A model generated the notes under the pieces. It searched no databases. It was given only the letters and a program-made list of their open reading frames with translations, and was not told the DNA's origin. From the NCBI GenBank assembly GCA_902385255.1, contig CABMEV010000012.1, positions 44,143 through 108,142 of the forward strand: a stretch of DNA of 64,000 nt, written 5' to 3'. The DNA is from Candidatus Tiddalikarchaeum anstoanum. GTDB lineage: Archaea; Nanobdellota; Nanobdellia; Tiddalikarchaeales; Tiddalikarchaeaceae. The position numbers were made by a program, and so were the translations under genes. Each line of letters begins with the position of its first letter. The stretch's first letter is position 1. This document shows, one piece after another, positions 1 to 64,000 of the stretch.

Positions 1-2313
1 AACGGGATTCACGTTTTAATTGCAGATTTCCCTTCACCTTACAACATATTACATTACTATTACTTAAACAGCAACGATGGAGGATTAACTTGGGATGATA
101 CCCACCCAACACTTCAAGTAAGCATTTCAGGAGGAGGAATATTCCCGATGAGCTTCCTGGTTAATAATAATGATATCTTCTTCTCATGGAACCTGGTGGG
201 TCCGACTACAACTTGGGGTTATTCACGCTTTATTAGCAATAACTGGTCCACGCCGATAATATCATCCAATGAAGTGATGTTTACAGCATCAAATAACGGT
301 TCAACAATTTACGCAGGATTTAACAAGATGGTAGGACCTCTTCCTCACCCGACCAGAGGATTTTTAACTAAAAGCACTGATTTTGGACAGACTTGGAGTA
401 CACCCGTTCTCGCATTCGACCACTTCTCAACATCCTCTGTCGCTTCAGCACCCAAGTTCTACTTTGACGAACCTTACGTTTACGGATTTTACGTGGATTA
501 TATGCCTTTGAACGTGCTCAACTATTTTTTCATAAGAAAATTCGTTGAATTAAAAACTGAGAATCCAGTATTAAGCATTGATAATAATACGATTTGGAGC
601 ACAAGCGGGACTGCACTTGGAACTTATAATATTTCAGGATTCGAAACCGAGATAAACAATTATATGTCAACATGCACTGACCCAATATGCGACATTCCTT
701 TTAAGATAAATAGCGACGCTAACGCGTATTTCACAGCGAGCAGCATTGCCTTAAACAGCCCTGACACTGCATGCAGCATAGACGCATGCAATGACAATAA
801 TGTCTGCACTCTTGACTACTGCATCTCCGGCGCATGCCAGTTCATTCCTAAATCTCCAAGCAGTATTTCAGGATGCACTGGAACAACAGGCTGCTTTAAT
901 GAGGGAAAAGGGAATTACGAGTACGTATGCAGCTGTAAAGAAGGGCGCTGCCGTGATTCATGCGGAGACGGGACTTGCCAATCTTGGGAGAACAGTACTA
1001 ATTGTAAGGAGGACTGTGTTGGCTTCTTTGTGGAACACGTTGAGTTCATGGATGATGTTTACGTGTCAGGCGCGCAGTCAGGCTTATGCGTGAAAGATGT
1101 AGATTCTGACGGCACTGTTGAAATAACAGCAGTATCTTATAGTATAGACACAGGTCGTTATTACGTAAACGTTTATAATTATACAGGCAGCACGCTCAAC
1201 TTGGAGAAACAAACATACGTTGACCACGCAGGATATGGCGAAATTTTTACCCACTCATTAGAATGCGTTGACTTATACGGAGAAGGGAATACCGAACTTG
1301 TAATAGCAGGGTCATTATATAATAGCGGTGATTATAGTTCATTCATTGACGTATTAAATGTCACCAGTAACGGCGTAACTTTTGACAATGGTTCAGTCTT
1401 CATGCTTCCTGACAAGTTTGGAACCACGCAATCCACGCAAATACTCTCTGCCAAAGTTGCAGACTTAGACGGCGCTAATAAGATATACTCTTTCGCAGTC
1501 TTAGGAAATTACTATAATAGTCCATATTATCTTTTCGCATTTAATTATTCAAACAAAATCTTATCCATGGAGAATAGCACGCACTTATCCAGCACTGATG
1601 TTTTAACATTCGGGCAGTCTAACGTACTTGCAATAGGAGACGTCGACAACGACTTGGATACTGAACTTGTAGAATCAGTCGGGAATACCCTGAACGTATT
1701 CGACTACACTTACACTGACGGGTTCATAACTGAAGCCTCCCAAGGTTTCAGTTCATCGCCTTACCTTAGATTCACAAACGGGATAAACGTTGGAGACTTT
1801 GATACAACAACGCCGGAGAATGAGATAATAGCATCTTATTATAAAGTACTTGGCTCATCTTATGACTGGAATGACGTGTTTGGCCTGGTTGGATTATACA
1901 ATAAGACAGGAAGCAATCTTGTTAGCATGTACGCTGACAGTTTCAAGATTGAAAACCAGAATACGTACACAATAGGAGCTTACGCTGATGATTTCGATTC
2001 AGACTTAACTCCTGAAATATTCATAAATTCAGTATACGGCGGCTGCCCTGGAACATTGAAAACTAGTTTCAGACTTTATAACGTAACCAATCACGCATTA
2101 GACCTGGAATTGGACAAAGAAGTCGGCTTGGTTAACGGCGTTTACAACCTTGCAAATATTGCAACTTTAGTCCTTGCCAAGTTTGGAAGCGGAGACATTG
2201 ATAATGATGGAAAAACAGAATTAGTGATGGTAAGTTATTTAACAGCCAATCCTTGCAGCCTGCTTGGAACTTATTATAATTCATTATTAATATTCGAATA
2301 CAGGGAAGAATAA
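1..2313 (+). CDS. Secreted Asp-box / FG-GAP repeat surface protein (5' end outside window)
   Basis: The frame is open from base 1, so the gene starts upstream and 770 residues are visible. Two Asp-box motifs (SNDGGLTW near residue 24, STDFGQTWS near 125) indicate a sialidase/BNR-type beta-propeller. A Cys-rich block follows (residues about 250-340) containing a CQSWEN module shared with the gene at 29783. The rest has FG-GAP/VCBS-like calcium loops (DVDSDGT, DVDNDLD, DDFDSD, DIDNDGK). Asp-box and FG-GAP repeats are typical of extracellular adhesins and glycan-binding proteins, so an exported cell-surface protein is likely, probably disulfide-stabilised. An internal ATG at 148 is not the real start because coding continues before it. 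Substrate unknown; enzymatic activity not shown. Confidence 0.85.
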   Translation, partial: NGIHVLIADFPSPYNILHYYYLNSNDGGLTWDDTHPTLQVSISGGGIFPMSFLVNNNDIFFSWNLVGPTTTWGYSRFISNNWSTPIISSNEVMFTASNNGSTIYAGFNKMVGPLPHPTRGFLTKSTDFGQTWSTPVLAFDHFSTSSVASAPKFYFDEPYVYGFYVDYMPLNVLNYFFIRKFVELKTENPVLSIDNNTIWSTSGTALGTYNISGFETEINNYMSTCTDPICDIPFKINSDANAYFTASSIALNSPDTACSIDACNDNNVCTLDYCISGACQFIPKSPSSISGCTGTTGCFNEGKGNYEYVCSCKEGRCRDSCGDGTCQSWENSTNCKEDCVGFFVEHVEFMDDVYVSGAQSGLCVKDVDSDGTVEITAVSYSIDTGRYYVNVYNYTGSTLNLEKQTYVDHAGYGEIFTHSLECVDLYGEGNTELVIAGSLYNSGDYSSFIDVLNVTSNGVTFDNGSVFMLPDKFGTTQSTQILSAKVADLDGANKIYSFAVLGNYYNSPYYLFAFNYSNKILSMENSTHLSSTDVLTFGQSNVLAIGDVDNDLDTELVESVGNTLNVFDYTYTDGFITEASQGFSSSPYLRFTNGINVGDFDTTTPENEIIASYYKVLGSSYDWNDVFGLVGLYNKTGSNLVSMYADSFKIENQNTYTIGAYADDFDSDLTPEIFINSVYGGCPGTLKTSFRLYNVTNHALDLELDKEVGLVNGVYNLANIATLVLAKFGSGDIDNDGKTELVMVSYLTANPCSLLGTYYNSLLIFEYREE

Positions 2314-2329
2314 AAATAAATTTTTATTA

Positions 2330-3547
2330 TTATTTTTTCATCATTTGTTCAAGCATTAAAAGCCTGTTATACTTACTAACTCGTTCTCCCCTTGCAGGAG
2401 CTCCGGCTTTCAACTGCTCGCAGCCCCAGCCTAAACACAAATCCGCTATGAAATCATCGCAGGTCTCGCCGCTCCTATGGCTCATTATTACATTCATATT
2501 ATTCTTATGCGCCAAAACAGCAGCTTTCTTCGCCTCAGTTAACGTCCCAATCTGGTTAACCTTCAATAATAACGCGCTGCACGAGTTTTCCTGTATTGAT
2601 TTCTTTAAGCGTTCAACATTCGTTACTAATAAGTCATCCCCTACAATCTGCACCTTGCCTCTTAATGCCTTATTCAATACTGCGAATGATTCAAAATCAT
2701 TCTGCTCGAAAGGGTCTTCAATGCTCACTAAAGGGTACTTCTTTGACAATGCAATATAATAATCTGACAACTGGTCGCTTCTCAAATTCTTGCCCTGAAA
2801 GTTGTAATAATTATCACTGAAGAACTCGCTTGCCGCGACATCCATACCAAGTTTTACCTCCTTGCCATACCCGTTCTCTTCTATAGCATTAAGAACCATG
2901 GAGAATGCATCTTCTATATCAGTTATCGGAGGTGCAAATCCGCCTTCGTCACCGACGTTAGTCGCGTTCTTCCCGTATTTTTTTTCAATAATCTTCTTCA
3001 AACTCTGGTATATTTCAGAAGCTGCCTGAATATCCGTTTCAAAACTTGGCGTGTCAGGTATAATCATGCACTCTTGTACGTTTAAATTATTGCCAGCGTG
3101 TTTTCCTCCGTTGATGACATTCATTAAGGGAGTTGGGAAACCTTTCATCCCTCCCAAATACCTGTATAATTCCTGATTTTTGAAACTCGCTGCGCACCTT
3201 GCCGCAGCCATTGAGACGCTGAGTATAGCATTAGCTCCGAGTTTTGACTTATTAGGCGTGCCGTCCAAAGATATCATTGCTGAATCAATAAGTTCCTGCT
3301 CGGTGACATCCATGTTTAAGAGCTCTTTTGAAATGACCGTATTAATATTACGTATCGCATTCATCACGCCTTTACCGTTAAATGCTTTGGCATTATCCCT
3401 GAGCTCTACAGCTTCAAATTCGCCTTTTGACGCACCGCTTGGCACACTCGCTACGCCGATGCTTTCCTTAGTTTTCACTATTGTTGTAATCGTAGGGTTG
3501 CCCCTCGAGTCTAATATCCAAAAACCATTAACATGTGTTATTTTCAT
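2330..3547 (-). CDS. eno: Enolase (phosphopyruvate hydratase)
   Basis: Converts 2-phosphoglycerate to phosphoenolpyruvate in cytoplasmic glycolysis/gluconeogenesis. Family landmarks are all present in order: the mobile loop SGASKGE near the N-terminus (the usual T is K), the His loop GGKHAGN, the acid/metal motif NVGDEGGFAPP, SIEDPFEQ, GDDLLVTN, the catalytic lysine in LLLKVNQIGT (about residue 329) and SHRSGET. At 405 residues it is slightly shorter than typical enolases (about 415-430). Together with the pyruvate:ferredoxin oxidoreductase genes at 43213-46095 it points to a lower-glycolysis-to-acetyl-CoA route. It is convergent with the surface protein gene before it, with a 16-base gap. 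Confidence 0.97.
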   Translation of the reverse strand: MKITHVNGFWILDSRGNPTITTIVKTKESIGVASVPSGASKGEFEAVELRDNAKAFNGKGVMNAIRNINTVISKELLNMDVTEQELIDSAMISLDGTPNKSKLGANAILSVSMAAARCAASFKNQELYRYLGGMKGFPTPLMNVINGGKHAGNNLNVQECMIIPDTPSFETDIQAASEIYQSLKKIIEKKYGKNATNVGDEGGFAPPITDIEDAFSMVLNAIEENGYGKEVKLGMDVAASEFFSDNYYNFQGKNLRSDQLSDYYIALSKKYPLVSIEDPFEQNDFESFAVLNKALRGKVQIVGDDLLVTNVERLKKSIQENSCSALLLKVNQIGTLTEAKKAAVLAHKNNMNVIMSHRSGETCDDFIADLCLGWGCEQLKAGAPARGERVSKYNRLLMLEQMMKK

Positions 3548-3603
3548 TAGAAAGTTTAAAAAATCGGAGCTTTTTAACGTTTATTTAAATGGTTTACATT
3601 AAT

Positions 3604-3939
3604 ATGTTTAATGCATTCTTCTTCCTGCTGATAGACGTAGTCCTCGCAGGCTTCATAATATTCGCCGGTTACTTATGGATTCAAAAACTGCAGAGCGATG
3701 CTTCAATCTCGATAAGCGGGGAAGTAACCAGCCACCAGTGCAACTGTCTTTCCATCACGGACGGAGGAGGAGAAATCATTGTCATGAACGCTAAGTGCAG
3801 TTCTGTAACAGGGCTGACTGTGAATGAGATATCCTACTCTGCGCAATTATACAAAGGGGATTACGTCGTCTACTATTACAATAATATATCATTATTTAAT
3901 TTCGCATACAATACTTGTTCTGAATATTATACAAGATAG
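3604..3939 (+). CDS. Small pilin-like membrane-anchored protein
   Basis: A hydrophobic N-terminal segment (about residues 3-25, ending GYLWIQKL) is followed by a small extracytoplasmic domain with four Cys and a GEIIVMNAKC-type beta pattern. That pattern resembles the pilin-like head of the 29783 protein (C..G..I.V.N..C). I infer a minor archaeal type IV pilin-like protein, but no clear class III cleavage motif is seen. An in-frame ATG at 3589 also exists; 3604 is preferred because a T/A-rich box at 3568-3576 lies about 30 bases upstream, as for other leaderless genes here. Divergent from enolase. Confidence 0.6.
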   Translation: MFNAFFFLLIDVVLAGFIIFAGYLWIQKLQSDASISISGEVTSHQCNCLSITDGGGEIIVMNAKCSSVTGLTVNEISYSAQLYKGDYVVYYYNNISLFNFAYNTCSEYYTR

Positions 3940-3978
3940 TTTTTTAAATAGACTATTTTTAAAACACTAATATCAGAC

Positions 3979-4335
3979 ATGGTTGAGACTAAAGACAATG
4001 AAGAGTTTGGAGAGGAAGCTGCAGCTACAGGACATGCAGGCGAGGGCGAGGGAACATTCAGAGTAAGAACTCCAAGAGGAAACGAGATTATAGGAATAGT
4101 TGACCAGTTACTTGGCTTCAGGAAGATGTATATTAGATGCGCAGACGGAAAGACCAGGCTTTGCAGGGTTCCAGGCAGGTTCAGAAGGAGCATGTGGGTG
4201 CGCCAAGCAGATGTTGTAATCATCGAACCATGGGAGTATGACAATACTAAAGGCGACATAGTTTACGATTACAGGAAGACCCAGATAGAATGGCTCAGGG
4301 AAAGAGGATTCCTGAAAAAATTGGAAGAATTCTAA
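3979..4335 (+). CDS. eif1A: Translation initiation factor aIF1A
   Basis: 118 residues covering the whole aIF1A/IF1 OB-fold: RTPRGNEIIGIVDQLLGF, then MYIRCADGKTRLCRVPG and the basic RRSMWVRQADVVIIEPWEY stretch that contacts the ribosomal A site. The N-terminal 25 residues are acidic and Gly/Ala-rich. It binds the small subunit and helps assemble the initiation complex. It heads the archaeal cluster aIF1A - RIO1 - KH - Top6B - Top6A, a grouping known in other archaea. A TATA-like stretch (3954-3965) lies just upstream, giving a very short leader. Confidence 0.96.
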   Translation: MVETKDNEEFGEEAAATGHAGEGEGTFRVRTPRGNEIIGIVDQLLGFRKMYIRCADGKTRLCRVPGRFRRSMWVRQADVVIIEPWEYDNTKGDIVYDYRKTQIEWLRERGFLKKLEEF

Positions 4336-4373
4336 AAGTTTAAAAGATTGAAATTTTTTGAAACAAATACGTA

Positions 4374-5156
4374 ATGGAATTATCACGATTTGTCAAGACT
4401 TTGTTTATACGGTCAGGGATTCCTATCCGTGTTGACTGGAACATTTGTGACTTGCCGGACACTGAAAGGCTCATACTGCTTGGGTTTTACGAGAGCGCAG
4501 TTTCAAGCAACGTGCTTCACAGCCAGTTAAAAGAGATAAGGTATGATAATTTTGTCTTCATACCTTTAGAGGAGAAAATAACTTATTTCCCTAATCTGGA
4601 AATGCCTTTATCATTCAGGCAGTATTTTGATAAGATTTCAACTGAAGGGAGCACAATTAATCTGGAAAAGAAAGAGTATAGTATACAAATAGCTTATGTT
4701 CCCTCGTTCGGATTTAAAAACAGGGTTATTATTAAGGAAGGCGTTGACGAGAAAAAAGTTAATGATGAATTAGACTGCGTAATCCCTTTCATCGAAGAAA
4801 AGTATAATAATCTTTTTATCCCGATAAAATCAGACATTTTATGCCTCGGCCTTTTCAGCAATGAAGTGCAGTACTGTTTTGGCAAAGTCTATCTTAGAAA
4901 CGTCCTGATGGAATTGTTCAAGAAGTTCGGCGCTGATTTTTTCACTGATTCATCTCTGTTGAAATCTGGCTGCAGTAAACAATTAATAAAATATGATTCA
5001 GTAAAGGATGAATTGGAAAACATTAACAACTGGTTTGTTAATAAGGTTAAGGAAATGCCTTATGACCAGTCATTTGACGATGCCGTTAAAATGATAAGAT
5101 TCGAGAAATTCGTCAAAAAAAGCATGACTAATTTATCAAATATTTTAAAACCATAG
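4374..5156 (+). CDS. Hypothetical protein between aIF1A and RIO1
   Basis: 260 residues with no motif I recognise. It appears soluble, has no signal peptide or membrane segment, and mixes beta-rich stretches with helical C-terminal segments (ELENINNWFVNKVKEM). A TATA-like sequence at 4336-4345 lies about 30 bases before the ATG, consistent with leaderless transcription. It ends 19 bases before the preferred RIO1 start and runs in the same direction as the translation/topoisomerase cluster, so a role in ribosome biogenesis or translation is possible by association only. Codon use matches the neighbours. Confidence 0.8.
   Translation: MELSRFVKTLFIRSGIPIRVDWNICDLPDTERLILLGFYESAVSSNVLHSQLKEIRYDNFVFIPLEEKITYFPNLEMPLSFRQYFDKISTEGSTINLEKKEYSIQIAYVPSFGFKNRVIIKEGVDEKKVNDELDCVIPFIEEKYNNLFIPIKSDILCLGLFSNEVQYCFGKVYLRNVLMELFKKFGADFFTDSSLLKSGCSKQLIKYDSVKDELENINNWFVNKVKEMPYDQSFDDAVKMIRFEKFVKKSMTNLSNILKP
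5141..5150 (+). promoter_or_regulatory. TATA box of rio1
   Basis: TATTTTAAAA centred about 30 bases upstream of the ATG at 5176. The spacing fits an archaeal promoter with a start point a few bases before the codon, and it supports 5176 over the GTG at 5158. Confidence 0.55.
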
Positions 5157-5175
5157 AGTGTTATACAATTTATTC

Positions 5176-5868
5176 ATGGTTGAAAGGGATTTCAGAGTCA
5201 GGAATGAAGTTTTTGACGAGAGTACTATCAGGGTTCTTGACAAGTTCAGGCATGAATACTTTGAGGATTTAGAGCACTGCATAAGCACAGGGAAAGAGGC
5301 TAATATTTTCAGGGCGACAACGAAGGATGGCTTTGTTGCTGTCAAAATATTCAGGACTTACACGACAAGTTTTGAAAGAATGGCTAAGTACATCGAGGGC
5401 GACCCTCGTTTTGCAAGGGTGAAGAAAAGCAGGCATAGTTTAGTCTACTTATGGTGCAGGAAGGAGTTTAAGAACCTATCAAAAGCAGCCAGTATAGGAA
5501 TAAACGTGCCTAAAGTTTACGTTTTCAGGAAGAATGTCCTAGTCATGGAGTTGATAGGCGAGAATGGTTGCCCAGCCCCCATGTTAAAAGATGTTACTCT
5601 TGACAATTACCAGGAATGGTATGATGAAATAATCGCTATCATGGTCAAGCTTTACAAAGGCGACTTAGTTCACGCTGACTTATCCGAATTCAACATACTT
5701 GTTTTCAAAAGCCGCCCTGTAATAATAGACATGGCTCAGAGCGTGCTGGTTGAGCATCCTGAAGCTTTGAATTTCCTGAAAAAGGATTTGTACAATGTCA
5801 ACGCTTACTTCCTGAAAAAGAAGTGCAAGATTAAAAGCTGGGAAGAGTTCAAAAAACTGATTTTTTAG
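5176..5868 (+). CDS. rio1: RIO1-family serine protein kinase/ATPase
   Basis: 230 residues with the RIO1 hallmarks: the STGKEANIF nucleotide loop, AVKIFRT (ATP-binding Lys) followed by the RIO1-specific YIEGDPRF, the catalytic loop VHADLSEFNIL and the metal-binding IIDMAQSV. RIO1 kinases act in late maturation of the small ribosomal subunit. The upstream GTG at 5158 would add six residues. The ATG at 5176 is preferred because of the TATA box at 5141-5150 and because MVERDFRVRNEVF is a typical family start. It is followed directly by the KH protein, an expected partner. Confidence 0.95.
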   Translation: MVERDFRVRNEVFDESTIRVLDKFRHEYFEDLEHCISTGKEANIFRATTKDGFVAVKIFRTYTTSFERMAKYIEGDPRFARVKKSRHSLVYLWCRKEFKNLSKAASIGINVPKVYVFRKNVLVMELIGENGCPAPMLKDVTLDNYQEWYDEIIAIMVKLYKGDLVHADLSEFNILVFKSRPVIIDMAQSVLVEHPEALNFLKKDLYNVNAYFLKKKCKIKSWEEFKKLIF

Positions 5869-5876
5869 CACTAAAT

Positions 5877-5887
5877 GTTTTTAAACT
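5877..5887 (+). promoter_or_regulatory. TATA box of the KH-domain gene
   Basis: GTTTTTAAACT is centred 26 bases upstream of the ATG at 5908. This supports 5908 as a leaderless start rather than the ATG at 5875, which overlaps the box itself. Confidence 0.55.
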
Positions 5888-5907
5888 ATCGGATTTTTCT
5901 AAGTTTT

Positions 5908-6459
5908 ATGAATGATTTTACTGCAGAAGTGAGAATTCCCCAGGATAGGGTTGCGGTATTAATAGGCTCTAAGGGGAGCACTAAGAAAGATTTCGAAACC
6001 CGCTTCGAAGTCAGTTTGAATATTAATTCTGAAGGTGCGGTGAGTATCATAGGCAAGGATTCTTTGAAAGTTTATCTTTGCGAGAAAGCTGTCAAGGCTA
6101 TAGGCAGGGGTTTTAATCCTGAAATTGCAAAATTATTGGAGAAGGATAATTACGAGTTCGAACTGATTGACATATCAGATTATGCAAGGAATGAGAAGGA
6201 CGTTGAGAGACTGCGAGGCAGAGTTATTGGAAGGGAAGGAAAATCGAAAGGGATGATAGAGAGATTAACAGGGTCGTACATAATTGTTTACGGAAAAACT
6301 GTCAGTGTCATCTCAGACGTGAATGTCATCGAAATAGTCCATCACGCTATAGAAATGTTATTAAAAGGTGCGATGCACGTATCAGTGTTCACTTATTTGG
6401 AGAAGGAAAATCAAAAAAGAAAGAGAGAAGTGATGTTAAGTGGAGAAAACAATAGCTGA
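5908..6459 (+). CDS. KH-domain RNA-binding protein, archaeal Dim2/Krr1 (Pno1) homologue
   Basis: 183 residues with two KH-type RNA-binding folds. The first has the GxxG loop in VAVLIGSKGSTKKDFE (about residues 13-30); the second has RGRVIGREGKSKGMIERLTG (about 100-120). It ends in a basic tail. The archaeal homologues bind the 3' region of 16S rRNA during small-subunit maturation and work with RIO1, encoded just upstream. The last 20 bases overlap the start of top6B, implying translational coupling. Confidence 0.9.
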   Translation: MNDFTAEVRIPQDRVAVLIGSKGSTKKDFETRFEVSLNINSEGAVSIIGKDSLKVYLCEKAVKAIGRGFNPEIAKLLEKDNYEFELIDISDYARNEKDVERLRGRVIGREGKSKGMIERLTGSYIIVYGKTVSVISDVNVIEIVHHAIEMLLKGAMHVSVFTYLEKENQKRKREVMLSGENNS

Positions 6460-8194
6460 CGATTTAGCGGAGAAACACAAAAGTATCAGCGTTGCTGAAT
6501 TTTTCGAGAAGAACAGGCACTTATTAGGTTTCGACTCGAAGCTTAAAGCGATGCTGACTTGTGTAAAAGAAGCAGTTGATAATAGCTTGGACGCTTGCGA
6601 AGAATACTCATTCGAACTGCATAAGAGGGGAAAACCGCCCGAGCTTCCTGACATACTTGTCAGGGTTGACCAAGAAGCAGGTGAAGTTTTCAAAATCATA
6701 GTCGAGGATAACGGTCCTGGTTTAATGCCTAGTGTTATCCCAAGAGCTTTCGGTAAGATGCTTTACGGCAGCAAATTCCACCGATTAAAGCAGGGACGAG
6801 GACAGCAGGGAATAGGTATTCACGCGGCAGTATTGTACAGCCAGTTAACAACAGGTAAGCCTGCAAGGATAATCAGCAAGATAGGAAAAGACCATCCTGC
6901 TCACATTATTGAATTATTCATTAATACAAAGCTTAACGAGCCTGACGTGAAACGCGATGAAGATTACCCTAAGTTCAGCAAAGACCATGGCACTAGGGTA
7001 GAACTTAGCATGGAGGGAAAATACGTAGCAACAGGTGATAAGAGCATATACGAATATTTGAAGAGGACAAGCGTTGTTAATCCTCATGCGAAGATTACAT
7101 TCATAGACCCAAGCGGCCAAACTTTCAACTTTAAGCGTTCAACTGACCAGATGCCTCTTGAGACTAAGGAGATAAAGCCTCACCCTTGGGGTATAGAGCT
7201 TGGCGTATTGACAAGGATGCTGAAAGAAACCAAGAAGAATACGATGGTTTCATTCCTGACTGAGGAGTTCTCAAAAGTCGGAGCTGTCAATGCGAAATCA
7301 ATACTTGAGAATTCAAAGGTTGACCCGAAAAGGAAGCCTGACTCTGTAATTTTTGAAGAAGCGCAGTTATTATTAAAGAGTCTTGAGAAGGCGGAATTGC
7401 AGAGGCCTCCGACAGACTGCTTAAGCCCTGTCGGAAGAGGAGCTATAGAGAAGAGTCTCCGTTCAGAATATAATCCTGAATTCATAGTTGCAACGACTCG
7501 TCCACCTGAAGTTTACAGAGGTTATCCTTTCCAGGTTGAGGCTGCATTAGCTTATGGAGGGGACATTCCTGAGAATGAGAGCGCCAAGATTATGCGTATA
7601 GCGAATAAGGTTCCATTATTATACGAGAGCGGTGCGTGTGCTATCACTGAAGCTATCAATGACATGGATTGGAAAAGGTACGGGGTCAACAAGCCTTCAG
7701 GAAGTTCAATACCGCAAGCTCCTCTTATCATACTAGTGCACTTTTGCAGCGTATGGGTGCCTTTCACAAGTGAAAGTAAAGCTGCAATAGCAAGTTATCC
7801 TGTTATTCTTAAAGAGATGAAACTCGCGCTTCAGGAATGCGCAAGACAATTACAAGTATTCCTGCATAAGAAGATGAAGGCGAAGCATGAAGCTCAGCGT
7901 ATGGGCACTTTTGTCAAGTACAGCGGAGTAATGGCTAAAGCGCTTTCCGACTTAACCCGCAAGAATGAGAAGGAGATTAGCGAGGTAATAAAACGGGTTA
8001 TTGAGAAAAAATATGGGAGTAATTCTAAAATATTAGAAGCTGAGAAGGCAATTAAGGAGGATTCTGCGAAGAAAGCAGAGTCTGATAATACTAAAAAAGA
8101 AGTAAAAAAAGAGGAGGGTGATGACGAAGAAGATGGCAAAGCAAGAGGATCAAGAAAGGGCAAGTCAGGAAAAAATAAGAATAGCGAGGAGTAA
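6440..8194 (+). CDS. top6B: DNA topoisomerase VI subunit B
   Basis: 584 residues. The GHKL ATPase domain is clear: N box EAVDNSLDACEE (about residues 46-57), G1 VEDNGPGL, and the ATP-lid/G2 segment GRGQQGIGIHAAVLYSQLT. The transducer domain follows, with the family motif PHAKITFIDP. The C-terminal 60 residues are a Lys/Glu-rich low-complexity tail. Topo VI is an A2B2 type IIB enzyme that relaxes and decatenates DNA; subunit B binds ATP and gates strand passage. The GTG start overlaps the KH gene by 20 bases, and its end overlaps top6A. Confidence 0.97.
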   Translation: MEKTIADDLAEKHKSISVAEFFEKNRHLLGFDSKLKAMLTCVKEAVDNSLDACEEYSFELHKRGKPPELPDILVRVDQEAGEVFKIIVEDNGPGLMPSVIPRAFGKMLYGSKFHRLKQGRGQQGIGIHAAVLYSQLTTGKPARIISKIGKDHPAHIIELFINTKLNEPDVKRDEDYPKFSKDHGTRVELSMEGKYVATGDKSIYEYLKRTSVVNPHAKITFIDPSGQTFNFKRSTDQMPLETKEIKPHPWGIELGVLTRMLKETKKNTMVSFLTEEFSKVGAVNAKSILENSKVDPKRKPDSVIFEEAQLLLKSLEKAELQRPPTDCLSPVGRGAIEKSLRSEYNPEFIVATTRPPEVYRGYPFQVEAALAYGGDIPENESAKIMRIANKVPLLYESGACAITEAINDMDWKRYGVNKPSGSSIPQAPLIILVHFCSVWVPFTSESKAAIASYPVILKEMKLALQECARQLQVFLHKKMKAKHEAQRMGTFVKYSGVMAKALSDLTRKNEKEISEVIKRVIEKKYGSNSKILEAEKAIKEDSAKKAESDNTKKEVKKEEGDDEEDGKARGSRKGKSGKNKNSEE

Positions 8195-9275
8195 AGAAAT
8201 AGCTGATAAGCTTGTCGAGATTGGCAACAGGATTATTCGAGAGTTGGAGAAATATGAGAATCCCGCTGTCAGCATACCTGTCAGGAGTTTAAGCAATGTT
8301 TACTACGATGAGAAGGCTCGTCTTATCAGGCAGGGTAATAATAAGAGTGACAGGACATATTTCAACGTTGCACAGTCTAAGAGTTTCATGCAGACTATGC
8401 TTATGGCTTCAAAATTGAGGGATTTATTGGAGCAGGGAAGCACCGTCGGTTTGAGACAATTATTTTATATGTGTCGTGGAGGAATTCCCGGGACTAACGA
8501 GAATACTTTTGACGAACAGGAAGAGAGTGACCCTATTGTAGAGGATGTTGAAGGTATGCTTGATGCTCTTCGTGAAGAGATGAACGTTTACGCTGACCGT
8601 AAGGGCATCTTATGCGGTGACTTGAAAATTGTTGACCATGGTGATGAGATTGACTGCAGCAAACTTGGAAGTAGCGGTTATGGTATTCCGAGCATTGTAG
8701 AGAAAGGCCGTGTCGACTTCGTTGACTGCAAGGCAGATTATATTCTTATTGTGGAAAAGGCGCAGACTTGGAGCCGTCTTAACGAGGATAAGTTCTGGAA
8801 GAAGAATAAGTGCTTAATACTAACTGGTAAGGGCCAGCCTGCCCGTGGTGACAGGCGTTTGGCAGCGAGGCTGCATAAGGAGTTGGATTTGCCGGTTTAC
8901 GTTTTCACAGATATGGATATCTGGGGTTATTACATCTACAGCGTTTACAAACAGGGCAGTATTAACTTGGCGCATTTCAGCGAGAAGAGTGCGATGCCTG
9001 ATGCTAAATTCCTTGGATTCATGACTCGTGATGTCAAAAAGTATGATATTCCTAAGAATTACTGGATCCCACTTGATAATGAGGACCATAAGAGAGTGAA
9101 GGAAATCTCTAATTATGAATGGTTTAAGAATAAGAAGGAGTGGCTTACTGAGTTCAAGTCTTTATTGGATTTTAAGAACAAGGTTGAGCAGGATGCGCTG
9201 GTAGGTAAGGGTATTGAGTTCATGGCCAAGAAGTATTTGCCTGAGAAGATTGAGAGCAAAGACTGGTTTGACTAA
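8133..9275 (+). CDS. top6A: DNA topoisomerase VI subunit A (Spo11-like)
   Basis: About 380 residues. The winged-helix region carries the DNA-cleaving tyrosine in RQLFYMCRG (Tyr about 112), and the Toprim domain supplies the metal-binding residues in YILIVEKAQTW and VFTDMDIWGYYIY. It breaks both DNA strands and works with subunit B, encoded immediately upstream with an overlap of about 60 bases. A GTG at 8118 opens the same frame. The ATG at 8133 is preferred because GGTGATG (8117-8123) sits about ten bases before it and resembles an archaeal ribosome-binding site. Confidence 0.97.
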   Translation: MAKQEDQERASQEKIRIARSKEIADKLVEIGNRIIRELEKYENPAVSIPVRSLSNVYYDEKARLIRQGNNKSDRTYFNVAQSKSFMQTMLMASKLRDLLEQGSTVGLRQLFYMCRGGIPGTNENTFDEQEESDPIVEDVEGMLDALREEMNVYADRKGILCGDLKIVDHGDEIDCSKLGSSGYGIPSIVEKGRVDFVDCKADYILIVEKAQTWSRLNEDKFWKKNKCLILTGKGQPARGDRRLAARLHKELDLPVYVFTDMDIWGYYIYSVYKQGSINLAHFSEKSAMPDAKFLGFMTRDVKKYDIPKNYWIPLDNEDHKRVKEISNYEWFKNKKEWLTEFKSLLDFKNKVEQDALVGKGIEFMAKKYLPEKIESKDWFD

Positions 9276-9308
9276 TGTTTATAACTTAGTTAATACTATT
9301 TTATTTTT

Positions 9309-9797
9309 ATGAATAAGTATTCTTATCCTATTGAAGAAAAGAGTATTTTGTATATTACTTCTAAATCTCCTGCTCATAAAAAAGTATTGCTTAATCATGA
9401 AGAGTATGATTTGACTAACGCTATTGATTTTTTATGTGAAGAAGGTACTGAGGTTAAAGCTGCTTTTGGTGGAGAAGTTGTTACAATATTTAATGAGGTT
9501 AATAAGAATTATAATGGATTTGAAGAACCTTCTTTGGATATTATGAAGCAGAGTGAGCAGGATGGGAATTATGTTGTTTTAAAGCATGATAATAATGAGT
9601 TTTCAATTTATAGTCATTTGAAAAAAGATAGTATTAGAGTGGTTAAGGGCTCTCGAGTTAAAGTGGGAGATGTTTTGGGTTATGTTGGCAGTACGGGTTG
9701 GTCAATTAAACCTCATTTGCATTTTATGGTATTCAAATTTGTTAAAGCTTTTCCTAGAAGGGATTACGTTTCACTAAAAATAGTATGGAAAACTTAA
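9309..9797 (+). CDS. M23-family (LytM-like) metallopeptidase domain protein
   Basis: 162 residues. The C-terminal part follows the M23/LytM beta-sheet pattern: NYVVLKHDNNEFSIYSHL (first metal-binding His region), GSRVKVGDVLGYVGSTG, and the HxH-type PHLHFMVF motif. Such enzymes usually cleave glycine-containing peptide cross-links. No signal peptide is visible, and archaea lack bacterial murein, so the target is unknown; it may act on co-occurring bacteria or have another role. Codon use is strikingly T-ended compared with top6A just upstream. It lies just before tRNA-Asn. Confidence 0.8.
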   Translation: MNKYSYPIEEKSILYITSKSPAHKKVLLNHEEYDLTNAIDFLCEEGTEVKAAFGGEVVTIFNEVNKNYNGFEEPSLDIMKQSEQDGNYVVLKHDNNEFSIYSHLKKDSIRVVKGSRVKVGDVLGYVGSTGWSIKPHLHFMVFKFVKAFPRRDYVSLKIVWKT

Positions 9798-9860
9798 TTT
9801 TAGTAAACCAAAATTTTAAAAAGCCGAAAAGCACTTTCTTTTCTTATCAAAGTATTACCT

Positions 9861-9933
9861 GCCTCGGTAGCTCAGCAGGTAGAGCACTTGCCTGTTAAGC
9901 AAGTTGTCACAGGTTCGAGTCCTGTCCGGGGCG
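9861..9933 (+). tRNA. tRNA-Asn (GTT)
   Basis: 73 bases fold into a full cloverleaf: acceptor GCCTCGG/CCGGGGC with discriminator G, D-arm GCTCAGCAGGTAGAGC, anticodon stem CTTGC/GCAAG around loop CTGTTAA (anticodon GTT), and T-arm ACAGG/CCTGT around TTCGAGT. CCA is not encoded. A TATA-like ATTTTAAAAAG at 9813-9823 lies at a suitable distance. The last 13 bases (CCTGTCCGGGGCG) recur exactly at 17444-17456, marking this gene as a likely integration site. Confidence 0.97.
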
Positions 9934-10000
9934 AAATTTAATTATTATTTATGTTATGTACACTTCTATTTGATGAAATTAATATAAGACTGGGAGCTAA

Positions 10001-10040
10001 AGTTATATATAAAGAACTTTTTATCAAAACATATTTATGT
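10001..10040 (+). repeat. Partial copy of the island repeat (promoter part)
   Basis: AGTTATATATAAAGAACTTT then TTATCAAAAC and ATATTTAT match the first half of the repeats at 16495 and 17319 (TATATATAAGG...AGAACTTTTATC...AAACTATTTAT). It contains a strong TATA box, about 70 bases before the gene at 10079. The second half of the repeat is absent. Confidence 0.45.
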
Positions 10041-10078
10041 TCGGGTTATCTAAATTATTAATAGTTTGGAGGCTGGTT

Positions 10079-11032
10079 ATGGTTGTGAGTAAGATTTTGT
10101 TAATTATTTTTGTTGTGTTTTTTTCTTTGTTTAGTGTTGGTTTTTGTTTTTATGTTGATGGTTTTGAGGATGGGAATTATGATGCGAATCCTGTGTGGGT
10201 TCCTACAGGTGGGACTTGGGGTGTTAATACTAATAATCCTCATACTGGGTCATACTCGGTTTATGGAACTGTTGGGTCAAGTCCGAGCCATCAGCTTAAA
10301 GTGAACATTTCTAGTGTAGGTGGTAATGTTGTTAATTATACTGTTTGGTTGAAGATTACGACAGCGAATGCAGCTGGTGTAGCAGGTCTTTGGATTTATG
10401 AAGGTGATGTGGCAAAGTATTATTTGAAAGCGCATTATGCAGGATTTTACAAAGGTTGGTATTTTGACAGCGACGCTTCCTGCCATAGCAAACCAAAACT
10501 ATCTTCAACTGAGCCGTCAACGAATCACTGGTACTATTTAGTAATACAGAGAAAAGTTAGTGAGAATAAAGCAAGAGCTTACGTGTACGATAGTGATGGC
10601 ACAACAATACTGCTTGACAGCGGTGACTTAACAGATTCATGCAGCAGCGCGAACATAAACAAGATAGGATTATTCAGCCAAGACGGCACAGTATACTACG
10701 ATGATGTTAACATAGGCGAAATGAACGCTACCGAACTTGAAGGACGAAACGCGATAGAAGAAGGTATCCATTCTAGCGTTCTAGGACCCAGTGCTGTAAT
10801 TTACACAGACCAGAAATTATACATATATAACGGGACTCACAAATTAGGAACGTTTGACAAAGTAGTAAAAACAAATAATCAAGTGTGGGCATTCAATTAC
10901 ATCACAAGCGGAGAAAATTATCAAAGCATGAAGAACTTAACAAACGTAATCTACTTTTGGGAACAAGGAAACATGTCATACTCAGAAATCAAAACAGCAG
11001 TAGGACAATACATAAACAACACCAAACAATAA
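10079..11032 (+). CDS. Secreted jelly-roll (LamG/CBM-like) protein
   Basis: 317 residues. The start at 10079 is chosen because GGAGG (10068-10072) lies six bases upstream and the N-terminus then forms a compact signal peptide (hydrophobic core ending FSVGFC). The mature part FYVDGFEDGNYDANPVW...YYDDVNIGE has the pattern of a concanavalin-like jelly-roll that binds glycans or forms a surface module. A 100-residue C-terminal extension has no recognised motif. Base use changes abruptly near 10480: T-ended codons before, A/C-ended codons after, the same switch seen in the protease gene at 11448. The function of the C-terminus is unknown. Confidence 0.7.
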   Translation: MVVSKILLIIFVVFFSLFSVGFCFYVDGFEDGNYDANPVWVPTGGTWGVNTNNPHTGSYSVYGTVGSSPSHQLKVNISSVGGNVVNYTVWLKITTANAAGVAGLWIYEGDVAKYYLKAHYAGFYKGWYFDSDASCHSKPKLSSTEPSTNHWYYLVIQRKVSENKARAYVYDSDGTTILLDSGDLTDSCSSANINKIGLFSQDGTVYYDDVNIGEMNATELEGRNAIEEGIHSSVLGPSAVIYTDQKLYIYNGTHKLGTFDKVVKTNNQVWAFNYITSGENYQSMKNLTNVIYFWEQGNMSYSEIKTAVGQYINNTKQ

Positions 11033-11046
11033 AAAAAGATGAAAAA

Positions 11047-11451
11047 ATGAAGTTTAATAAATGGATAAAAGAAAACAAGAACTTACTAATTGTATTAGGT
11101 GTGATTGGATTAGTCCTTGTTGGTATTTTTGGTTATAATTGGTATACTATGTATAGGATTGAACAAATGTTAGATATTACTAATGTTTCGACTAATATTG
11201 GTACAAATGTTATTAAGACATTAAGAGAGTTTGGTGAAGCTAATGTTATAATTTCTGTTAATTTGAGCAGTTCTGATGAACTTAACTCATTAGTTATATC
11301 AACATTATCGGAAGAAGAATTTAGACCAAGACATATCAGTCTGTATGGAACTTGGTTTTCAGGTTATCTAAGTGTAATTGGATTTGAAAAATTAAAGAAT
11401 AACCCCTATATTTTAAGTATTGAAATAAATGAGGCAGTGAGCGGAAGTTGA
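11047..11451 (+). CDS. Membrane-anchored standalone I9-like propeptide / protease inhibitor
   Basis: 134 residues: a lysine-rich start, one membrane helix (about residues 12-33, LLIVLGVIGLVLVGIFGYNW), then a compact extracytoplasmic domain whose pattern VIISVNLSS...FSGYLSVIGFEKLKNNPYIL matches the inhibitor I9 / subtilisin propeptide fold. Its stop overlaps the TTG start of the subtilisin gene by three bases. I infer a membrane-bound folding chaperone or inhibitor for that protease. An open frame continues upstream to 10885 inside the previous gene; the ATG at 11047 is the sensible start. Confidence 0.65.
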   Translation: MKFNKWIKENKNLLIVLGVIGLVLVGIFGYNWYTMYRIEQMLDITNVSTNIGTNVIKTLREFGEANVIISVNLSSSDELNSLVISTLSEEEFRPRHISLYGTWFSGYLSVIGFEKLKNNPYILSIEINEAVSGS

Positions 11452-14015
11452 AAAAACTGTTAAATACAAAATTTGTATTTAATTTAAGAATCCCAAGATA
11501 TATTACTATAAATTATTCTATCCCTAAAATGTTGTTAGAGACTAAATTAATCACTTTTATTTGTTTATTTATTATTTGTCTTTTTTTTGTTGAACCTGTT
11601 TTTGCAATAAATCAATCTTCTAATTCTTCTGAAGATATTTCTCATCAAACTAATTTTACATATATAAATGGAACTTGCCAAAATACCACTTTATTTAATC
11701 TAACTCAGCAAAATGAAACGCTAATCGAAATAAATCCTTGTTTAAATATTTCTTGTCAAGAAGGATTTCAGTGTGTTCAAGGAAAATGTATATTAAATTT
11801 ATCTTATCGAAACGTTGATTTTAACATAATTTATGGTTTAAGTTTTAATAAATGGGTTAATGTTATTGTTAATTTATATGATGAAAGTTCATTTGTTTTT
11901 TCTTCCAATTTAGCATTAAACCGTGAATTATATACACAAAGAGCAGGATATTTTTATAAAACAGAAGATGAAGTTTTATCTACTATTCCGGAAGGAGAAT
12001 TTATTCTAAGACATACGTTTGGATTAGCTAACAGTTTTTCAGGACTTATAACTTTAGAAGGATTAATGTATCTCCAAAACAATTCAAAAGTTTTTATGAT
12101 ATCCTCTAATGAAAGAGTTTATCAAAGTTTAGACCAAAGTGTTCCGTTTATTAATGCAAATGATATCTGGACTATACAAATTAATACTGAAAATTTAACT
12201 GGGACTCATCAAACCGTTTGTGTTATTGACTCGGGTGTTAATGATACCCATCCTGATTTAAATAATAAAGTTATTGCTCAACACTGCTTTTGTGCTTATG
12301 GTGGAGGTTGTTGTCCCCCAAATAATTCTGTTGAAGGTAATGATGCTGAAGATGGAACTGGTCATGGAACTCATGTTTCAGGAATAATAGTGGCAGATGG
12401 ATATTTGAAAGGGGTTGCACCTGGAGCAAGTATAGTTGTGGTTAAGGTTTTTGATTCGTTAGGTAATGGATATATAGATGATACTACTGCAGCTGTTGAA
12501 TGGTGTTATAATAATTCAAAAAAATATAATATTTCTATTATAACAATGAGTTTAGGTGCGAGTTTATATGATGATTATTGTGATTCTAATTATAATACTT
12601 TGACTAAAAATATAGAATCAGCTATTAATACAGGTATTTTTGTTGATGCTGCTGCAGGTAATGGTGCTAATTTTACACATATTTCTTCTCCAGCGTGTAT
12701 TTCTAATGTTACTTCTGTTGGTGCAACTTACGATGCTAATGTTGGTGAACAAGATTGGTGTAAAACATGGAATCAGGATCATACTCAGTGTATTGAATAT
12801 TTATGTAATGATACTATAACCTTCGCAGATAGAATTGCTTGCTTTAGTAATCGTAATAGTATTACTTCTTTATTTGCTCCTGGTGCAATAATTAATTCAA
12901 CAAGTTATACTGGTGGTTATGAAGAAAGGTCTGGCACATCTATGGCTGCTCCTCATGTTGCTGGTGTTGCTGCTTTGATGAAGCAAGCTAATTCGAGTCT
13001 TACTCCTTTTGATATTCGTAGCATTATGCAAAGAACAGGTGTTAGTGTTTATGATCCTTTGTCTAAACTGACTTTTCCGAGAATAGATGCTTATCGTTCA
13101 GTTATGGCTAGTATTCATGATTTGGTGGTTAGTGATGCTGAAATTTTTGATAGTAATAATAAGTATAACTTGTTTAGTTTTAATGTTTTTAATGACTTGA
13201 ACGAGACAATTAATAATATTAATTGGAGTGTTAGTCTCGGAGATGGTAATATTATAAATAATACTGCGGATATCTCGATTGGTGCTTATGATGATTTATG
13301 GGTTTTTATAGAACATACTTATGATAATGTTGGAGATTACACTGTTAATGTGACTGCGAATAGTACGACTGATTCTAGCAATTGGCAATCTTTACTTGTA
13401 ACTATTGACAAAGATTTTGGAATCAGCGACATTGACGTATTATGCACTGATTGTCTTGGAACAAGAGTGTTCGGATTCAACATTACGAATTATTATACTC
13501 CAATAACAGCAAATTGGAGCATTAAACTCGGAGATGGAAATGAATTAAGCAGTACAGAAACAATTAACTTAAACCAGTATGAAGACATCTGGGTCTTTGT
13601 AGAACACGATTATGACGAAATCGGGAATTATACAATTAATTCTACAGCAACGAGCGAAGAATTGACAAGATACTCGAACAATGCATTTGCAAATATTACA
13701 CAAGTATTAAGCGAGAACTTAAAATTATTAAACTTAGGAATATTCAACAGCACAGGATTATACAGAATATTCAACTTCACAATACAAAACAACGGCACAC
13801 AGAACCAATCAGGAATATACTGGCAGTTCAACATAAGCGGAGAAACGCCAGTTAATAGCAATGAAATAAACCTAACAGTAAATGAAGAAGTATGGACATT
13901 TATAGAATACACTTATCCGAGCGCAGGCAGTTACACAATCACAGCAAAAGCAGACCCAGACGACTTGATACAAGAATTCAACGAAAACGACAACGAAGAA
14001 ACACTAAATGACTAA
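11448..14015 (+). CDS. Secreted subtilisin-like serine protease with CARDB-like repeats
   Basis: 855 residues from a TTG that overlaps the upstream stop; an ATG at 11529 would also give a good signal peptide (MLLETKLITFICLFIICLFF). The S8 catalytic triad is complete: Asp261 (VIDSGVNDTHPDL), His306 (GTGHGTHVSG) and Ser498 (RSGTSMAAPHVAG). Residues about 125-235 look like a built-in propeptide. After the catalytic domain come three CARDB/PKD-like beta repeats (HDLVVSDAEIF, FGISDIDVLC, LKLLNLGIFN), likely cell-surface spacers. Codons are T-ended up to about 13380 and A/C-ended afterwards. An extracellular protease for nutrition or competition is likely. Confidence 0.9.
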   Translation: MKKLLNTKFVFNLRIPRYITINYSIPKMLLETKLITFICLFIICLFFVEPVFAINQSSNSSEDISHQTNFTYINGTCQNTTLFNLTQQNETLIEINPCLNISCQEGFQCVQGKCILNLSYRNVDFNIIYGLSFNKWVNVIVNLYDESSFVFSSNLALNRELYTQRAGYFYKTEDEVLSTIPEGEFILRHTFGLANSFSGLITLEGLMYLQNNSKVFMISSNERVYQSLDQSVPFINANDIWTIQINTENLTGTHQTVCVIDSGVNDTHPDLNNKVIAQHCFCAYGGGCCPPNNSVEGNDAEDGTGHGTHVSGIIVADGYLKGVAPGASIVVVKVFDSLGNGYIDDTTAAVEWCYNNSKKYNISIITMSLGASLYDDYCDSNYNTLTKNIESAINTGIFVDAAAGNGANFTHISSPACISNVTSVGATYDANVGEQDWCKTWNQDHTQCIEYLCNDTITFADRIACFSNRNSITSLFAPGAIINSTSYTGGYEERSGTSMAAPHVAGVAALMKQANSSLTPFDIRSIMQRTGVSVYDPLSKLTFPRIDAYRSVMASIHDLVVSDAEIFDSNNKYNLFSFNVFNDLNETINNINWSVSLGDGNIINNTADISIGAYDDLWVFIEHTYDNVGDYTVNVTANSTTDSSNWQSLLVTIDKDFGISDIDVLCTDCLGTRVFGFNITNYYTPITANWSIKLGDGNELSSTETINLNQYEDIWVFVEHDYDEIGNYTINSTATSEELTRYSNNAFANITQVLSENLKLLNLGIFNSTGLYRIFNFTIQNNGTQNQSGIYWQFNISGETPVNSNEINLTVNEEVWTFIEYTYPSAGSYTITAKADPDDLIQEFNENDNEETLND

Positions 14016-14020
14016 AAGAT

Positions 14021-14140
14021 TAAAGGAGAACTTTTATCGTAAACTATTTATTTTAGCGCTGCTCATTAGATTCTTGTAGGACTACTAATACGCATTAGAG
14101 TTTAGGTGTTAGACTGTTTGGCACGCTCCTGTCCCGGGCG
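14021..14140 (+). repeat. Island repeat copy 1 with imperfect tRNA-Asn 3' end
   Basis: AAAGGAGAACTTTTATCGT, AAACTATTTATTTTAGCGCT and GCTCATTAGATTCTTGTAGG match copies 2 and 3. The copy ends at CCTGTCCCGGGCG (14128-14140), one base different from the tRNA-Asn 3' end. The segment from GCGCTGCTCA to the GGGCG end is 85 bases, against 86 in copy 3, so both are the same kind of element end fused to a tRNA remnant. It fills the gap between the protease and methyltransferase genes. Confidence 0.6.
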
Positions 14141-14171
14141 TAAAAGTTAATATCGAATATGGGTTGATTTT

Positions 14172-14828
14172 ATGATTTCAGTTCAAGATTTGTATAAAAA
14201 ATGGGCAAGTTCTTACGATACTGATATTAATGGAGTAATATATTTAGAGGAAGAGGTTACTAAAAAATGGTTTAATTTTAAGAATAAAACTATTTTAGAC
14301 TTGGGCTGCGGCACAGGAAGATATGCAATACCTTTATCCAATTCAAATAAAGTTGTAGGTGTTGATTCTAGTCAGTCAATGCTTGAAATTGCACGCAAAA
14401 AAATAAAGAATAAAAATATTACTTTTGTAAATAGTGATGTAACTAATTATACTCCTTCGCAAAAGTTTGATGTTATATTATCAATGCTTGTTTATGACCA
14501 TGTTAAAAATTTAAAGAAAGCAATAGGTGTTGTTAAGGATGCGAGCAAGAGAGGAACTGAATTGTTTATTTCTAATGTTCATCCTTATCGCGCATTTTTA
14601 GTATCTTTAAATAAAAATAGAGCAAGATTCCCTCATGGTTATGAGAGCTATCAATATTATCATCCTTTGGATGAGTATCTTCATTTACTTCGTCCATTAG
14701 GTTTTGAATTAGTTGATTATAAAGACTTAATATTTACTAAAAAAATGTTAACTCCAAAATTCAAAAAAGCAGGAGAAGAAGAAAACGAATTAGTTGCGGT
14801 AATATACTATTTTAAAAAAATTAATTAA
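14172..14828 (+). CDS. Class I SAM-dependent methyltransferase
   Basis: 218 residues with the Rossmann methyltransferase motifs: motif I ILDLGCGTGRYAIPL (about residues 39-53), the acidic end of strand 2 in VVGVDSSQSML, the motif around FVNSDVTNY, and motif IV FDVILSMLVYDHV. The C-terminal half (HPLDEYLHLLRPLGFELVDY) resembles methyltransferases acting on small molecules or quinone-like substrates, but the substrate cannot be told. It lies inside the island at tRNA-Asn and has no operon partner. Confidence 0.85.
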   Translation: MISVQDLYKKWASSYDTDINGVIYLEEEVTKKWFNFKNKTILDLGCGTGRYAIPLSNSNKVVGVDSSQSMLEIARKKIKNKNITFVNSDVTNYTPSQKFDVILSMLVYDHVKNLKKAIGVVKDASKRGTELFISNVHPYRAFLVSLNKNRARFPHGYESYQYYHPLDEYLHLLRPLGFELVDYKDLIFTKKMLTPKFKKAGEEENELVAVIYYFKKIN

Positions 14829-14885
14829 ACTTTTTCTATTCTTTAGCGTAAACCTAAAACTCCTATTTTTTTAATAAACAAAATC

Positions 14886-14938
14886 TTTATATTATATACT
14901 TACCTGTTTTTAGGTATGATTATACCTGAAATAAGGTA
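14886..14938 (+). promoter_or_regulatory. Promoter and four-half-site operator of the MNT/HEPN operon
   Basis: TATA-like TTTATATTATATA at 14886-14898 is followed by TACCT (14901), AGGTA (14912), TACCT (14923) and AGGTA (14934), each exactly 11 bases from the next. They form two 16-base inverted repeats, plus a third inverted repeat between them, all on one DNA face and between the TATA box and the ATG at 14946. This is the layout of an autorepressor site; the adjacent gene encodes an HTH domain. Confidence 0.7.
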
Positions 14939-14945
14939 ATGTTTT

Positions 14946-15566
14946 ATGTTGACCCAGAAGCAGTTGATTTTGTTAAGTGTGTTTGTTCCTAATCTGTTTA
15001 AGGAGTACTCTTTTTCAGAATTGAAAAGGGCTTTGGCTGAGAAGTCTAACAGTGTTTTGCAGAATGCTCTTAAGCAGTTTAAGAGTGAAAACTTAGTTGT
15101 TGAGAGAAGTATGGGCACGTCTAAATTGTATAAGATTAATCTTGATAATAATCTGGTTTTTGATTATATTGGTATAATAAATAAAGGTAAGTTGTCCAAG
15201 CAGGTTGAGAGAACAATTAGTCTGATTAAGGAAGAGGTTGATAAGTATACTTTTTTTTATTCAGTAGTGATTTTTGGCTCTTGGGCGGTTGGTGAGGAGA
15301 GAAAAGATTCGGATTTGGATATTGCAGTTTTTATTGAAAAGGATGAGGATAAGAAGAAGGTTGAGTCTGCTTTGAATTCTGCAGAACAAAAATCATTAAT
15401 TAAATTGGACAGCCATGTTATTTCTCAGGATGAATTCTTGGAAATGCTTAGACTAGATGAGGAAAACTTAGGTAAGGAGATAGCGCGTAAGCATCTGGTT
15501 GTGCATAACAGCAAACTTTTTTATTCAGTGTTAATTAAGGGTGTGAAGAATGGATTCAAACTTTAA
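14946..15566 (+). CDS. Winged-HTH / MNT nucleotidyltransferase fusion, antitoxin-like
   Basis: 206 residues. The first 75 form a winged-helix DNA-binding domain (LKRALAEKSNSVLQNALKQF, then YKINLDNNLVFDY). Residues about 95-135 carry the minimal nucleotidyltransferase signature VIFGSWAVGEERKDSDLDI (GSx10DxD type). MNT proteins are antitoxins of HEPN ribonucleases, which in known systems they silence by adding AMP. The next gene is a HEPN protein overlapping by 17 bases, so this is a complete MNT-HEPN pair. The fused HTH and the operator just upstream imply self-repression. Confidence 0.88.
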   Translation: MLTQKQLILLSVFVPNLFKEYSFSELKRALAEKSNSVLQNALKQFKSENLVVERSMGTSKLYKINLDNNLVFDYIGIINKGKLSKQVERTISLIKEEVDKYTFFYSVVIFGSWAVGEERKDSDLDIAVFIEKDEDKKKVESALNSAEQKSLIKLDSHVISQDEFLEMLRLDEENLGKEIARKHLVVHNSKLFYSVLIKGVKNGFKL

Positions 15567-16023
15567 ACTTTACTTATCAAGATCCGAGAACGAGTTGAAC
15601 TTGGCAGGAATAATATTTCAACTAAGCATCAACAAAGAATTACAGTTAGATATTTTCAAAGTAAAGCCGGACACCTATTTTAGTGCTGCAATATCTCACG
15701 CGTATTACTGCATATTCTATGCAGCTAAAGCATACTTATTGACGAAAAATGTGAAGACTAATCCTCCAGAAGAGCATAGGAAGACCTTTGAAGAGTTCAA
15801 GAAATTAGTGGACAAAGGAATAATTGACAAAGAGCTGCTGGAACTCTACGAAGATGCATTGATAAAAGCAGACGCGCTCCTTGATATATTTCAGCAGGAG
15901 AAAGGAAAGAGAGGAAAATTTACTTATAGAAAACTGCCTCAAGCAAACCAAGAGCCTGCAAATGAAAGCTTGGAACACGCTAAGACATTCTTCAAGCACA
16001 TGTACAACCTTTGCGAAATATGA
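15550..16023 (+). CDS. HEPN-domain protein, probable RNase toxin
   Basis: 157 residues, almost all helical. The signature SHAYYCIFYAAKAYLLTKNV (about residues 40-60) is typical of HEPN proteins paired with MNT nucleotidyltransferases. I do not see an unambiguous Rx4-6H catalytic motif; the best basic candidates are in PPEEHRKTFEEF, so nuclease activity is an inference from the family. It overlaps the MNT gene by 17 bases and shares its operator-controlled promoter. Confidence 0.82.
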   Translation: MDSNFKLYLSRSENELNLAGIIFQLSINKELQLDIFKVKPDTYFSAAISHAYYCIFYAAKAYLLTKNVKTNPPEEHRKTFEEFKKLVDKGIIDKELLELYEDALIKADALLDIFQQEKGKRGKFTYRKLPQANQEPANESLEHAKTFFKHMYNLCEI

Positions 16024-16108
16024 TTTTTTAAGTTTTAATCGCTTGATTTTGAGGAATAAAGGAAGTAATATCCTTACATGTTTAAGTTCTGCGTCCTTTT
16101 TTATTTTT

Positions 16109-16456
16109 ATGAACTTTTACGATATTGGTTACAGTACATATGAGGAAAGCGAATATAAACAGTTAGTTCACAAGGTTAAATATACACAAGACGAGTTTGA
16201 AAACATAATAACTACTATTATTGCGGATATTCTGAAGAATGACTCTACAAAAGATGAAGAATCTTTTCAAAATATATTTTATAATGTGGTTGAAGAGCTT
16301 GTTAAGAATTACGGTTTTAAAAAACTAGATTTCGCTGCTCGAATTGATTTTTTTGGTTGGGCGAGAATATTAGATGAAACGGATTGGAAAGGGCAGCGTG
16401 GGAATGTACTGGAGAAATTGACAAAAGATATAAAAGAGAAGATTAAGAAAATTTAA
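16109..16456 (+). CDS. Hypothetical protein downstream of MNT/HEPN
   Basis: 115 residues, acidic and probably helical (DEFENIITTIIADILKNDS), with no recognised domain. The ATG at 16109 is preferred; an open frame extends back to 15881 but only as an overlap with the HEPN gene. It may be an accessory to the toxin pair or an independent island gene. It is followed by repeat copy 2. Confidence 0.6.
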   Translation: MNFYDIGYSTYEESEYKQLVHKVKYTQDEFENIITTIIADILKNDSTKDEESFQNIFYNVVEELVKNYGFKKLDFAARIDFFGWARILDETDWKGQRGNVLEKLTKDIKEKIKKI

Positions 16457-16494
16457 GGAAGTTTTCTTAGCTGGAGTTACATTAAAATTCGATA

Positions 16495-16592
16495 TCAAAG
16501 GTATATATAAGGAAAGGAGAACTTTTATCGCAAACTATTTATTCTAGCGCTGCTCAGTAGATCTTTGTAGATTATAGGACTATAAAGAAATA
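16495..16592 (+). repeat. Island repeat copy 2
   Basis: About 98 bases closely matching copy 3 (TCAAAGG, TATATAAGGAAAGGAGAACT, GCGCTGCTCAG, TAGATCTTTGTAG, TAGGACTATAAAGAAAT). Unlike copies 1 and 3 it does not end in a tRNA remnant. The leading GTATATATAAGG is a good TATA box, so the repeat may be transcribed as a small RNA. Confidence 0.65.
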
Positions 16593-16597
16593 TCTAA

Positions 16598-16735
16598 TTA
16601 TAGGTGTGCTAGTTTTTTGAGTACTTCCTGGTTCTTTTTTGAGAATTTAAAAAATGATAGTTTGGCCATATCTTTTGTTATTTTTTTAAAAACTGCTGGC
16701 TGTTTCTTAGTTAAAGTTACTTTAGGAGTAGTCAT
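16598..16735 (-). CDS. Candidate 45-residue basic protein next to doc
   Basis: Starts MTTPKVTLTKKQPAVFKK and ends EVLKKLAHL; strongly basic. A TATA-like TTATAAAT (plus-strand 16758-16766) lies 27 bases upstream of its ATG, matching leaderless genes in this genome. It follows doc on the same strand with a 36-base gap, so it could be the missing antitoxin partner, although Phd-type antitoxins normally precede doc. A hydrophobic frame on the opposite strand (16617-16829) has only a TTG start and is probably its shadow. Confidence 0.45.
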   Translation of the reverse strand: MTTPKVTLTKKQPAVFKKITKDMAKLSFFKFSKKNQEVLKKLAHL

Positions 16736-16771
16736 ATTAATATTATCTTATTTTATCATTTATAACTATTT

Positions 16772-17272
16772 TCATTTATTAAAATCTTTAAAAGAGTCTA
16801 ATATGTCCTGCATGGACTCAGCAAGGTAATTCATTGATTCTTGTTCACTTTTACTTAACTTTTTAGTATATTTCTCTAACTCTCCGGCAATATGTTTAAT
16901 ATAGTCTAAAACATCTTCATCTTTAATATTAGACGCTTCTTTTGCCACATTTAATAAATAATCAGCATAAACTAAAGGTAGCTTTTCTAGTTCGTAACCA
17001 TTGAATAATAAGAATGCTGCAGTAGAGACAAGCGCAGTTCTTTTATTTCCGTCTAGAAAACAATGTCCTCTGATAATATTAAATAATAAAGCTGCAGCCT
17101 TTACAAGAACTTCTTTATATCTTGGTTGCTTATACTCGTGAACTGCATACTCAAGGTTAGCTTTATCTCTTATCCCTTTAGTATCTGCATCTTTCATTAC
17201 TAATTCATGCAAGAAAATAATTATATCTTCATCAAGTAAATATAACTCTTTAGTCATATCTAATATAATCAT
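16772..17272 (-). CDS. doc: Doc-type Fic-fold toxin
   Basis: 166 residues. The core motif HCFLDGNKR (His about 70) is the Fic motif in its Doc form, with Lys in place of the second Gly; known Doc proteins phosphorylate EF-Tu and stop translation. The N-terminal residues IIIFLHELVMKDADTKGIRD and the following LEYAVHEYKQPRY also follow the Doc/death-on-curing pattern. No Phd-like gene precedes it; the space upstream holds repeat copy 3. The C-terminal tail is helical. It is an orphan unless the small gene at 16598 is its partner. Confidence 0.85.
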   Translation of the reverse strand: MIILDMTKELYLLDEDIIIFLHELVMKDADTKGIRDKANLEYAVHEYKQPRYKEVLVKAAALLFNIIRGHCFLDGNKRTALVSTAAFLLFNGYELEKLPLVYADYLLNVAKEASNIKDEDVLDYIKHIAGELEKYTKKLSKSEQESMNYLAESMQDILDSFKDFNK

Positions 17273-17318
17273 AATAACTAATTTAAACTTTTAGACTAAC
17301 ATTCAAGTATTATTAATC

Positions 17319-17456
17319 TCAAAGGTGTATATAAGGAAAGGAGAACTTTCATCATAAACTATTTATTTCAGCGCTGCTCAGATAGATCTTTGTAGAGCAT
17401 AGGACTATAAAGAAATTAGAGGCGTATAACAAATTTAATACTGCCTGTCCGGGGCG
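17319..17456 (+). repeat. Island repeat copy 3 ending in an exact tRNA-Asn 3' end
   Basis: The first 97 bases match copy 2, including GTGTATATAAGG and GCGCTGCTCAGATAGATC. The segment then continues to CCTGTCCGGGGCG at 17444-17456, identical to the last 13 bases of tRNA-Asn. This is the expected layout of a right attachment site (element end plus tRNA remnant) and sets the probable island boundary. The 233 bases between doc and the histidine kinase hold nothing else that I can see. Confidence 0.7.
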
Positions 17457-17505
17457 CTAATTATTAATTTCCTTTATTTTATTATTATCCCTATTCCATT
17501 TGTAT

Positions 17506-20013
17506 TTATTTTGCAGGTAGTTTAATAATGAATTCGGAGCCTTTACCGTACTCGCTCTTTAAACTAATTTCTCCGTTCATTGCTTTGATTAATTCTTTTG
17601 ATAATGCCAGACCTAGTCCTGTGCCTCCTGCTTGTTTGCCTTCTTTAGTCTGATAATATTTAACGAATAATTTAGGCAGGTCCTCCTTCTTAATACCTAC
17701 TCCATAATCTTTGACAGATATGTATACATAATTCTTTTCTGCCCATGATTTAAGTTCTATCTTTCCACCTTCTTTTGAGAACTTGATTGCATTATCAATT
17801 AAATTATTAATTACATCTTTTAATCGATTAGGATCAACTAGCACGTTTACGTCTTCAAATTTAGTAACTAGATTAATCTTTTTAATGTCCGTTATTGGTT
17901 TCTTAATATTAATACTTTCATTTAATAATATAGTAAGATTGGAGTTAGTAATACTTAACTTCAGATTGCCTGACTCAAGTCTTAACAAATTAAGTATTTT
18001 ATCAACCATTTCCTTGAGTCTGTACGCTTGGGAAATAATTTTATCAGCGGAGATTAAATCTTCTGGAGTTTTTAATTTTTCTTTGATGAGTTCTGCATAA
18101 CCAATAATTGGAGTTATTGGTTGTTTCAAGTCATGCGTAATCAAAGTCATGAAACTATCTTTTAATTCTTGTGTTTTCTTATTTAATTCAAATTCAATAT
18201 TTTCCCGTTCGGCCTTTTTTTGCTCAGTTATATCATATAGTGATGCAAGATATGCGTCCTTACCTTCCCAAACAGTGTAAGTGACACTTAATTCAGCAAA
18301 TCCTATTTCATTATTCTCGCGAAGAATGTTAATCTCTGTTTTTTTATTTATTAACGGCACTCCAAATAATGTACCAATTAACTCGTTTGATTTCTTACCT
18401 AGCAGTTTTTCAGCAACAGGATTAACGAATAATACTCTACCTGTATTATTTAATACTAGAATTCCTACAATACTATTTTGTAATAAATCCTTAAATTTCT
18501 TATTCTCAAATATTAACGCTTCTTCAGCTTCCTTACGCTCAGTAATATTCAGTGCATAAATATTAGCATATCCTTCTTTAACAAAAGGAGAGATAAATAA
18601 CCAGTAAATTTTAGAATCTAATTTAATTTCTTTATCAATTTTTATGTTTAAATGCATTGAATCACGTACTAATTTATGCAAAAATGCCGGAATCTTTCTA
18701 TTAACGTTATAACCAAGTTCTCCTAACAATTTCAAGCCAGCAGGGTTAACATAACTAAAATTATTATTCATTACACGAAATATGGGATTAGGATTCTCGC
18801 TAGGAAAGCGCGCAAGACTCTTAATTTCATTTTCAGCATTCATGCGTGCTGTAATATCTCTAAAAAAACCCACATTGTACAATTTAGTGCCGATTTTCAA
18901 ACGTGCACTTTTTATATCAGCATAAACGATTTTCTTATCCTTTCTTAGACAAGGTATATTCTCCGCAACAGTAATTTTTCCCTTTGCTAATTTTATGAAT
19001 AAATTAATAATCTCTTTAAGATTTTTTTTGGGGTGTATATCATTAATATTTAACTTAATTAATTCATTATTAGTATAACCTAAAAATTTACACACCTCGG
19101 TATTTGCGAACTCAAATTTTTTTGTTTTAACATCGGCAGCTAGAATTCCGTCGGCAGCTCCATAGAATACTGTTCTGAATTTCTCCTCATTCTCATGTAA
19201 TGCTTCCTCATTTTTCTTTTGCTTAGTAATATCACGGAAGTACCAAACACGTCCATAATATTTGCCGTAACTGTCAAATATAGGGCTTGAGTAACGATCA
19301 AGTACTCTGCCATCTTTTAATTGAATTTCTTCTCTGCTTTTTTCAATCTTATGTTTGTATAAGTAATTAACTCTAGCAATGAATTCAGATGGATTAGAGA
19401 GTTTATTAATCACTGATTGTAATGCCTTCTTGTCAGACTTTGATTTAATTACTTTATCAGGAATATTCCATATTTCAATGAAACGTTTGTTATAAGATAT
19501 AATCTTGCCATTCTCGTCAACAATGAGAATACCATCAATTGCTGACTCATTCTGCGTTTGAAGAAGTGTATTCTTGAATAAAATATCTTCCTCATTTTTC
19601 TTTTGCTTAGTAATATCCCTTGAAATAATAAGTATTTCATTAGCAACATTACTCTTAAGAATGGGTACGGCGTAGGTTTCATAATTTTTAATAATCTTAT
19701 TATTGCCCATCGCTTGATATTCAAACCGTTTAACTTTTTTATCTCTTAAACATGCATTAATATTTTTCTTAAACAAATTCACAGAATCCTTAGCTACAAA
19801 ATCATAAACAGGCTTACCAATAGTACTCTTTTCATTAAAACCTTTAGCATAATGATTCAAAAACAAGAATTTGCCTTTCTTGTCAAGCAAGGATATATAA
19901 TCAGGGATTGCACTCACAAGATTACACCATTTACTCTCACTCGCGCGCAATGCTTCTTTGATATTACTAATCTCAATATTATCTTTCTTTTTAGAATTAA
20001 TTCGTGAAGCCAT
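17506..20013 (-). CDS. Soluble multi-PAS sensor histidine kinase
   Basis: About 835 residues with no membrane segment. Five PAS/PAC units follow each other, each ending in a linker such as RDITKQKKNEE, RDITARMNAEN, LNITERKEAEE or YDITEQKKAER. The kinase core has the H box ITHDLKQPITPIIGY (His about 627), N box NNLIDNAIKFSKEGG, and G boxes DYGVGIKKEDL and GGTGLGLALSKELI. It senses an internal signal (redox, ligand or light; unknown) and autophosphorylates. No response regulator is nearby. A TTG at 20025 extends the frame, but the ATG at 20013 is preferred. It is divergent from the KaiC-like gene, with 111 bases for both promoters. Confidence 0.93.
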   Translation of the reverse strand: MASRINSKKKDNIEISNIKEALRASESKWCNLVSAIPDYISLLDKKGKFLFLNHYAKGFNEKSTIGKPVYDFVAKDSVNLFKKNINACLRDKKVKRFEYQAMGNNKIIKNYETYAVPILKSNVANEILIISRDITKQKKNEEDILFKNTLLQTQNESAIDGILIVDENGKIISYNKRFIEIWNIPDKVIKSKSDKKALQSVINKLSNPSEFIARVNYLYKHKIEKSREEIQLKDGRVLDRYSSPIFDSYGKYYGRVWYFRDITKQKKNEEALHENEEKFRTVFYGAADGILAADVKTKKFEFANTEVCKFLGYTNNELIKLNINDIHPKKNLKEIINLFIKLAKGKITVAENIPCLRKDKKIVYADIKSARLKIGTKLYNVGFFRDITARMNAENEIKSLARFPSENPNPIFRVMNNNFSYVNPAGLKLLGELGYNVNRKIPAFLHKLVRDSMHLNIKIDKEIKLDSKIYWLFISPFVKEGYANIYALNITERKEAEEALIFENKKFKDLLQNSIVGILVLNNTGRVLFVNPVAEKLLGKKSNELIGTLFGVPLINKKTEINILRENNEIGFAELSVTYTVWEGKDAYLASLYDITEQKKAERENIEFELNKKTQELKDSFMTLITHDLKQPITPIIGYAELIKEKLKTPEDLISADKIISQAYRLKEMVDKILNLLRLESGNLKLSITNSNLTILLNESINIKKPITDIKKINLVTKFEDVNVLVDPNRLKDVINNLIDNAIKFSKEGGKIELKSWAEKNYVYISVKDYGVGIKKEDLPKLFVKYYQTKEGKQAGGTGLGLALSKELIKAMNGEISLKSEYGKGSEFIIKLPAK

Positions 20014-20124
20014 TAATATAGTCAATAATGTTGGCTTATATAATATTTATTATTTAAATAACCCTTAAAAAGCAAATTTAATAAGCTTTGAACCAATTTA
20101 ATTAAATAGCCAAAATGAGATATT

Positions 20125-21831
20125 ATGAAAACTGAAAAAGTAATACAGACAGTTACTGCAAAAGATGAAAATATTAAAATCAGCCCAACGGGGATTGAAG
20201 GATTAGATTTTCTACTAAAAGGAGGATTTCCTGAAGGGCATGTGATACTGCTTTCAGGCGGCGCAGGAACAGGCAAGACAATGCTTGCAATGCAATGGTT
20301 ATTTAACGGTTACAAAAAGAATAATGAATCCGGCATTTACATAACACTCACCGAACCTATCACTAAAGCATTACAGAATATCAGTAACACGGAATTTTAT
20401 GACAAGACAGTCACGGATGCATTAAAGATTCACTTCACTGATTTAAGAACAGCAATACAGTTGCTGGAAATTAAAGAAAAAAGCATCACCAAGAATGATA
20501 TTGACAAGATAATTGATACAATAGGACAACTTGTTAAACAGACAGGTTCAAAGAGACTGGTTATTGATTCAATAACTGCATTAGCTTACATGCTAAATGA
20601 GAAAGATCTCATTAGATATTTTGTTTTCAGACTTGGAACAATGCTTTCAACGCTTAACTGCACAACAATACTCACTTCAGAAATAACAGGTGGAGGAAGC
20701 AGCGTGTTTGGTGTTGAGGAATTCATATCTGATGGTGTAATCAAACTGGAGTCAGTAAAAATTAAGGATGATATTATAAGGAAACTTCAAATAATCAAAA
20801 TGCGAGGAATAGACTATATTCCTAAAGTAGTGGACTTCAGGATTAAACGTGATGGAGTGCACCTGCTTCTTAAAATACTGCCCGAGCTTGTTTACAGGGC
20901 AACAAATGAAAAAGTAAGTTCTGGAGTTTCCGGATTTGATGATATGTGTTATGGAGGACTCTTTAAAGGCAGCTGCACATTACTTGCAGGACCTACAGGA
21001 ACAGGTAAGACAGTAACAAGCCTGCAATTTATTAATCAAGGATTAAAAAACGGCGAGCACTGCCTATATGTGAGTTTTGAGGAAAGCAGGGAGCAATTAT
21101 TAAGGCTTGCACAGAGTTTTGGGTGGGATTTTGAAAAGTATGAAAAAGATGGATTGCTAACTTTCTTGTGCTCTTATCCTGAACTTGCTTACCCAATAGA
21201 GCATTTAATTGCTATTGAGGAAATATTTGAGAAAAATAAAATAAACAGGATAGTTATTGACTCATTAACTGCATTGGCTAATGTATTACCTGTGGAGACT
21301 TTCAGGGACTTTGTTAAGATGATTGTATCCTACTGTAAAGCAAAAGAAGTAACTTCATTAGTAACAGCTGCAACAGCTACATTAATGGGCTCCGAGACAT
21401 TAACCGAAGCAAACTTATCAACGTTAACTGACAATATAATCATACTGAAATACGTTGAATTTAGCGGTGAGTTAGGCTTTGTTGTTGCAGTCCTTAAGAC
21501 AAGGAGCAGCGACCGAGACAAGAAATTAAGAAAATATAATATAATCAGCAAGAAAGGTATTGTTATTGGCGAGGCATTAATGGCTTACGAGGGTGTAATG
21601 ACAGGCACTTCAAGGAAGATTGGGAAGACAACTGAAGAGAAATTAATAGATGAATTCAATACTGTTCTCGGACCAATGGGGTTACAGTCGTACAATGAGA
21701 TTGCATTGAAAGGAATTACAGAGAAAACAATAACAGAATATGTAGATTCATTAAAGAGTGAAGGAATCATAAAGAAAGACACTGCAGAAAAATTCAAGCA
21801 GAACTGCGTATCAATCTTGAATGAAAAATGA
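20125..21831 (+). CDS. Double-domain KaiC-like RecA-family ATPase
   Basis: 568 residues with two RecA/KaiC domains: Walker A SGGAGTGKT (Lys about 51) and AGPTGTGKT (Lys about 295). The second domain has the EE pair expected of KaiC (YVSFEESREQL); the first has TLTEPITKAL with a single E. A C-terminal helical extension (about residues 500-568, ITEKTITEYVDSLKSEG) may be a partner-binding domain. Archaeal KaiC-like ATPases act in signalling and surface-motor control. It heads an operon with the HAMP receptor and the KaiB-like protein. Confidence 0.92.
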   Translation: MKTEKVIQTVTAKDENIKISPTGIEGLDFLLKGGFPEGHVILLSGGAGTGKTMLAMQWLFNGYKKNNESGIYITLTEPITKALQNISNTEFYDKTVTDALKIHFTDLRTAIQLLEIKEKSITKNDIDKIIDTIGQLVKQTGSKRLVIDSITALAYMLNEKDLIRYFVFRLGTMLSTLNCTTILTSEITGGGSSVFGVEEFISDGVIKLESVKIKDDIIRKLQIIKMRGIDYIPKVVDFRIKRDGVHLLLKILPELVYRATNEKVSSGVSGFDDMCYGGLFKGSCTLLAGPTGTGKTVTSLQFINQGLKNGEHCLYVSFEESREQLLRLAQSFGWDFEKYEKDGLLTFLCSYPELAYPIEHLIAIEEIFEKNKINRIVIDSLTALANVLPVETFRDFVKMIVSYCKAKEVTSLVTAATATLMGSETLTEANLSTLTDNIIILKYVEFSGELGFVVAVLKTRSSDRDKKLRKYNIISKKGIVIGEALMAYEGVMTGTSRKIGKTTEEKLIDEFNTVLGPMGLQSYNEIALKGITEKTITEYVDSLKSEGIIKKDTAEKFKQNCVSILNEK

Positions 21832-21844
21832 GGGCAAAAAAATA

Positions 21845-22975
21845 ATGGTAAATTTTAATTCAATAAGAACAAAAATGATAATTTCATTATTAATAGTACT
21901 TGCTATAGTAATAACATCTTACTATCTGATAACAAACTTATACATTAGTGATATTTTAAGAAAGGATGTTGAATCTAAGAATGCGCAGACATTAGATTAC
22001 ATTCATGTCATTCTGCATTCAAATATTGATTCCGCACAGGAAACACTGGAACGGTTTGCTAATGATAAGTACTTGATTAGTGCAGCACTCACAGGAAATC
22101 CTGAAGATATTAATATGACAAGTTATATGTTTACAATGGTTGCACAGACTAAAAAATTTATGCCTTCCTTATCATATCAAAACTTTAGTTGTGTAACAAA
22201 AATAGCAGCACAGAGCACCTTAAGCTCTGTAGGAAGAAGTTACTCATCAAGAGATTACTGTATAGGCGTCACTTCAACCAAAGCACCTTATCTTTCTTCA
22301 ATGTACATTGGTGCAACTCTTGGAATACCTTTCCTGGGACTAACAGTACCAGTAACTGTAAACAATACAATGATAGGGTACGTACTGGGCAGTCTTGATA
22401 TGGATTTCATGCGAAATTATTTTGTCGAAGCCCAAAGCACTAGGAGTTATATAATACTTCTTGACAGGTACAATAACATATTCCTTGACACAAGAAACGT
22501 AACAACAGCTGTAGTTAATGCCAATGAAAGCATAAATGCAGGTGTTAGGCTTGTAAGTCAGGAATTAAAAGTGTCCGATAACGGATTTTTTGAAACAGGA
22601 GGTTATTTTATTGAATACAGCAAGTTTGACGAAGATATAACAGCAATACTATTCCAGCCAACAGAGGACGCTTTCTACGTAATCAATAACGTACAAATAA
22701 TCCAGTTATATATACTAACAATATTCATTTTATTGCTCTCTACAATAATTTCCTTAATAATAAGTAGTATAACTGGACGAATAAATAAGATAACAAATAT
22801 AGTTGAAGACTTAAGCAAAGGCGAACTCGACATTGAAATAGACCCTAAACTGAAAGCGTCAAAAGATGAAGTCGGCAGATTAGCGAACGCATTCGAACGA
22901 ACAATAGTCAGCCTTAAACTTGCAATGAAGAAAACAGGAAATAAAATTTTAGAAGAAAAGAAAGAAGGCGAATAG
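21845..22975 (+). CDS. HAMP-domain transmembrane sensor without output domain
   Basis: 376 residues: membrane helix 1 (about 8-30, MIISLLIVLAIVITSYYLIT), an extracytoplasmic sensor domain of about 260 residues of the dCache-like type, membrane helix 2 (LYILTIFILLLSTIISLIIS), then a HAMP linker (TNIVEDLSKGELDIEI...DEVGRLANAFER) and a stop. There is no methyl-accepting, kinase or cyclase domain. The signal is probably passed to the KaiC or KaiB neighbours (inference). The ATG at 21845 is preferred; one at 21821 would overlap the KaiC-like gene. Confidence 0.88.
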   Translation: MVNFNSIRTKMIISLLIVLAIVITSYYLITNLYISDILRKDVESKNAQTLDYIHVILHSNIDSAQETLERFANDKYLISAALTGNPEDINMTSYMFTMVAQTKKFMPSLSYQNFSCVTKIAAQSTLSSVGRSYSSRDYCIGVTSTKAPYLSSMYIGATLGIPFLGLTVPVTVNNTMIGYVLGSLDMDFMRNYFVEAQSTRSYIILLDRYNNIFLDTRNVTTAVVNANESINAGVRLVSQELKVSDNGFFETGGYFIEYSKFDEDITAILFQPTEDAFYVINNVQIIQLYILTIFILLLSTIISLIISSITGRINKITNIVEDLSKGELDIEIDPKLKASKDEVGRLANAFERTIVSLKLAMKKTGNKILEEKKEGE

Positions 22976-23251
22976 ATGAAAGGCACAATAAAAGTATTCT
23001 ATTCGAGTGTAAAAATATTTTATTCAAGCACTACGGAACCAACAATACTAAAACTTTATGCGGATGGTATTGATTACTTAAAAAATACAAATATAAAACT
23101 AGAACTAATTGACGTAACTAAAAACCTTGAAATTGCAAAGAAAGATGGGGTATTCCTAACACCAACGCTAATAATACAAATGGAAGGCAAACCAGAACAA
23201 AGATATATAGGACTTATCGGCGGATTCTTAAACATAATAAAAACACTATAA
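22976..23251 (+). CDS. KaiB-like thioredoxin-fold protein
   Basis: 91 residues with the KaiB pattern: FYSSTTEPTILKLYADGIDY in the first half, then KLELIDVTKNLEIAKKDGVF and TPTLIIQMEGKPEQRYIGLI. The TPTL motif with cis-Pro and the following I-G-L segment are KaiB landmarks. In cyanobacteria KaiB binds the KaiC ring; here it directly follows the HAMP gene (no gap) in the kaiC-like operon, so it probably regulates that ATPase. N-terminal repetition (KVFYSS, KIFYSS) suggests a small duplication or an alternative internal start. Confidence 0.8.
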   Translation: MKGTIKVFYSSVKIFYSSTTEPTILKLYADGIDYLKNTNIKLELIDVTKNLEIAKKDGVFLTPTLIIQMEGKPEQRYIGLIGGFLNIIKTL

Positions 23252-23598
23252 TTAAAAGATAACTCTATTTTTATTATCCATTAATAGTGACATATATTTT
23301 TATTAAAGATAAATAATTATAGATAATGGTGATATAAACGAATAAGATTTTTGTAGGATTTGTTGACTCAGATTGCCAGCTGAATATGTTAAATGTATGA
23401 TAAAAAAATTACCCTAATATATATTTAGATACATTTTTGTTAAAGGAACTTTGGAAATGGAGAAAAATAACGCTAAATTTACTCAATAAGTGATATAGCC
23501 AATTATAAATTCAAAATAGATGTTGTAATCCTATGCATAAACTCAGCAGATATAGAACAAAGCAAATATCTTGCAGGAATATTCAAATATTGTGCTAA
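23252..23598. other. 347-base stretch with a possible gene relic
   Basis: No intact gene. At 23477-23602 (plus strand) a frame of 41 codons without a start codon reads like coding sequence (KFKIDVVILCINSADIEQSK), ending at TAA 23600-23602. It may be the end of a broken gene belonging to the signalling cassette. The remainder is A/T-rich with several TATA-like stretches. Confidence 0.35.
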
Positions 23599-24042
23599 TT
23601 AACTTGATATTTTTTTAACTTCTGCATCTAAGACTTCTTCTAAATCTTTGAACTTTCCTAATCCTAATTCTTGTATATTTATTTTGGAGTCTTTAATCTC
23701 TGCTTCATCATTATAACCCATACAATACCTGAATACATTTTTAGTGCCATTATAAAAATCAATACATATCGAATGTATATCTTTTTCAATAGTCGGATTA
23801 GATTTAACACAATCATTGACGCTTCCATGCTCGTCATAAGTATCCGTATCCATTCCACTGAAAGAGGATTCATATTTTTTAGAATCAGGATCATAGTTTA
23901 ATTCAATAGCATTTCCAGTTGAAATAGAATTATCACTAATCAAATACTCAACTTTAATACTATTTACAATAAGTGTTAACTTATTCTTGGACGCCCAAGT
24001 TTCAGCCGTTTCGATTAATTTTATTGCTATATTATTCTTCAT
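23599..24042 (-). CDS. Hypothetical acidic protein
   Basis: 147 residues, acidic and soluble, with a central beta-rich part (YESSFSGMDTDTYDEHG) and a helical C-terminus (LGKFKDLEEVLDAEVKKI). No recognised motif. The ATG is followed by the lysine-rich MKNNIAIKLIETAE. It stands alone with A/T-rich flanks. Confidence 0.65.
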   Translation of the reverse strand: MKNNIAIKLIETAETWASKNKLTLIVNSIKVEYLISDNSISTGNAIELNYDPDSKKYESSFSGMDTDTYDEHGSVNDCVKSNPTIEKDIHSICIDFYNGTKNVFRYCMGYNDEAEIKDSKINIQELGLGKFKDLEEVLDAEVKKISS

Positions 24043-24184
24043 AAAATGAGATATACGAAAAAGTTTTCTTTAAAAAGTTTACTCCCATAAGAATAAAAGA
24101 TAATTAACTGAGACCTATTTTACGTCAGTTTAAAGCAGGAATAATTATAAATAAAGACTAAATTCAATTTTAGCTGGTTAAATC

Positions 24185-24694
24185 TTACTTTCTGTAAACA
24201 GGATGCCATTCGATTAATACTTTTCTTTTTGCAGAATCAATGCCTCTCTTCTCAAGTTTTGGTTCAAGCCTTCTTATTATTTCTTCCCTTTTTAATCCCC
24301 CAATCATATACATAATAGTTGTGTAAATAGGTATTAAACCAGGCACTCCATCATCAAATAATTTTTCTACAAGTTTATCAGCCCACATTACTATCCTTTC
24401 CTTATTCCCAACATGGCCAGTATATATTTTGCTGGTATAAGCTTTATACGCTGAGAAATATTCTCCCTTCTTGACTAATTCATTAATGTATTTTGCTTTC
24501 TCCTTGTCATTTCGCAACCAGTTATACTCTTTTAAAAAAGCTATTTCCCTAGTTGCCACGTCATCCACATATTTTTTCTCTTTCCTCAGGCGCTCCAACG
24601 TATCATCGAGATTCGCATTCGCTGGTGTGTCTTCAATGTTCATAGTTACAAGTACGTTATCAAGATTCATGTTTATTGGCGTGTTAAGACCCAT
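24185..24694 (-). CDS. Hypothetical helical protein
   Basis: 169 residues, charged and mostly helical (LDDTLERLRKEKKYVDDVAT; IRRLEPKLEKRGIDSAKRK), with no domain I recognise. The N-terminal 30 residues are Asn/Met-rich with a near repeat (INMNLDNVLVTMN, ANANLDDTLERL). It is part of a run of unknown minus-strand genes between the signalling cassette and the peptide cluster. Confidence 0.65.
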   Translation of the reverse strand: MGLNTPINMNLDNVLVTMNIEDTPANANLDDTLERLRKEKKYVDDVATREIAFLKEYNWLRNDKEKAKYINELVKKGEYFSAYKAYTSKIYTGHVGNKERIVMWADKLVEKLFDDGVPGLIPIYTTIMYMIGGLKREEIIRRLEPKLEKRGIDSAKRKVLIEWHPVYRK

Positions 24695-24826
24695 AGTAGA
24701 AAATAATTCATGAACGAGTAGTTATATACGTTTTTAATCGTTAACTAACGATTATTTTAAATTCATAAAAAAATATATGTTTTTGGAACTTAAATGGAAA
24801 ATTAAAAAAATAATATTATAGACATT

Positions 24827-25555
24827 TTAATCTTCTTCTTTTAATCCCATCCAATTATTTTCTAAAAGAATCCAATTCTTCTTCGATAATCTTTCTTTTA
24901 TTTTAGTCTGGAATTCAGGAGTGTACCATTTAGTAAGCAAGTGTTCCTCAATTTTTGCTATAGAGTCAGTTACATAATTTGTGCTACCATCAGAACTTTT
25001 TTCACTACGCATCCCTTTTTTTGCAGCCTTCCTAAGTGAAAGCGCCTTAAAATGTAAGATTGCAGCCATGCCATCAAAACAGGACTCTACATATTTTATT
25101 CGTTCCTCATTTAAGTTTAAGACATTTTTAATTACACCCTCAAGAGTAGGGTCTTCAATTATCCTTGCAGTCATAAAATAAACGCCAAAGAAATTGTTAA
25201 CCTTTGCATAATAAGCTTCAAAAGAATCTGCCATTTTGCATTCTAGAACTCCTGATTCGCAGTATTCAGAAGCTCCGCAGTAATTCCCGTTTGAATTTAT
25301 GTAAATATCAGTAATAAACTGCGGGTCTTTTAATTCACCTGCTATTTGCGAAGCGTACATCGTATTTAAAGACAATAAATCTATAAGAGTGAACGTATTC
25401 TTCAGCCACTCTTTGCGTTTATCCGTATCCAGCGAACTGTAAACCTTGTCAATATCCTTAATTAACGGTTTAATGCATCTTGAATGACGGTCTTCCTTTA
25501 ATTCATTACACAATGAAACAAAATCTTGTTCTATTTTTTGAAGCTGAACTGCCAT
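24827..25555 (-). CDS. Hypothetical helical protein
   Basis: 242 residues, mostly helical and soluble, with a few Cys (NYCGASEYCESGVLECKM) that could bind a metal. No recognised family. The first codons MAVQLQKIEQDFVSLCNEL look like a normal cytoplasmic start. Divergent from the methyltransferase at 25678; a 14-base palindrome lies between them. Confidence 0.7.
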   Translation of the reverse strand: MAVQLQKIEQDFVSLCNELKEDRHSRCIKPLIKDIDKVYSSLDTDKRKEWLKNTFTLIDLLSLNTMYASQIAGELKDPQFITDIYINSNGNYCGASEYCESGVLECKMADSFEAYYAKVNNFFGVYFMTARIIEDPTLEGVIKNVLNLNEERIKYVESCFDGMAAILHFKALSLRKAAKKGMRSEKSSDGSTNYVTDSIAKIEEHLLTKWYTPEFQTKIKERLSKKNWILLENNWMGLKEED

Positions 25556-25614
25556 GAAATGATTGAAAAGATACCCTTTTTTTAATTATTTGTAGTATCT
25601 ATTTAGTAACACCC

Positions 25615-25628
25615 GCTCAAATTTGAGC
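25615..25628. promoter_or_regulatory. Perfect palindrome between divergent genes
   Basis: GCTCAAATTTGAGC reads the same on both strands and lies 50-60 bases from the starts of the flanking divergent genes (25555 minus, 25678 plus). Candidate operator for either promoter; no binding protein is apparent. Confidence 0.4.
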
Positions 25629-25677
25629 AGTTAGATTGATTAAACATTTAAGTTCCGCCGCTTTTAGTAATATAATC

Positions 25678-26313
25678 ATGAATTTGTTTATACAGCATGC
25701 TTATGACAGGATTGCTGAAAAATATAATCAAAAGAGGTCCATATCCAGCGAACTAAACATGCTTAAAAAATTCATTGAATTACTGCCTGAAAAAGGCAGA
25801 GTGCTTGATGCCGGGTGCGGAGTCGGCCTGCATTCAAAATTTTTAACAGAACATGATTTCAAAGTTACAGGACTTGACATATCTAATAATATGCTGGACC
25901 TAGCCAGGAAAAATGCGCCAAAAGCAGAATTTATCAACAAAGATTTCACCAAATCATTTTTTAGAAAAGAATCATTTGACGGAATAGTTGCATTATTTTC
26001 ATTATTTAATATCCCGAGAAAAAACCACCAAAAAGTGCTGAACATGTTTAATAAGATATTAACACGGAAAGGTTTACTGTTAATCAGTTTTGGATGCAGA
26101 ATAGGCGAATGTATTGTTGACTTCCTTGGCACTAAGATGTTTTTCAGCAATAACAGTTATGATGAATCAGAAAAAATATTATCCAACGCTGGATTTGAAA
26201 AAGTAGCGGAGAAATTAATTACTTCCACTATTTCTGGAAGAAAAATAGAGCACCGCTTAATCATTGCTAGTAAAAAAAACACTGAGGGTCTTCGCCAAAT
26301 TCTGAACCGTTAA
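25678..26313 (+). CDS. Class I SAM-dependent methyltransferase
   Basis: 211 residues. It shows methyltransferase motif I VLDAGCGVGLHSKFL, the acidic residue in VTGLDISNNMLDLARKN, motif around EFINKDFTKSF and motif IV FDGIVALFSLFNIPR. The substrate is not evident. The ATG at 25678 is preferred over an upstream frame extension to 25636. Its 3' end overlaps the convergent radical SAM gene by 47 bases; it could serve the peptide cluster (for example methylating the product), but opposite orientation weakens that idea. Confidence 0.85.
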   Translation: MNLFIQHAYDRIAEKYNQKRSISSELNMLKKFIELLPEKGRVLDAGCGVGLHSKFLTEHDFKVTGLDISNNMLDLARKNAPKAEFINKDFTKSFFRKESFDGIVALFSLFNIPRKNHQKVLNMFNKILTRKGLLLISFGCRIGECIVDFLGTKMFFSNNSYDESEKILSNAGFEKVAEKLITSTISGRKIEHRLIIASKKNTEGLRQILNR

Positions 26314-27358
26314 CTGATTTTGCTACCGCACGGCATCCGAGACATTTCTTAAAATCCCTGCATTTTCCGCATCTCCCCTCAAAATTTTCACTTCTTCTAA
26401 AATTCCTCAAATATTCTGAATTCCATATACTAATCAAAGATTTATTTCTTATAGTATCAATTACTAAATTAGTCCTCCTGCAAGGCATAACATCACCATT
26501 TTCACAGATACATATGCCTTTTAGACCAATACAGCAGCCATAACTGTCACTTATCATTTTCCTCCATAAAGGGTCGCAGCTGTTTACTGCAATATTATTT
26601 CTATACTTAACACTTAACGATTTTATATAGTCATAAAATTTGGAGAGTTCAAGTTTTGTTAATAATTCTTTGCTTAACCTAGTCCCTTTTCCAGTGGGGA
26701 CTAATCTGTCGAAAGATAATTGAGTTACGTTATGCGAAATGCAGTGTTTTACCAAGGGTTCAAAATCTTTAATGTTTAACCTGCTTATAGTCATCATAAC
26801 AGTAGCATCAAGGCAAGCATTTACACAATTATCTATACCTTCCGTTGCTCTCTTAAAAGAACCAAGTCCCCTGATATTATCATTCGTTTCTTCCATACCT
26901 TCAAGACTGACCTGAACAAGCTGAGTTCCAGATTCTAATAACTTTCTGGCAACTGATTTATCAATGAGAGTGCCATTTGTAAGAACCATAGTGTACATCC
27001 CTAGTTCATCAGCACGGGCAATATAGTCATAGATATTATTGTCAAGCAAAGGTTCTCCTCCTGTGAAATATATCATGCCTTTCTGCTTGGTTTTTTTGAG
27101 AAAACGGTTATAATTATCTATTATTTTGAATATTTCATTCTTAGTAAGAAGTCCTTTTTTATCTTTTTTTGAATAATAACAATGTTTGCAATTTAAATTG
27201 CATTTGTTTGTGATATGAAGCTGCAGGAAGAAAGGATTCATCCATTCTTTTGAAGAGTACAGTAATCGTTTAAGCTCATGCAGCGCTTCATGAACAGGTT
27301 CACCCTGTTTTTTAAGCAGATTCAAACTTTTAATAGCAGTATATAGTTTAGAAGCCAA
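26267..27358 (-). CDS. Radical SAM / SPASM peptide maturase
   Basis: 363 residues. The radical SAM cluster motif is C53NLNC57KHC60, followed by FTGGEPLLD for SAM binding. The C-terminal SPASM region has many Cys for auxiliary Fe-S clusters (CCIGLKGICICENGDVMPC, then CGKCRDFKKCLGC). Such enzymes install thioether or C-C links in ribosomal peptides, or activate enzymes. The short N-terminal region before the cluster (residues about 7-33) closely resembles the C-terminal half of the 55-residue peptide encoded 21 bases upstream. The start is TTG with a GGTG about ten bases before it. It is the last gene of the peptide cluster. Confidence 0.93.
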   Translation of the reverse strand: MASKLYTAIKSLNLLKKQGEPVHEALHELKRLLYSSKEWMNPFFLQLHITNKCNLNCKHCYYSKKDKKGLLTKNEIFKIIDNYNRFLKKTKQKGMIYFTGGEPLLDNNIYDYIARADELGMYTMVLTNGTLIDKSVARKLLESGTQLVQVSLEGMEETNDNIRGLGSFKRATEGIDNCVNACLDATVMMTISRLNIKDFEPLVKHCISHNVTQLSFDRLVPTGKGTRLSKELLTKLELSKFYDYIKSLSVKYRNNIAVNSCDPLWRKMISDSYGCCIGLKGICICENGDVMPCRRTNLVIDTIRNKSLISIWNSEYLRNFRRSENFEGRCGKCRDFKKCLGCRAVAKSVNGSEFGEDPQCFFY

Positions 27359-27379
27359 TAGTCACACCAATTGATAATT

Positions 27380-27547
27380 TTAACTCTCACCTGTGATTTT
27401 TTTTAAAATGTCTAGTGCAGCATCAACTGGTTTTCCTAACGCTTTTAACGCATTAAGCGTAGTGAGTGCTCTTTGTGTTTGCGGCTTCTTTTTTGGTGCA
27501 GGCGCTGGTTCTCCGCATCCGCATCCACAACCTCCACCGCTAGTCAT
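27380..27547 (-). CDS. Candidate RiPP precursor: 55-residue Gly/Cys peptide
   Basis: Starts MTSGGGCGCGCGEPAPAP with three Cys alternating with Gly, then a Lys/Pro linker (KKKPQTQ) and a helical half. That half contains LNALKALGKPVDAALDILKK, which matches the maturase N-terminus in the pattern LNxLKxxGxPVxxALxxLK (about 12 of 27 positions identical). The modified core is probably N-terminal and the recognition helix C-terminal, the reverse of most leader-core peptides (inference). It sits between the ABC exporter and the radical SAM gene and has its own TATA box. The Cys residues are the obvious targets for thioether formation or metal binding. Confidence 0.82.
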   Translation of the reverse strand: MTSGGGCGCGCGEPAPAPKKKPQTQRALTTLNALKALGKPVDAALDILKKITGES

Positions 27548-27566
27548 AACGTAATGAAACTCTTCG

Positions 27567-27577
27567 TATAATATAAA
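27567..27577 (-). promoter_or_regulatory. TATA box of the precursor peptide gene
   Basis: On the minus strand TTTATATTATA is centred 25 bases before the ATG at 27547, in the short gap after the ABC transporter stop. This gives the peptide its own leaderless transcript, consistent with a need for more precursor than enzyme. Confidence 0.6.
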
Positions 27578-27582
27578 CTTTA

Positions 27583-29337
27583 TTAATTCCTTTTTGCATT
27601 TTTTGAATAATCAGAACCTTTTAAATACAAATTGTAAAATTTGAAAAAAGCGCCTTTTTTCTTGAGTAGTTCAGAAAAATTTCCATCTTCAAGTATGGTA
27701 TTGTTCTCCAGTACTAAAACCCTGTCGACGTTTTTAATCGTTGAAATCTTGTGAGCTATGATTATAACAGTTCTGTATTTCATAAGCTGCTTTAACGCAT
27801 CCTGAATCTTTTTTTCAGATGCTGAGTCCACTGAAGATGTAGCTTCATCAAAAATTATTATCTTAGGGTTGTGCAATAAAACTCGTGCTATGGCTATCCT
27901 TTGTTTCTCACCCTGCGAAATATTAGTTCCTCTTTCATCAAGACGTGTTTCGTAACCCTTCGGTAACTTAATAATAAAATTGTGTATTTGCGCAAGTTTT
28001 GCAGCATTGATAACCTGCTCCATAGATGCGTCGGTGCCGTATTTAATATTTTCTTTAATACTAAGGTTGAACATTACAGGTTCCTGAGTAACCACTCCGA
28101 TACAACACCTTAATGACTCCGCAGCTATTTTCTTAATATTAATCCCGTCAATTAGAATCTCTCCTTTTGTGACATCATAAAACCTGCATAACAGATTAGA
28201 AATCGTTGTCTTCCCGCCACCGCTTGGGCCTATTATGCCTATTTTTTCATCAGGCATGATAGTAAAGTTAACATTAGATAATACAGGTTTGCCAGAGTCA
28301 TACGAGAATGATACATTCCTGAACTCTATACAACCCTTAACATTTTTTATCTTGACAGCATCCTTGTCATCATTTATCAATGGTTTAGCGTCAAGGTATT
28401 CGAAAACACGTTTAACCATAACCATCTCATCCTGAATTTCAACATTAGAATTTACAATCTTGGATACAGGTTCAAAAACCAGTCCTATATAAGTATAAAG
28501 CGCGATTAATTCTCCAACAGTTATTTTTCCATCCAATACTTGGTAGCCACCATACCATAATATTAACAAAATAGGCAGAAAACTAATCAGTCCGCTTAGA
28601 GTATCTGAGAGGCTTTTTAAGAAGGTAATAATTAATGCATAATTAGATATATTTTTCCTTTTATTTTTATACTTTTCAATCTCGGTTTTTTCTTGGGAGA
28701 ATAATTTTATTGTCATAATTGATGTAATATTTTGCTGTAAAAAACTCAGTATATTATCTATTAAACCCTGAATCTTCTCCCTTCTTTTCTTAATTTTTTT
28801 CCCGAAAATTCTTTGTAAATATAAGTAAAAAGGTATTGATAAAAAAGAGAGCAGCGTTATACGCCAATTAATGTTTAAACAGATTATTAAGATTATCAAA
28901 CCTATTAAAAAATTCATCAAAACGTTATCAAAAAATATTATCAGCATTTTGTCTATGCTGAACACGTCAGTTTCAAACCGGGAAAGAACTTCCCCTGTCA
29001 TTTTTTTATTAAAGAACAATATGTCAAGTTTTTGTAAATGCTGAAATAACTCTGTGCTGATATCAAACACTATTCTCTCGGTTATTAATCTGGATACGTA
29101 ATCATAAACTATAGTCATCAGCGAGCTGATTAAAGTTATTATTACAAATAGACTCATTATAATATTAAGCAGCGAATAATTCTTGTTTGCCAATACATCA
29201 TCTATGAATATTTTTACTATGTAAGGCGCAGTTAATCCCAAAAAGGCAGAGAAGCAGGATATTATGAATAAGATTGTGAATAATCTCCAATGCGGGATGC
29301 CGTATTTTATAACCCTTATAATCTCTTTATTTTTCAA
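27583..29337 (-). CDS. ABC-type exporter (fused membrane and ATPase domains)
   Basis: 584 residues. The N-terminal 310 residues contain six membrane helices of the type I exporter fold. The ATPase domain has Walker A IGPSGGGKTT (about residues 370-378), signature NISQGEKQRIAIAR, Walker B IIIFDEATSSVD and the H-loop IIAHKIST. There is no N-terminal C39 peptidase, so any cleavage of the exported peptide would need another protease. Its start overlaps the CxxCxxCC gene by 11 bases and its stop lies 35 bases before the precursor gene, so export of the modified peptide is the likely job. Confidence 0.93.
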   Translation of the reverse strand: MKNKEIIRVIKYGIPHWRLFTILFIISCFSAFLGLTAPYIVKIFIDDVLANKNYSLLNIIMSLFVIITLISSLMTIVYDYVSRLITERIVFDISTELFQHLQKLDILFFNKKMTGEVLSRFETDVFSIDKMLIIFFDNVLMNFLIGLIILIICLNINWRITLLSFLSIPFYLYLQRIFGKKIKKRREKIQGLIDNILSFLQQNITSIMTIKLFSQEKTEIEKYKNKRKNISNYALIITFLKSLSDTLSGLISFLPILLILWYGGYQVLDGKITVGELIALYTYIGLVFEPVSKIVNSNVEIQDEMVMVKRVFEYLDAKPLINDDKDAVKIKNVKGCIEFRNVSFSYDSGKPVLSNVNFTIMPDEKIGIIGPSGGGKTTISNLLCRFYDVTKGEILIDGINIKKIAAESLRCCIGVVTQEPVMFNLSIKENIKYGTDASMEQVINAAKLAQIHNFIIKLPKGYETRLDERGTNISQGEKQRIAIARVLLHNPKIIIFDEATSSVDSASEKKIQDALKQLMKYRTVIIIAHKISTIKNVDRVLVLENNTILEDGNFSELLKKKGAFFKFYNLYLKGSDYSKNAKRN

Positions 29338-29707
29338 AACTCAGACCTTCTTCTTCTGCATATTTGAATAATTGTTTAAGCACCGGGCAATAATTTTTTT
29401 CTATCTTAAGTATGTCACTGCCCCAGGTAAAGCATTGAATGGGGTATGTTTTGCACGTGTTAGGTCTGAATCTTTTATGATTCCTGCAGTAATATTTTCC
29501 TTTTTTATATTCAAGCTTTGAGCAGGGTATGTCAAAGAGTATTCTATAAACATTTTTTTTAAATTTTTTAACGGTTATTTTATCTGTTTTTAAGTAAGAT
29601 AACCTGACTGCGTAATCTTTATCTTTAGTGTATATCCAAAATTGTTTGCAGCACTTTCCGCACTTTTGACAAACATCAGAATTAATATAAGTATTTGTAC
29701 TGTTCAC
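29327..29707 (-). CDS. YkgJ-type CxxCxxCC cluster protein
   Basis: 126 residues with the zinc/iron-chelating YkgJ (UPF0153) pattern: VCQKCGKCCKQFW near the N-terminus, then CSKLEYKKGKYYCRNH, CKTYPIQCF and a final NYCPVL. Proteins of this family bind a metal or Fe-S cluster. As first gene of the peptide cluster it may be a second modifying or cluster-supplying component of the radical SAM system (inference). It is divergent from the pilin-like surface gene at 29783. Confidence 0.85.
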   Translation of the reverse strand: MNSTNTYINSDVCQKCGKCCKQFWIYTKDKDYAVRLSYLKTDKITVKKFKKNVYRILFDIPCSKLEYKKGKYYCRNHKRFRPNTCKTYPIQCFTWGSDILKIEKNYCPVLKQLFKYAEEEGLSFEK

Positions 29708-29782
29708 ATTAATAAAATATCTTTTTTTAATTTAATAAACCTTTTAGAAAATGTTTTTATATTATCCACATATTCAAATTAC

Positions 29783-31975
29783 ATGCGTAAAGCTATTACT
29801 CCTATTATTGCAACCATTCTTCTCATATTAATAACAATTATTACTGCAAGTGCTGCTTTCGTCTGGATTTCTAGTGTTCAGACCAGTCTGGAGGAGAGTG
29901 CTGGCGGTGCAATTCTTGGGAGTTTGGGCGGTTGTTCTCGCGTTAGCCTAATTAGTATGCGCGGCGACCGAGTAATAGTCCAGAATACGGGCTGCGATGA
30001 TATTAGCAATATTACTCTCTTAATTGATAATATCCTGACAAGTTATGACTTGTCTGCTCCATTGTCCCCAGGTAACAGTGCAATTATTAGTTTCTCAAAC
30101 TTATTGGTCGGAGAAGATCACTGCGTCAAGGTATTATTATCTAATGGCGGAGAGAGCCAGTTATGCAGCAGCGCAAGCAGGAACACGTTGGATGCAGGAT
30201 ACGGCTACGGATGCCTAAACAGTTCTGAATGCGGAAGCGGCGAATCTTGCTGCAGCCACGTATGCTTTAACCCCTGCAACAATGACACTGAGTGCGGAAT
30301 CGGATTTACATGCATAAACCCAGGCGGTTGCAATGCCCAATGCCAAGCAATAAGCGAGTGCACTAATAACAGCGAATGCAATGACAGCAATCCTTGTACT
30401 AATAATATATGCAGCACTGGAAGCTGCACTTATCCAGCTTTAACTCCTAACGGGCAATACACAGGATGCAATTCAATAAATTATGCATGCATGAGCGGGA
30501 CTTGCACAAATACTTGCGGTGATGCTACTTGCCAATCTTGGGAGAATGTCTCTATATGCTTATCTGACTGCGGATCAAATTGTCTTGAAACACAAGGGTC
30601 TTGTACAGGCAAGGGTGTTTGGTTTACCGGCGGAGTGAACAGCATCAATAATAATTACTGCGCATGCTGCGGCGATGACGCACTTAATGATATTTTTTAT
30701 AACGCGACAACTTCCTGCAGTTACGGGGGTATAATATATGATAGTGACTCCATAGCCATACAGGATAAGTATGGAAATAACATTAACCACTCGAGCGGCA
30801 GCGGCGTTTGCGAATTGAAGAATAATACTTGGATGACAAGCAACGGCAGTTTCACACTAACTAAGAATTATATTGTAGGGTTATGGCCTCAGGATTTAGC
30901 TGTCGGGGATTTTAACAAAGATGGTTTTCTTGATTATGTTTTCTCAGATAGTGCTGGAAACATAAGTGTATTATTAAATGATGGAAGCGGCGATTTTGGT
31001 GTTGAGGCAAACTATACTGCTAACACTACCCCTTGGAGTGTGGAAGTTGGCGACGTTAATAAAGATTCTAATCTTGATATTGTAGTAACTGACTTGGTGG
31101 GAAATTACGTAACTGTATTTTTAAACGACGGGAGCGGACATTTTACGAAAGAAGGGGATTTCTCAACCGGACAAATGCCTTGGGATGTTAGTGCGGGTGA
31201 TTTTAATAGGGATTCCTGGCTGGAACTTGCAGTTGCCAACTTCAATGAGAGTAAAATATCTATTTTAACCAACGGACATGACGGAACATTCACTCTTAGT
31301 GATAATTATATGGTAAACGAGTACCCTTACACAATTAGTACGGAAGATTTCAATAATGACGGCTGGCCTGACCTGGCAGTTACTTCAGCCACATCCAATT
31401 ATGTAAGTGTCTTGCTTAATTATGGGAATGGGATTTTTGCACCAAAAATAGATTATTTCTCGGGCAACACATCTAACCAAGTTGGTGGAGCAGATTTCAA
31501 TAATGACGGCTGGCCTGACCTAGCAGTGGATTATTATAATGATATAGAAAATTTTGCCTCAGTTAATGTTTTATTCAACAATCAGGATGGCAGTTTCACA
31601 AGCAATGCCAATTACAGCGTTGGAATATACCCTGAGGGCATAAGTGTAGGCGATTATAACAATGATAACTGGCTTGACATTATAATAGCAAGTTATAACG
31701 AGAGTATAATAAGTGTATTAATGAATAATCAGGATGGGACTTTTAACTTAAATGCCAATTACACTGTTGGAACAAATCCTTGGGATACAATTATAGGGGA
31801 TTTTAATAATAAAGGAGGCTTGGACATACTTGTATTAAACAATAATAATACTGTTTCTTTAATATCTAATATAGGTATATCCGGAACCGGCGGGCCTTGC
31901 TGCGAAGTTGGCGACACATTCAATAATGCTACGCATTCCTGCTGTAATGGAGTATTCAAAAGCGGCAGCTGCTAA
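29783..31975 (+). CDS. Pilin-signal surface protein with Cys-rich block and FG-GAP repeats
   Basis: 730 residues. The N-terminus MRKAITPIIATILLILITII is a classical archaeal pilin-type signal/anchor, followed by a small pilin-like domain (SLGGCSRVSLISMRGD). A Cys-rich block (about residues 135-270) includes CSNNSECNDSNPCTN-like repeats and the CQSWEN module shared with the first gene of the window. The rest holds about seven FG-GAP/VCBS repeats (GDFNKDGFLDYV, GDVNKDSNLDIV, EDFNNDGWPDLA and others), i.e. a probable propeller. The ATG at 29783 is chosen because the signal starts there. A pilus-tip or surface adhesin is likely. Confidence 0.85.
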   Translation: MRKAITPIIATILLILITIITASAAFVWISSVQTSLEESAGGAILGSLGGCSRVSLISMRGDRVIVQNTGCDDISNITLLIDNILTSYDLSAPLSPGNSAIISFSNLLVGEDHCVKVLLSNGGESQLCSSASRNTLDAGYGYGCLNSSECGSGESCCSHVCFNPCNNDTECGIGFTCINPGGCNAQCQAISECTNNSECNDSNPCTNNICSTGSCTYPALTPNGQYTGCNSINYACMSGTCTNTCGDATCQSWENVSICLSDCGSNCLETQGSCTGKGVWFTGGVNSINNNYCACCGDDALNDIFYNATTSCSYGGIIYDSDSIAIQDKYGNNINHSSGSGVCELKNNTWMTSNGSFTLTKNYIVGLWPQDLAVGDFNKDGFLDYVFSDSAGNISVLLNDGSGDFGVEANYTANTTPWSVEVGDVNKDSNLDIVVTDLVGNYVTVFLNDGSGHFTKEGDFSTGQMPWDVSAGDFNRDSWLELAVANFNESKISILTNGHDGTFTLSDNYMVNEYPYTISTEDFNNDGWPDLAVTSATSNYVSVLLNYGNGIFAPKIDYFSGNTSNQVGGADFNNDGWPDLAVDYYNDIENFASVNVLFNNQDGSFTSNANYSVGIYPEGISVGDYNNDNWLDIIIASYNESIISVLMNNQDGTFNLNANYTVGTNPWDTIIGDFNNKGGLDILVLNNNNTVSLISNIGISGTGGPCCEVGDTFNNATHSCCNGVFKSGSC

Positions 31976-31982
31976 AAATAAC

Positions 31983-32339
31983 TCAGTCATACTCTGTGTA
32001 TTTTTTGGCACTGCTTTTTACTTTATTTGCAGGATATTTCTCCTCGTTTTTCTTAATCTTATTCTCGACTATTTCGTAAATATCCAAGTTAAGATTATTG
32101 GCCAAATTCAGGCAATAAATCAAGACATCAGCAAGCTCTTCCTTAATCTTGGCTAATAACTTCTCATCCTTGACTAAATCGCTGGATTTAATATTATCCT
32201 TCCACTGAAAGACTTCTAATAACTCAGAAGCCTCTAAAGAGATGGAAATAGCCAAATCACGGGCGTTATGAAACTTCTCCCAGTCCCTCGCGATTAGGAA
32301 TTTCTTAAGCCTATCCCTTAACTCATCAATCTTATCCAT
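31983..32339 (-). CDS. MazG-like nucleotide pyrophosphohydrolase
   Basis: 118 residues, all helical. The MazG/dCTPase metal motif is visible as SLEASELLEVFQW followed by KIKEELADVLIYCL (ExxE...ExxD). The N-terminal RDWEKFHNARDLAIS is typical of the short, RS21-C6-like class. These enzymes remove non-canonical or excess dNTPs. It lies alone on the minus strand between surface protein genes. Confidence 0.9.
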   Translation of the reverse strand: MDKIDELRDRLKKFLIARDWEKFHNARDLAISISLEASELLEVFQWKDNIKSSDLVKDEKLLAKIKEELADVLIYCLNLANNLNLDIYEIVENKIKKNEEKYPANKVKSSAKKYTEYD

Positions 32340-32519
32340 TAGAAAATCTAATAATACTGTTAAAATTTAAATACTTCTACTATCAAATAACGCAGTTAGG
32401 TTCAAATATAGATTTATTATGGGACCAAAAGTGGTATAGTTAAAAGCCGCTTTTTTGAGAACAACATAATCCTGAAAAAAAGTTAGCTTTTTAATTATAT
32501 ATCATCTTTTTAATCTTAA

Positions 32520-35003
32520 ATGCGAAAAGCTCAATCATCTTTAGAATCTTTATTATCTTATAGCTGGGTAGTAATAATATTAGTCGTAGTTGGAGTAGTA
32601 TTTTACGGAATAGGCGTGTTTAATCCAAAATACGACGTTAGCGGCTTAACAGAGAAAAGTTTTCAAAACTTGGAAATAGGTGTAGTAGACCACGGACTTA
32701 CCGCCACAGGGGAATGGACTCTTGAACTGATAAATAAAGGACCGAAAGATAGGATTATTACAAGCATTATATTGTCAGATAATAATATTGCACAAAATTA
32801 TACATTCAACACTCACATGTCATCATCTCAAAGCATTTTTCTAACTAAGACAGACCCGTTACTGACAGGGGTGGCTGGCAACGTTTATGATTTTAACTTA
32901 TCCATCTCTTACTTAAGTGAAACCGGAATAAGCCACCAAGTTTTTGGAACATTTACAGGATACTACACTGCCGGAAACGTGACGCTTGACACGACACCTC
33001 CAATAATAAGCAGTGTTATTAATATTTCAACCACTAACACAACCACGTATATAAATTGGCTTACTGACGAATCGAGTAATTCTTCAATCTTTTATGATAC
33101 TAATCCTCTACTTTTAACAAACAATGTTTATGATTCGAATTTCTTAACTAATCACTCGTTATTTTTATCAGGATTATTAACGAATACAAACTATTATTAC
33201 AATGTAACAAGCTGTGACCCAAGCGGAAACTGCGCAACCAGCGGATTATACAATTTTACTACACTAACTAACCCTGACACTACTCCTCCAATTATTACGA
33301 TTGTCAGTCCTGTAAATATTGTTTACCCATCAAATATTATTAACCTCAAAGTTTTTGCAAATGAGACTATAAGCAATTGGTGGTATAGTCTTAACGGAGG
33401 CTCTAATCTTTTCTTCACCCCGAATACGACAATTATTGCTTTAGAAGGAAATAATTCATTAATAGTGCTTGCAAATGATACAAGCAATAATATAAATTAT
33501 TCAAGCGTTTCATTCACGGTTGACACTACTCCTCCCCTTATTTCTTTAATAAATCCTGTTAATACTACTTATTCTAACAAGACACAATCAGTAAATATTT
33601 CAAGCTCCGAAGCTGCTAATATTTGGTATAATTGGAACGGCACTAATATTACATATACTAATCCTATTTTTGTCCTCTTTAACGAAGGCATTAACAGTAT
33701 AACTGCTTACGCGAATGACAGTGTTGGCAATCTAAACAGTACGAAAACATATTTCACAATTGACACGACTCCGCCTATAATAAGCGGGGTTACAAACATG
33801 TCGACTACTAATATCAGCACTCTCATTACATGGCTTACTAATGAACAAGGCAATTCATCAGTAAAGTATGGCATTAACTTAAGCATGATGGGAGGAGTTG
33901 TTTCAAACTCCAGCTTTGTATTAAACCGTTCACTATTAATATCAGGGCTGTCTAGCAACACAACTTATTACTACAACGTGACAAGCTGTGACATATTAGG
34001 AAACTGCGCAATGAAAGGCTCATACAACTTCACAACATTAAGAAACGTACTTAATTGTTGGGGAATAGGAGGATTATGCAACAGTTCATGCAACTTTGCA
34101 TCCCTTGGAATTGTTAATTATTACAATAATCCGGGATGCTCAGGTAGCTGTAACATTTCAGGAACATTTTATGTGCCAACAGGAAGTTGCAGCATAAACG
34201 GCAGCGGGAGTTGTTACTTAATGAGTTCGCCAATAAGCAGGAACACTACTTGCACACAAGGCGCCGTTTGCAACAGTTCATGCACAGGGACTGGAACTGT
34301 TTGCTCTAACTTAACAACAGGCAATTGCACACTATGCGGATGCAACTTAACAACACTATCGAATAATACAAATAAATGGAATGAAACCTTTGCAAGCTTT
34401 ACCGACTGGGCGACGTGGACAACTGACGGCAACGGAATATCAAACGTGACCGACGCAACTAATTGCATTAACGATACTAATAATAAGTGCATGCATGCCC
34501 GCGGAGGAACAACATCTTACACAATAACAAAACAGTCAAACATTAACTTAAGCAACTGCAATGCGGGAACTGCTAGTTTGAATATTTCACACGTTAAAAG
34601 AGCAGGATCATTGACAGGAACAGATTGTATCTATATTGCATTATCAAACAATTCAGGAAGCACGTGGAGCACTAATAACCAGGTATTCTGCGGCGGCATA
34701 GCTGGAGTAATTTCATATAATCTTTCACTGCCTAATTCTTATTTAACAAGCGGATTCAGAATTAGGGTTACAAAGAACGGGTTCACAGTTGGAGGCAGAA
34801 ATGCATGGCTTGACGGATTCACTGTCTCATGCAGTGTTAATTCAACAATATGCAACGGCACATGCAATAACTGCACATCTTACACTAATAGCTCGGCTTG
34901 CGGTTCATGCGGATGCAATTGGACAGCTAATTCTTGGAACTGGAATACAGGGAGTTTAACAGCAGGATACAACGCATATACAACTTGTACTTGGACTTCA
35001 TAA
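32520..35003 (+). CDS. Pilin-signal surface protein with FN3/Ig-like domains
   Basis: 827 residues. Class III signal peptide: basic start, cleavage-type motif QSSLESLLSY and a hydrophobic stretch (VVIILVVVGVVFYGIGVF). Two fibronectin-III-like modules (each with DTTPPIIS at the front and TNTNYYYNVTSCD or SNTTYYYNVTSCD near the end) flank Ig-like modules containing FTVDTTPPL. A Cys-rich block (about residues 510-620) and a jelly-roll-like C-terminal domain (SGFRIRVTKNGFTVGGR) follow. A cell-surface adhesin assembled like a pilin is likely. The two FN3 modules are near repeats of each other. It precedes a second class III protein at 35037. Confidence 0.85.
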   Translation: MRKAQSSLESLLSYSWVVIILVVVGVVFYGIGVFNPKYDVSGLTEKSFQNLEIGVVDHGLTATGEWTLELINKGPKDRIITSIILSDNNIAQNYTFNTHMSSSQSIFLTKTDPLLTGVAGNVYDFNLSISYLSETGISHQVFGTFTGYYTAGNVTLDTTPPIISSVINISTTNTTTYINWLTDESSNSSIFYDTNPLLLTNNVYDSNFLTNHSLFLSGLLTNTNYYYNVTSCDPSGNCATSGLYNFTTLTNPDTTPPIITIVSPVNIVYPSNIINLKVFANETISNWWYSLNGGSNLFFTPNTTIIALEGNNSLIVLANDTSNNINYSSVSFTVDTTPPLISLINPVNTTYSNKTQSVNISSSEAANIWYNWNGTNITYTNPIFVLFNEGINSITAYANDSVGNLNSTKTYFTIDTTPPIISGVTNMSTTNISTLITWLTNEQGNSSVKYGINLSMMGGVVSNSSFVLNRSLLISGLSSNTTYYYNVTSCDILGNCAMKGSYNFTTLRNVLNCWGIGGLCNSSCNFASLGIVNYYNNPGCSGSCNISGTFYVPTGSCSINGSGSCYLMSSPISRNTTCTQGAVCNSSCTGTGTVCSNLTTGNCTLCGCNLTTLSNNTNKWNETFASFTDWATWTTDGNGISNVTDATNCINDTNNKCMHARGGTTSYTITKQSNINLSNCNAGTASLNISHVKRAGSLTGTDCIYIALSNNSGSTWSTNNQVFCGGIAGVISYNLSLPNSYLTSGFRIRVTKNGFTVGGRNAWLDGFTVSCSVNSTICNGTCNNCTSYTNSSACGSCGCNWTANSWNWNTGSLTAGYNAYTTCTWTS

Positions 35004-35036
35004 TAGGTTTTTAAAACAATAATAACTAATTTTTTT

Positions 35037-36161
35037 ATGATATTGGGCAATAAGACCCAGAGCGCTATTGAGTTTTTGCTGACTTATGGCTGGGCTATTT
35101 TAATAATCATAATCATAGGATTCGTACTATACAGCCTTGGATTTTTTAACCCAGGCGTAGATGTTAGAAGAGCATGGGATTTCACTTATTTTCACATAGT
35201 AGACTGGCAGATATCAGGGTACGACTCGCCATTCCTAAAAAACACTTTTAGAATAATAATAAGCAATAAAGACCCTGAGATTATTAATATAACATCAATA
35301 GAAGTTTACAACGCTAACGGCGATTTTTGCGGAAGGGCAGTGCTTAGACCCTACGAGATACATCTGAACTCAGGATTATCCAACGATAAGGAAACAGACA
35401 CTGGAGGGACTATTTATGAAAACTGTTCAGGAACTAATCTGGCAAAAAACAAGTTCATAATCAAGATAGGGTACGTAAAAAGCAGCGGAATAACGCATAC
35501 AGATACTGGATTTGTAGAATGGAAATATGAACCTTACAATTATAACATAGAATTTGGGGAATGGTATCATTCAAACTATACTACTGGAGTATTAACATTT
35601 GAAAATGGCAGCGCACTCGGCTCCTACAACTCTGCTTGTCCAGCAATAATACCTCCGGCAGGAGTTAATTTCATACTAGGAGGAACACCTTTAACATGGG
35701 ACTTACCGGTTGGATGTTCATCAGGACAATGCCATGGAGTTGGAGATGCAGGAAGGTGCACAATAAACTGCTCTTACATGGCTCACGGCTGGCTAAAAAC
35801 AACAGCGAAAGCCCCGGTTGAGACTAGGGGACAAAAAATATCACTTGGAGGTTCAGGAACATGTAATTCAGCATTAACCTATAGTTATAGTGGTTATAAC
35901 TGCTCTAATGAGATTAATAATTATATCTGCCTGAATGATGACTTATACTTTTACTTAAACCAAGAATTAATATACTTCTCAGGATTGTCATACTCTCCTT
36001 TCAAATGTGACGGCTGTGCACCTTATGATAATTGGTGTGTGCCGCCAATAGACATAACCCAATCACCTGAATTCAACTGGGGCAGCATAAACGAAATATA
36101 CATACTGGTTGAAGACTGGTGTATAAGCGGCGGACTTGGAACATTGCAATTCCTAACATGA
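35037..36161 (+). CDS. Pilin-signal surface protein
   Basis: 374 residues. The N-terminus GNKTQSAIEFLLTYGWAILI is a textbook class III signal (QSAIE before the hydrophobic helix), processed by the FlaK/PibD-type peptidase in other archaea. The mature part is Cys-rich (NCSYMAHGW, CDGCAPYDNWC) with many Asn-X-Ser/Thr sites, and has no recognised enzymatic motif. It lies 33 bases after the previous pilin-signal gene and probably belongs to the same surface structure. Confidence 0.82.
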   Translation: MILGNKTQSAIEFLLTYGWAILIIIIIGFVLYSLGFFNPGVDVRRAWDFTYFHIVDWQISGYDSPFLKNTFRIIISNKDPEIINITSIEVYNANGDFCGRAVLRPYEIHLNSGLSNDKETDTGGTIYENCSGTNLAKNKFIIKIGYVKSSGITHTDTGFVEWKYEPYNYNIEFGEWYHSNYTTGVLTFENGSALGSYNSACPAIIPPAGVNFILGGTPLTWDLPVGCSSGQCHGVGDAGRCTINCSYMAHGWLKTTAKAPVETRGQKISLGGSGTCNSALTYSYSGYNCSNEINNYICLNDDLYFYLNQELIYFSGLSYSPFKCDGCAPYDNWCVPPIDITQSPEFNWGSINEIYILVEDWCISGGLGTLQFLT

Positions 36162-36761
36162 ATTCAAGTTTTGGATGAACGCTGCTATCTCTTTTTCAAC
36201 AATTTCAGCATCTTCTAACTTGCACGGAAGTCCGGATATGGTGCACGTATACTCCGGAGCCTTATTGTCCTTATACCATAATAAAGGAATATTAAACAAT
36301 AATGAAGATAAATAGTTGCAGTCTACGCCAGTTGCTTCAAGGGAGAAATGCATCAAACCAGGATGCCTGCAAGGCAAGTTTTCCTGCAGACTGCATTTCT
36401 TGCACAGCCTGCAGCTTCCAGACCCGAAATATTTAGAATTGAAAACTCCTTCAAGATGCTTCATTAATTTTTCTATCCTGCTTTTCATGACGGAATTTGC
36501 AATCCTCACTTTGTTAAACTCAGTCGAGTCAATATTGGACAAGCAGCATTTGAAGAGCACGATTACCAAGCCCCTATGTTTGCATAAAGACTCAAAACTT
36601 GGGGATTTAGGAGGGCATGAATATTTCAAATTATAATTCTTGCACTTCTCGCACAACTTGGCAAAAAAAGTTTTATTAGTCTTAACATCATTTTTTTCGA
36701 CAAACTTGAAAAACACTCCCACCCTTACAATTCTTTCCGGAGTTTTAACATCAAAATACAT
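36153..36761 (-). CDS. DUF2284-type metal-binding protein
   Basis: 202 residues. The Cys pattern LCEKCKNYNLKYSCPPKSPS, then CRLCKKCSLQENLPCRHPG and SLEATGVDCNYL is that of the DUF2284 family of predicted metal-binding proteins; the role is unknown. The ATG at 36761 is preferred over 36782 because ATATTTATAG (plus strand about 36783-36792) sits 26 bases upstream. The stop overlaps the convergent pilin-like gene by nine bases. Confidence 0.85.
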   Translation of the reverse strand: MYFDVKTPERIVRVGVFFKFVEKNDVKTNKTFFAKLCEKCKNYNLKYSCPPKSPSFESLCKHRGLVIVLFKCCLSNIDSTEFNKVRIANSVMKSRIEKLMKHLEGVFNSKYFGSGSCRLCKKCSLQENLPCRHPGLMHFSLEATGVDCNYLSSLLFNIPLLWYKDNKAPEYTCTISGLPCKLEDAEIVEKEIAAFIQNLNSC

Positions 36762-36802
36762 ACTATAAAAAAATCGTTTCAACTATAAATATTTTTTAAG
36801 AG

Positions 36803-37459
36803 CTAGTTATGCTTTGCATGCTTGGCTTTTACTTTCTTGTAAACTACATAAAATATGAACGCTAATGCCACTAATAATAAGATTAAGCCTATTTGTTCCA
36901 TGAAGTCCAAATTCATCGCCAGTTCAGTATACGATGCACCCATAACCCAGCCAAGTAATCCAAGTATGAATATCCTGACTAACACTCCAAGAAAAGTATA
37001 AACTGTAAACTTCTTTAAATCAGTCCTGATTAATCCAGCAACCGCTGAGAAAACACTTAAAGGAATCACTGGCAATGCACGCATCGTAAATATAATCCAT
37101 TCCTCTTTTCCCTTCTCAAACTTGTCTACACCTTTGTCAAGTTCGTCAAATGATACGCCAAGCAACCACTTGAACTTGTTAATTAAAGGCTTACCTCCAT
37201 AGTAACCAATCCCATAGCCAATATAAGCGCCTATAGTTGTAGCAATTGCTCCGGGAATAATTATTTTAAAAAAAAGCAGAGGAAGTATCTCTAAAAACGT
37301 ACTGGTTGCAGGCAGTAATATGAACCCTGCAGCCATAATTATCAAAGGACTCGGAATTGGTGCAATGACACTCTCAAGAAAGACACCCAATACTACACCC
37401 CATGCGCCAGCTGAGCGAATTAGTTCAATAATATAAGTGACTAAATCTTCGAAGGCCAT
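36803..37459 (-). CDS. DedA/VTT-family membrane protein
   Basis: 218 residues with four to five membrane helices and the DedA/SNARE-associated signature: GVVLGVFLESVIAPIPSPLI near the N-terminus, GAYIGYGIGYYGGKPLINKF, and the re-entrant motif TMRALPVIPLSVFSAVAGL. DedA proteins are implicated in flipping undecaprenyl or polyprenyl phosphate and phospholipids and in membrane homeostasis. Monocistronic. Confidence 0.93.
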   Translation of the reverse strand: MAFEDLVTYIIELIRSAGAWGVVLGVFLESVIAPIPSPLIIMAAGFILLPATSTFLEILPLLFFKIIIPGAIATTIGAYIGYGIGYYGGKPLINKFKWLLGVSFDELDKGVDKFEKGKEEWIIFTMRALPVIPLSVFSAVAGLIRTDLKKFTVYTFLGVLVRIFILGLLGWVMGASYTELAMNLDFMEQIGLILLLVALAFIFYVVYKKVKAKHAKHN

Positions 37460-37501
37460 ATTAGAATTATTAAAGAATAATCATTTTTAAAAGTTTACAT
37501 T

Positions 37502-37891
37502 CTACTGAACATTGCTGCACTTATTCTTTTCTTTATCATATAATGGGCATGTAAGCACTAATTGAGTAAGTTCCCTGCCATTATTGGATGCATTTTTAAC
37601 ATTCTCCAACGTGTTAGCCTTATCACAATCATAATGAGGGCATCTTTTAATAAGGTCTATGTAATCTTTAACCACACCATCAAGAGTCTGCGAAGTTTCA
37701 ACGATTAATGGCTTAATCTCGTTGCTAATGCACCTGCTAACAGACGTATTGCAGCACGTTTTGTTTAATAACTGCATCAAGTATAACCTTTGATAAATAT
37801 ATTTATGACCCTCTTTTGAATTGCCAACAAAAGGCACTATTTCCAGACGACAATAATTTACCATTATTTTTGAAAGATTATCTAATCTCAT
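37502..37891 (-). CDS. Hypothetical Cys-containing protein
   Basis: 129 residues, mostly helical, with eight Cys including NKTCCNTSVSRC and KRCPHYDCDKAN, which could bind metal. No signal peptide. No recognised family. It lies between dedA and the divergent AlaX-like gene. Confidence 0.65.
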   Translation of the reverse strand: MRLDNLSKIMVNYCRLEIVPFVGNSKEGHKYIYQRLYLMQLLNKTCCNTSVSRCISNEIKPLIVETSQTLDGVVKDYIDLIKRCPHYDCDKANTLENVKNASNNGRELTQLVLTCPLYDKEKNKCSNVQ

Positions 37892-37962
37892 TTATAAACT
37901 TTATCAACCGGAAGAAATAGCACTTTTTTAAAATAAGGAGTGGTTTAAACTATTTAGAATAA

Positions 37963-39069
37963 ATGAAATACTACGAAGACGCTTACATAAAGGAATTAAC
38001 AACGAAAATAGCCGAGATAGGCAAGGATTATATCATACTTGAAGACACTATTTTCCACCCGCAAGGAGGCGGACAGCCATCAGATAAAGGCACAATTAAC
38101 AATGAAAAAGTAAAAGACGTAAAAAAAGAAGGAAGCATAATAAAACACTACGTTGACGCTTCAAAATTTCACAAGAATGAAGAAGTAAAATTATCAATCG
38201 ACTGGGAATACAGATATTACTTGATGAGAGCACATACTGCTGAACACTTATTCTACCAGTGCTTAAACAAGCAAAAAACAATAACAGTTGAGAAGATAAA
38301 CCTGGAAAAGAATAATTCCTCCTTATTCATGAAAGGCAGAATAACATTCGAGGACTTATTGAACGCCGAAGAGTTAATTATCAAACAAATACACTGGAAC
38401 TTTCCAGTAAATATAGAATACCACTACTTGAATGAGAACTTGGAAGGAGTCAGAATAAAACAGGACAGGATAAGAGAGGAGAAGATACGCGTTGTTAAAA
38501 TAGGGGATTTTGACAAAAGCGCATGCACCGGGACTCACGTAAGAAACATTTCAGAAATAGGATTTTTCATAATAACAGGATTTAAGTCAGCAGGGAATGA
38601 GATTTACGAAATAAGGTTTGAAATAGGGGATGATGCAGTAAATAAAGCGTTGGAGAATTCAACCAAACTACTGCAATTATCATATGAGACTTTGATAACT
38701 CCTGAAAATCTGGCAGTATCAGTAAAGAATGCATTAAAACAAGTTGATGAATTAAAAAGCGAAATGAGAAAATTAAGCGATGAATTTTTAAAAATTAAGG
38801 AATTCAAAGCCGAGAACGGAGTAATATTCGAACACTTCACATATATCGATAACGAGAGGCTGATAAAATTAGCACCTAGTCTTGCAAAAGACAAGAACTG
38901 CAATGTTGTATTCCTAAACGGCAATAACCTGATAATTGCAGGACTGCAAGCTGAAATGTTATTCAACAAATTAATTAAAGAGTTAGGCGGGAGAGGCGGA
39001 GGAAAACCTGAACTAAAGATAGGACGAGTTGAAAAAACTGATGCTGCAATGATTAAAAAACTGATTTAA
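37963..39069 (+). CDS. alaX: AlaX-type alanyl-tRNA editing protein (long form with DHHA1)
   Basis: 368 residues resembling the editing half of alanyl-tRNA synthetase. The N-terminal beta-barrel has TIFHPQGGGQPSDKGTI; the metal site is HTAEHLF (HxxxH) plus CTGTHVRNISEIG (C and H); the C-terminal DHHA1-like domain ends with GGRGGGKPELKIG. These proteins hydrolyse Ser or Gly mischarged on tRNA-Ala. The long form with DHHA1 corresponds to AlaX-L. It is divergent from the gene at 37502, with a TATA-like stretch at about 37947-37955. Confidence 0.93.
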   Translation: MKYYEDAYIKELTTKIAEIGKDYIILEDTIFHPQGGGQPSDKGTINNEKVKDVKKEGSIIKHYVDASKFHKNEEVKLSIDWEYRYYLMRAHTAEHLFYQCLNKQKTITVEKINLEKNNSSLFMKGRITFEDLLNAEELIIKQIHWNFPVNIEYHYLNENLEGVRIKQDRIREEKIRVVKIGDFDKSACTGTHVRNISEIGFFIITGFKSAGNEIYEIRFEIGDDAVNKALENSTKLLQLSYETLITPENLAVSVKNALKQVDELKSEMRKLSDEFLKIKEFKAENGVIFEHFTYIDNERLIKLAPSLAKDKNCNVVFLNGNNLIIAGLQAEMLFNKLIKELGGRGGGKPELKIGRVEKTDAAMIKKLI

Positions 39070-39110
39070 TAACTAATTTAAATAATTAAAAACACTATTA
39101 TTTTCATTAA

Positions 39111-42100
39111 ATGGCTGATGAATCTGGCGAAAAAAAGAAAGTTTTGTTAAAAAAACTTAGTGAAGCGTTAGGAGGGGAGAATGCTTCTTTGGAAAAAATA
39201 TATCCCTATGTTGAAACCCGCCCTGAAGCCCAAAAATTAAATGAAGAACTAGCTCCAAAAACTCCAGCAATAATAGAACCAGCCACTCAAGCCGTAGAAC
39301 AACCATTACCTGAACAGCAAAGTCCTACTAAAGTATCCGAAATTCCTACTCAACAACCAGAAAAGTTGCCAATCGAGCAGCCTATAATCCCACAAACTAA
39401 GACAGCAGAACAAACACCAACTCCTCAGCAAACTAAACCATCTGAGCCATCTCCAACAATTATAGAACAAAAACCAGCGCCGAGCACGGAAAAGCCAATT
39501 TCTTCACCAGCACCTCAGAAACCAATAGAGCATAAAGTGGAACCTGCAAAGTTTAACATTATCAATTTCATAAAAGAACATAATAAGATATTCTTATTCA
39601 GCGGAGGAGGATTAGTTCTATTAATCATAATCTTTTTTGTAATATCCTTATTCTCAGGACCCGGCAATAATGTAGAAATAAGCAGTGCTTACGCAGGAGA
39701 AGGATTCAGCACGGTATTCACAACAAGCGGGAATTATAATAACATCCTGTTCGTATTCACACATCCATCAGGTGAAGTTGAACAAGTAACACCAACAAGG
39801 AATGGCAACACGTGGACTGCAAATAACCTTAACCTGTTAATCTCAGGAGATTGGACACTGGAGGTAAAAAGCGGCTCTGAAATATTATTCACTAAGAATT
39901 TTTCAGTATCAAGTAGCTGCTCAACAAACAGCGACTGCGATGGAACACTATGCTGCAACGGTGCATGCGTAGAACCAGAATGCTCAAGCAATACTGAATG
40001 CAGGGATACTAATAACTGCACCATAGATACTTGTTTAAGCCCGTCTACATGCGAGTCAAGCTGCCAGCACCAAGCAATAACAAATCTGGTTGCAGGAGAT
40101 TATTGCTGCCCAGAAGGTGCAACATTCTTTACAGATACTGACTGCACAACTTGTCCAGTAGGAAAAATATTCTGCAACAACAGTTGCAGGACACTTACTT
40201 GCACTAGGAATGCTGACTGCAACGATAATAATACAAACACTTTCGACGTGTGCCAGAACGGAGGAACATGCAGCGCGTTCTGCCAGAATTATATAGGTTC
40301 ACCATGCACAGCAAATCAGATAACATGCAACGGGACATGCACCGACACATGCAGAACCAACTCAGACTGCGACGACAGCAACAATGCAACAATTGACTTA
40401 TGCAATAACCCAAATTCCTGCAGCAGCCAATGCATACACTCAGGCGGGACATGCACGCAGGACTCGCAATGCTCAAACAGCACAGTATGCTGCGGAGGAT
40501 TCTGCATAAGCCCTGTATGCTCAATGTATACACAATGCGATGACGGAAACCCATTAACTAATGATTACTGCCAGAATCCCGGAACATGCAGCGCGAGCTG
40601 CTCAAACACGCAGTGCACTGTAGCCTGCTCAAGGAACGGCGACTGCAACGGAGGAAGAACATGCTATAATGTAGGAACATGCTCTTCAGTATGCGCTTTC
40701 TGCCAGAGAGATACTGATTGTTCAACAGGGCAACTATGCTGCAGCGGTAACTGCATAACACCAAGTTGCTTATCAGACAGCCAGTGCAGTTTCGGACAAA
40801 CATGCAATAATCCAAATTCCTGCACTGCATCATGCAGCACGAGAAGCTGTTCACAATACACTGACTGCATGAGCGGATACATGTGCTGTAATAATTTATG
40901 CACGAAGATAAATTCAGGAGAACAATACTGGCCAAGCGCACCAATTAATCAGACATTAATGATAGGCGGAAACAACATCTCAAACTTAGTCTTCAGCTCT
41001 TACAACCCAGGAGACAGTTCAGTGCTAGTCAGGATATACAAGAATGCTACACTAACATTCGTTCCAAACACTAGAAACACGCTTCCTTACACTTATAATA
41101 ATGCAACTTATGGATTCAACCTGACAATAGGATATTACAGCATGTCAACGAATTCAGCACCAGTGAACTGGAGCGTCTACTGCCCGAACGGGAGCTACTC
41201 AAAGAATTATAACACGTGCGACAATGCATGCGTCGAATGCTTAACAGACTCGCACTGCAGCGCTGGAAAAGTCTGCTGCAGCGAACACTGCGCGACGCCA
41301 GCATGCAATAGTTCATTAACGAACAGCGAAAGCGTGCCAAGTGCAGTGGCAGCAACAGTAGGAACCCAGTACGCGTACGTTGCCAACTCTACAGGAGTCA
41401 TATACTATGATGGTTACCAGCATAGTCTCCCAAGCATAACTAACGTAATCGGATTAGAGTTCTCAACCGATTTGTACGCTGCAACTTCAACGGGCAGCGT
41501 GAAAAAATACTCAGGCGGGGTCTGGACCGAAATATTCAACACCAACAACGCCACGAACTCCCTTCACGTCTACAACAGCGACACAATATATGCAGGATTA
41601 GGAAACGGGAGCATATTCAAAGATAATGCAGGAAACGTGACAATCATATCCCAATTCAACGCTTCAGTTAATAAAATGCTCACTTTCGACAATAAACTAG
41701 TTGCAGGATTAGGAAATGGGGAATTATATTATTATGACGGGAATATTTGGACTCTTGGCAGCGCTCTTGGCTCAAGCATAAACAATATGGTAATATTCAA
41801 CTCTCAAGTATACGCAGGGCTTGTAAACGGAAAAATATACCGTTCAAGCACGCTTAACAGCTGGAGTGAAGATGCTGCCTTAAACGGCAACATCACGTTA
41901 TTAGCGGTTGCCAACAATAAATTATTCGCAGGCTTGAATAACGGCGACGTCTACGTTTACGCATCCGGGTGGGTGAAGATGGAGAACGCAGGAGGACTTG
42001 TTGTTGGGATTTTCAAATTTGGAACTTACACTTACATAGTTGACCAAACTTACGGAATAAAAAGATATGATATAACTGGCTGCGCAGGGTATTGTTATAA

Positions 42101-42134
42101 CAAAGGAACATGCAGCGCGGGATGCTTAACTTAA
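39111..42134 (+). CDS. Giant Cys-rich membrane-anchored surface protein with C-terminal propeller
   Basis: 1007 residues in an N-in, C-out layout. Residues 1-157 are cytoplasmic, with a long Pro/Gln/Glu-rich low-complexity stretch; one membrane helix follows (about 159-182, GGGLVLLIIIFFVISLF). Outside comes a beta-domain, then about twelve short Cys repeats of the type SDCxxxxCCNGxCVxPxC and NPNSCSSQC (residues about 265-615). From about 745 to 990 repeated units of the form YAGLxNGxIYxYxGxxW form a probable five- to six-bladed propeller. Composition is A-rich and G/T-poor on the coding strand. Probably a surface adhesin; no enzyme motif. Confidence 0.85.
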   Translation: MADESGEKKKVLLKKLSEALGGENASLEKIYPYVETRPEAQKLNEELAPKTPAIIEPATQAVEQPLPEQQSPTKVSEIPTQQPEKLPIEQPIIPQTKTAEQTPTPQQTKPSEPSPTIIEQKPAPSTEKPISSPAPQKPIEHKVEPAKFNIINFIKEHNKIFLFSGGGLVLLIIIFFVISLFSGPGNNVEISSAYAGEGFSTVFTTSGNYNNILFVFTHPSGEVEQVTPTRNGNTWTANNLNLLISGDWTLEVKSGSEILFTKNFSVSSSCSTNSDCDGTLCCNGACVEPECSSNTECRDTNNCTIDTCLSPSTCESSCQHQAITNLVAGDYCCPEGATFFTDTDCTTCPVGKIFCNNSCRTLTCTRNADCNDNNTNTFDVCQNGGTCSAFCQNYIGSPCTANQITCNGTCTDTCRTNSDCDDSNNATIDLCNNPNSCSSQCIHSGGTCTQDSQCSNSTVCCGGFCISPVCSMYTQCDDGNPLTNDYCQNPGTCSASCSNTQCTVACSRNGDCNGGRTCYNVGTCSSVCAFCQRDTDCSTGQLCCSGNCITPSCLSDSQCSFGQTCNNPNSCTASCSTRSCSQYTDCMSGYMCCNNLCTKINSGEQYWPSAPINQTLMIGGNNISNLVFSSYNPGDSSVLVRIYKNATLTFVPNTRNTLPYTYNNATYGFNLTIGYYSMSTNSAPVNWSVYCPNGSYSKNYNTCDNACVECLTDSHCSAGKVCCSEHCATPACNSSLTNSESVPSAVAATVGTQYAYVANSTGVIYYDGYQHSLPSITNVIGLEFSTDLYAATSTGSVKKYSGGVWTEIFNTNNATNSLHVYNSDTIYAGLGNGSIFKDNAGNVTIISQFNASVNKMLTFDNKLVAGLGNGELYYYDGNIWTLGSALGSSINNMVIFNSQVYAGLVNGKIYRSSTLNSWSEDAALNGNITLLAVANNKLFAGLNNGDVYVYASGWVKMENAGGLVVGIFKFGTYTYIVDQTYGIKRYDITGCAGYCYNKGTCSAGCLT

Positions 42135-42263
42135 AAAAGTCCTTAGGAGAGATAGTTTTTTAAACAAGTAATTTTTTATGATTTTGAATATGCAGGAAGC
42201 TAAGATAATGCAATTTTCAGGATTCAGTTTTAGCTACGCTTCATTCTTTTTTTACTAAAGAAA

Positions 42264-42326
42264 GGAAAAATTCTCTAAAAAAAAATCAGAATTTTTCCGG
42301 TTTTCAATTAAAACTAACTTTAGTTT
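42264..42326. promoter_or_regulatory. Two inverted repeats upstream of the gene at 42370
   Basis: GGAAAAATTCT (42264-42274) pairs perfectly with AGAATTTTTCC (42288-42298) across 13 bases. Next, AAACTAA (42311-42317) and TTAGTTT (42320-42326) form a near-palindrome. Together they lie 44-106 bases before an ATG that has a strong ribosome-binding site. They may be a hairpin plus operator; a terminator for the upstream gene is the alternative. The rest of the 235-base gap from 42135 shows nothing else. Confidence 0.5.
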
Positions 42327-42369
42327 AATAAAAAGGAATGACTTCCCTGCCAAAACGGAGGAAAAGAAT

Positions 42370-42789
42370 ATGATAAATACAGACGAAAAAACACTCGATG
42401 CGGTTGTGAGTGAAGTTAAATTTGTAAAAACAGAAGAGTTAACTCTTCCATGCCTGAAAAAGTATAACCCTAATGTCAAGTTTTCTTATGATAATGAATG
42501 GGAGCATTATACTTTAACAATAAAAACTGTCAAAATCGGAGATAAACAATACAAGTTAGCAGTTTCTAAAAAAGGAATATTATTACCATCTCTGTACGAT
42601 AAGTCGCCAAGGAAGATTGCCATGGACGAAGTCAAGAACTTGCCAGAACAAGAACTAAAAGATTTGGACAAGTGGGGCAGGATAATAAGCAACGCTAAAG
42701 ACGGCGGAACGTTGGAACTGCAGCCGCACTGGAATGCCTTAATGAACGGCTACTACGTAAACATATTAAGAAACTTGGAAATACTATAA
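42370..42789 (+). CDS. Hypothetical protein with strong ribosome-binding site
   Basis: 139 residues, soluble, no recognised domain; it contains a beta-rich middle (HYTLTIKTVKIGDKQYKLAV) and a helical end (DEVKNLPEQELKDLDKWG). GGAGG at 42357-42361, eight bases before the ATG, is unusual in this mostly leaderless genome and implies a transcript with a real 5' leader, matching the inverted repeats just upstream. Confidence 0.7.
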   Translation: MINTDEKTLDAVVSEVKFVKTEELTLPCLKKYNPNVKFSYDNEWEHYTLTIKTVKIGDKQYKLAVSKKGILLPSLYDKSPRKIAMDEVKNLPEQELKDLDKWGRIISNAKDGGTLELQPHWNALMNGYYVNILRNLEIL

Positions 42790-42824
42790 CTTTTTTAAAT
42801 TCATAATTTTTTCTTTATTTGTTA

Positions 42825-43160
42825 ATGAATCTTAAGAATGCTTTAGAGAGAAAAATTGCGTTCAAAACGCTTGATGAATTGTTGACTTTTTATGAAAAAA
42901 CCAAAGAAGATGTCAAAACTGTTAATTTAAGCTGGTTTAATAAACAATATAGTTATATAAAAAAAGATGATAAGGAAATAGAATTCTACTATTGCAATAA
43001 ATGTGAAGCATATATTGTCGGAAGCCCTTACTTTATACCTCCAGATAGTTTCTACAGAGAGATTAATCCTGATCCAGAATGCCCTAAAGAAATAATATGC
43101 TGTCGAAGCGGTGACAAACCATCTTATGAATGTAATATATGCGGAACAAAAATAAGATAG
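42825..43160 (+). CDS. Hypothetical protein with C-terminal zinc site
   Basis: 111 residues. Helical N-terminus (LKNALERKIAFKTLDELLTF) and a C-terminal Cys set: YYCNKCEAYIVGSP, CPKEIICCRSG and YECNICGTKI, which looks like one or two zinc ribbons. No family recognised. The ATG at 42825 is preferred over the one at 42819. Confidence 0.65.
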   Translation: MNLKNALERKIAFKTLDELLTFYEKTKEDVKTVNLSWFNKQYSYIKKDDKEIEFYYCNKCEAYIVGSPYFIPPDSFYREINPDPECPKEIICCRSGDKPSYECNICGTKIR

Positions 43161-43212
43161 AACTCTTTTTAAACTTGAATTCAGAATTATGGAAAGAAAA
43201 ACTTAAACTTTA

Positions 43213-44133
43213 TTAAGAATTTAAGCTTAATTTTTTTATTTCTTCATATTTCTCATTTATCTTCTTTTGAATATCTTCAAGAACTGTTTTATTCTCAGGC
43301 TTGAATAAGTGCTTGAACCTTGACTGCAGCTTCATGAAATCAGTTACAGGCAGAGGATTTGGATTATCAAAATTCAAAATGTATTTTCCATTCTCATACT
43401 CGAATAAAGGCCAGAAATTAGTCTTCGTAGCAAGCCTGGCAACTTCGATGCTTAACTCAGGACTAAAACCCCAGCCGAGAGGGCAAGGACTTAATACGTT
43501 AATAAAACTAGGACCTTTAGTGTTGAACGCTTTCTCAACCTTCCTAGTCAAATCAGCAAGGTTGTAAACGCTAGCTTGTGCAGCATAACTAATATTATGC
43601 GCGATTGCTATCTTTATCACATCCTTTCTCCACTCAACCTTACCATAACTATACTTGCTAACAGGAGTAGTTGTAGTATTAGCACCCATTGGAGTAGCAC
43701 TGGAACGCTGAACTCCTGTATTCATATAAGCCTCATTATCATAACATACGTAAACGAAATCTTCACCGCGCTCCAAAGCCCCGCTTAATGACTGAAGACC
43801 AATATCATAAGTTCCCCCGTCTCCGCCGAAGGCTACGAACTTGAACTCCTTGTCAATTAATCCTTTTTCCCTCTTTGCCTTATATGCAGCTATTACTCCG
43901 CTCATAGTTGCGGAGACGTTCTCGAAAGCTGAATGGATGAAAGGGACATTCCAGCTAGTAAAAGGGTAAATAGTTGAAGTAACTTCCAGGCAACTCGTAG
44001 CGCACCCAACAATTACAGGCTTATCAGTCGCGGCTAATACGCTTCTAACAATTATCGGAAAAGCGCAGCCAGCGCAGCTTCTATGCCCGCTTGCCAACTT
44101 TTCAGGCTTGACGGATAATTCTTTAAGATTCAT
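43213..44133 (-). CDS. porB: Pyruvate:ferredoxin oxidoreductase, beta subunit (TPP-binding)
   Basis: 306 residues. Conserved Cys residues for the internal cluster (SCAGCAFPIIVRSVL, and a third in VGCATSCLEV) and the thiamine-diphosphate motif FGGDGGTYDIGLQSLSGALE with YDNEAYMNTGVQRSSATP are diagnostic. It decarboxylates pyruvate (or another 2-oxoacid) to acetyl-CoA with electrons passed to ferredoxin. It is last in the porG-porD-porA-porB operon; its start overlaps porA's stop by four bases. The exact 2-oxoacid cannot be proven from sequence, but the motif set fits pyruvate. Confidence 0.96.
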   Translation of the reverse strand: MNLKELSVKPEKLASGHRSCAGCAFPIIVRSVLAATDKPVIVGCATSCLEVTSTIYPFTSWNVPFIHSAFENVSATMSGVIAAYKAKREKGLIDKEFKFVAFGGDGGTYDIGLQSLSGALERGEDFVYVCYDNEAYMNTGVQRSSATPMGANTTTTPVSKYSYGKVEWRKDVIKIAIAHNISYAAQASVYNLADLTRKVEKAFNTKGPSFINVLSPCPLGWGFSPELSIEVARLATKTNFWPLFEYENGKYILNFDNPNPLPVTDFMKLQSRFKHLFKPENKTVLEDIQKKINEKYEEIKKLSLNS

Positions 44134-45269
44134 TCTCTCACCCCGACGTACTTATCCTGTTTCTTATTACTAATCATGTTTTCAAAAATAGTTTTAATAT
44201 CTGTTTCGAACAAGTCCCGTCCTCCTAGTCCGAATACTACACTACTTAATTTAACACTTGTATTATGCAAACTATTACTTATCTCTGAATATAATGGAGG
44301 ATTCGCCCCAAAACTCTCACTCCTGTCGAGTACGACTACGCTTTCAGCACCGCTTAACGCTTTATTTACAGCTTCGTAAGGGAAAGGCCTAAAAAGTTTC
44401 ACCTTTACAAGGCCGACTTTTTTGCCATTCTTCCTAAGTTCGTTAACCACTGTCTTTACAGTTCCTGCCGCGCTATTTAATACAACAATTACTTGTTTCG
44501 CATCCCTGCTGTGATACTCTTCAATGACACCATACTTCCTCCCTGTTATTTTCTCATACTCTCTGCATACACTGTTGAATTCTTTTTCAACAAGTGACAT
44601 AGCTTCAGCTTGCTGCCTCTTAGTTTCGAACAAGTAATCAGGTAATTGCAATGGTCCTATAGTTATCGGCTTGTTAATATTCAACAAGTTAGTTTCAGGA
44701 TTGTAAGCGCCTACGAAGTCTGACACAGTTTTGTCTTTAATTAGTTCAATATTTTGCAGGCAGTGAGAAGTGATGAAGCCATCCTGCATAACCATTAAAG
44801 GAAGATGCAACTTCTCAGCCAGTTTCACACCAATTATTGTGTTATCATAAACTTCCTGGCTGTCCTCGCTGTATAACTGGATCCATCCGCTGTCTTTGCA
44901 GTTCATCGAGTCACTGTGGTCGCAGTGAATATTAATAGGTCCTGAAAGCGCCCTGTTTGCAATATTCATAACAATAGGAAGCCTAAGCCCTGATGCTATG
45001 CCAAGAACTTCAAACATGTAAGCGAGTCCTGCACTGCTGCTTGCAGTCATAGCCCTGACTCCACCTGCGCTCGCTCCGACAACAGCACTCATAGCGCTGT
45101 GCTCGCTTTCAACAAGAACCATTTTAGTGCCAACTTCCTTATTCGCCACAAATTCTGCAAATTTCATCATGATTTCAGTCTGAGGAGTTATAGGATAAGC
45201 GGCTACAACATCAGGGTTTATCTGCTTCATCGCGTACGCTGCAGACTCGGCGCCGTTTAACACATTCAT
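44130..45269 (-). CDS. porA: Pyruvate:ferredoxin oxidoreductase, alpha subunit
   Basis: 379 residues. VLNGAESAAYAMKQINPDVV at the start, AYPITPQTEIMMKFAEF, ALVESEHSAMSA-like VESEHSAMSAVVGASAGGVR, and the C-terminal transketolase-like domain (VVLNSAAGTVKTVVNELRKN) identify it. The ATG at 45269 forms a four-base ATGA overlap with the porD stop and fits the conserved N-terminus; an ATG at 45314 would add 15 unrelated residues inside porD. Confidence 0.96.
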   Translation of the reverse strand: MNVLNGAESAAYAMKQINPDVVAAYPITPQTEIMMKFAEFVANKEVGTKMVLVESEHSAMSAVVGASAGGVRAMTASSSAGLAYMFEVLGIASGLRLPIVMNIANRALSGPINIHCDHSDSMNCKDSGWIQLYSEDSQEVYDNTIIGVKLAEKLHLPLMVMQDGFITSHCLQNIELIKDKTVSDFVGAYNPETNLLNINKPITIGPLQLPDYLFETKRQQAEAMSLVEKEFNSVCREYEKITGRKYGVIEEYHSRDAKQVIVVLNSAAGTVKTVVNELRKNGKKVGLVKVKLFRPFPYEAVNKALSGAESVVVLDRSESFGANPPLYSEISNSLHNTSVKLSSVVFGLGGRDLFETDIKTIFENMISNKKQDKYVGVRE

Positions 45270-45547
45270 TTTATGAAACACCCCGCTTCCATATGAATTG
45301 CCTTGAAAGGACACTCTTTAGCGCAGATGCCGCAGCCCTTGCAGTATTTCAAATCCGCATCCTGAATCTTTCCTTTCACAACTTTGATACAGTTCTCAGG
45401 ACAGAACGAGAAACATATCAAACAATTAGTGCACTTCTTAATGTTGCGTACAGGGTACTTATCCTTCCAAAGTCCAGTCTTATAATCCATGCTGCTTCCA
45501 GGAATTATTATATTCCCACCTTCAGGTATTTCTTTGTATCCTTTCAT
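45266..45547 (-). CDS. porD: Pyruvate:ferredoxin oxidoreductase, delta subunit (2x[4Fe-4S])
   Basis: 93 residues with two ferredoxin-type motifs: CTNCLICFSFCPENC and CKGCGICAKECPFKAI. They carry electrons from the catalytic subunits to free ferredoxin. Four-base overlaps with porG upstream and porA downstream show tight translational coupling. Confidence 0.96.
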   Translation of the reverse strand: MKGYKEIPEGGNIIIPGSSMDYKTGLWKDKYPVRNIKKCTNCLICFSFCPENCIKVVKGKIQDADLKYCKGCGICAKECPFKAIHMEAGCFIK

Positions 45548-46095
45548 AATTTCGCCTCATCAAACCCGTCACTCACAGCGTTCACATTAGCGAGCGCTTT
45601 CTCCTTGCCTATGCTCTCAGTGAAGTAATCCTCGACTGCTTTTTTCACATTCTTAATATCAACTTCGTTATAAATCTTCAATAATGCGCCGAGTATTGGA
45701 ATGTTAGGCTTGTTCAATCCTATATTCTTAATGCTGATATTTGATGCGTCAACTATCACCATCTTATTGGCAATATTGAATTTTTCCTTAAAATATGAAT
45801 GAGTCTTGCAGCTGTTAATGATTAATACAGTATTTTTCATTAATAATTCCTTGGCAATATCAACTAAAGTGTCATCAATTAATAATACGTAATCAGGCTC
45901 AGTGATAGGTGTGAAACTTGAAATTTTATCCTTGTCAATTTTAACGTACGCTTTCACGGGAGCTCCCATCCTCTCAGGTCCGTACTCAGGGAAAGCCTGG
46001 ATGTATAATTCTTGTTTTGCTGCAGCTTTTGCAAGTATCATAGCTGCACTCTTCGCACCTTGGCCTCCACGACCTATTAACACTATTTTTTTCAA
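45544..46095 (-). CDS. porG: Pyruvate:ferredoxin oxidoreductase, gamma subunit
   Basis: 183 residues. IGRGGQGAKSAAMILAKAA is the gamma-subunit signature, followed by PEYGPERMGAPVKAYVKID. First gene of the four-gene operon. A TATA-like GTTTTAAACT (plus strand 46119-46128) lies about 28 bases upstream of the ATG, and the 20-base palindrome at 46161 lies further upstream. Confidence 0.95.
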   Translation of the reverse strand: MKKIVLIGRGGQGAKSAAMILAKAAAKQELYIQAFPEYGPERMGAPVKAYVKIDKDKISSFTPITEPDYVLLIDDTLVDIAKELLMKNTVLIINSCKTHSYFKEKFNIANKMVIVDASNISIKNIGLNKPNIPILGALLKIYNEVDIKNVKKAVEDYFTESIGKEKALANVNAVSDGFDEAKL

Positions 46096-46160
46096 GGTAG
46101 TTAAATAAATTGATTAAAGGGTTTTAAACTTTTAGTGGCTTTTTTCCCGCAATTAACCCT

Positions 46161-46180
46161 TATTTACCATATGGTAAATA
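46161..46180. promoter_or_regulatory. Perfect 20-base palindrome upstream of the por operon
   Basis: TATTTACCATATGGTAAATA is its own reverse complement. It lies between the por promoter (minus strand) and the TATA box (46191-46200) of the small gene at 46228, so a dimeric regulator bound here could control both divergent transcripts. Confidence 0.65.
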
Positions 46181-46227
46181 TGTTATAGAAATATTTTATA
46201 ATGTCAACCTCATAAAGATACTCACAA

Positions 46228-46368
46228 ATGTTTAATTTTTTGAAGAAATTACCCAAGCCCAAGCTTCGTTTAAGGTATATTATTGCCCTTCTAGTTTTTG
46301 CTTTATTCTCCCCGTTTATTCTTATTATATTCTTAGTTTATTTTTTTAGAAGAAAGAAGAGTTTATAA
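46228..46368 (+). CDS. Small single-span membrane protein (46 residues)
   Basis: MFNFLKKLPKPKLRLRYI, a hydrophobic helix of about 20 residues, and a basic end FFRRKKSL: a typical small membrane protein with positive flanks. ATATTTTATA at 46191-46200 gives a promoter at suitable distance. The last six bases overlap the convergent gene at 46363. Function unknown. Confidence 0.55.
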   Translation: MFNFLKKLPKPKLRLRYIIALLVFALFSPFILIIFLVYFFRRKKSL

Positions 46369-47109
46369 TTTTTTGAATTCGTGTCCGCATGCGCAGCAAT
46401 AATTTGATTCTCTTTCGTCAATTTTGGTTTTGCATTCCGGGCACTCAGTGATTTTCTCAACACTTTTCTCATTTGTGTTGTCTTTTTTCCTGTCTGTAAT
46501 CCTCATTGTTTTTATTATTTCTAATACTTGGTTTAAGTCCCAGTTTACTTTCCTGTTTACTTCTCCTTTGTCGCTTAGGTAGTTTTTGTGGATGTTCTCC
46601 AGGCTTTTTATTAATGTCTTTGTTAAGTCTTTATCTGCGCTTAAGTGGATGATGTCGGGTTTTCCTGGTTTTAGGTTCTTCTTGTCGTATATTATGTCTA
46701 TTTTGAATTCCCCTTTCTTGTCATTATAAGTTTTTATTATTATTTCAGTGTCTAATATTATTTCCTGCTTGTCGTCTAGTATTCTCGGGTCGCATGGTTT
46801 CCATTCTTTTTTCTTATACGAGTAGTACTGCATGCTGTTTTCATAGGAGAATAGTACTGGCGCCACGTAATTGTTCTGGTTTATTATGTAGAAATTCGCA
46901 TTCCTCACCCTGCTTCCTATTATTTTCCAGGGAGAATTATTGTTTATTTGTTGTTTGTTTCCGAATACGAAATCTATTTTCTCCCTTTCTACTTGTGAAT
47001 CTTCGGATGAGAAGTAGTATACGAAATCGGCAGGGTTATTAGTGTTTAAGTCTTGTTTTAAATTTTCAACAACGTTGATACAGATTAATTCTTCAAGGTT
47101 TTGTTTCAT
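46363..47109 (-). CDS. Hypothetical protein with C-terminal zinc ribbon
   Basis: 248 residues. The main body is mixed alpha/beta with no recognised fold; the C-terminus ECPECKTKI...YCCACGHEFKKL is a zinc ribbon. Residues around RKVNWDLNQVLEIIKTMR form a helix before it. No signal peptide. Role unknown. Confidence 0.75.
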   Translation of the reverse strand: MKQNLEELICINVVENLKQDLNTNNPADFVYYFSSEDSQVEREKIDFVFGNKQQINNNSPWKIIGSRVRNANFYIINQNNYVAPVLFSYENSMQYYSYKKKEWKPCDPRILDDKQEIILDTEIIIKTYNDKKGEFKIDIIYDKKNLKPGKPDIIHLSADKDLTKTLIKSLENIHKNYLSDKGEVNRKVNWDLNQVLEIIKTMRITDRKKDNTNEKSVEKITECPECKTKIDERESNYCCACGHEFKKL

Positions 47110-47151
47110 AATGAGTATGAATTAATACTCTGAAAATTTATCTTTATAAAC

Positions 47152-47424
47152 TTATACGATGTCCTCTTCTGCGACTACTATGAAATCCCCAACTGCTAAA
47201 ACTGAATTATAAGGGATTTTGAGTCTTCCGTCTGTTGTTTTCTCTAAATCGTAAGTTTGCGCGTAAGGAGTAGGATTTTTCAGTATTAAGTATATTATTT
47301 CTCCGCTTGTGGATTCGAATATTAAATCTTCTGTTTGTCCGAATGTTTTACCTGTTTGTGAGACTACGGTTTTATTTATTATTTTATCAGAAAGAACTCT
47401 TTCACCTTTTGTTGTTGTTGACAT
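47152..47424 (-). CDS. PRC-barrel domain protein
   Basis: 90 residues matching a single PRC-barrel: VLSDKIINKTVVSQTGKTFG, then IYLILKNP and RLKIPYNSVLAVGDFIVV. PRC-barrels occur in RNA processing (RimM) and in small archaeal proteins linked to cell division. In euryarchaea related CdpB proteins work with SepF, but that link is only a possibility here. Confidence 0.85.
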   Translation of the reverse strand: MSTTTKGERVLSDKIINKTVVSQTGKTFGQTEDLIFESTSGEIIYLILKNPTPYAQTYDLEKTTDGRLKIPYNSVLAVGDFIVVAEEDIV

Positions 47425-47500
47425 CTTTTTAAGTAATCACCTTTTTTTAGTATTTTATTCTTAGATTAATCGTCTCCTATTTTAAAAAATTTTGTTTTTA

Positions 47501-48220
47501 CTACTTTATGAAATAATAAGCCCATAAGAGGAATGAGATTACTATTATCAGTACTGCTCCAATCAGTGCAAAAATGAGGTTAAACGCGAAGAATACCATA
47601 AATAAGGGTATTATTATGGCCATTACCCATATCATCCTGTTCCACCAGAATATTATGCTGCCTTCGAATGGAGGGAATGGCATCATGTTAAACACTGCCA
47701 TTAACACGTTTATGTTTATTAATTGCTGGAATATTGTCGGGCTTAAAGGGTATAATAATAGTGATATAAGCGCTAATAATATGTTTGTTATGGTTCCGCT
47801 TAATGCTATTATTCCTCTTTCCATATTTGTCAGGTTTACAAATTTGTATCCGAGTCTTGTGAAATACGCTGATGTTATTATTATAGTGCCTGTCGCTGCA
47901 AATACCAGGCTGCCGTTTAGCAGTAATGCCACGAGGAGTCCTATTAAGAGCAAGTTGTAGCTTATTGAGTAATTCACTGCGCAGTCGAACTTTTGGGCTA
48001 CCACTTTTTGCGTTATTATTTTTGTGAATACTGATATTGAAACTGTGACTATATAGATTAGTACTGAAACGAACCATAAGCTTCCAAGGACTATATCTTT
48101 CAGTGCGAACATGAATGCTAACGCTAATATGCTTAAACTTAGTTCTAAGAGCTCTTTCTTGTTGAAACTCTCAATTGCAGTCTTTACTCGTTTAATTATG
48201 CTGACCTGAGAAGTTGACAT
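47501..48220 (-). CDS. S2P-like (M50 fold) membrane protein lacking HExxH
   Basis: 239 residues with about six membrane helices. The second conserved motif of site-2 proteases is recognisable (NVLMAVFNMMPFPPFEGSII, with Glu instead of Asp in the usual PPxDG), and the helix order matches archaeal M50 proteins. The expected HExxH helix is replaced by IITQKVVAQ, with no His/Glu pair, so it is probably an inactive relative. Its first 29 bases overlap the YdjM-like gene upstream. Confidence 0.75.
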   Translation of the reverse strand: MSTSQVSIIKRVKTAIESFNKKELLELSLSILALAFMFALKDIVLGSLWFVSVLIYIVTVSISVFTKIITQKVVAQKFDCAVNYSISYNLLLIGLLVALLLNGSLVFAATGTIIITSAYFTRLGYKFVNLTNMERGIIALSGTITNILLALISLLLYPLSPTIFQQLININVLMAVFNMMPFPPFEGSIIFWWNRMIWVMAIIIPLFMVFFAFNLIFALIGAVLIIVISFLLWAYYFIK

Positions 48221-48998
48221 TTTTAATCTTATACAACTCGTACCCGCTAGAATTTAAATATCTTGTTGTAAAAACGCCAATTAAGCTGATTTGGTCGTTT
48301 TCTTTCAGGCTTAAATCTGTTATTGTGGTTAGCATCCATACTTTGACGCTGCTGTTATCATTGCACAAGTTGAATATTTTATACTCATTCCCGCTTGAAC
48401 TTGAGTAAGTGTCAGGTTCCGAGCATATTATTCCTTCTGTTTTTATGCACGCTTCGTTGTAATTTCCGGGGTTGATTAATACTTCGTTTAGCGAGGCTGT
48501 TTTGCATGATGAGAGCTGCAAGTAATACGCTGGTATTGATAATAGTATTACTGCTGAGAGTGCGGCGTAAACTGTTGTTCTTATCGTTGCTGGTTTTATT
48601 TCTGATAATTTTTCCCTTATTAAGTTCTTGTTCAGTAATAGTACTGCGCAGATTATGAGTACTGCAAGGTTGGGTATTAAGTCTAAGCTGTTAAAGAACT
48701 GGTACGTGTAATATCCTCCGAATGGCCATAATATTTGTACTCCTTCTGTTGTTAACACGTCAAGCATTATGTGTGATGAGTAAGTGATTCCGAAGCTGAT
48801 TACTTTTCTCTTATTTTTCTTGTAGAATAATAATACTATGATTAAAAGTAGTGTTAATGAGTGCATGAACGTTCTGTGTTCTATGCCGAATAAGTAGTCA
48901 AGGTCGGGTACTACGCTGCCTAGCACCGCTTCGAATAATTCCAATCCTAATATTTCACCCAGCGTTAATCCTAGGAATAAGTGGGACAATAAATTCAT
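48192..48998 (-). CDS. YdjM-like membrane-bound metal-dependent hydrolase family (DUF457)
   Basis: 268 residues. The family pattern is clear: PDLDYLFGIEHRTFMHSLTL near the N-terminus and SHIMLDVLTTEGVQILWPFG, giving conserved His/Asp residues on the membrane. About five membrane helices. The C-terminal 100 residues form a separate beta-rich domain (YKIFNLCNDNSSVKVWMLTT; ISLIGVFTTRYL) of OB-like character. It is coupled by overlap to the S2P-like gene; activity of this family is not established. Confidence 0.85.
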   Translation of the reverse strand: MNLLSHLFLGLTLGEILGLELFEAVLGSVVPDLDYLFGIEHRTFMHSLTLLLIIVLLFYKKNKRKVISFGITYSSHIMLDVLTTEGVQILWPFGGYYTYQFFNSLDLIPNLAVLIICAVLLLNKNLIREKLSEIKPATIRTTVYAALSAVILLSIPAYYLQLSSCKTASLNEVLINPGNYNEACIKTEGIICSEPDTYSSSSGNEYKIFNLCNDNSSVKVWMLTTITDLSLKENDQISLIGVFTTRYLNSSGYELYKIKNVNFSGQHN

Positions 48999-49027
48999 AT
49001 ATTAATACTCATTATTGGTTATTTTTA

Positions 49028-49699
49028 ATGATTAGTGTTACAGCTGTCGGCACGGAGACTAGCGGCAACTTGGGTGCTATTGCCAGGGTCATGGCTAATT
49101 TCGGAGTATCCAAGCTTTACTTAGTCAATCCTGTCTGTGAAGTTTTTAACAATGACAGCAAGGCGAGGGCTATGCACGCGTATAATATTTTGGAGAATGC
49201 AGTAATAGTTGACTCATTGGATAAGGTTAGCGCTGATTACTTGGTTGGCACCAGCGCGAGATTGGGTACGGGTCATAATCTTAGGCGGGTTCCTCTTACT
49301 CCCAAGATGTTTCGGGAGCAGTTGGATTCCAAGATTCACTACTCTATCGTGTTAGGCAGGGAGGGTGACGGCTTAACTAATGAGGAGTTGGCGAAGTGCG
49401 ACGTATTAGTGAGCATTCCGACTAAGGAGTATAAGGCTATGAATGTGAGCCATGCATTAGCTGTCTTATTGTACGAGTTAACTAAGGATGACATGACTGT
49501 TATTAAGCACTTGGCTAATAAGAGCGACAGGAAAGCTGTCATGATGCGCTTAAACGAGGCAGGGAAAGGCATTCCTAACTTGGAGAATTATACTGTAATA
49601 TTCGAGAACTTAATGAACAGGTCTTTTATCCGTAAGAAAGAGGCAAGGGCTCTTGCAGGACTGTTCAAGCAATTAAATGAGAAGATTAACCGGAAATAA
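49028..49699 (+). CDS. trmJ: tRNA 2'-O-methyltransferase TrmJ (SPOUT)
   Basis: 223 residues with SpoU/TrmJ motifs: ETSGNLGAIARVMANFGV (motif 1), IVLGREGDGLTNEEL (motif 2) and IPTKEYKAMNVSHALAVLLY (motif 3, knot). TrmJ methylates ribose at position 32 of tRNAs (archaeal enzymes target C32). Divergent from the YdjM-like gene with a 29-base gap. Confidence 0.93.
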   Translation: MISVTAVGTETSGNLGAIARVMANFGVSKLYLVNPVCEVFNNDSKARAMHAYNILENAVIVDSLDKVSADYLVGTSARLGTGHNLRRVPLTPKMFREQLDSKIHYSIVLGREGDGLTNEELAKCDVLVSIPTKEYKAMNVSHALAVLLYELTKDDMTVIKHLANKSDRKAVMMRLNEAGKGIPNLENYTVIFENLMNRSFIRKKEARALAGLFKQLNEKINRK

Positions 49700-49706
49700 A
49701 TTTTTT

Positions 49707-50324
49707 TTAGTCTTTGTTTAAGTAAGGTATTAATATTTTTTTTATCCGTTCATACATTAAATCATAACCTTCAGTGTTTGGGTGTATTCCGTCATAGAAT
49801 AACTTTTTATAATCAGTTTTAATGAAGTGCTCAAACATATCGATGAAGAATATTTTGTTATCTTTACAGTAACCCATTATGAAATCATTGTACTTTTTCA
49901 CTTTTTCAATCGTGAAAACACTGGTCTTGTAAGGGTGCGTGAATCTTTCATCAAAAGGCATTAATCCCATGAAGATGACATTCTTCGTGAACTTCCTGGC
50001 TGTCTCACATATTTTTTTAATGTTCTCCGTGAATTCATCGAATGTTGTCACGTCTACGCCTTCAGTTTTCTTTGAGTCATTGGCGCCTACTCCAATGATT
50101 ATTACATATTTATGTTCAGGTTTGTTTTTTATCCTGGCTTCGCACTCAACTTCTATTCTTTTAAGCAGGTCTTTTGTTGAATTCCCGCTTATTCCAAGGT
50201 TGAATACGGCGTTGCTGTCATTCTCGGATTCTAATTCTTTTTTTAGTCTCCCAACCCAGCCGTTGTTGCCGTCGTCGCCTTTTCCGAATATTATGCTGTC
50301 TCCAAAAACTAGTATCTTATACAT
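49707..50324 (-). CDS. SGNH/GDSL hydrolase
   Basis: 205 residues with all four SGNH blocks: FGDSIIFGKGDDGNNGW (Ser), LGISGNSTKDLL (Gly), IGVGANDSKKTEG (Asn) and DGIHPNTEGYDLM (Asp/His). Esterase, lipase or glycan deacylase activity is typical; no signal peptide, so probably intracellular. The substrate is unknown. Confidence 0.93.
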   Translation of the reverse strand: MYKILVFGDSIIFGKGDDGNNGWVGRLKKELESENDSNAVFNLGISGNSTKDLLKRIEVECEARIKNKPEHKYVIIIGVGANDSKKTEGVDVTTFDEFTENIKKICETARKFTKNVIFMGLMPFDERFTHPYKTSVFTIEKVKKYNDFIMGYCKDNKIFFIDMFEHFIKTDYKKLFYDGIHPNTEGYDLMYERIKKILIPYLNKD

Positions 50325-50361
50325 TCAAAATATCTTAAAAAAATTCTGTGTTTAAAAATAT

Positions 50362-51246
50362 TTATTTCTTCTCTTCCACTATTTTATCTTTGATTTGCGA
50401 GATTAGTGATGTTACATCAAGTCCTTTTAGTGCTGCGTTAGTGCTTCCAACTGTGTCAACTATTTTCATGAACTCTGCTGGGAATATTATTTTTGCTCCT
50501 TGTCCGCTTCCCATGTCTTTCAATGCTTGTATGTATAAGTACATCACGGCTTTGTCATTAAGGTTTTTCGCTGCGCTTCCAATAGCGCTGATGACGACTT
50601 TCTCAGCTTCTGCTTTGAATCTTTTCGCCTGTAACTGCTGGCTTGCTATCTCTTTGCTCTGCATCGCTTCTGCAATCTCAATTGGTGGCGTCACGCTTTT
50701 TAATTGAAGCATTGGCACGTCGATTCCCCACTTCCATGATGTGTGTCGTATCTTGTCTAATAATATATCATTTAGTTTGTCTATATTCGCGAATACTTCT
50801 CTCATGTTCATGCTACCAAGTATGTTTCTGGTCTCGCCTACTATTATATTTTTTAATCCTTTTGTGTAATCATCAATTTTTAATACTGCCTTCTCAGGGT
50901 CTATTACGGTATAATAGAATAATCCGTCTAGTTCTAGTTTTAAGTCGTCAGATGTGTACGCTTCGTCTATTTGGATGTCTATCATATGTGTTCTCGCGTC
51001 TATTCTTGAGAATTCTTTCTCAAAAAATGGCATTACTACGCTCCAGCCAGGTCCGACGACTCTGTTGAACTTGCCCATCCTGAATATTATTCCTCTTTCG
51101 AACTCGTCGTATTTTTTGACGAAGAATAAGTAGAATACTGTTATTATAAGCAGTGTTATGAATAAGTAGAACGTCCATGAATAATTATAAAACACCCATA
51201 CTACTCCAGCTAGGAGTAATATTACTATTAATATCTCGCCTTTCAT
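50362..51246 (-). CDS. SPFH/stomatin-like membrane protein
   Basis: 294 residues. N-terminal hydrophobic segments (ILIVILLLAGVVWVFYNYSW, TLLIITVFYLFFV) are followed by the SPFH domain: FERGIIFRMGKFNRVVGPGW, TRTHMIDIQ-like DARTHMIDIQIDEAYTSDDL, and the helical region EAMQSKEIASQQLQAKRFKAEAEKV. Stomatins organise membrane microdomains and are often paired with NfeD proteases; no NfeD gene is visible here. Divergent from tatD. Confidence 0.93.
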   Translation of the reverse strand: MKGEILIVILLLAGVVWVFYNYSWTFYLFITLLIITVFYLFFVKKYDEFERGIIFRMGKFNRVVGPGWSVVMPFFEKEFSRIDARTHMIDIQIDEAYTSDDLKLELDGLFYYTVIDPEKAVLKIDDYTKGLKNIIVGETRNILGSMNMREVFANIDKLNDILLDKIRHTSWKWGIDVPMLQLKSVTPPIEIAEAMQSKEIASQQLQAKRFKAEAEKVVISAIGSAAKNLNDKAVMYLYIQALKDMGSGQGAKIIFPAEFMKIVDTVGSTNAALKGLDVTSLISQIKDKIVEEKK

Positions 51247-51289
51247 GACATATAATTTAATAATCTCTCTGTTTTATAATTTACTATTA

Positions 51290-52006
51290 ATGTTTTACGA
51301 CCTTCACAGCCATCTTACAAATCCCCTGTTTGATAATGACAGGGCTGAAATTATTAAGAAATGTAAAGCTGGAGGTATCAGCGTGGTTCTTTGCGGCTTG
51401 GATTTTGATGATAACGTGAATTGTTTAAATCTTGCTATGGATGGCTTATTTGCTTGTTTTGGGATGCATCCTACTATGAAATTTGATGACAAAATTATTG
51501 GGCAGATTGAGGAGTTTAAGGATAAGATAATCGGTATTGGCGAGGTCGGTCTTGATTTTAAGAAGGGTGTCAGCACTAGTCAAATGTCTAATTTTAAGAA
51601 AATAATCAGCCTAGCCGAGAGATTGAATAAGCCGTTAATTGTTCATTCCCGAATGGCTGAGAAGGAAGTCTCTGAAATAGTTGGCAGTGTTAGTGTTCCT
51701 GTTGTCCTTCATGCTTTCTTTGGCAGTAAGAAGATTGTTGAGACGTTGTTGTCTTTCAAGAATGTTTTTTTCAGCATTCCTTCTAGTGTTTTTTATGACG
51801 CTCAATTGCAGGAATTGGTTAAGCTTGTTCCTCTTGACCGTTTGTTTTGCGAGACTGATAGTCCTTTTTTGTGGAAGTTCGGTCGTAACTCTCCTCTTAA
51901 TGTTGTTAAGTCTTATGAGGCTATTAGCAGGGTTAAAAACGTGGATTTGGCTGTTGTTGAGCGTGAAATCGCATCTAATTTTTCTAAGGTCTTTTTAAAA
52001 AGATAG
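51290..52006 (+). CDS. tatD: TatD-family metal-dependent DNase
   Basis: 238 residues. Metal-binding motifs of the TatD amidohydrolase fold are in order: FYDLHSHLTNPLFD (HxH, although the usual DxHxH start is DLHSH), CFGMHPTMKF, IGEVGLDF (Glu), IVHSRMAEKEVSEI (His), VVLHAFFGS (His) and LFCETDSPF (Asp). TatD enzymes are 3'-5' nucleases in DNA repair and turnover. The ATG at 51290 fits the family N-terminus; an in-frame ATG at 51245 lies within the stomatin start. Confidence 0.92.
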   Translation: MFYDLHSHLTNPLFDNDRAEIIKKCKAGGISVVLCGLDFDDNVNCLNLAMDGLFACFGMHPTMKFDDKIIGQIEEFKDKIIGIGEVGLDFKKGVSTSQMSNFKKIISLAERLNKPLIVHSRMAEKEVSEIVGSVSVPVVLHAFFGSKKIVETLLSFKNVFFSIPSSVFYDAQLQELVKLVPLDRLFCETDSPFLWKFGRNSPLNVVKSYEAISRVKNVDLAVVEREIASNFSKVFLKR

Positions 52007-52040
52007 TTTTTAAAATAACTGCTTCATACTTTTAAGTGCT

Positions 52041-53435
52041 ATGAGGAAGCTGTTATCTTTTCTGCTGTTTTGTATTATTTTATCTTCAGCTTTTTCTTTG
52101 TCTGTTCAGGTTTTGCCTATTGATAATTCAGGGAAGCCTGGTGATGTTTTGAATTACAGTGTTACTTTGTCTGAGGATACTGGTTTTAATAAGAGTGTTT
52201 TATTGTACATGATTACTCCTCTTGCTTACTCTTTCAGTCCCGCATCTCATGTTAATGTTGTTCCAGGAACGTCCACTACTACTTACTTGTATCTTAATCT
52301 TCCTCGTAATGGTGTTGAGGGAAGGTATTATGAGACTATTTTTTTTGATGTGAGCGGTGCGTCATCCGGGACTCAGACTATTGCTTATACTATTGAGGGT
52401 CCTGACAGGTATTTCAGCCTTAATTCTGTCTCTGTCCCTTCTCATGTTGATCCTAGATTGCCGTTTAATATTTCTCTTAATATTGGTAATAGTTATGACC
52501 AGATTACTAGGGTTTACGCGTCTGTTGATATCTTTCAGTCTGATGGTACTAGTTTGTTTTATACTTTGAAGGTTATTGACACTCCTCTTGGCAATACTAG
52601 TATTAATGTTGAGGTTGCTTTGAATCCTGACACGTTGCCTACTGATGCGAGTATTCGTGTTAACTTGTCTTGGTATGATTTAAGTCTTGGTTCTGTTATT
52701 GAGCACTTCTCTATTATTGGTTATGCTAGGAATACTACTGAGCAGATTTCTTCAACGAGTGTTACTTCTTCGACTAAGGGTGTTACGATTATTAATAATG
52801 GCACTATCGTGATTCATGGTTTTGATTATGAGGTTCCTGTTAATGGTGTTGATTTGTATTTTATCAGGGGTGCTAGTACTTCTTATTCGTTGACTAGTGA
52901 TTCTATTGTTTTTCATGTTCCTGAGTTAATGCCTGGTGAGAGTGTGGGGTTGGAGTTTACTACTGATTATTCCGTTTTGTATTTATTGCCGTTCTTGTTT
53001 ATTGGTTTGATTTATTTTATGTATTATCTGACTCGTACTGTCATGGTTAGTAAGGACGTGTTTGAGTTGAGGACTGGTTTGAATACTATCACTTTCAAGG
53101 TTGTGTTGAAGGTTTCTAATATTAGCAGTAAGCGTGTTAATCATTTGCGTATTGTTGAGCCTATTGCTCCGATTATTAGTGAAGTGTTTGATTATGGCAC
53201 TTTGCATGGGGAGCTTAAGACTGCTAAGGGTGTTAGGAGTGTTGTTTGGAATCTTGGCGAGTTGAAGCCTCGTGAGGAGTTGATTTTGTCTTATCGTGTT
53301 AGGAGTAAGATTGGTGTTGTTGGTACTTTAGTTCTTGACAGGGGTTATGTTGATATTCTTGATTCTAGTGGTAAAGTGATTAGTAAGGTGTATACTAATC
53401 GGATTGTTATTGAGGGTTCTAAGAGAGAAGAGTAA
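52041..53435 (+). CDS. Secreted/membrane protein with NEW3/CARDB-like domains
   Basis: 464 residues: signal peptide (MRKLLSFLLFCIILSSAFSL), about 290 residues of extracytoplasmic beta-domains (VLNYSVTLSEDTG, FNISLNIGNSYDQI), one membrane helix (about 314-336, LYLLPFLFIGLIYFMYYL) and a cytoplasmic DUF11/CARDB-like tail (VVLKVSNISSKRVNHLRIVE). Strongly T-ended codons. It may be a surface scaffold or an S-layer-associated protein; function unknown. Lies directly before tRNA-Asp. Confidence 0.8.
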   Translation: MRKLLSFLLFCIILSSAFSLSVQVLPIDNSGKPGDVLNYSVTLSEDTGFNKSVLLYMITPLAYSFSPASHVNVVPGTSTTTYLYLNLPRNGVEGRYYETIFFDVSGASSGTQTIAYTIEGPDRYFSLNSVSVPSHVDPRLPFNISLNIGNSYDQITRVYASVDIFQSDGTSLFYTLKVIDTPLGNTSINVEVALNPDTLPTDASIRVNLSWYDLSLGSVIEHFSIIGYARNTTEQISSTSVTSSTKGVTIINNGTIVIHGFDYEVPVNGVDLYFIRGASTSYSLTSDSIVFHVPELMPGESVGLEFTTDYSVLYLLPFLFIGLIYFMYYLTRTVMVSKDVFELRTGLNTITFKVVLKVSNISSKRVNHLRIVEPIAPIISEVFDYGTLHGELKTAKGVRSVVWNLGELKPREELILSYRVRSKIGVVGTLVLDRGYVDILDSSGKVISKVYTNRIVIEGSKREE

Positions 53436-53483
53436 GTAGTAACTTTTAAAAAAGGAAAACGCACATTTTATTATTCAACTAAT

Positions 53484-53555
53484 GCCTTGGTAGTCTAGCG
53501 GCTAGGACACTAGCCTGTCACGCTGGTAACCCGAGTTCGAATCTCGGCCAAGGCG
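53484..53555 (+). tRNA. tRNA-Asp (GTC)
   Basis: 72 bases forming a cloverleaf: acceptor GCCTTGG/CCAAGGC with discriminator G, D-arm GTCTAGCGGCTAGGAC, anticodon stem CTAGC/GCTGG with loop CTGTCAC (anticodon GTC), and T-arm CCGAG/CTCGG around TTCGAAT. CCA not encoded. TATA-like CTTTTAAAAAAGG at about 53441-53453 precedes it. It is the probable target of the element that begins with the tyrosine recombinase 66 bases downstream. Confidence 0.97.
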
Positions 53556-53620
53556 CTCATACTCCTATTCTATACGCCCTACTTTTTTCTTTATAAATAA
53601 CTTCAGGAGCAGTGGTTAGT

Positions 53621-54796
53621 ATGAATCCTAATTGGGAGTTGCATGGTTATGCAAGAAAACTTGACTGGTACGTTAAAGGCATTAAAGAAAAAAGGTTGTG
53701 CAGCGAAGAAAACAGCGTTCATATATTGAAGTTCTACGAGTATGTCTTCGCTCAGGGATTAAGCATACCCAGAATAGAGAAGTATATGCGCTTATTGTGC
53801 GGTATGGATAAGATGATTAAGAAAGATTTCAAGACTGTGGATAAACAGGATGTTATCAGCTTTCTTTCAACGCTTGAAAAGAGCAGTTACAGCGAGTGGA
53901 CAAAAAGTGATTACAGAATAGCTATGAAGAAATTTTACAAATGGTTCTATGATGATAAGCTGCCTGATTTTGTCAGCTGGGTTAAGTTAGGAATTAAGAA
54001 TCAGAGAAAAGTAATGCCTCAAGAACTTCTTACAACTGATGAAGTGCTTAGCTTGATCAATAATGAATTTAACACTCGAAACAAAGCATTGATCAGCTGC
54101 TTGTACGAAAGCGGATGCAGGATAGGGGAGTTGATGACGCTGAAAGTGAATAGTGTAACTTTCGATGAGTATGGTGTCATCTTCATAGTGAACGGGAAAA
54201 CAGGTGTGCGCAGAGTGCGATTAGTGACGAGCACTAGTCTTGTTGGAAAATGGTTGAACGAGCATCCGGGAAAAAATGATTCTGAAAGTTTCTTATGGTG
54301 CAAGTTCAGAGATTCAAAAAGCATGCTTGGATATGGAATGTTTAAGCGAATACTTGACAGAGTGGCTAAGAAAGCAGGCGTCACAAAAAGAGTAAACCCT
54401 CACAGTTTTAGACACGCCAGAGCTACACACATGGCTAACTCATTAACTGAAGCACAGATGAAAGAACACTTCGGATGGGTTCAGTCTAGCAAAATGGCTT
54501 CAGTTTACGTGCACTTAAGCGGAAGAGATGTGGACAATGCAATACTTAACCATTACGGGATTAAAAAAGCAGAAACTAAAGGCGAAGAAATGAAACCAAT
54601 AAAATGCGGATGCGGAGAACTCAACCACCCAGTGAACAACTACTGCAACCGATGCGGAAAACCACTGAAGACAGAAACTGCGATAAACTTGGATGAGAAG
54701 AAAAAAGAAACCAATGAAATAATGAACCAACTAATGCAAAAACCAGAAGTGGTTAACATGCTAAAAGAAATGCTTTTGAAAGCAACAACAAAATGA
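53621..54796 (+). CDS. Tyrosine recombinase (XerA/integrase-like) with C-terminal zinc ribbon
   Basis: 391 residues. Catalytic residues are all present: Arg167 (GCRIGELMTL), Lys (IVNGKTGVRR), HSFRHARATHM, HFGW and the nucleophile Tyr296 (SVYVHLSG). An N-terminal SAM-like domain binds DNA. Unusually, the core is followed by a zinc ribbon (CGCGELNHPVNNYCNRCGKP) and a helical tail. GGAG at 53606-53609 supports the ATG at 53621 over the GTG at 53612. Next to tRNA-Asp, it is the probable integrase of the element. The stop overlaps the next small gene (ATGA). Confidence 0.92.
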   Translation: MNPNWELHGYARKLDWYVKGIKEKRLCSEENSVHILKFYEYVFAQGLSIPRIEKYMRLLCGMDKMIKKDFKTVDKQDVISFLSTLEKSSYSEWTKSDYRIAMKKFYKWFYDDKLPDFVSWVKLGIKNQRKVMPQELLTTDEVLSLINNEFNTRNKALISCLYESGCRIGELMTLKVNSVTFDEYGVIFIVNGKTGVRRVRLVTSTSLVGKWLNEHPGKNDSESFLWCKFRDSKSMLGYGMFKRILDRVAKKAGVTKRVNPHSFRHARATHMANSLTEAQMKEHFGWVQSSKMASVYVHLSGRDVDNAILNHYGIKKAETKGEEMKPIKCGCGELNHPVNNYCNRCGKPLKTETAINLDEKKKETNEIMNQLMQKPEVVNMLKEMLLKATTK

Positions 54797-54963
54797 ACAA
54801 CGTCGCTTACGCATTATATTTTAATTTTTTCTTATTCTTTGGTCTCTACGTTTATTTTTACACCCAAGGAAATTGGATCTTAGGATTTGGAACTATCAGT
54901 ATTGGAGTCCTTATCTGCTACGTTCTCGATGATATCATTAACCTTTTTAGACTCCTCAATTAG
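54793..54963 (+). CDS. Candidate small membrane protein coupled to the integrase
   Basis: 56 residues, MNNVAYALYFNFFLFFGLYV onward, with two hydrophobic segments. Its ATG overlaps the integrase TGA as ATGA, the typical translational-coupling overlap seen elsewhere in this window. It overlaps a minus-strand candidate (54880-55017); at most one of the two is likely to be real, or they are regulated against each other. Confidence 0.45.
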   Translation: MNNVAYALYFNFFLFFGLYVYFYTQGNWILGFGTISIGVLICYVLDDIINLFRLLN

Positions 54964-55017
54964 TTCCAAAATCTTCAACTGCCAAGGCTCGAGTAACTGC
55001 TTTAATTTTTCATCCAT
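54880..55017 (-). CDS. Candidate acidic 45-residue protein
   Basis: MDEKLKQLLEPWQLKILELI and onward is an amphipathic acidic helix with a Ser/Asp-rich end. A TATA-like TGTTTAAATATTT (minus strand, 55038-55050) is centred about 27 bases before its ATG, matching leaderless genes here. It is antisense to the plus-strand candidate at 54793. Confidence 0.4.
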   Translation of the reverse strand: MDEKLKQLLEPWQLKILELIEESKKVNDIIENVADKDSNTDSSKS

Positions 55018-55037
55018 GGTTGTTATAATAACAAAGA

Positions 55038-55050
55038 AATATTTAAACAA
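55038..55050. promoter_or_regulatory. Bidirectional TATA box before vsr
   Basis: AAATATTTAAACA is nearly symmetrical and lies about 25 bases from both the vsr GTG (55069, plus) and the minus-strand small gene start (55017), so it can serve divergent leaderless transcripts. Confidence 0.45.
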
Positions 55051-55068
55051 AGTCTGAATCTAATTTTT

Positions 55069-55461
55069 GTGGATACTTTAACTAAAAAGCAGAGAAGTTA
55101 TTGCATGTCAAGAATTAGAAGCAAATGGACAAAACCTGAAATTAAATTTCATAATTATCTTAAGGGATATAAAATAAAGCATAAGATGCACCCTAAGGTA
55201 GTCGGTTCTCCAGATATAATCTTATCAGATTATAGGGTTGCAGTATTCGTGCACGGATGTTTTTGGCATAAGTGTAAACTTCATTTTAAAGCACCGAAAT
55301 CCAATAAACAATTTTGGGAACCAAAAATAAAAAATAATGTAATTAATGATAAAAAGAACGAAAAAAAATTAAAGCAACAAGGATACAAGATATTTACAGT
55401 TTGGGAACATGACATTAAACATCTAAAAATAATTATAAAAAAAATATTAACTAACACTTAG
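55069..55461 (+). CDS. vsr: Very-short-patch repair endonuclease Vsr
   Basis: 130 residues. Family motifs: SRIRSKWTKPEIKFHNYL, GSPDIILSDYRVAVFVHG (metal-binding Asp), CFWHKCKLHFKAPKSNKQFW and TVWEHDIK. Vsr nicks at T:G mismatches made by deamination of 5-methylcytosine. It starts at GTG about 25 bases after the shared TATA box. A C5-cytosine methyltransferase is encoded two genes away, giving the usual biological pairing. At 130 residues it is about normal length. Confidence 0.95.
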   Translation: MDTLTKKQRSYCMSRIRSKWTKPEIKFHNYLKGYKIKHKMHPKVVGSPDIILSDYRVAVFVHGCFWHKCKLHFKAPKSNKQFWEPKIKNNVINDKKNEKKLKQQGYKIFTVWEHDIKHLKIIIKKILTNT

Positions 55462-55493
55462 ACATTTACTTAATTTTTTTAAATAAAATACAA

Positions 55494-57155
55494 GTGATAA
55501 CTAAGAATTTAAAGCCACGCCTTATGTGTATAATTATGTCCCATACTGGTGAAATCTTAGAACATATACAATATGAATCTGTAATAAAATTAGAAAATAT
55601 ACCTTTACAGTGGATTTCTAGATTTGAAACATTCTACCCTGATTTGCCCCAATATCCCATTACTTATATAAACATAACTGAAAGCGGAGAAAGGGTTTAT
55701 GGATTTATTGTGTCCTTCTCATTTAATGTAAAATCGGATAAACTTTGTGATGTAGATGCATTAATTGTAACAAATAAAGATATTAATTCAAACGAAACGC
55801 TAAAAAAAATTGTTAAAAAAGAGGTTGCTGAAAGAATTGGTCTAGGTGATAAAGTAAGTTTAAATGATATTTTGTCTTGTTGTAACGGAAATAAAAAATA
55901 TGAAGACTTTTTCAAAGAACTATGGAAATATATTTCTCAAATATTTGGCAATGAGATCCCTTATGGGAAATTTTATGAAGAGATTTATTCTATGGTGAGA
56001 TTTGTTTCCGCTTGGCAACCAAAAACTGGAAGACAAAGTGAGATGCGAATGTTGTATAACTTTTTAAGTATTTTTGGAGAAAAAATAGAAATAATTGGAA
56101 AATGGAATTTTTTAGAATTTTTTCTCTTGCCCACGTATCAAGATGTGAAAAATAAGAATTTTAATTTATTTCCAAATTTTAAAATGCTTTACCAAGCTAT
56201 GGAGAAAATATGGGGAATATATTTTACTCAAAAGTATAGTTTAGACAATATGGAAATACATTTCATGAAAAGGTCATGGCCCCAAGACAAAGATACGTTT
56301 ATAACAAAAATAACATATCCACTCTACAAAAAAGGTGAAATAAGTGCGGATGAAAAACAAGCTATTGATAGACTTGTAGACGCATTTAACAGACATTCAT
56401 GGAGAGCTGCATTTTTTATTTGGAGTATTATGAGTATTCAAGATAAAGACTTTTATAGTTGGGACAAAGAGTTCTTCGTAAAATTTTATTTAGAAAAGAA
56501 CTTGGGAGTTGGTATATCTCCGAAAGTTGTTGCATGTTTTCTCCAGCAGGGTTTTAAGAATGAAGATATAATACCTATAGATACATGGGTAGATGCATTT
56601 TACAATTTAGCGTTGGGCATAGCGACTAAGAAGGAGTTCTTTAGTTCATTCTCAAAAATGGGAAAATTGGAAAGGGCAATCTGGTTATCAAGTCAGGCTA
56701 GAAAAACTAATATTAAGACATTCTTTGATTTGATGTGGTGCGTTAGATATGGTGACACTGGCAATAATAGGTTAAGGGGGCCAAACCCAATTTCTTGTTA
56801 TGAATGCAAATTAAGGGGTAAATGCCCTAGTTATTTTAAAATAAGTGAAGAAAATGTTTTATTATTGGATAAATCTGGAGTAAAACTTATAGAATTAAAA
56901 ACAAAAGAAGGAAATGTTAAAGGCGAAATAATTGATTCTAAAGATATATTTGAAAAAGCAAAAAAAGATAACTGCTATTTTATTTGTTTGACTGAGGATA
57001 AAATACCCAAGAAGGTTTTTGTATATATCGGAAAATTTTGGACATTAACAGATGAATTTTCAGGATACATCCTTAACACACAAAAAGTTTGTAAAACAAA
57101 TATCACTATAAAAGTTAAAGATATGCTGGCTTCACTTCCAGAACTATTTAAGTAA
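55494..57155 (+). CDS. Large protein with HhH-GPD glycosylase-like Fe-S region, in the Vsr/Dcm locus
   Basis: 553 residues from GTG (an ATG at 55524 fits the TATA box at 55474-55488 better). The N-terminal 280 residues are unrecognised. From about 320, GVGISPKVVACFLQQ followed by IPIDTWVDAF (Asp about 363) resembles the helix-hairpin-helix and catalytic Asp of HhH-GPD DNA glycosylases, and Cys416 with C435-x2-C438-x5-C444 (CYECKLRGKC) resembles their [4Fe-4S] loop. It sits between vsr and a convergent C5 methyltransferase, so it may be a T:G glycosylase or the restriction partner. Function unproven. Confidence 0.75.
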   Translation: MITKNLKPRLMCIIMSHTGEILEHIQYESVIKLENIPLQWISRFETFYPDLPQYPITYINITESGERVYGFIVSFSFNVKSDKLCDVDALIVTNKDINSNETLKKIVKKEVAERIGLGDKVSLNDILSCCNGNKKYEDFFKELWKYISQIFGNEIPYGKFYEEIYSMVRFVSAWQPKTGRQSEMRMLYNFLSIFGEKIEIIGKWNFLEFFLLPTYQDVKNKNFNLFPNFKMLYQAMEKIWGIYFTQKYSLDNMEIHFMKRSWPQDKDTFITKITYPLYKKGEISADEKQAIDRLVDAFNRHSWRAAFFIWSIMSIQDKDFYSWDKEFFVKFYLEKNLGVGISPKVVACFLQQGFKNEDIIPIDTWVDAFYNLALGIATKKEFFSSFSKMGKLERAIWLSSQARKTNIKTFFDLMWCVRYGDTGNNRLRGPNPISCYECKLRGKCPSYFKISEENVLLLDKSGVKLIELKTKEGNVKGEIIDSKDIFEKAKKDNCYFICLTEDKIPKKVFVYIGKFWTLTDEFSGYILNTQKVCKTNITIKVKDMLASLPELFK

Positions 57156-58142
57156 ACTCTTTTTTATTTCTTCTGCAACAGCTTTTCCAAGAAGACATGG
57201 AACAGCATTACCTATCTGTGTATAAATATCCCTTTTAGAGCCTGCAAATTTATAGTCAGAAGGGAATGTTTGTATTGCCGCCGCCTCTTCGGGGGTAAGC
57301 ATTCTTATTTCATTCTCAGAGTATTTCACAAGAGCATCAGAACCGTCTTTCCAATACCTAGCTGAGATTGTATAGGAGGGTTCATCCATTTTCAGGTATT
57401 GGGCGCCAAAACCTTTCCCTTTCTGCTCGTTTATTTTTTTCCTCCTTACAAATCCTTCAATCATTTTTGGAGTATGAAAAAAATTGGACTCTACTTTATC
57501 CTTAGATTTTATTACTGAAGAGACGGGCACCCATTTTTTTTGATTAGAATTATCTTTTTGTGAATGGGTGGGTTCAGGAAAGGTTATTGATTTTTTAGTA
57601 TTGGTGCCTATGAATACCACCCTCTTTCTTTTCTGTGGTACACCATAATCTGCAGCATTAAGTTTTTTAACTTCAACATTGTATCCAATCATTTTATATA
57701 CATTAAAAATAATGTCTTTTACGAGTTCCCCCTTTTCAGTTTTCATAGTAAGGATACCCGGCACGTTCTCCATAACAAAAAACTTTGGTTTAAGTCCTGC
57801 AACAATTCTTACGAACTCCATGAAGAGAGAATTTCTGGGATCTTTTGTATTCCTTCTTCCCGCCATGCTAAAACCTTGGCAGGGTGGGCCACCGACAACA
57901 ACTTCAATTTTCTTATTATCTATCGCCTGTTTGATCTGCTCAACTGAAATAGTTCGTATATCCCCACATATTGCTTGGTGGTCATTTTTTTCAAATGTTT
58001 CACAGAAAATAGGGATGTTGTCTATACCAAGTAAAACATCAAAGCCCGCCATTCTAAATCCAGTGCTTAATCCACCAGCGCCGCAGAATAAATCTACAAC
58101 TTTAGGTCTATATTCTTCATTTTCCATTGGATTTTTGTTCAT
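57144..58142 (-). CDS. DNA (cytosine-5) methyltransferase
   Basis: 332 residues with the C5-MTase motifs in order: motif I VVDLFCGAGGLSTGF, motif IV VVGGPPCQGFSMAGRR (catalytic Cys), motif VI FVMENVPGI, motif VIII QKRKRVVFIGT and motif X near QIGNAVPCLLG. The ATG at 58142 lies 30 bases after a TATA-like stretch (plus strand about 58166-58178); the ATG at 58151 is in frame. Its 3' end overlaps the 55494 gene by 12 bases. Partner for the Vsr repair enzyme. Confidence 0.95.
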   Translation of the reverse strand: MNKNPMENEEYRPKVVDLFCGAGGLSTGFRMAGFDVLLGIDNIPIFCETFEKNDHQAICGDIRTISVEQIKQAIDNKKIEVVVGGPPCQGFSMAGRRNTKDPRNSLFMEFVRIVAGLKPKFFVMENVPGILTMKTEKGELVKDIIFNVYKMIGYNVEVKKLNAADYGVPQKRKRVVFIGTNTKKSITFPEPTHSQKDNSNQKKWVPVSSVIKSKDKVESNFFHTPKMIEGFVRRKKINEQKGKGFGAQYLKMDEPSYTISARYWKDGSDALVKYSENEIRMLTPEEAAAIQTFPSDYKFAGSKRDIYTQIGNAVPCLLGKAVAEEIKKSLLK

Positions 58143-58261
58143 TATTATCACTGAATATTAACTATTATTTAAAATAAGGTGTTATTTTAAAAACATGCTA
58201 CTAATCATTCCTTAATTCCTCTAATCGTTCTAATATTTTACTGCAGTAGTGTCTTTTTGAA

Positions 58262-58786
58262 TTATTCATATTCTATATTTCCATTTTGGGATATTCTTGT
58301 AATTTTCCAATCATATTTCTTATTTTCTACTGCGAGTTTTATTTGATTTCTTAAACAATTTAATTGTTCATTCATAGACTCCTTTGAAAGAAACATAACT
58401 TTTTCTATAATTCCTTCTTCATCGCTCATACCGTTAAAAACGAGAAAATCCACTGGGTTTAATATTGGCTTGACGTCAAATGGATTTATTTTTAATTTGA
58501 AGAATGCAGGAGTCATGTGACGCTTCATAAATTGATTAAGTATTTTTTTACTTGCTGTTCTACCTAGTTCTATTGAATGTTGACGTATTTCACCTTCCTT
58601 TTCGTCAAAGTTTTCTACTTTTTTTGTTAATTTCTGGTCTTCTTCTTCAAATTCATCTAGCCATGTTTTAACTAATGGTTTTTTTGTATAAAGTTTTAAG
58701 TCTGAGACTCGCGTCATTTCTCCACAACAAGGGCAAACACATAATATCTTACGAAATTCTCTAAAATCTTCTAGAAACTCAATCAT
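58262..58786 (-). CDS. Holliday-junction-resolvase-like protein, active site degraded
   Basis: 174 residues. CVCPCCGEMTRVSDLKLY near the start and LNPVDFLVFNGMSDEEGII later match the neighbouring gene at 58783 (archaeal Endonuc_Holl type). Where the neighbour has FVEVKSGEA, this protein has MFLSKESM, so the metal-binding Glu and the Lys are lost. The ATG overlaps the upstream stop by four bases. I infer a non-catalytic partner subunit. Confidence 0.7.
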   Translation of the reverse strand: MIEFLEDFREFRKILCVCPCCGEMTRVSDLKLYTKKPLVKTWLDEFEEEDQKLTKKVENFDEKEGEIRQHSIELGRTASKKILNQFMKRHMTPAFFKLKINPFDVKPILNPVDFLVFNGMSDEEGIIEKVMFLSKESMNEQLNCLRNQIKLAVENKKYDWKITRISQNGNIEYE

Positions 58787-59262
58787 TTGTACACCTCATA
58801 AGATACTTTTCCATCTTCAACAGCATCTTTAATGCATTTTTGGTGTTTGTTTAATCTTGCTTCTCCGCTTTTAACCTCAACAAAACTTAAAGAATTAATC
58901 TTGTTCATAGAAAGGCCATTAAATACAACAAAATCAATTGGGTCTGCTAAAAAACGACAATCTTCGAGCATCCATTTAAAGTCATTTAATGTAGGCAATA
59001 TTTTTTCTAACTCTTTACCAAGATTAACTGCAGTTGTTGTTTTGGTTACTTTCTCAGTAGCTAGTTTCATTCGTTTTTTAAGTTGTTCTTCACGTTCTTT
59101 CAAATCGGAGTTTAACATTTCTTGAACGTGTTTAGCTTTTTCTGGGAAAGGTTTAGTACCATCAAATAATAAAGCATCTGACATTTTGAATTCTTCTCCA
59201 CAAGGACATTTAGCATAAAAATTAGATTTTTTAAGTAAGTTAATTAGTGCTTGTGTATCCAT
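58783..59262 (-). CDS. Holliday-junction-resolvase-like endonuclease
   Basis: 159 residues. Zinc-like CPCGEEF start, a coiled middle (DLKEREEQLKKRMKLATEKV), then LADPIDFVVFNGLSMNKINS and SFVEVKSGEARLNKHQKCI with the D...ExK catalytic set of the PD-(D/E)XK fold. This matches predicted archaeal endonucleases related to Holliday-junction resolvases. Followed by a catalytically dead paralog with ATGA overlap. Confidence 0.85.
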   Translation of the reverse strand: MDTQALINLLKKSNFYAKCPCGEEFKMSDALLFDGTKPFPEKAKHVQEMLNSDLKEREEQLKKRMKLATEKVTKTTTAVNLGKELEKILPTLNDFKWMLEDCRFLADPIDFVVFNGLSMNKINSLSFVEVKSGEARLNKHQKCIKDAVEDGKVSYEVYK

Positions 59263-59307
59263 GTTAATTTAAATTATACAAAAATTATAAACTTTGAGGT
59301 ATAATAC

Positions 59308-59991
59308 CTAATTAAATTCATGTTTTGCTTTTGGCGTGTCTTTTTCGCATTTATCGCGGTATTCACAGAGTTTGCACATCCATTCTATTTCTTTGTGTGC
59401 TCTACCTTCAGGTTCGGGCATTATGTCTTCTTTTAAGTGTTTGTGCAGCATTTTGAATCTGTTAACTATCTCTTCAGCTTTTTCTTTATTATATTCTATT
59501 TCGAATACTTTTGTTTTTAAGTTGCCTTTGTCAACATAAAGTAGTAATCCATTATGTACTCCTGTAAAGTGCATATAAAGTTGCAGTTGTACTATATTGT
59601 GCGGTGCTGCTTCTTTTGTATACTTAATATCTTTGACACTCTTGACTTCAATTAAGTAAACTTCTCCGCTTAGTTTGACTTTTATCATGTTGTCCACTCG
59701 TCCGGAAATCATGAAATCATCAATGTCAACTTTGAAAGGAAACTCAGACTCCAACAGAGATATTTCTGGATTTTTTTCGCTCTTCAAAACTTGAACAATA
59801 AAATCGTGAATGATATTACCCATCTCGAAAATCTTAGCTAATTCAGGCTCTATCTCACTAGGATATTTGTAAGAATACCATGTTTTACGAAGACAAGTTC
59901 CAACTTCAGAAGGGTAATACTTACCTATACCTTTAGGTCTAGTTTCACGTTTAATGTGATTGTCTATTAAGGTGTCAAAGTCGAGAACCAT
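59308..59991 (-). CDS. Cas4-like / RecB-family PD-(D/E)XK nuclease
   Basis: 227 residues. Cas4 features: SEVGTCLRKTWYSYKYP (first Cys), GRVDNMIKVKLSGEVY followed by LIEVKSVKDIK (Asp and ExK), QLQLYMHFTG, and the C-terminal CKLCEYRDKC for an Fe-S cluster. There is no CRISPR array or other cas gene in the window; standalone Cas4-like nucleases are common in archaeal viruses and plasmids. The ATG at 59991 is preferred; an ATG at 60018 would overlap the previous gene. Confidence 0.88.
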   Translation of the reverse strand: MVLDFDTLIDNHIKRETRPKGIGKYYPSEVGTCLRKTWYSYKYPSEIEPELAKIFEMGNIIHDFIVQVLKSEKNPEISLLESEFPFKVDIDDFMISGRVDNMIKVKLSGEVYLIEVKSVKDIKYTKEAAPHNIVQLQLYMHFTGVHNGLLLYVDKGNLKTKVFEIEYNKEKAEEIVNRFKMLHKHLKEDIMPEPEGRAHKEIEWMCKLCEYRDKCEKDTPKAKHEFN

Positions 59992-60010
59992 ACTAAAACT
60001 AATAAAATGA

Positions 60011-60592
60011 CTATTCAAATAGTTTGTTTTCCTTAGAAAATTTTAATGCTTCTTTTATATTGTTTTGTCTTAGTAAGTCTGTGTAAGTGTCGTATTCAGT
60101 AGTTGTATATATACCTCTAATTAATAATTGTCTTGTGAATTGGTGTTGTTCTGCAGGGTAGACTATTAAGTTTGCTTCTTTTTCATTCGAAGGGTTTAAT
60201 GTATCAAATAACTTATCCATATCTTTTTCTAATAAGTGTGCATGAATCTTGTCTGGTTTCTTATTGTTTAATAATTCAACTGCTGAAGTCAGAGCAATAG
60301 AATACGTTGTCTTATTTAATATCAGCATAGTGTCCTCGAACTCTGGAGTGCTGAAATATACTGGCTTTGGCAGCCTGTGCTGCACAGCTAACAAAGAGCA
60401 GAGTAAGAAAGGATTATTCACTTCTATTGTGTTCTTGGAATTCTTAGAAACTACACCTAGTTTGATTAATTCTTTAATTACTTTGGTAACGAATACTGGA
60501 GTGCAGCTGCAGTGTTTAGAAATGTTGGACTGCCAGACTTCTTTACCTGCCCGGTTTACTAGGTAGTGGTAGATTTTCTGTTTAGCTTTCAT
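60011..60592 (-). CDS. Winged-helix regulator of the element
   Basis: 193 residues. The first 55 form a winged helix (KQKIYHYLVNRAGKEVWQSN; VTKVIKELIKLGVVSKNS). The remaining part (TTYSIALTSAVELLNNKKPD; LIVYPAEQHQFTRQ) is reminiscent of AbiEi-type or MNT-like regulator folds, not certain. The ATG at 60592 is leaderless relative to a TATA box at plus 60612-60620, and an inverted repeat sits between them, implying autorepression. First gene of the minus-strand nuclease operon. Confidence 0.75.
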   Translation of the reverse strand: MKAKQKIYHYLVNRAGKEVWQSNISKHCSCTPVFVTKVIKELIKLGVVSKNSKNTIEVNNPFLLCSLLAVQHRLPKPVYFSTPEFEDTMLILNKTTYSIALTSAVELLNNKKPDKIHAHLLEKDMDKLFDTLNPSNEKEANLIVYPAEQHQFTRQLLIRGIYTTTEYDTYTDLLRQNNIKEALKFSKENKLFE

Positions 60593-60610
60593 ATTAACCA
60601 TTTGGTTAAT
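60593..60610 (-). promoter_or_regulatory. Operator of the winged-helix gene
   Basis: ATTAACCA (60593-60600) and TGGTTAAT (60603-60610) form an inverted repeat with a two-base spacer, lying between the TATA box (60612-60620) and the ATG at 60592, i.e. across the transcription start. Typical position for an autorepressor. Confidence 0.6.
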
Positions 60611-60661
60611 GTATTATAAACAACTACTATTATTTAAGATTAACTCAAAGGATGGTCTAAA

Positions 60662-60871
60662 ATGGTGTTGTGCGATTCTTGTGGTGGGGTAATGCAGCGT
60701 TCCTTGCATGAATGGTATTGTCCGCATTGCGGATTAGCAATGAACGACTTCTTTCAGTATAACGAGCTCAGGGAAGGTATGGGTAGACCAGTTAATAGTT
60801 GGGAATCTAACCTCAGCCAGACGAGAAATCCTGTTAGGTGGAGTGGTGGGAGGATGATATTAAAATGGTAG
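60662..60871 (+). CDS. TFIIB-type zinc-ribbon protein
   Basis: 69 residues: VLCDSCGGVMQRSLHEWYCP followed by HCGLAMNDFFQYN is the CxxC...CxxCGL zinc ribbon of TFB. The next residues NELREGMGRPVNSW resemble the TFB reader/linker (RxxRVGxPxT in normal TFBs). I infer a detached N-terminal part of a TFB. It overlaps the next zinc-ribbon gene by seven bases. Confidence 0.65.
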   Translation: MVLCDSCGGVMQRSLHEWYCPHCGLAMNDFFQYNELREGMGRPVNSWESNLSQTRNPVRWSGGRMILKW

Positions 60872-61050
60872 AATATTGTCCAATCCCTTGCCCGAAATGT
60901 AAAGCGGTCAAGCTCAGATATAACCCGAAAACTAAGACTTACACTTGCGATGAGTGCGGAAGAGAGGTAAGTTTCGAGTGTAGAGACCAAAAAAAGCAAT
61001 TTCGGAATTTCAGCAATTCCGCACTGTTTTCGCCTTTTTTGATTCATTAA
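60865..61050 (+). CDS. Second small zinc-ribbon protein
   Basis: 61 residues: YCPIPCPKCKAVKLRYNPKT followed by YTCDECGREVSF, a classical zinc ribbon, then a basic/hydrophobic tail. The ATG at 60865 overlaps the upstream gene's end; GGGAGG (60848-60853) is eleven bases before it. May act with the upstream ribbon and the TFB-like core downstream. Confidence 0.6.
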   Translation: MVEYCPIPCPKCKAVKLRYNPKTKTYTCDECGREVSFECRDQKKQFRNFSNSALFSPFLIH

Positions 61051-61152
61051 TCCGCCAATTCGTTAATTCATCAATTCGTTAATCCATTAATTCGCAAAGT
61101 TCATATGGGGCGAAAAAAAGGGCGGATTTTGCGAATCAGTGAATTGATGAAA
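61041..61152. repeat. Iteron-like 16-base repeats and inverted repeat
   Basis: Four consecutive 16-base units: GATTCATTAATCCGCC (61041), AATTCGTTAATTCATC (61057), AATTCGTTAATCCATT (61073) and AATTCGCAAAGTTCAT (61089). Then ATTCGCAAA (61090-61098) pairs with TTTGCGAAT (61128-61136), and an inverted partial unit (AGTGAATTGATGAA) follows. Regular repeats plus a palindrome between zinc-ribbon and TFB-like genes suggest a replication origin or a multi-site operator. Confidence 0.6.
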
Positions 61153-61198
61153 AAAAGAGGCAAGAATTATAGATTACTACAAAGAAAGAAGGTATAAC

Positions 61199-61471
61199 AT
61201 GAACGTTAGCGAAATAGAGCGAGTATGCTCTGTATTAGAAGCTACTGACTACGTAACTAACGAAGTTAAGAGAATATACTATCAATTATTATGTAAGGGA
61301 AAAACACAAGGAAAAGACCTGACTATACTGCTTGGTGCTTTAATTTATTATATCAACAAAAGAGATAATATGTCTATACTAATGCTAGAAATAAGTAATA
61401 AACTTGAGAGAAAAAAGAAACTATTATTCAAAAGATATAAAAGATTAAAAAGAAGTTTAATAATTAGTTAA
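61199..61471 (+). CDS. Single cyclin-fold TFB-like protein
   Basis: 90 residues. EVKRIYYQLLCKGKTQGKDL followed by TILLGALIYYINKRDN and EISNKLERKKKLLFKRYKRL match the first cyclin repeat of archaeal TFB (IxxxxxxLxxxGxxxGRxxxxxxAAxxYxAxR...KxxxRxYRxL). Only one of the two TFB core repeats is present and there is no zinc ribbon, but ribbons are encoded upstream at 60662 and 60865. Basic C-terminus. Starts after an A-rich stretch with no strong RBS. Overlaps the convergent nuclease gene by 15 bases. Confidence 0.55.
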   Translation: MNVSEIERVCSVLEATDYVTNEVKRIYYQLLCKGKTQGKDLTILLGALIYYINKRDNMSILMLEISNKLERKKKLLFKRYKRLKRSLIIS

Positions 61472-62209
61472 ATTTTTAATCACATTTTCTAATATTTTTG
61501 TTGGTTGATACTCTTTTTGTGATATTTTTGAATCTAAATTTAGTAATAAATTATTAGATAAAATAATTAAATTTTTGGAAGGCAGACCTGAATTTTTAGA
61601 AAATTCATTACAATAGTCTTTAAGGTTAAGCTTAGATTTTTTTCTATGTACTAAGGTGAATGTAGGTAACAAAACGTATACTTGATTAGGCTTAATTTTA
61701 AACTCTTTATAATATTTGGTGAATTGTGACTTAATTCTTTTTATAAAATCATCGGGATGCATATTGCCTCGTCCTTCATTGAATCTTATAAGATCTTTTT
61801 TCTTTCTGTCCTTAGAAAAAAAGCATTGTATCCATCCTGCCTTTGCTTTAACCTCAATAATTGCAATCGTTTTATTATTTTTTTCAATTCTAATATCCGG
61901 CGCTGTTTTGCCAACCTGTCTTCTTAAATATATTTTCCAGTTAAGTTTTTTAAATTTTGAATAATAATAGAGAATTCTTGATATTAAAAATTCAAGATCA
62001 GAAGAAATAGGATTATTATATGCAGATTCAAATTTGTTGTTTTTATATAATCTTTTGGGACCATTTTCAGATTCATATAATTCTGTAATGTATTTTAAAA
62101 AAAGTTTGGTTACGCACTTATATTTTGACAGTAAATATCCTAGGTGTCTAGATTTCCTATCCAAATATTTATAGTATTCTTCTTTGAGGTTAACTAATTT
62201 TTGTGTCAT
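61457..62209 (-). CDS. PD-(D/E)XK nuclease-like protein
   Basis: 250 residues. TAPDIRIEKNNKTIAIIEVK contains D105-x13-E119-V-K121, the core of a PD-(D/E)XK nuclease; flanking residues are basic and helical, as in restriction endonucleases. No methyltransferase partner adjoins it, so it may be a solitary element nuclease. A/T-rich codon use. Confidence 0.7.
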   Translation of the reverse strand: MTQKLVNLKEEYYKYLDRKSRHLGYLLSKYKCVTKLFLKYITELYESENGPKRLYKNNKFESAYNNPISSDLEFLISRILYYYSKFKKLNWKIYLRRQVGKTAPDIRIEKNNKTIAIIEVKAKAGWIQCFFSKDRKKKDLIRFNEGRGNMHPDDFIKRIKSQFTKYYKEFKIKPNQVYVLLPTFTLVHRKKSKLNLKDYCNEFSKNSGLPSKNLIILSNNLLLNLDSKISQKEYQPTKILENVIKNLTNY

Positions 62210-62236
62210 ATTAATAAATATTATATTGGTGTTTAT

Positions 62237-63457
62237 TTAATTTTTATCTAAGTCGAAGTAGTATGGCAGTTTGAGTTCTTCCTGTTTTATTGCAGTGTAT
62301 ACGTCAGATTTTCTATTCTGGTAGCTGTTCTCTTCTACTTTTGAGCCTTTGATCAGGAATCCTTTTTCTGCTAGTATGTTTAGGTTGGTGTACACCCATG
62401 TTCGGCCTGCGAATGTTACTTCGCTTATTATGTCGGATACGTTAGCTTCAGGGCTGAGTTCTTGTATTAGTTTAAGCAGCCTTTGCTGATCATTAGTTAG
62501 CGGGAGCAGTTGCTGGTTAGTGAACATATAGTAGAACCAGTCTACAGCTTTGTCATAATCTTCAGGTTTGGCGTAAATGCTTCCATCACTTGCTCTGTCT
62601 CTCTGGAATTGGTGTATTACTGTGCTGTATTTTATCATGTCTACGAAGCGGTTAAAGTTAGTCCTGATTATGATATTAGCATGCATTTTCTCAAATACTT
62701 TCTCAAACTCTTCTGCGTAAGGGATTATTACTTTTACAGGCTTCAAGCATAGTAAACTCTTCTTTACTAGGTCATCGTATTGTGGCTGTATTCCTGTCAT
62801 TGCCAGTTCTGCCTGATGTTTTATTATTAAGTCATCCTGCTCTTTAGTCTCGTTCAGTCGTATTACTGCAAACCTTCTAAGCAGTTCATCTTGGAGTGTC
62901 GCGTTAGCAGCAGTAATTATAATACTAGGTTTTCCATTGATTAAGATAGTCAGGGCTTTCTGGTCTTTTACTATTGTTGAGTGTGAGCCTCCGCTGCTCA
63001 TAACTTTGAAAACTTCACAGTTTAGAACATCACTGCTCACATCTTCTCCATAGAATATTTTTCCGTTCCAAGTCCATTCAGGCTCAAAGAAACTATTATG
63101 CCAATACGTAAAAGCAGTTTTGCTAATACGAGTTCTTTTAAACCAGCGTTCCTCTTCACCAGAGATTAGTCGAATGACTTCTGTCGTTACATGGTCTTTA
63201 CCACTGCCAGATTTACTATTCACGATTAAGTTATTGCTCGTCTTCTGAGCATTAAGACATAAACTTCCTCCAAGAGCTACTGCAAATATAATCTCTCTAG
63301 GGAGTATTTCACCAACTATATGTTTGTTCCATTCTTTATGCAGTAAGTCAAAGAGTTTCTCATCCTGCAATATTTTCAAACATTCAGTAGGAACGTCTTC
63401 AGTGTGCTTAATTTGTTCATTCTCTTTCAAGACTTCTTCTTTAGTCTTCGTCTCCAT
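62237..63457 (-). CDS. AAA+ / helicase-type ATPase of the element
   Basis: 406 residues. Walker A NSKSGSGKDHVTTEV (Asp instead of Ser/Thr after the Lys, seen in some element-encoded ATPases), Walker B-like KIFYGEDVS, sensor IIITAANA and an arginine in LLRRFAVIRL. The C-terminal 90 residues form a winged helix (LKLIQELSPEANVSDIISEV), as in MCM-like or primase-associated helicases. Likely role: replication initiation or helicase of the element. The ATG at 63457 is preferred. Overlaps the upstream small gene by 17 bases. Confidence 0.75.
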   Translation of the reverse strand: METKTKEEVLKENEQIKHTEDVPTECLKILQDEKLFDLLHKEWNKHIVGEILPREIIFAVALGGSLCLNAQKTSNNLIVNSKSGSGKDHVTTEVIRLISGEEERWFKRTRISKTAFTYWHNSFFEPEWTWNGKIFYGEDVSSDVLNCEVFKVMSSGGSHSTIVKDQKALTILINGKPSIIITAANATLQDELLRRFAVIRLNETKEQDDLIIKHQAELAMTGIQPQYDDLVKKSLLCLKPVKVIIPYAEEFEKVFEKMHANIIIRTNFNRFVDMIKYSTVIHQFQRDRASDGSIYAKPEDYDKAVDWFYYMFTNQQLLPLTNDQQRLLKLIQELSPEANVSDIISEVTFAGRTWVYTNLNILAEKGFLIKGSKVEENSYQNRKSDVYTAIKQEELKLPYYFDLDKN

Positions 63458-63626
63458 ACAATACCTCACAATACAACCTGTGCAGCTTCTCAGCCATCCT
63501 CCTATTCCAGATTTTCATCATGTCATATTTGAAAAAAAGAAAATCTTCAGCGTGACGCTTTAATTTATCAACTTCTTCTTTGCAAAAACGTTTCCTATCT
63601 TTCAAGTACTCAGATGCCGTTATCAT
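63441..63626 (-). CDS. Small coiled, basic protein
   Basis: 61 residues, charged and helical (YLKDRKRFCKEEVDKLKRHA), coupled by 17-base overlaps with both neighbours in the minus-strand operon (63610-63828 upstream, 62237-63457 downstream). Possibly an ATPase accessory. No recognised motif. Confidence 0.6.
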   Translation of the reverse strand: MITASEYLKDRKRFCKEEVDKLKRHAEDFLFFKYDMMKIWNRRMAEKLHRLYCEVLYGDED

Positions 63627-63828
63627 AATAGCACCTCATTTTATGCGGTTTCTTTGCCTGTTCATTTTCCCACTTAATCCAGTCTAGAACATCAGAAGGA
63701 ACTCTTTTACCAATGTACTTTATAATCTTAGGATAAACTTGTTTACCATGACGAATACTCATAGCAACATAGAAATAAACACCAATCTTGCCATTCTTCA
63801 ACAACACACGTTTACTCTTAATGTACAT
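63610..63828 (-). CDS. Small protein resembling a transposase-type N-terminal domain
   Basis: 72 residues, KSKRVLLKNGKIGVYFYVAM and GKQVYPKIIKYIGKRVP: a beta-hairpin pattern found at the N-terminus of IS1634-like transposases and small archaeal element proteins; no transposase core follows. The ATG at 63828 is favoured by ATATATAAAAAG (plus strand 63847-63858) centred about 25 bases away, i.e. leaderless. First gene of the replication-type operon. Confidence 0.6.
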   Translation of the reverse strand: MYIKSKRVLLKNGKIGVYFYVAMSIRHGKQVYPKIIKYIGKRVPSDVLDWIKWENEQAKKPHKMRCYYDNGI

Positions 63829-63900
63829 GCAAAAAATGGTTTCAAAGATATATAAAAAGAACAATAACATTTTTATAATGAAACTTAAACGTTATTTATA

Positions 63901-64000
63901 ATGAAAATAGTGTTTTTGATGATAATAGTGTTAATTGCTATCCCTAGCTTAGTTCTCGCAGTAGATAGAAATACATATTTAAACGAATTTAATGATACTA
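63901..64000 (+). CDS. Secreted protein, start only (3' end outside window)
   Basis: 33 codons are visible: MKIVFLMIIVLIAIPSLVLA is a typical signal peptide with a cleavage-like A at the end, then VDRNTYLNEFNDT. A TATA-like TTTTTATAATG at 63870-63880 lies about 25 bases upstream. The product cannot be identified. Confidence 0.7.
   Translation, partial: MKIVFLMIIVLIAIPSLVLAVDRNTYLNEFNDT

What the first reader, a model, noticed from the sequence alone, without database searches (positions are those of the whole stretch)
26267..29707. Undescribed RiPP-type cluster: Gly/Cys peptide, radical SAM maturase, exporter and CxxCxxCC protein
Seen: four close minus-strand genes, including a 55-residue peptide starting MTSGGGCGCGCGEP, a SPASM radical SAM enzyme with C53/C57/C60, a complete ABC exporter without protease domain, and a YkgJ-type protein. 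Known: SPASM enzymes modify Cys-containing peptides that are then exported. Inference: the alternating Cys/Gly core is thioether-linked or metal-binding, and the product is secreted, perhaps against neighbours or as a metal ligand. I know of no described family with this core together with YkgJ, and such systems in DPANN-like genomes would be new to me.
Basis: partly seen in the sequence, partly recalled or inferred. Interest (0 to 1): 0.95.

Follow-up and report, generated by a model that had tools for sequence, protein, structure and literature searches.

The report
Twin-hairpin cysteine-glycine peptide maturation operon
A small-genomed archaeon carries, side by side, genes for a short peptide that begins with alternating glycines and cysteines, a radical enzyme predicted to modify it, a transporter predicted to export it and a cysteine-cluster protein; the peptide's tail and the enzyme's head carry a similar sequence motif that likely brings the two together, which would be a new way to recruit a peptide for modification.

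Summary
In detail: four same-strand genes, gaps of 35 bases or less, encode a CxxCxxCC protein, an exporter without peptidase domain, a 55-residue peptide (MTSGGGCGCGCGEP...) and a radical SAM/SPASM enzyme. The RiPP reading is supported by relatives, not by chemistry. The enzyme's closest relatives (about 50% identical; Asgard where named) sit beside membrane proteins ending in Cys/Gly tails; a Cys/Gly/Ser tail ends directly upstream in 47 of 68 testable loci, against 4 of 697 other ORFs. In the window's class, 9 of 20 SPASM genes (window included) follow a short Cys-rich ORF; control 5 of 157. A deltaproteobacterial relative has a 50-residue peptide ending GCGGGCGCGCGSVL with PqqD, peptidase and ABC genes. 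New here: the peptide's C-terminal helical hairpin recurs at the enzyme's N-terminus (0 of 20,000 shuffles reach the score) and in none of 119 homologues compared. I infer hairpin-mediated recruitment of a core-first substrate. Against it: no peptide homologue found; (GC)n ORFs without a SPASM in one related genus; no RRE or peptidase among the genes scanned; the bond made is unknown. New variant of a known kind, not a described family.

The parts
29327..29707 (-). CxxCxxCC (YkgJ-type) protein, 126 aa, first gene of the operon
   Evidence: PF03692 28.5 bits, gathering score 23; only a chance-level solved match, E 0.29
27583..29337 (-). ABC exporter, fused membrane and ATPase domains, 584 aa, no peptidase domain; predicted to export the peptide
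   Evidence: PF00664 158.4 bits, PF00005 109.1 bits; overlaps the gene before it by 11 bases; nearest proteins 45-46% identical, unnamed (listed only to E 1e-150)
27567..27577 (-). TATA-like TTTATATTATA, centre 25 bases before the peptide's ATG; may give the peptide its own leaderless transcript (inference; the spacing rule is recalled)
   Evidence: sequence
27380..27547 (-). 55-aa Cys/Gly peptide, predicted precursor
   Evidence: ORF; no family; the search of 5.8 billion proteins returned only itself
27512..27538 (-). core GGGCGCGCG (residues 4-12), predicted to be the modified part
   Evidence: only match of the pattern in the genome; like tails of neighbours of related SPASM genes and the L096 peptide
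27392..27484 (-). C-terminal helical hairpin of the peptide (residues 22-52)
   Evidence: AlphaFold2 single-sequence model, helices 22-37 and 39-52, pLDDT 72-88 by blocks of ten, pTM 0.34; similar to the enzyme's N-terminus
26267..27358 (-). radical SAM/SPASM enzyme, 363 aa, predicted maturase
   Evidence: PF04055, PF13186; tree place; model mean pLDDT 88.2, best solved match SkfB, then SuiB, CteB, ChlB, anSME and PqqE
27257..27355 (-). N-terminal helical-hairpin extension of the enzyme (residues 2-34), like the peptide's tail
   Evidence: helices 2-18 and 23-34; SW score 54, 0 of 20,000 shuffles; best score 23 in the N-termini of 119 homologues, two of them N-terminally incomplete
27365..27368 (-). 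GGTG, possible ribosome-binding site six bases before the TTG start of the enzyme
   Evidence: sequence; archaeal motif recalled
27179..27202 (-). CNLNCKHC, ligands of the radical SAM cluster (C53, C57, C60)
   Evidence: nearly invariant in A1
25636..26313 (+). class I methyltransferase, convergent with and overlapping the end of the enzyme gene; possible accessory, not counted as part of the operon
   Evidence: Methyltransf_25 65 bits, TehB 20.5 bits (cut-off 20.4); methyltransferase-like genes lie beside the peptide or SPASM gene in eight same-class loci (by reading), six of them scanned and all over the TehB cut-off

Best explanation
The four genes likely form a RiPP-type operon in which the radical SAM/SPASM enzyme is predicted to modify the N-terminal GGGCGCGCG stretch of the 55-residue peptide, which it would recruit through the helical hairpin whose sequence recurs at the peptide's tail and the enzyme's head, before the ABC exporter would secrete the product. 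Shown by the sequence and calls: the gene order, the core, the twin motif, the intact cluster cysteines, and that related enzymes sit beside Cys/Gly-rich tails or short Cys-rich ORFs. Inferred: that the peptide is the substrate; that the hairpins (themselves predicted) pair with each other, or compete for one docking site, in place of the usual leader-binding RRE; that the reaction is S-to-C-alpha thioether linking of Cys to neighbouring residues (the best guess, from the nearest solved folds SkfB and CteB, about one in three); that the product leaves through the exporter; and that the CxxCxxCC protein handles iron or another metal for the enzyme or product. The enzyme gene was likely obtained from, or shared with, an Asgard-type lineage whose enzyme would serve the Cys/Gly tail of a membrane protein; here the target would be a free peptide with the core first and the recognition part last.
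Against: No homologue of the peptide found, so no conservation test of core or hairpin; one genome only. The four same-family genomes have no match to the enzyme at E 1e-20. GGCGCGCG ORFs without a SPASM neighbour exist in seven genomes of genus g15 of the class. No peptidase and no PqqD/RRE domain in the four genes and five neighbours scanned (the rest of the genome was not scanned for them), so how a core-first precursor would be cut free is open. The Cys/Gly partners of close relatives are membrane proteins with C-terminal tails, not N-terminal cores, and 21 of 68 loci show no such tail. The enzyme scores far below every curated cut-off among the 25 best NCBIfam models shown; its best is a heme enzyme, AhbD. 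SuiB, CteB, ChlB, anSME and PqqE are tied in Z, and a fold does not give a reaction. Three other 45-residue windows reached the hairpin score (56-57), all in loci that the peptide or hairpin query had picked out of 93 genomes; elsewhere the best was 47. The peptide model's pTM is only 0.34.
Confidence: 0.55

Rival explanations
1. The peptide is an unmodified metal-binding peptide: its CGCGCG stretch binds a soft metal, the exporter or CxxCxxCC protein handles the metal, and the SPASM enzyme acts on something else.
For: Seven genomes of genus g15 hold GCGCGC ORFs with no SPASM gene seen nearby and are not among the 18 genomes with an enzyme relative at E 1e-30: a 78-81-residue protein M.MNN..CGCGCGN (one scanned, DUF5320 31.2 bits, cut-off 27) directly before a gene that is PadR-like in both copies scanned (L147, L149-L151, L153), and 22-25-residue ORFs rich in CG beside a CTP synthase gene (L146, L148 scanned; L152 by likeness). 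A CxxCxxCC protein in the operon suits metal handling.
Against: Here the peptide lies 21 bases before a SPASM gene whose relatives are paired with Cys/Gly sequences in most testable loci and nearly half in its class, and it shares a motif with that enzyme, which a bystander peptide would not need. No PadR-like domain in the nine window proteins scanned.
Confidence: 0.2
2. The 55-residue peptide is an adaptor or regulator of the enzyme, not its substrate: its hairpin binds the enzyme's N-terminus, and the true substrate is another protein encoded elsewhere, as the membrane-tail proteins may be for the relatives.
For: Shared hairpin; relatives' likely substrates are large membrane proteins.
Against: No gene with a CGGCGG-type tail was found in this genome with one DNA pattern: TGYGGNGGNTGYGGNGGN has no exact match and three one-mismatch matches, against two for the control; other tail spellings were not searched. 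The peptide itself carries the Cys/Gly stretch.
Confidence: 0.12
3. The enzyme makes a small molecule or cofactor (as AhbD or PqqE relatives do) and the four genes are neighbours without a shared pathway.
For: Best curated model is a heme enzyme (AhbD 162 bits, cut-off 500); none of those shown is above cut-off.
Against: Tight, partly overlapping same-strand genes; neighbour statistics of relatives; motif shared by peptide and enzyme.
Confidence: 0.08

Closest known systems
Sactipeptide, ranthipeptide and related maturases with solved structures (SkfB 6efn, CteB 5wgg/5why, SuiB 5v1s, ChlB 9gm3)
   Different: 17-22% identity; scores far below the curated cut-offs shown; no PqqD-like RRE seen in the genes scanned; helical hairpin in front of the core domain instead; core at the peptide's N-terminus
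ACGX system (NCBIfam TIGR04340)
   Same: second-best NCBIfam model (159.1 bits); Cys/Gly-rich precursor implied by the name
   Different: cut-off 400 bits not reached; the peptide has alternating G-C, no A-C-G unit
TIGR04222 / DUF2207 / TPM membrane proteins with C-terminal Cys tails beside SPASM genes (Asgard archaea, Nitrospirota, Clostridia and others)
   Same: partner of the enzyme's close and distant relatives; Cys/Gly-rich stretch
   Different: large membrane proteins with the tail last; the window's peptide is 55 aa, core first. PMC12452194 (passages read) proposes subsets of TIGR04222 proteins as substrates of MNIO enzymes; 'radical SAM' stands only in its reference list
Short Cys-rich ORF + SPASM + methyltransferase loci of the window's own class (L111, L114, L176-L179 and others)
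   Same: archaeal, same class, peptide directly before SPASM
   Different: enzyme 29-36% identical and in other clades; Cys mostly near the C-terminus (CxxCxxC); no exporter or CxxCxxCC gene noticed beside it
L096 cluster (deltaproteobacterial MAG)
   Same: free 50-aa peptide with GCGGGCGCGCG core near a SPASM of the same broad group
   Different: core last; PqqD, S24 peptidase, NTP_transf_5 and ABC ATPase genes; enzyme 31% to 33% identical

Membership tests
Radical SAM/SPASM enzymes | CxxxCxxC cluster motif and SPASM cysteines | tested here: met
   C53/C57/C60 nearly invariant, seven SPASM cysteines invariant in 24 rows; PF04055 and PF13186 above gathering score
RiPP cluster | short precursor gene beside a peptide-modifying enzyme gene | tested here: inconclusive
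   55-aa Cys/Gly ORF 21 bases before the enzyme; relatives paired likewise; that it is the substrate is not shown
RiPP cluster | post-translational modification of the peptide | not testable with these tools
   needs mass spectrometry
RiPP cluster | RRE (PqqD-like) or precursor peptidase in the cluster (common, not universal) | tested here: not met
   no such Pfam domain in the four genes or the five neighbours scanned; rest of the genome not scanned
ACGX system, TIGR04340 | enzyme above the curated cut-off | tested here: not met
   159.1 bits, cut-off 400
Sactipeptide / ranthipeptide maturases (NF045574 StsB, TIGR04403 SkfB, NF047865 PapB) | enzyme above the curated cut-off | tested here: not met
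   89, 73.6 and 78.8 bits against 625, 300 and 340
Sactipeptide / ranthipeptide maturases | thioether bond formation | not testable with these tools
   fold nearest to SkfB does not show the reaction
Asgard-type Cys/Gly-tail SPASM group (defined in this report) | place in the clade | tested here: met
   21-row clade, SH-aLRT 99, quick method, no bootstrap
Asgard-type Cys/Gly-tail SPASM group (defined in this report) | membrane protein with C-terminal Cys/Gly tail next to the enzyme | tested here: not met
   neighbour is the 55-aa peptide; no exact match of one CGGCGG DNA pattern in the genome
YkgJ / CxxCxxCC family PF03692 | match above gathering score | tested here: met
   28.5 bits against 23
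Peptidase-containing (C39) peptide exporters | N-terminal C39 peptidase domain | tested here: not met
   only PF00664 and PF00005 above gathering score

The most novel reading that the evidence does not exclude
A RiPP pathway in which maturase and substrate carry copies of the same helical hairpin and recognise each other through it, doing away with leader peptide and RRE: the enzyme came from a widespread, undescribed group that modifies Cys/Gly tails of membrane proteins from Asgard archaea to Clostridia, and by fusing a copy of the peptide's tail to its own front it was re-aimed at a free, exported Cys/Gly peptide in a DPANN archaeon.
Probability: 0.3. Interest if true: 0.82.

Novelty: new variant of a known kind. 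Interest (0 to 1): 0.64.

Why it matters
If right, it gives a natural, portable way of aiming a radical SAM enzyme at a target: put a short hairpin on both. That can be tested with two small genes and would be useful for peptide engineering. It also exposes a broader group of SPASM enzymes paired with Cys/Gly tails of membrane proteins (TIGR04222, DUF2207 or TPM where a family was found) across Asgard archaea and many bacteria. Nine held papers name TIGR04222 or DUF2207; the one read in passages makes no radical SAM link, the other eight were seen as listings only, and two further searches gave nothing on the pairing (titles and abstracts seen). Cys-peptide + SPASM + methyltransferase loci also turn up in archaea of the Woesearchaeota class; no held paper has the words Woesearchaeota, radical SAM and SPASM together. 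What such tails and peptides do in small-genomed archaea is open and directly testable.

Tried and rejected
Peptide homologue search in 5.8 billion proteins: one candidate, itself. Peptide against 93 relatives: nine foreign hits (E 0.07-0.54); the five plus-strand ones were read and look unrelated (L004 and L005 look like ribosomal protein S5 by eye); for the four minus-strand ones that script printed the wrong strand, so they were not judged. Search for a Cys/Gly-tail gene in the window's own genome: no exact match of one pattern. ABC exporter search: four proteins under the E 1e-150 that I set, itself included, no names. PADLOC: viperin models (best 79 bits) and ATPase models only, taken as general likeness, so no defence reading. 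Twin-hairpin profile in 93 genomes: 11 genomes with a match at E 0.1, nothing foreign below E 0.0039; the best foreign hit, L190, is a ribosomal stalk (60s acidic) protein N-terminus (PF00428) and L196 looks alike by eye ('LGKPV.EA'); that this N-terminus dimerises is recalled; too weak to build on. In the score control, three windows above 54 came from loci fetched by the peptide query (L010, L011) or the hairpin profile (L198), so they are not independent. Looser short-ORF control: 10 of 25 against 21 of 152 (it counted some non-SPASM ORFs as SPASM and a spurious ORF in L112), replaced by the stricter count. L112 has a Cys-rich frame (SGDCMTCNNCGSGDCNSCC) without a common start codon and was not counted; L172 has a 10-Cys ORF 750 bases upstream and was not counted. 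Of the 47 tail ORFs two are under 200 aa: L056, which is one of the short Cys-rich peptides, and L063, 83 aa, perhaps a piece. A role as toxin against neighbours was considered and left open: no immunity gene was looked for. Paper searches; papers of which passages were read: PMC12452194 and PMC12144867; all others seen only as search listings.
Full report
OBSERVATION. The window lies in a 1.16-Mb genome, 94% complete. Four minus-strand genes follow one another: CxxCxxCC protein 29327-29707, ABC exporter 27583-29337, peptide 27380-27547, rSAM/SPASM enzyme 26267-27358. Domain calls agree. The peptide matches no family, and the large protein search returned only itself. The repeated GGN TGY pattern is found once in the genome, inside this peptide; the reversed pattern is found 0 times.

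WHO THE ENZYME'S RELATIVES ARE. The best hits, 45-54% identical, are Asgard archaeal where a name is given. In a tree of 96 rows (18 of 114 distinct rows left out as near-duplicates or fragments) the window's enzyme falls in a 21-row clade with them, SH-aLRT 99 (quick method, no bootstrap). The four genomes of the window's own family have no match at E 1e-20; in the class 18 of 378 genomes, the window's own included, have a match at E 1e-30 or better, all but the own one only 29-36% identical. In 195 genomes of the phylum of G378 (a Lokiarchaeota genome), 4 have one at E 1e-60 or better. A patchy spread with the closest match in another phylum suggests transfer (inference).

WHAT THE RELATIVES SIT BESIDE. 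Of 72 loci found in GTDB genomes, 68 have enough sequence upstream; in 47 of them an ORF that ends directly upstream closes with a tail rich in Cys and Gly or Ser (for example SGGCGGGCGGCGG, CSSCSSCSSCGGCGGCGGCGG, CSSCSSCGGGGCGSGGSSSF), in 21 none does. Among 697 other ORFs of the same loci 4 have such a tail, two of them further proteins of the same kind. The loci are not independent: 21 of the 68 carry Ruminococcus or Clostridia labels (19 with a tail); without them it is 28 of 47. In 45 of the 47 the tail ORF has 253 residues or more; the other two are L056 (67 aa) and L063 (83 aa). Of ten tail proteins scanned with NCBIfam three pass the TIGR04222 cut-off of 43 bits (93.8, 91.2, 57), one scores 40, two score 17-18, and L039 has no match; with Pfam, DUF2207 is passed by L043 and L085 and TPM by L060, while L039, L044 and L046 pass nothing. 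Six of seven Asgard loci have such a tail gene; L108 is a fragment. A 2025 study proposes that subsets of TIGR04222 proteins with such tails are substrates of MNIO enzymes (PMC12452194, passages read); the words radical SAM occur only in its reference list.

THE WINDOW'S OWN CLASS. Upstream of 9 of 20 SPASM genes (the window included) lies a short ORF with clustered cysteines, against 5 of 157 other genes (L115 entered twice, once for each of its two SPASM genes). Examples end MECNTCKQCPGCGCMCNND (L111), YNCVSGCSNCVPCGSE (L114), NCYDCDSCNSCGSGDCNSCCEVVDD (L176 = L056). A methyltransferase-like gene is next to the SPASM or peptide gene in L111, L112, L114, L175, L176, L177, L178 and L179 (by reading); the six scanned all pass the TehB cut-off. 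The window has a methyltransferase gene too, but convergent (25636-26313). So a Cys-peptide plus SPASM is not rare in this class; the window's version is a separate one with an Asgard-type enzyme.

A BACTERIAL PARALLEL. L096, a deltaproteobacterial MAG, has a 50-residue ORF ending GCGGGCGCGCGSVL, then, about 640 bases on, a SPASM gene of the wider group, and downstream a 315-aa gene without a Pfam match, an S24-type peptidase, a PqqD, an NTP_transf_5 protein and an ABC ATPase. This is a RiPP-like set with the same kind of core, which speaks for the window's peptide being a precursor.

THE TWIN HAIRPIN. Residues 27-51 of the peptide (ALTTLNALKALGKPVDAALDILKKI) and 8-32 of the enzyme (AIKSLNLLKKQGEPVHEALHELKRL) align without gaps, score 54; none of 20,000 shuffled pairs reached it (maximum 46). 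Over 22 codons the identities by position are 10, 15 and 8, so silent sites have drifted while the residues stayed alike, which argues that the extension is translated, as from the TTG start. Of 1336 real ORF N-termini the enzyme's is the best match to the tail (next 42, in a locus fetched by the hairpin profile). Against all 45-residue windows of those ORFs (23,047), three others score 56-57, all from loci that the peptide query or hairpin profile had picked out of 93 genomes; the best elsewhere is 47. In the N-termini of 119 homologues the best score is 23; two of them, P0017 and P0021, are incomplete at the front. AlphaFold2 gives a helical hairpin for residues 2-34 of the enzyme (model mean pLDDT 88.2, first 40 residues 74-87 by blocks) and for 22-52 of the peptide (72-88 by blocks, pTM 0.34), with the core and the EPAPAPKKKPQ linker without structure.

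RIVALS. (GC)n ORFs without a SPASM neighbour exist in seven genomes of genus g15, some before a PadR-like gene, so such a stretch can be useful unmodified, presumably for metal. That is the strongest rival. The peptide as an adaptor, or an unrelated neighbourhood, are less likely for the reasons given in those fields.

KNOWN OR NEW. The enzyme is a radical SAM/SPASM protein by the tests made; it reaches the cut-off of none of the 25 best NCBIfam models shown. In print, archaeal RiPP clusters, DPANN and rSAM types included, are predicted in general terms (PMC12144867, passages). My ten paper searches (listed under Tried and rejected) showed no report of this peptide, of the Cys/Gly-tail pairing with SPASM, or of a maturase carrying its substrate's recognition motif; the library holds open-licence papers only and most were seen as listings. 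Hence: a new variant of a known kind.

Noticed in passing
L039-L041, L043-L050, L055, L057-L064 and others (47 of 68 loci): A broad pairing, not met in my paper searches, of SPASM enzymes with membrane proteins (TIGR04222, DUF2207 or TPM where a family was found) that end in Cys/Gly/Ser tails, from Asgard archaea to Clostridia, Nitrospirota, Elusimicrobiota and Verrucomicrobiota.
   Followed up: partly
L111, L113, L114, L175-L179 (same class as the window): Short Cys-rich ORF + SPASM loci in the Woesearchaeota class, most with a methyltransferase gene; L176 and a frame of L112 share CGSGDCNSCCE.
   Followed up: partly
L147, L149, L150, L151, L153: 78-81-residue DUF5320-like proteins (one scanned) starting M.MNN..CGCGCGN directly before a PadR-like gene that itself begins with RCRCGPFNV, in genus g15: possible metal-sensing pair.
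   Followed up: partly
L146, L148, L152: 22-25-residue ORFs ending CGCGCGCGCGCSD or CACGCGCGCGCS beside a CTP synthase gene in genus g15.
   Followed up: partly
L190, L196: The twin-hairpin profile's foreign matches include the N-terminus of a ribosomal stalk (60s acidic) protein (L190, PF00428) and a lookalike (L196); weak, E 0.004 and 0.07 per genome. That this N-terminus dimerises is recalled.
   Followed up: partly
L126 5173-6617: SPASM gene overlapping a CxxCxxCC-like gene, with what looks like a further radical SAM gene before them.
   Followed up: no
L104 9358-9675: 105-residue ORF with a possible double-glycine-like site (KKVFGGIRTQ) and a VCCLGCNCEEC stretch near a SPASM match and an ABC exporter 34.6% identical to the window's: a possible leader-type RiPP locus.
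   Followed up: no
window 29642-31975 and 32520-35003: Two large Cys-rich plus-strand ORFs (39 and 31 Cys) with pilin-like hydrophobic N-terminal stretches by eye; the first overlaps the start of the operon, so its true start is likely further in.
   Followed up: no
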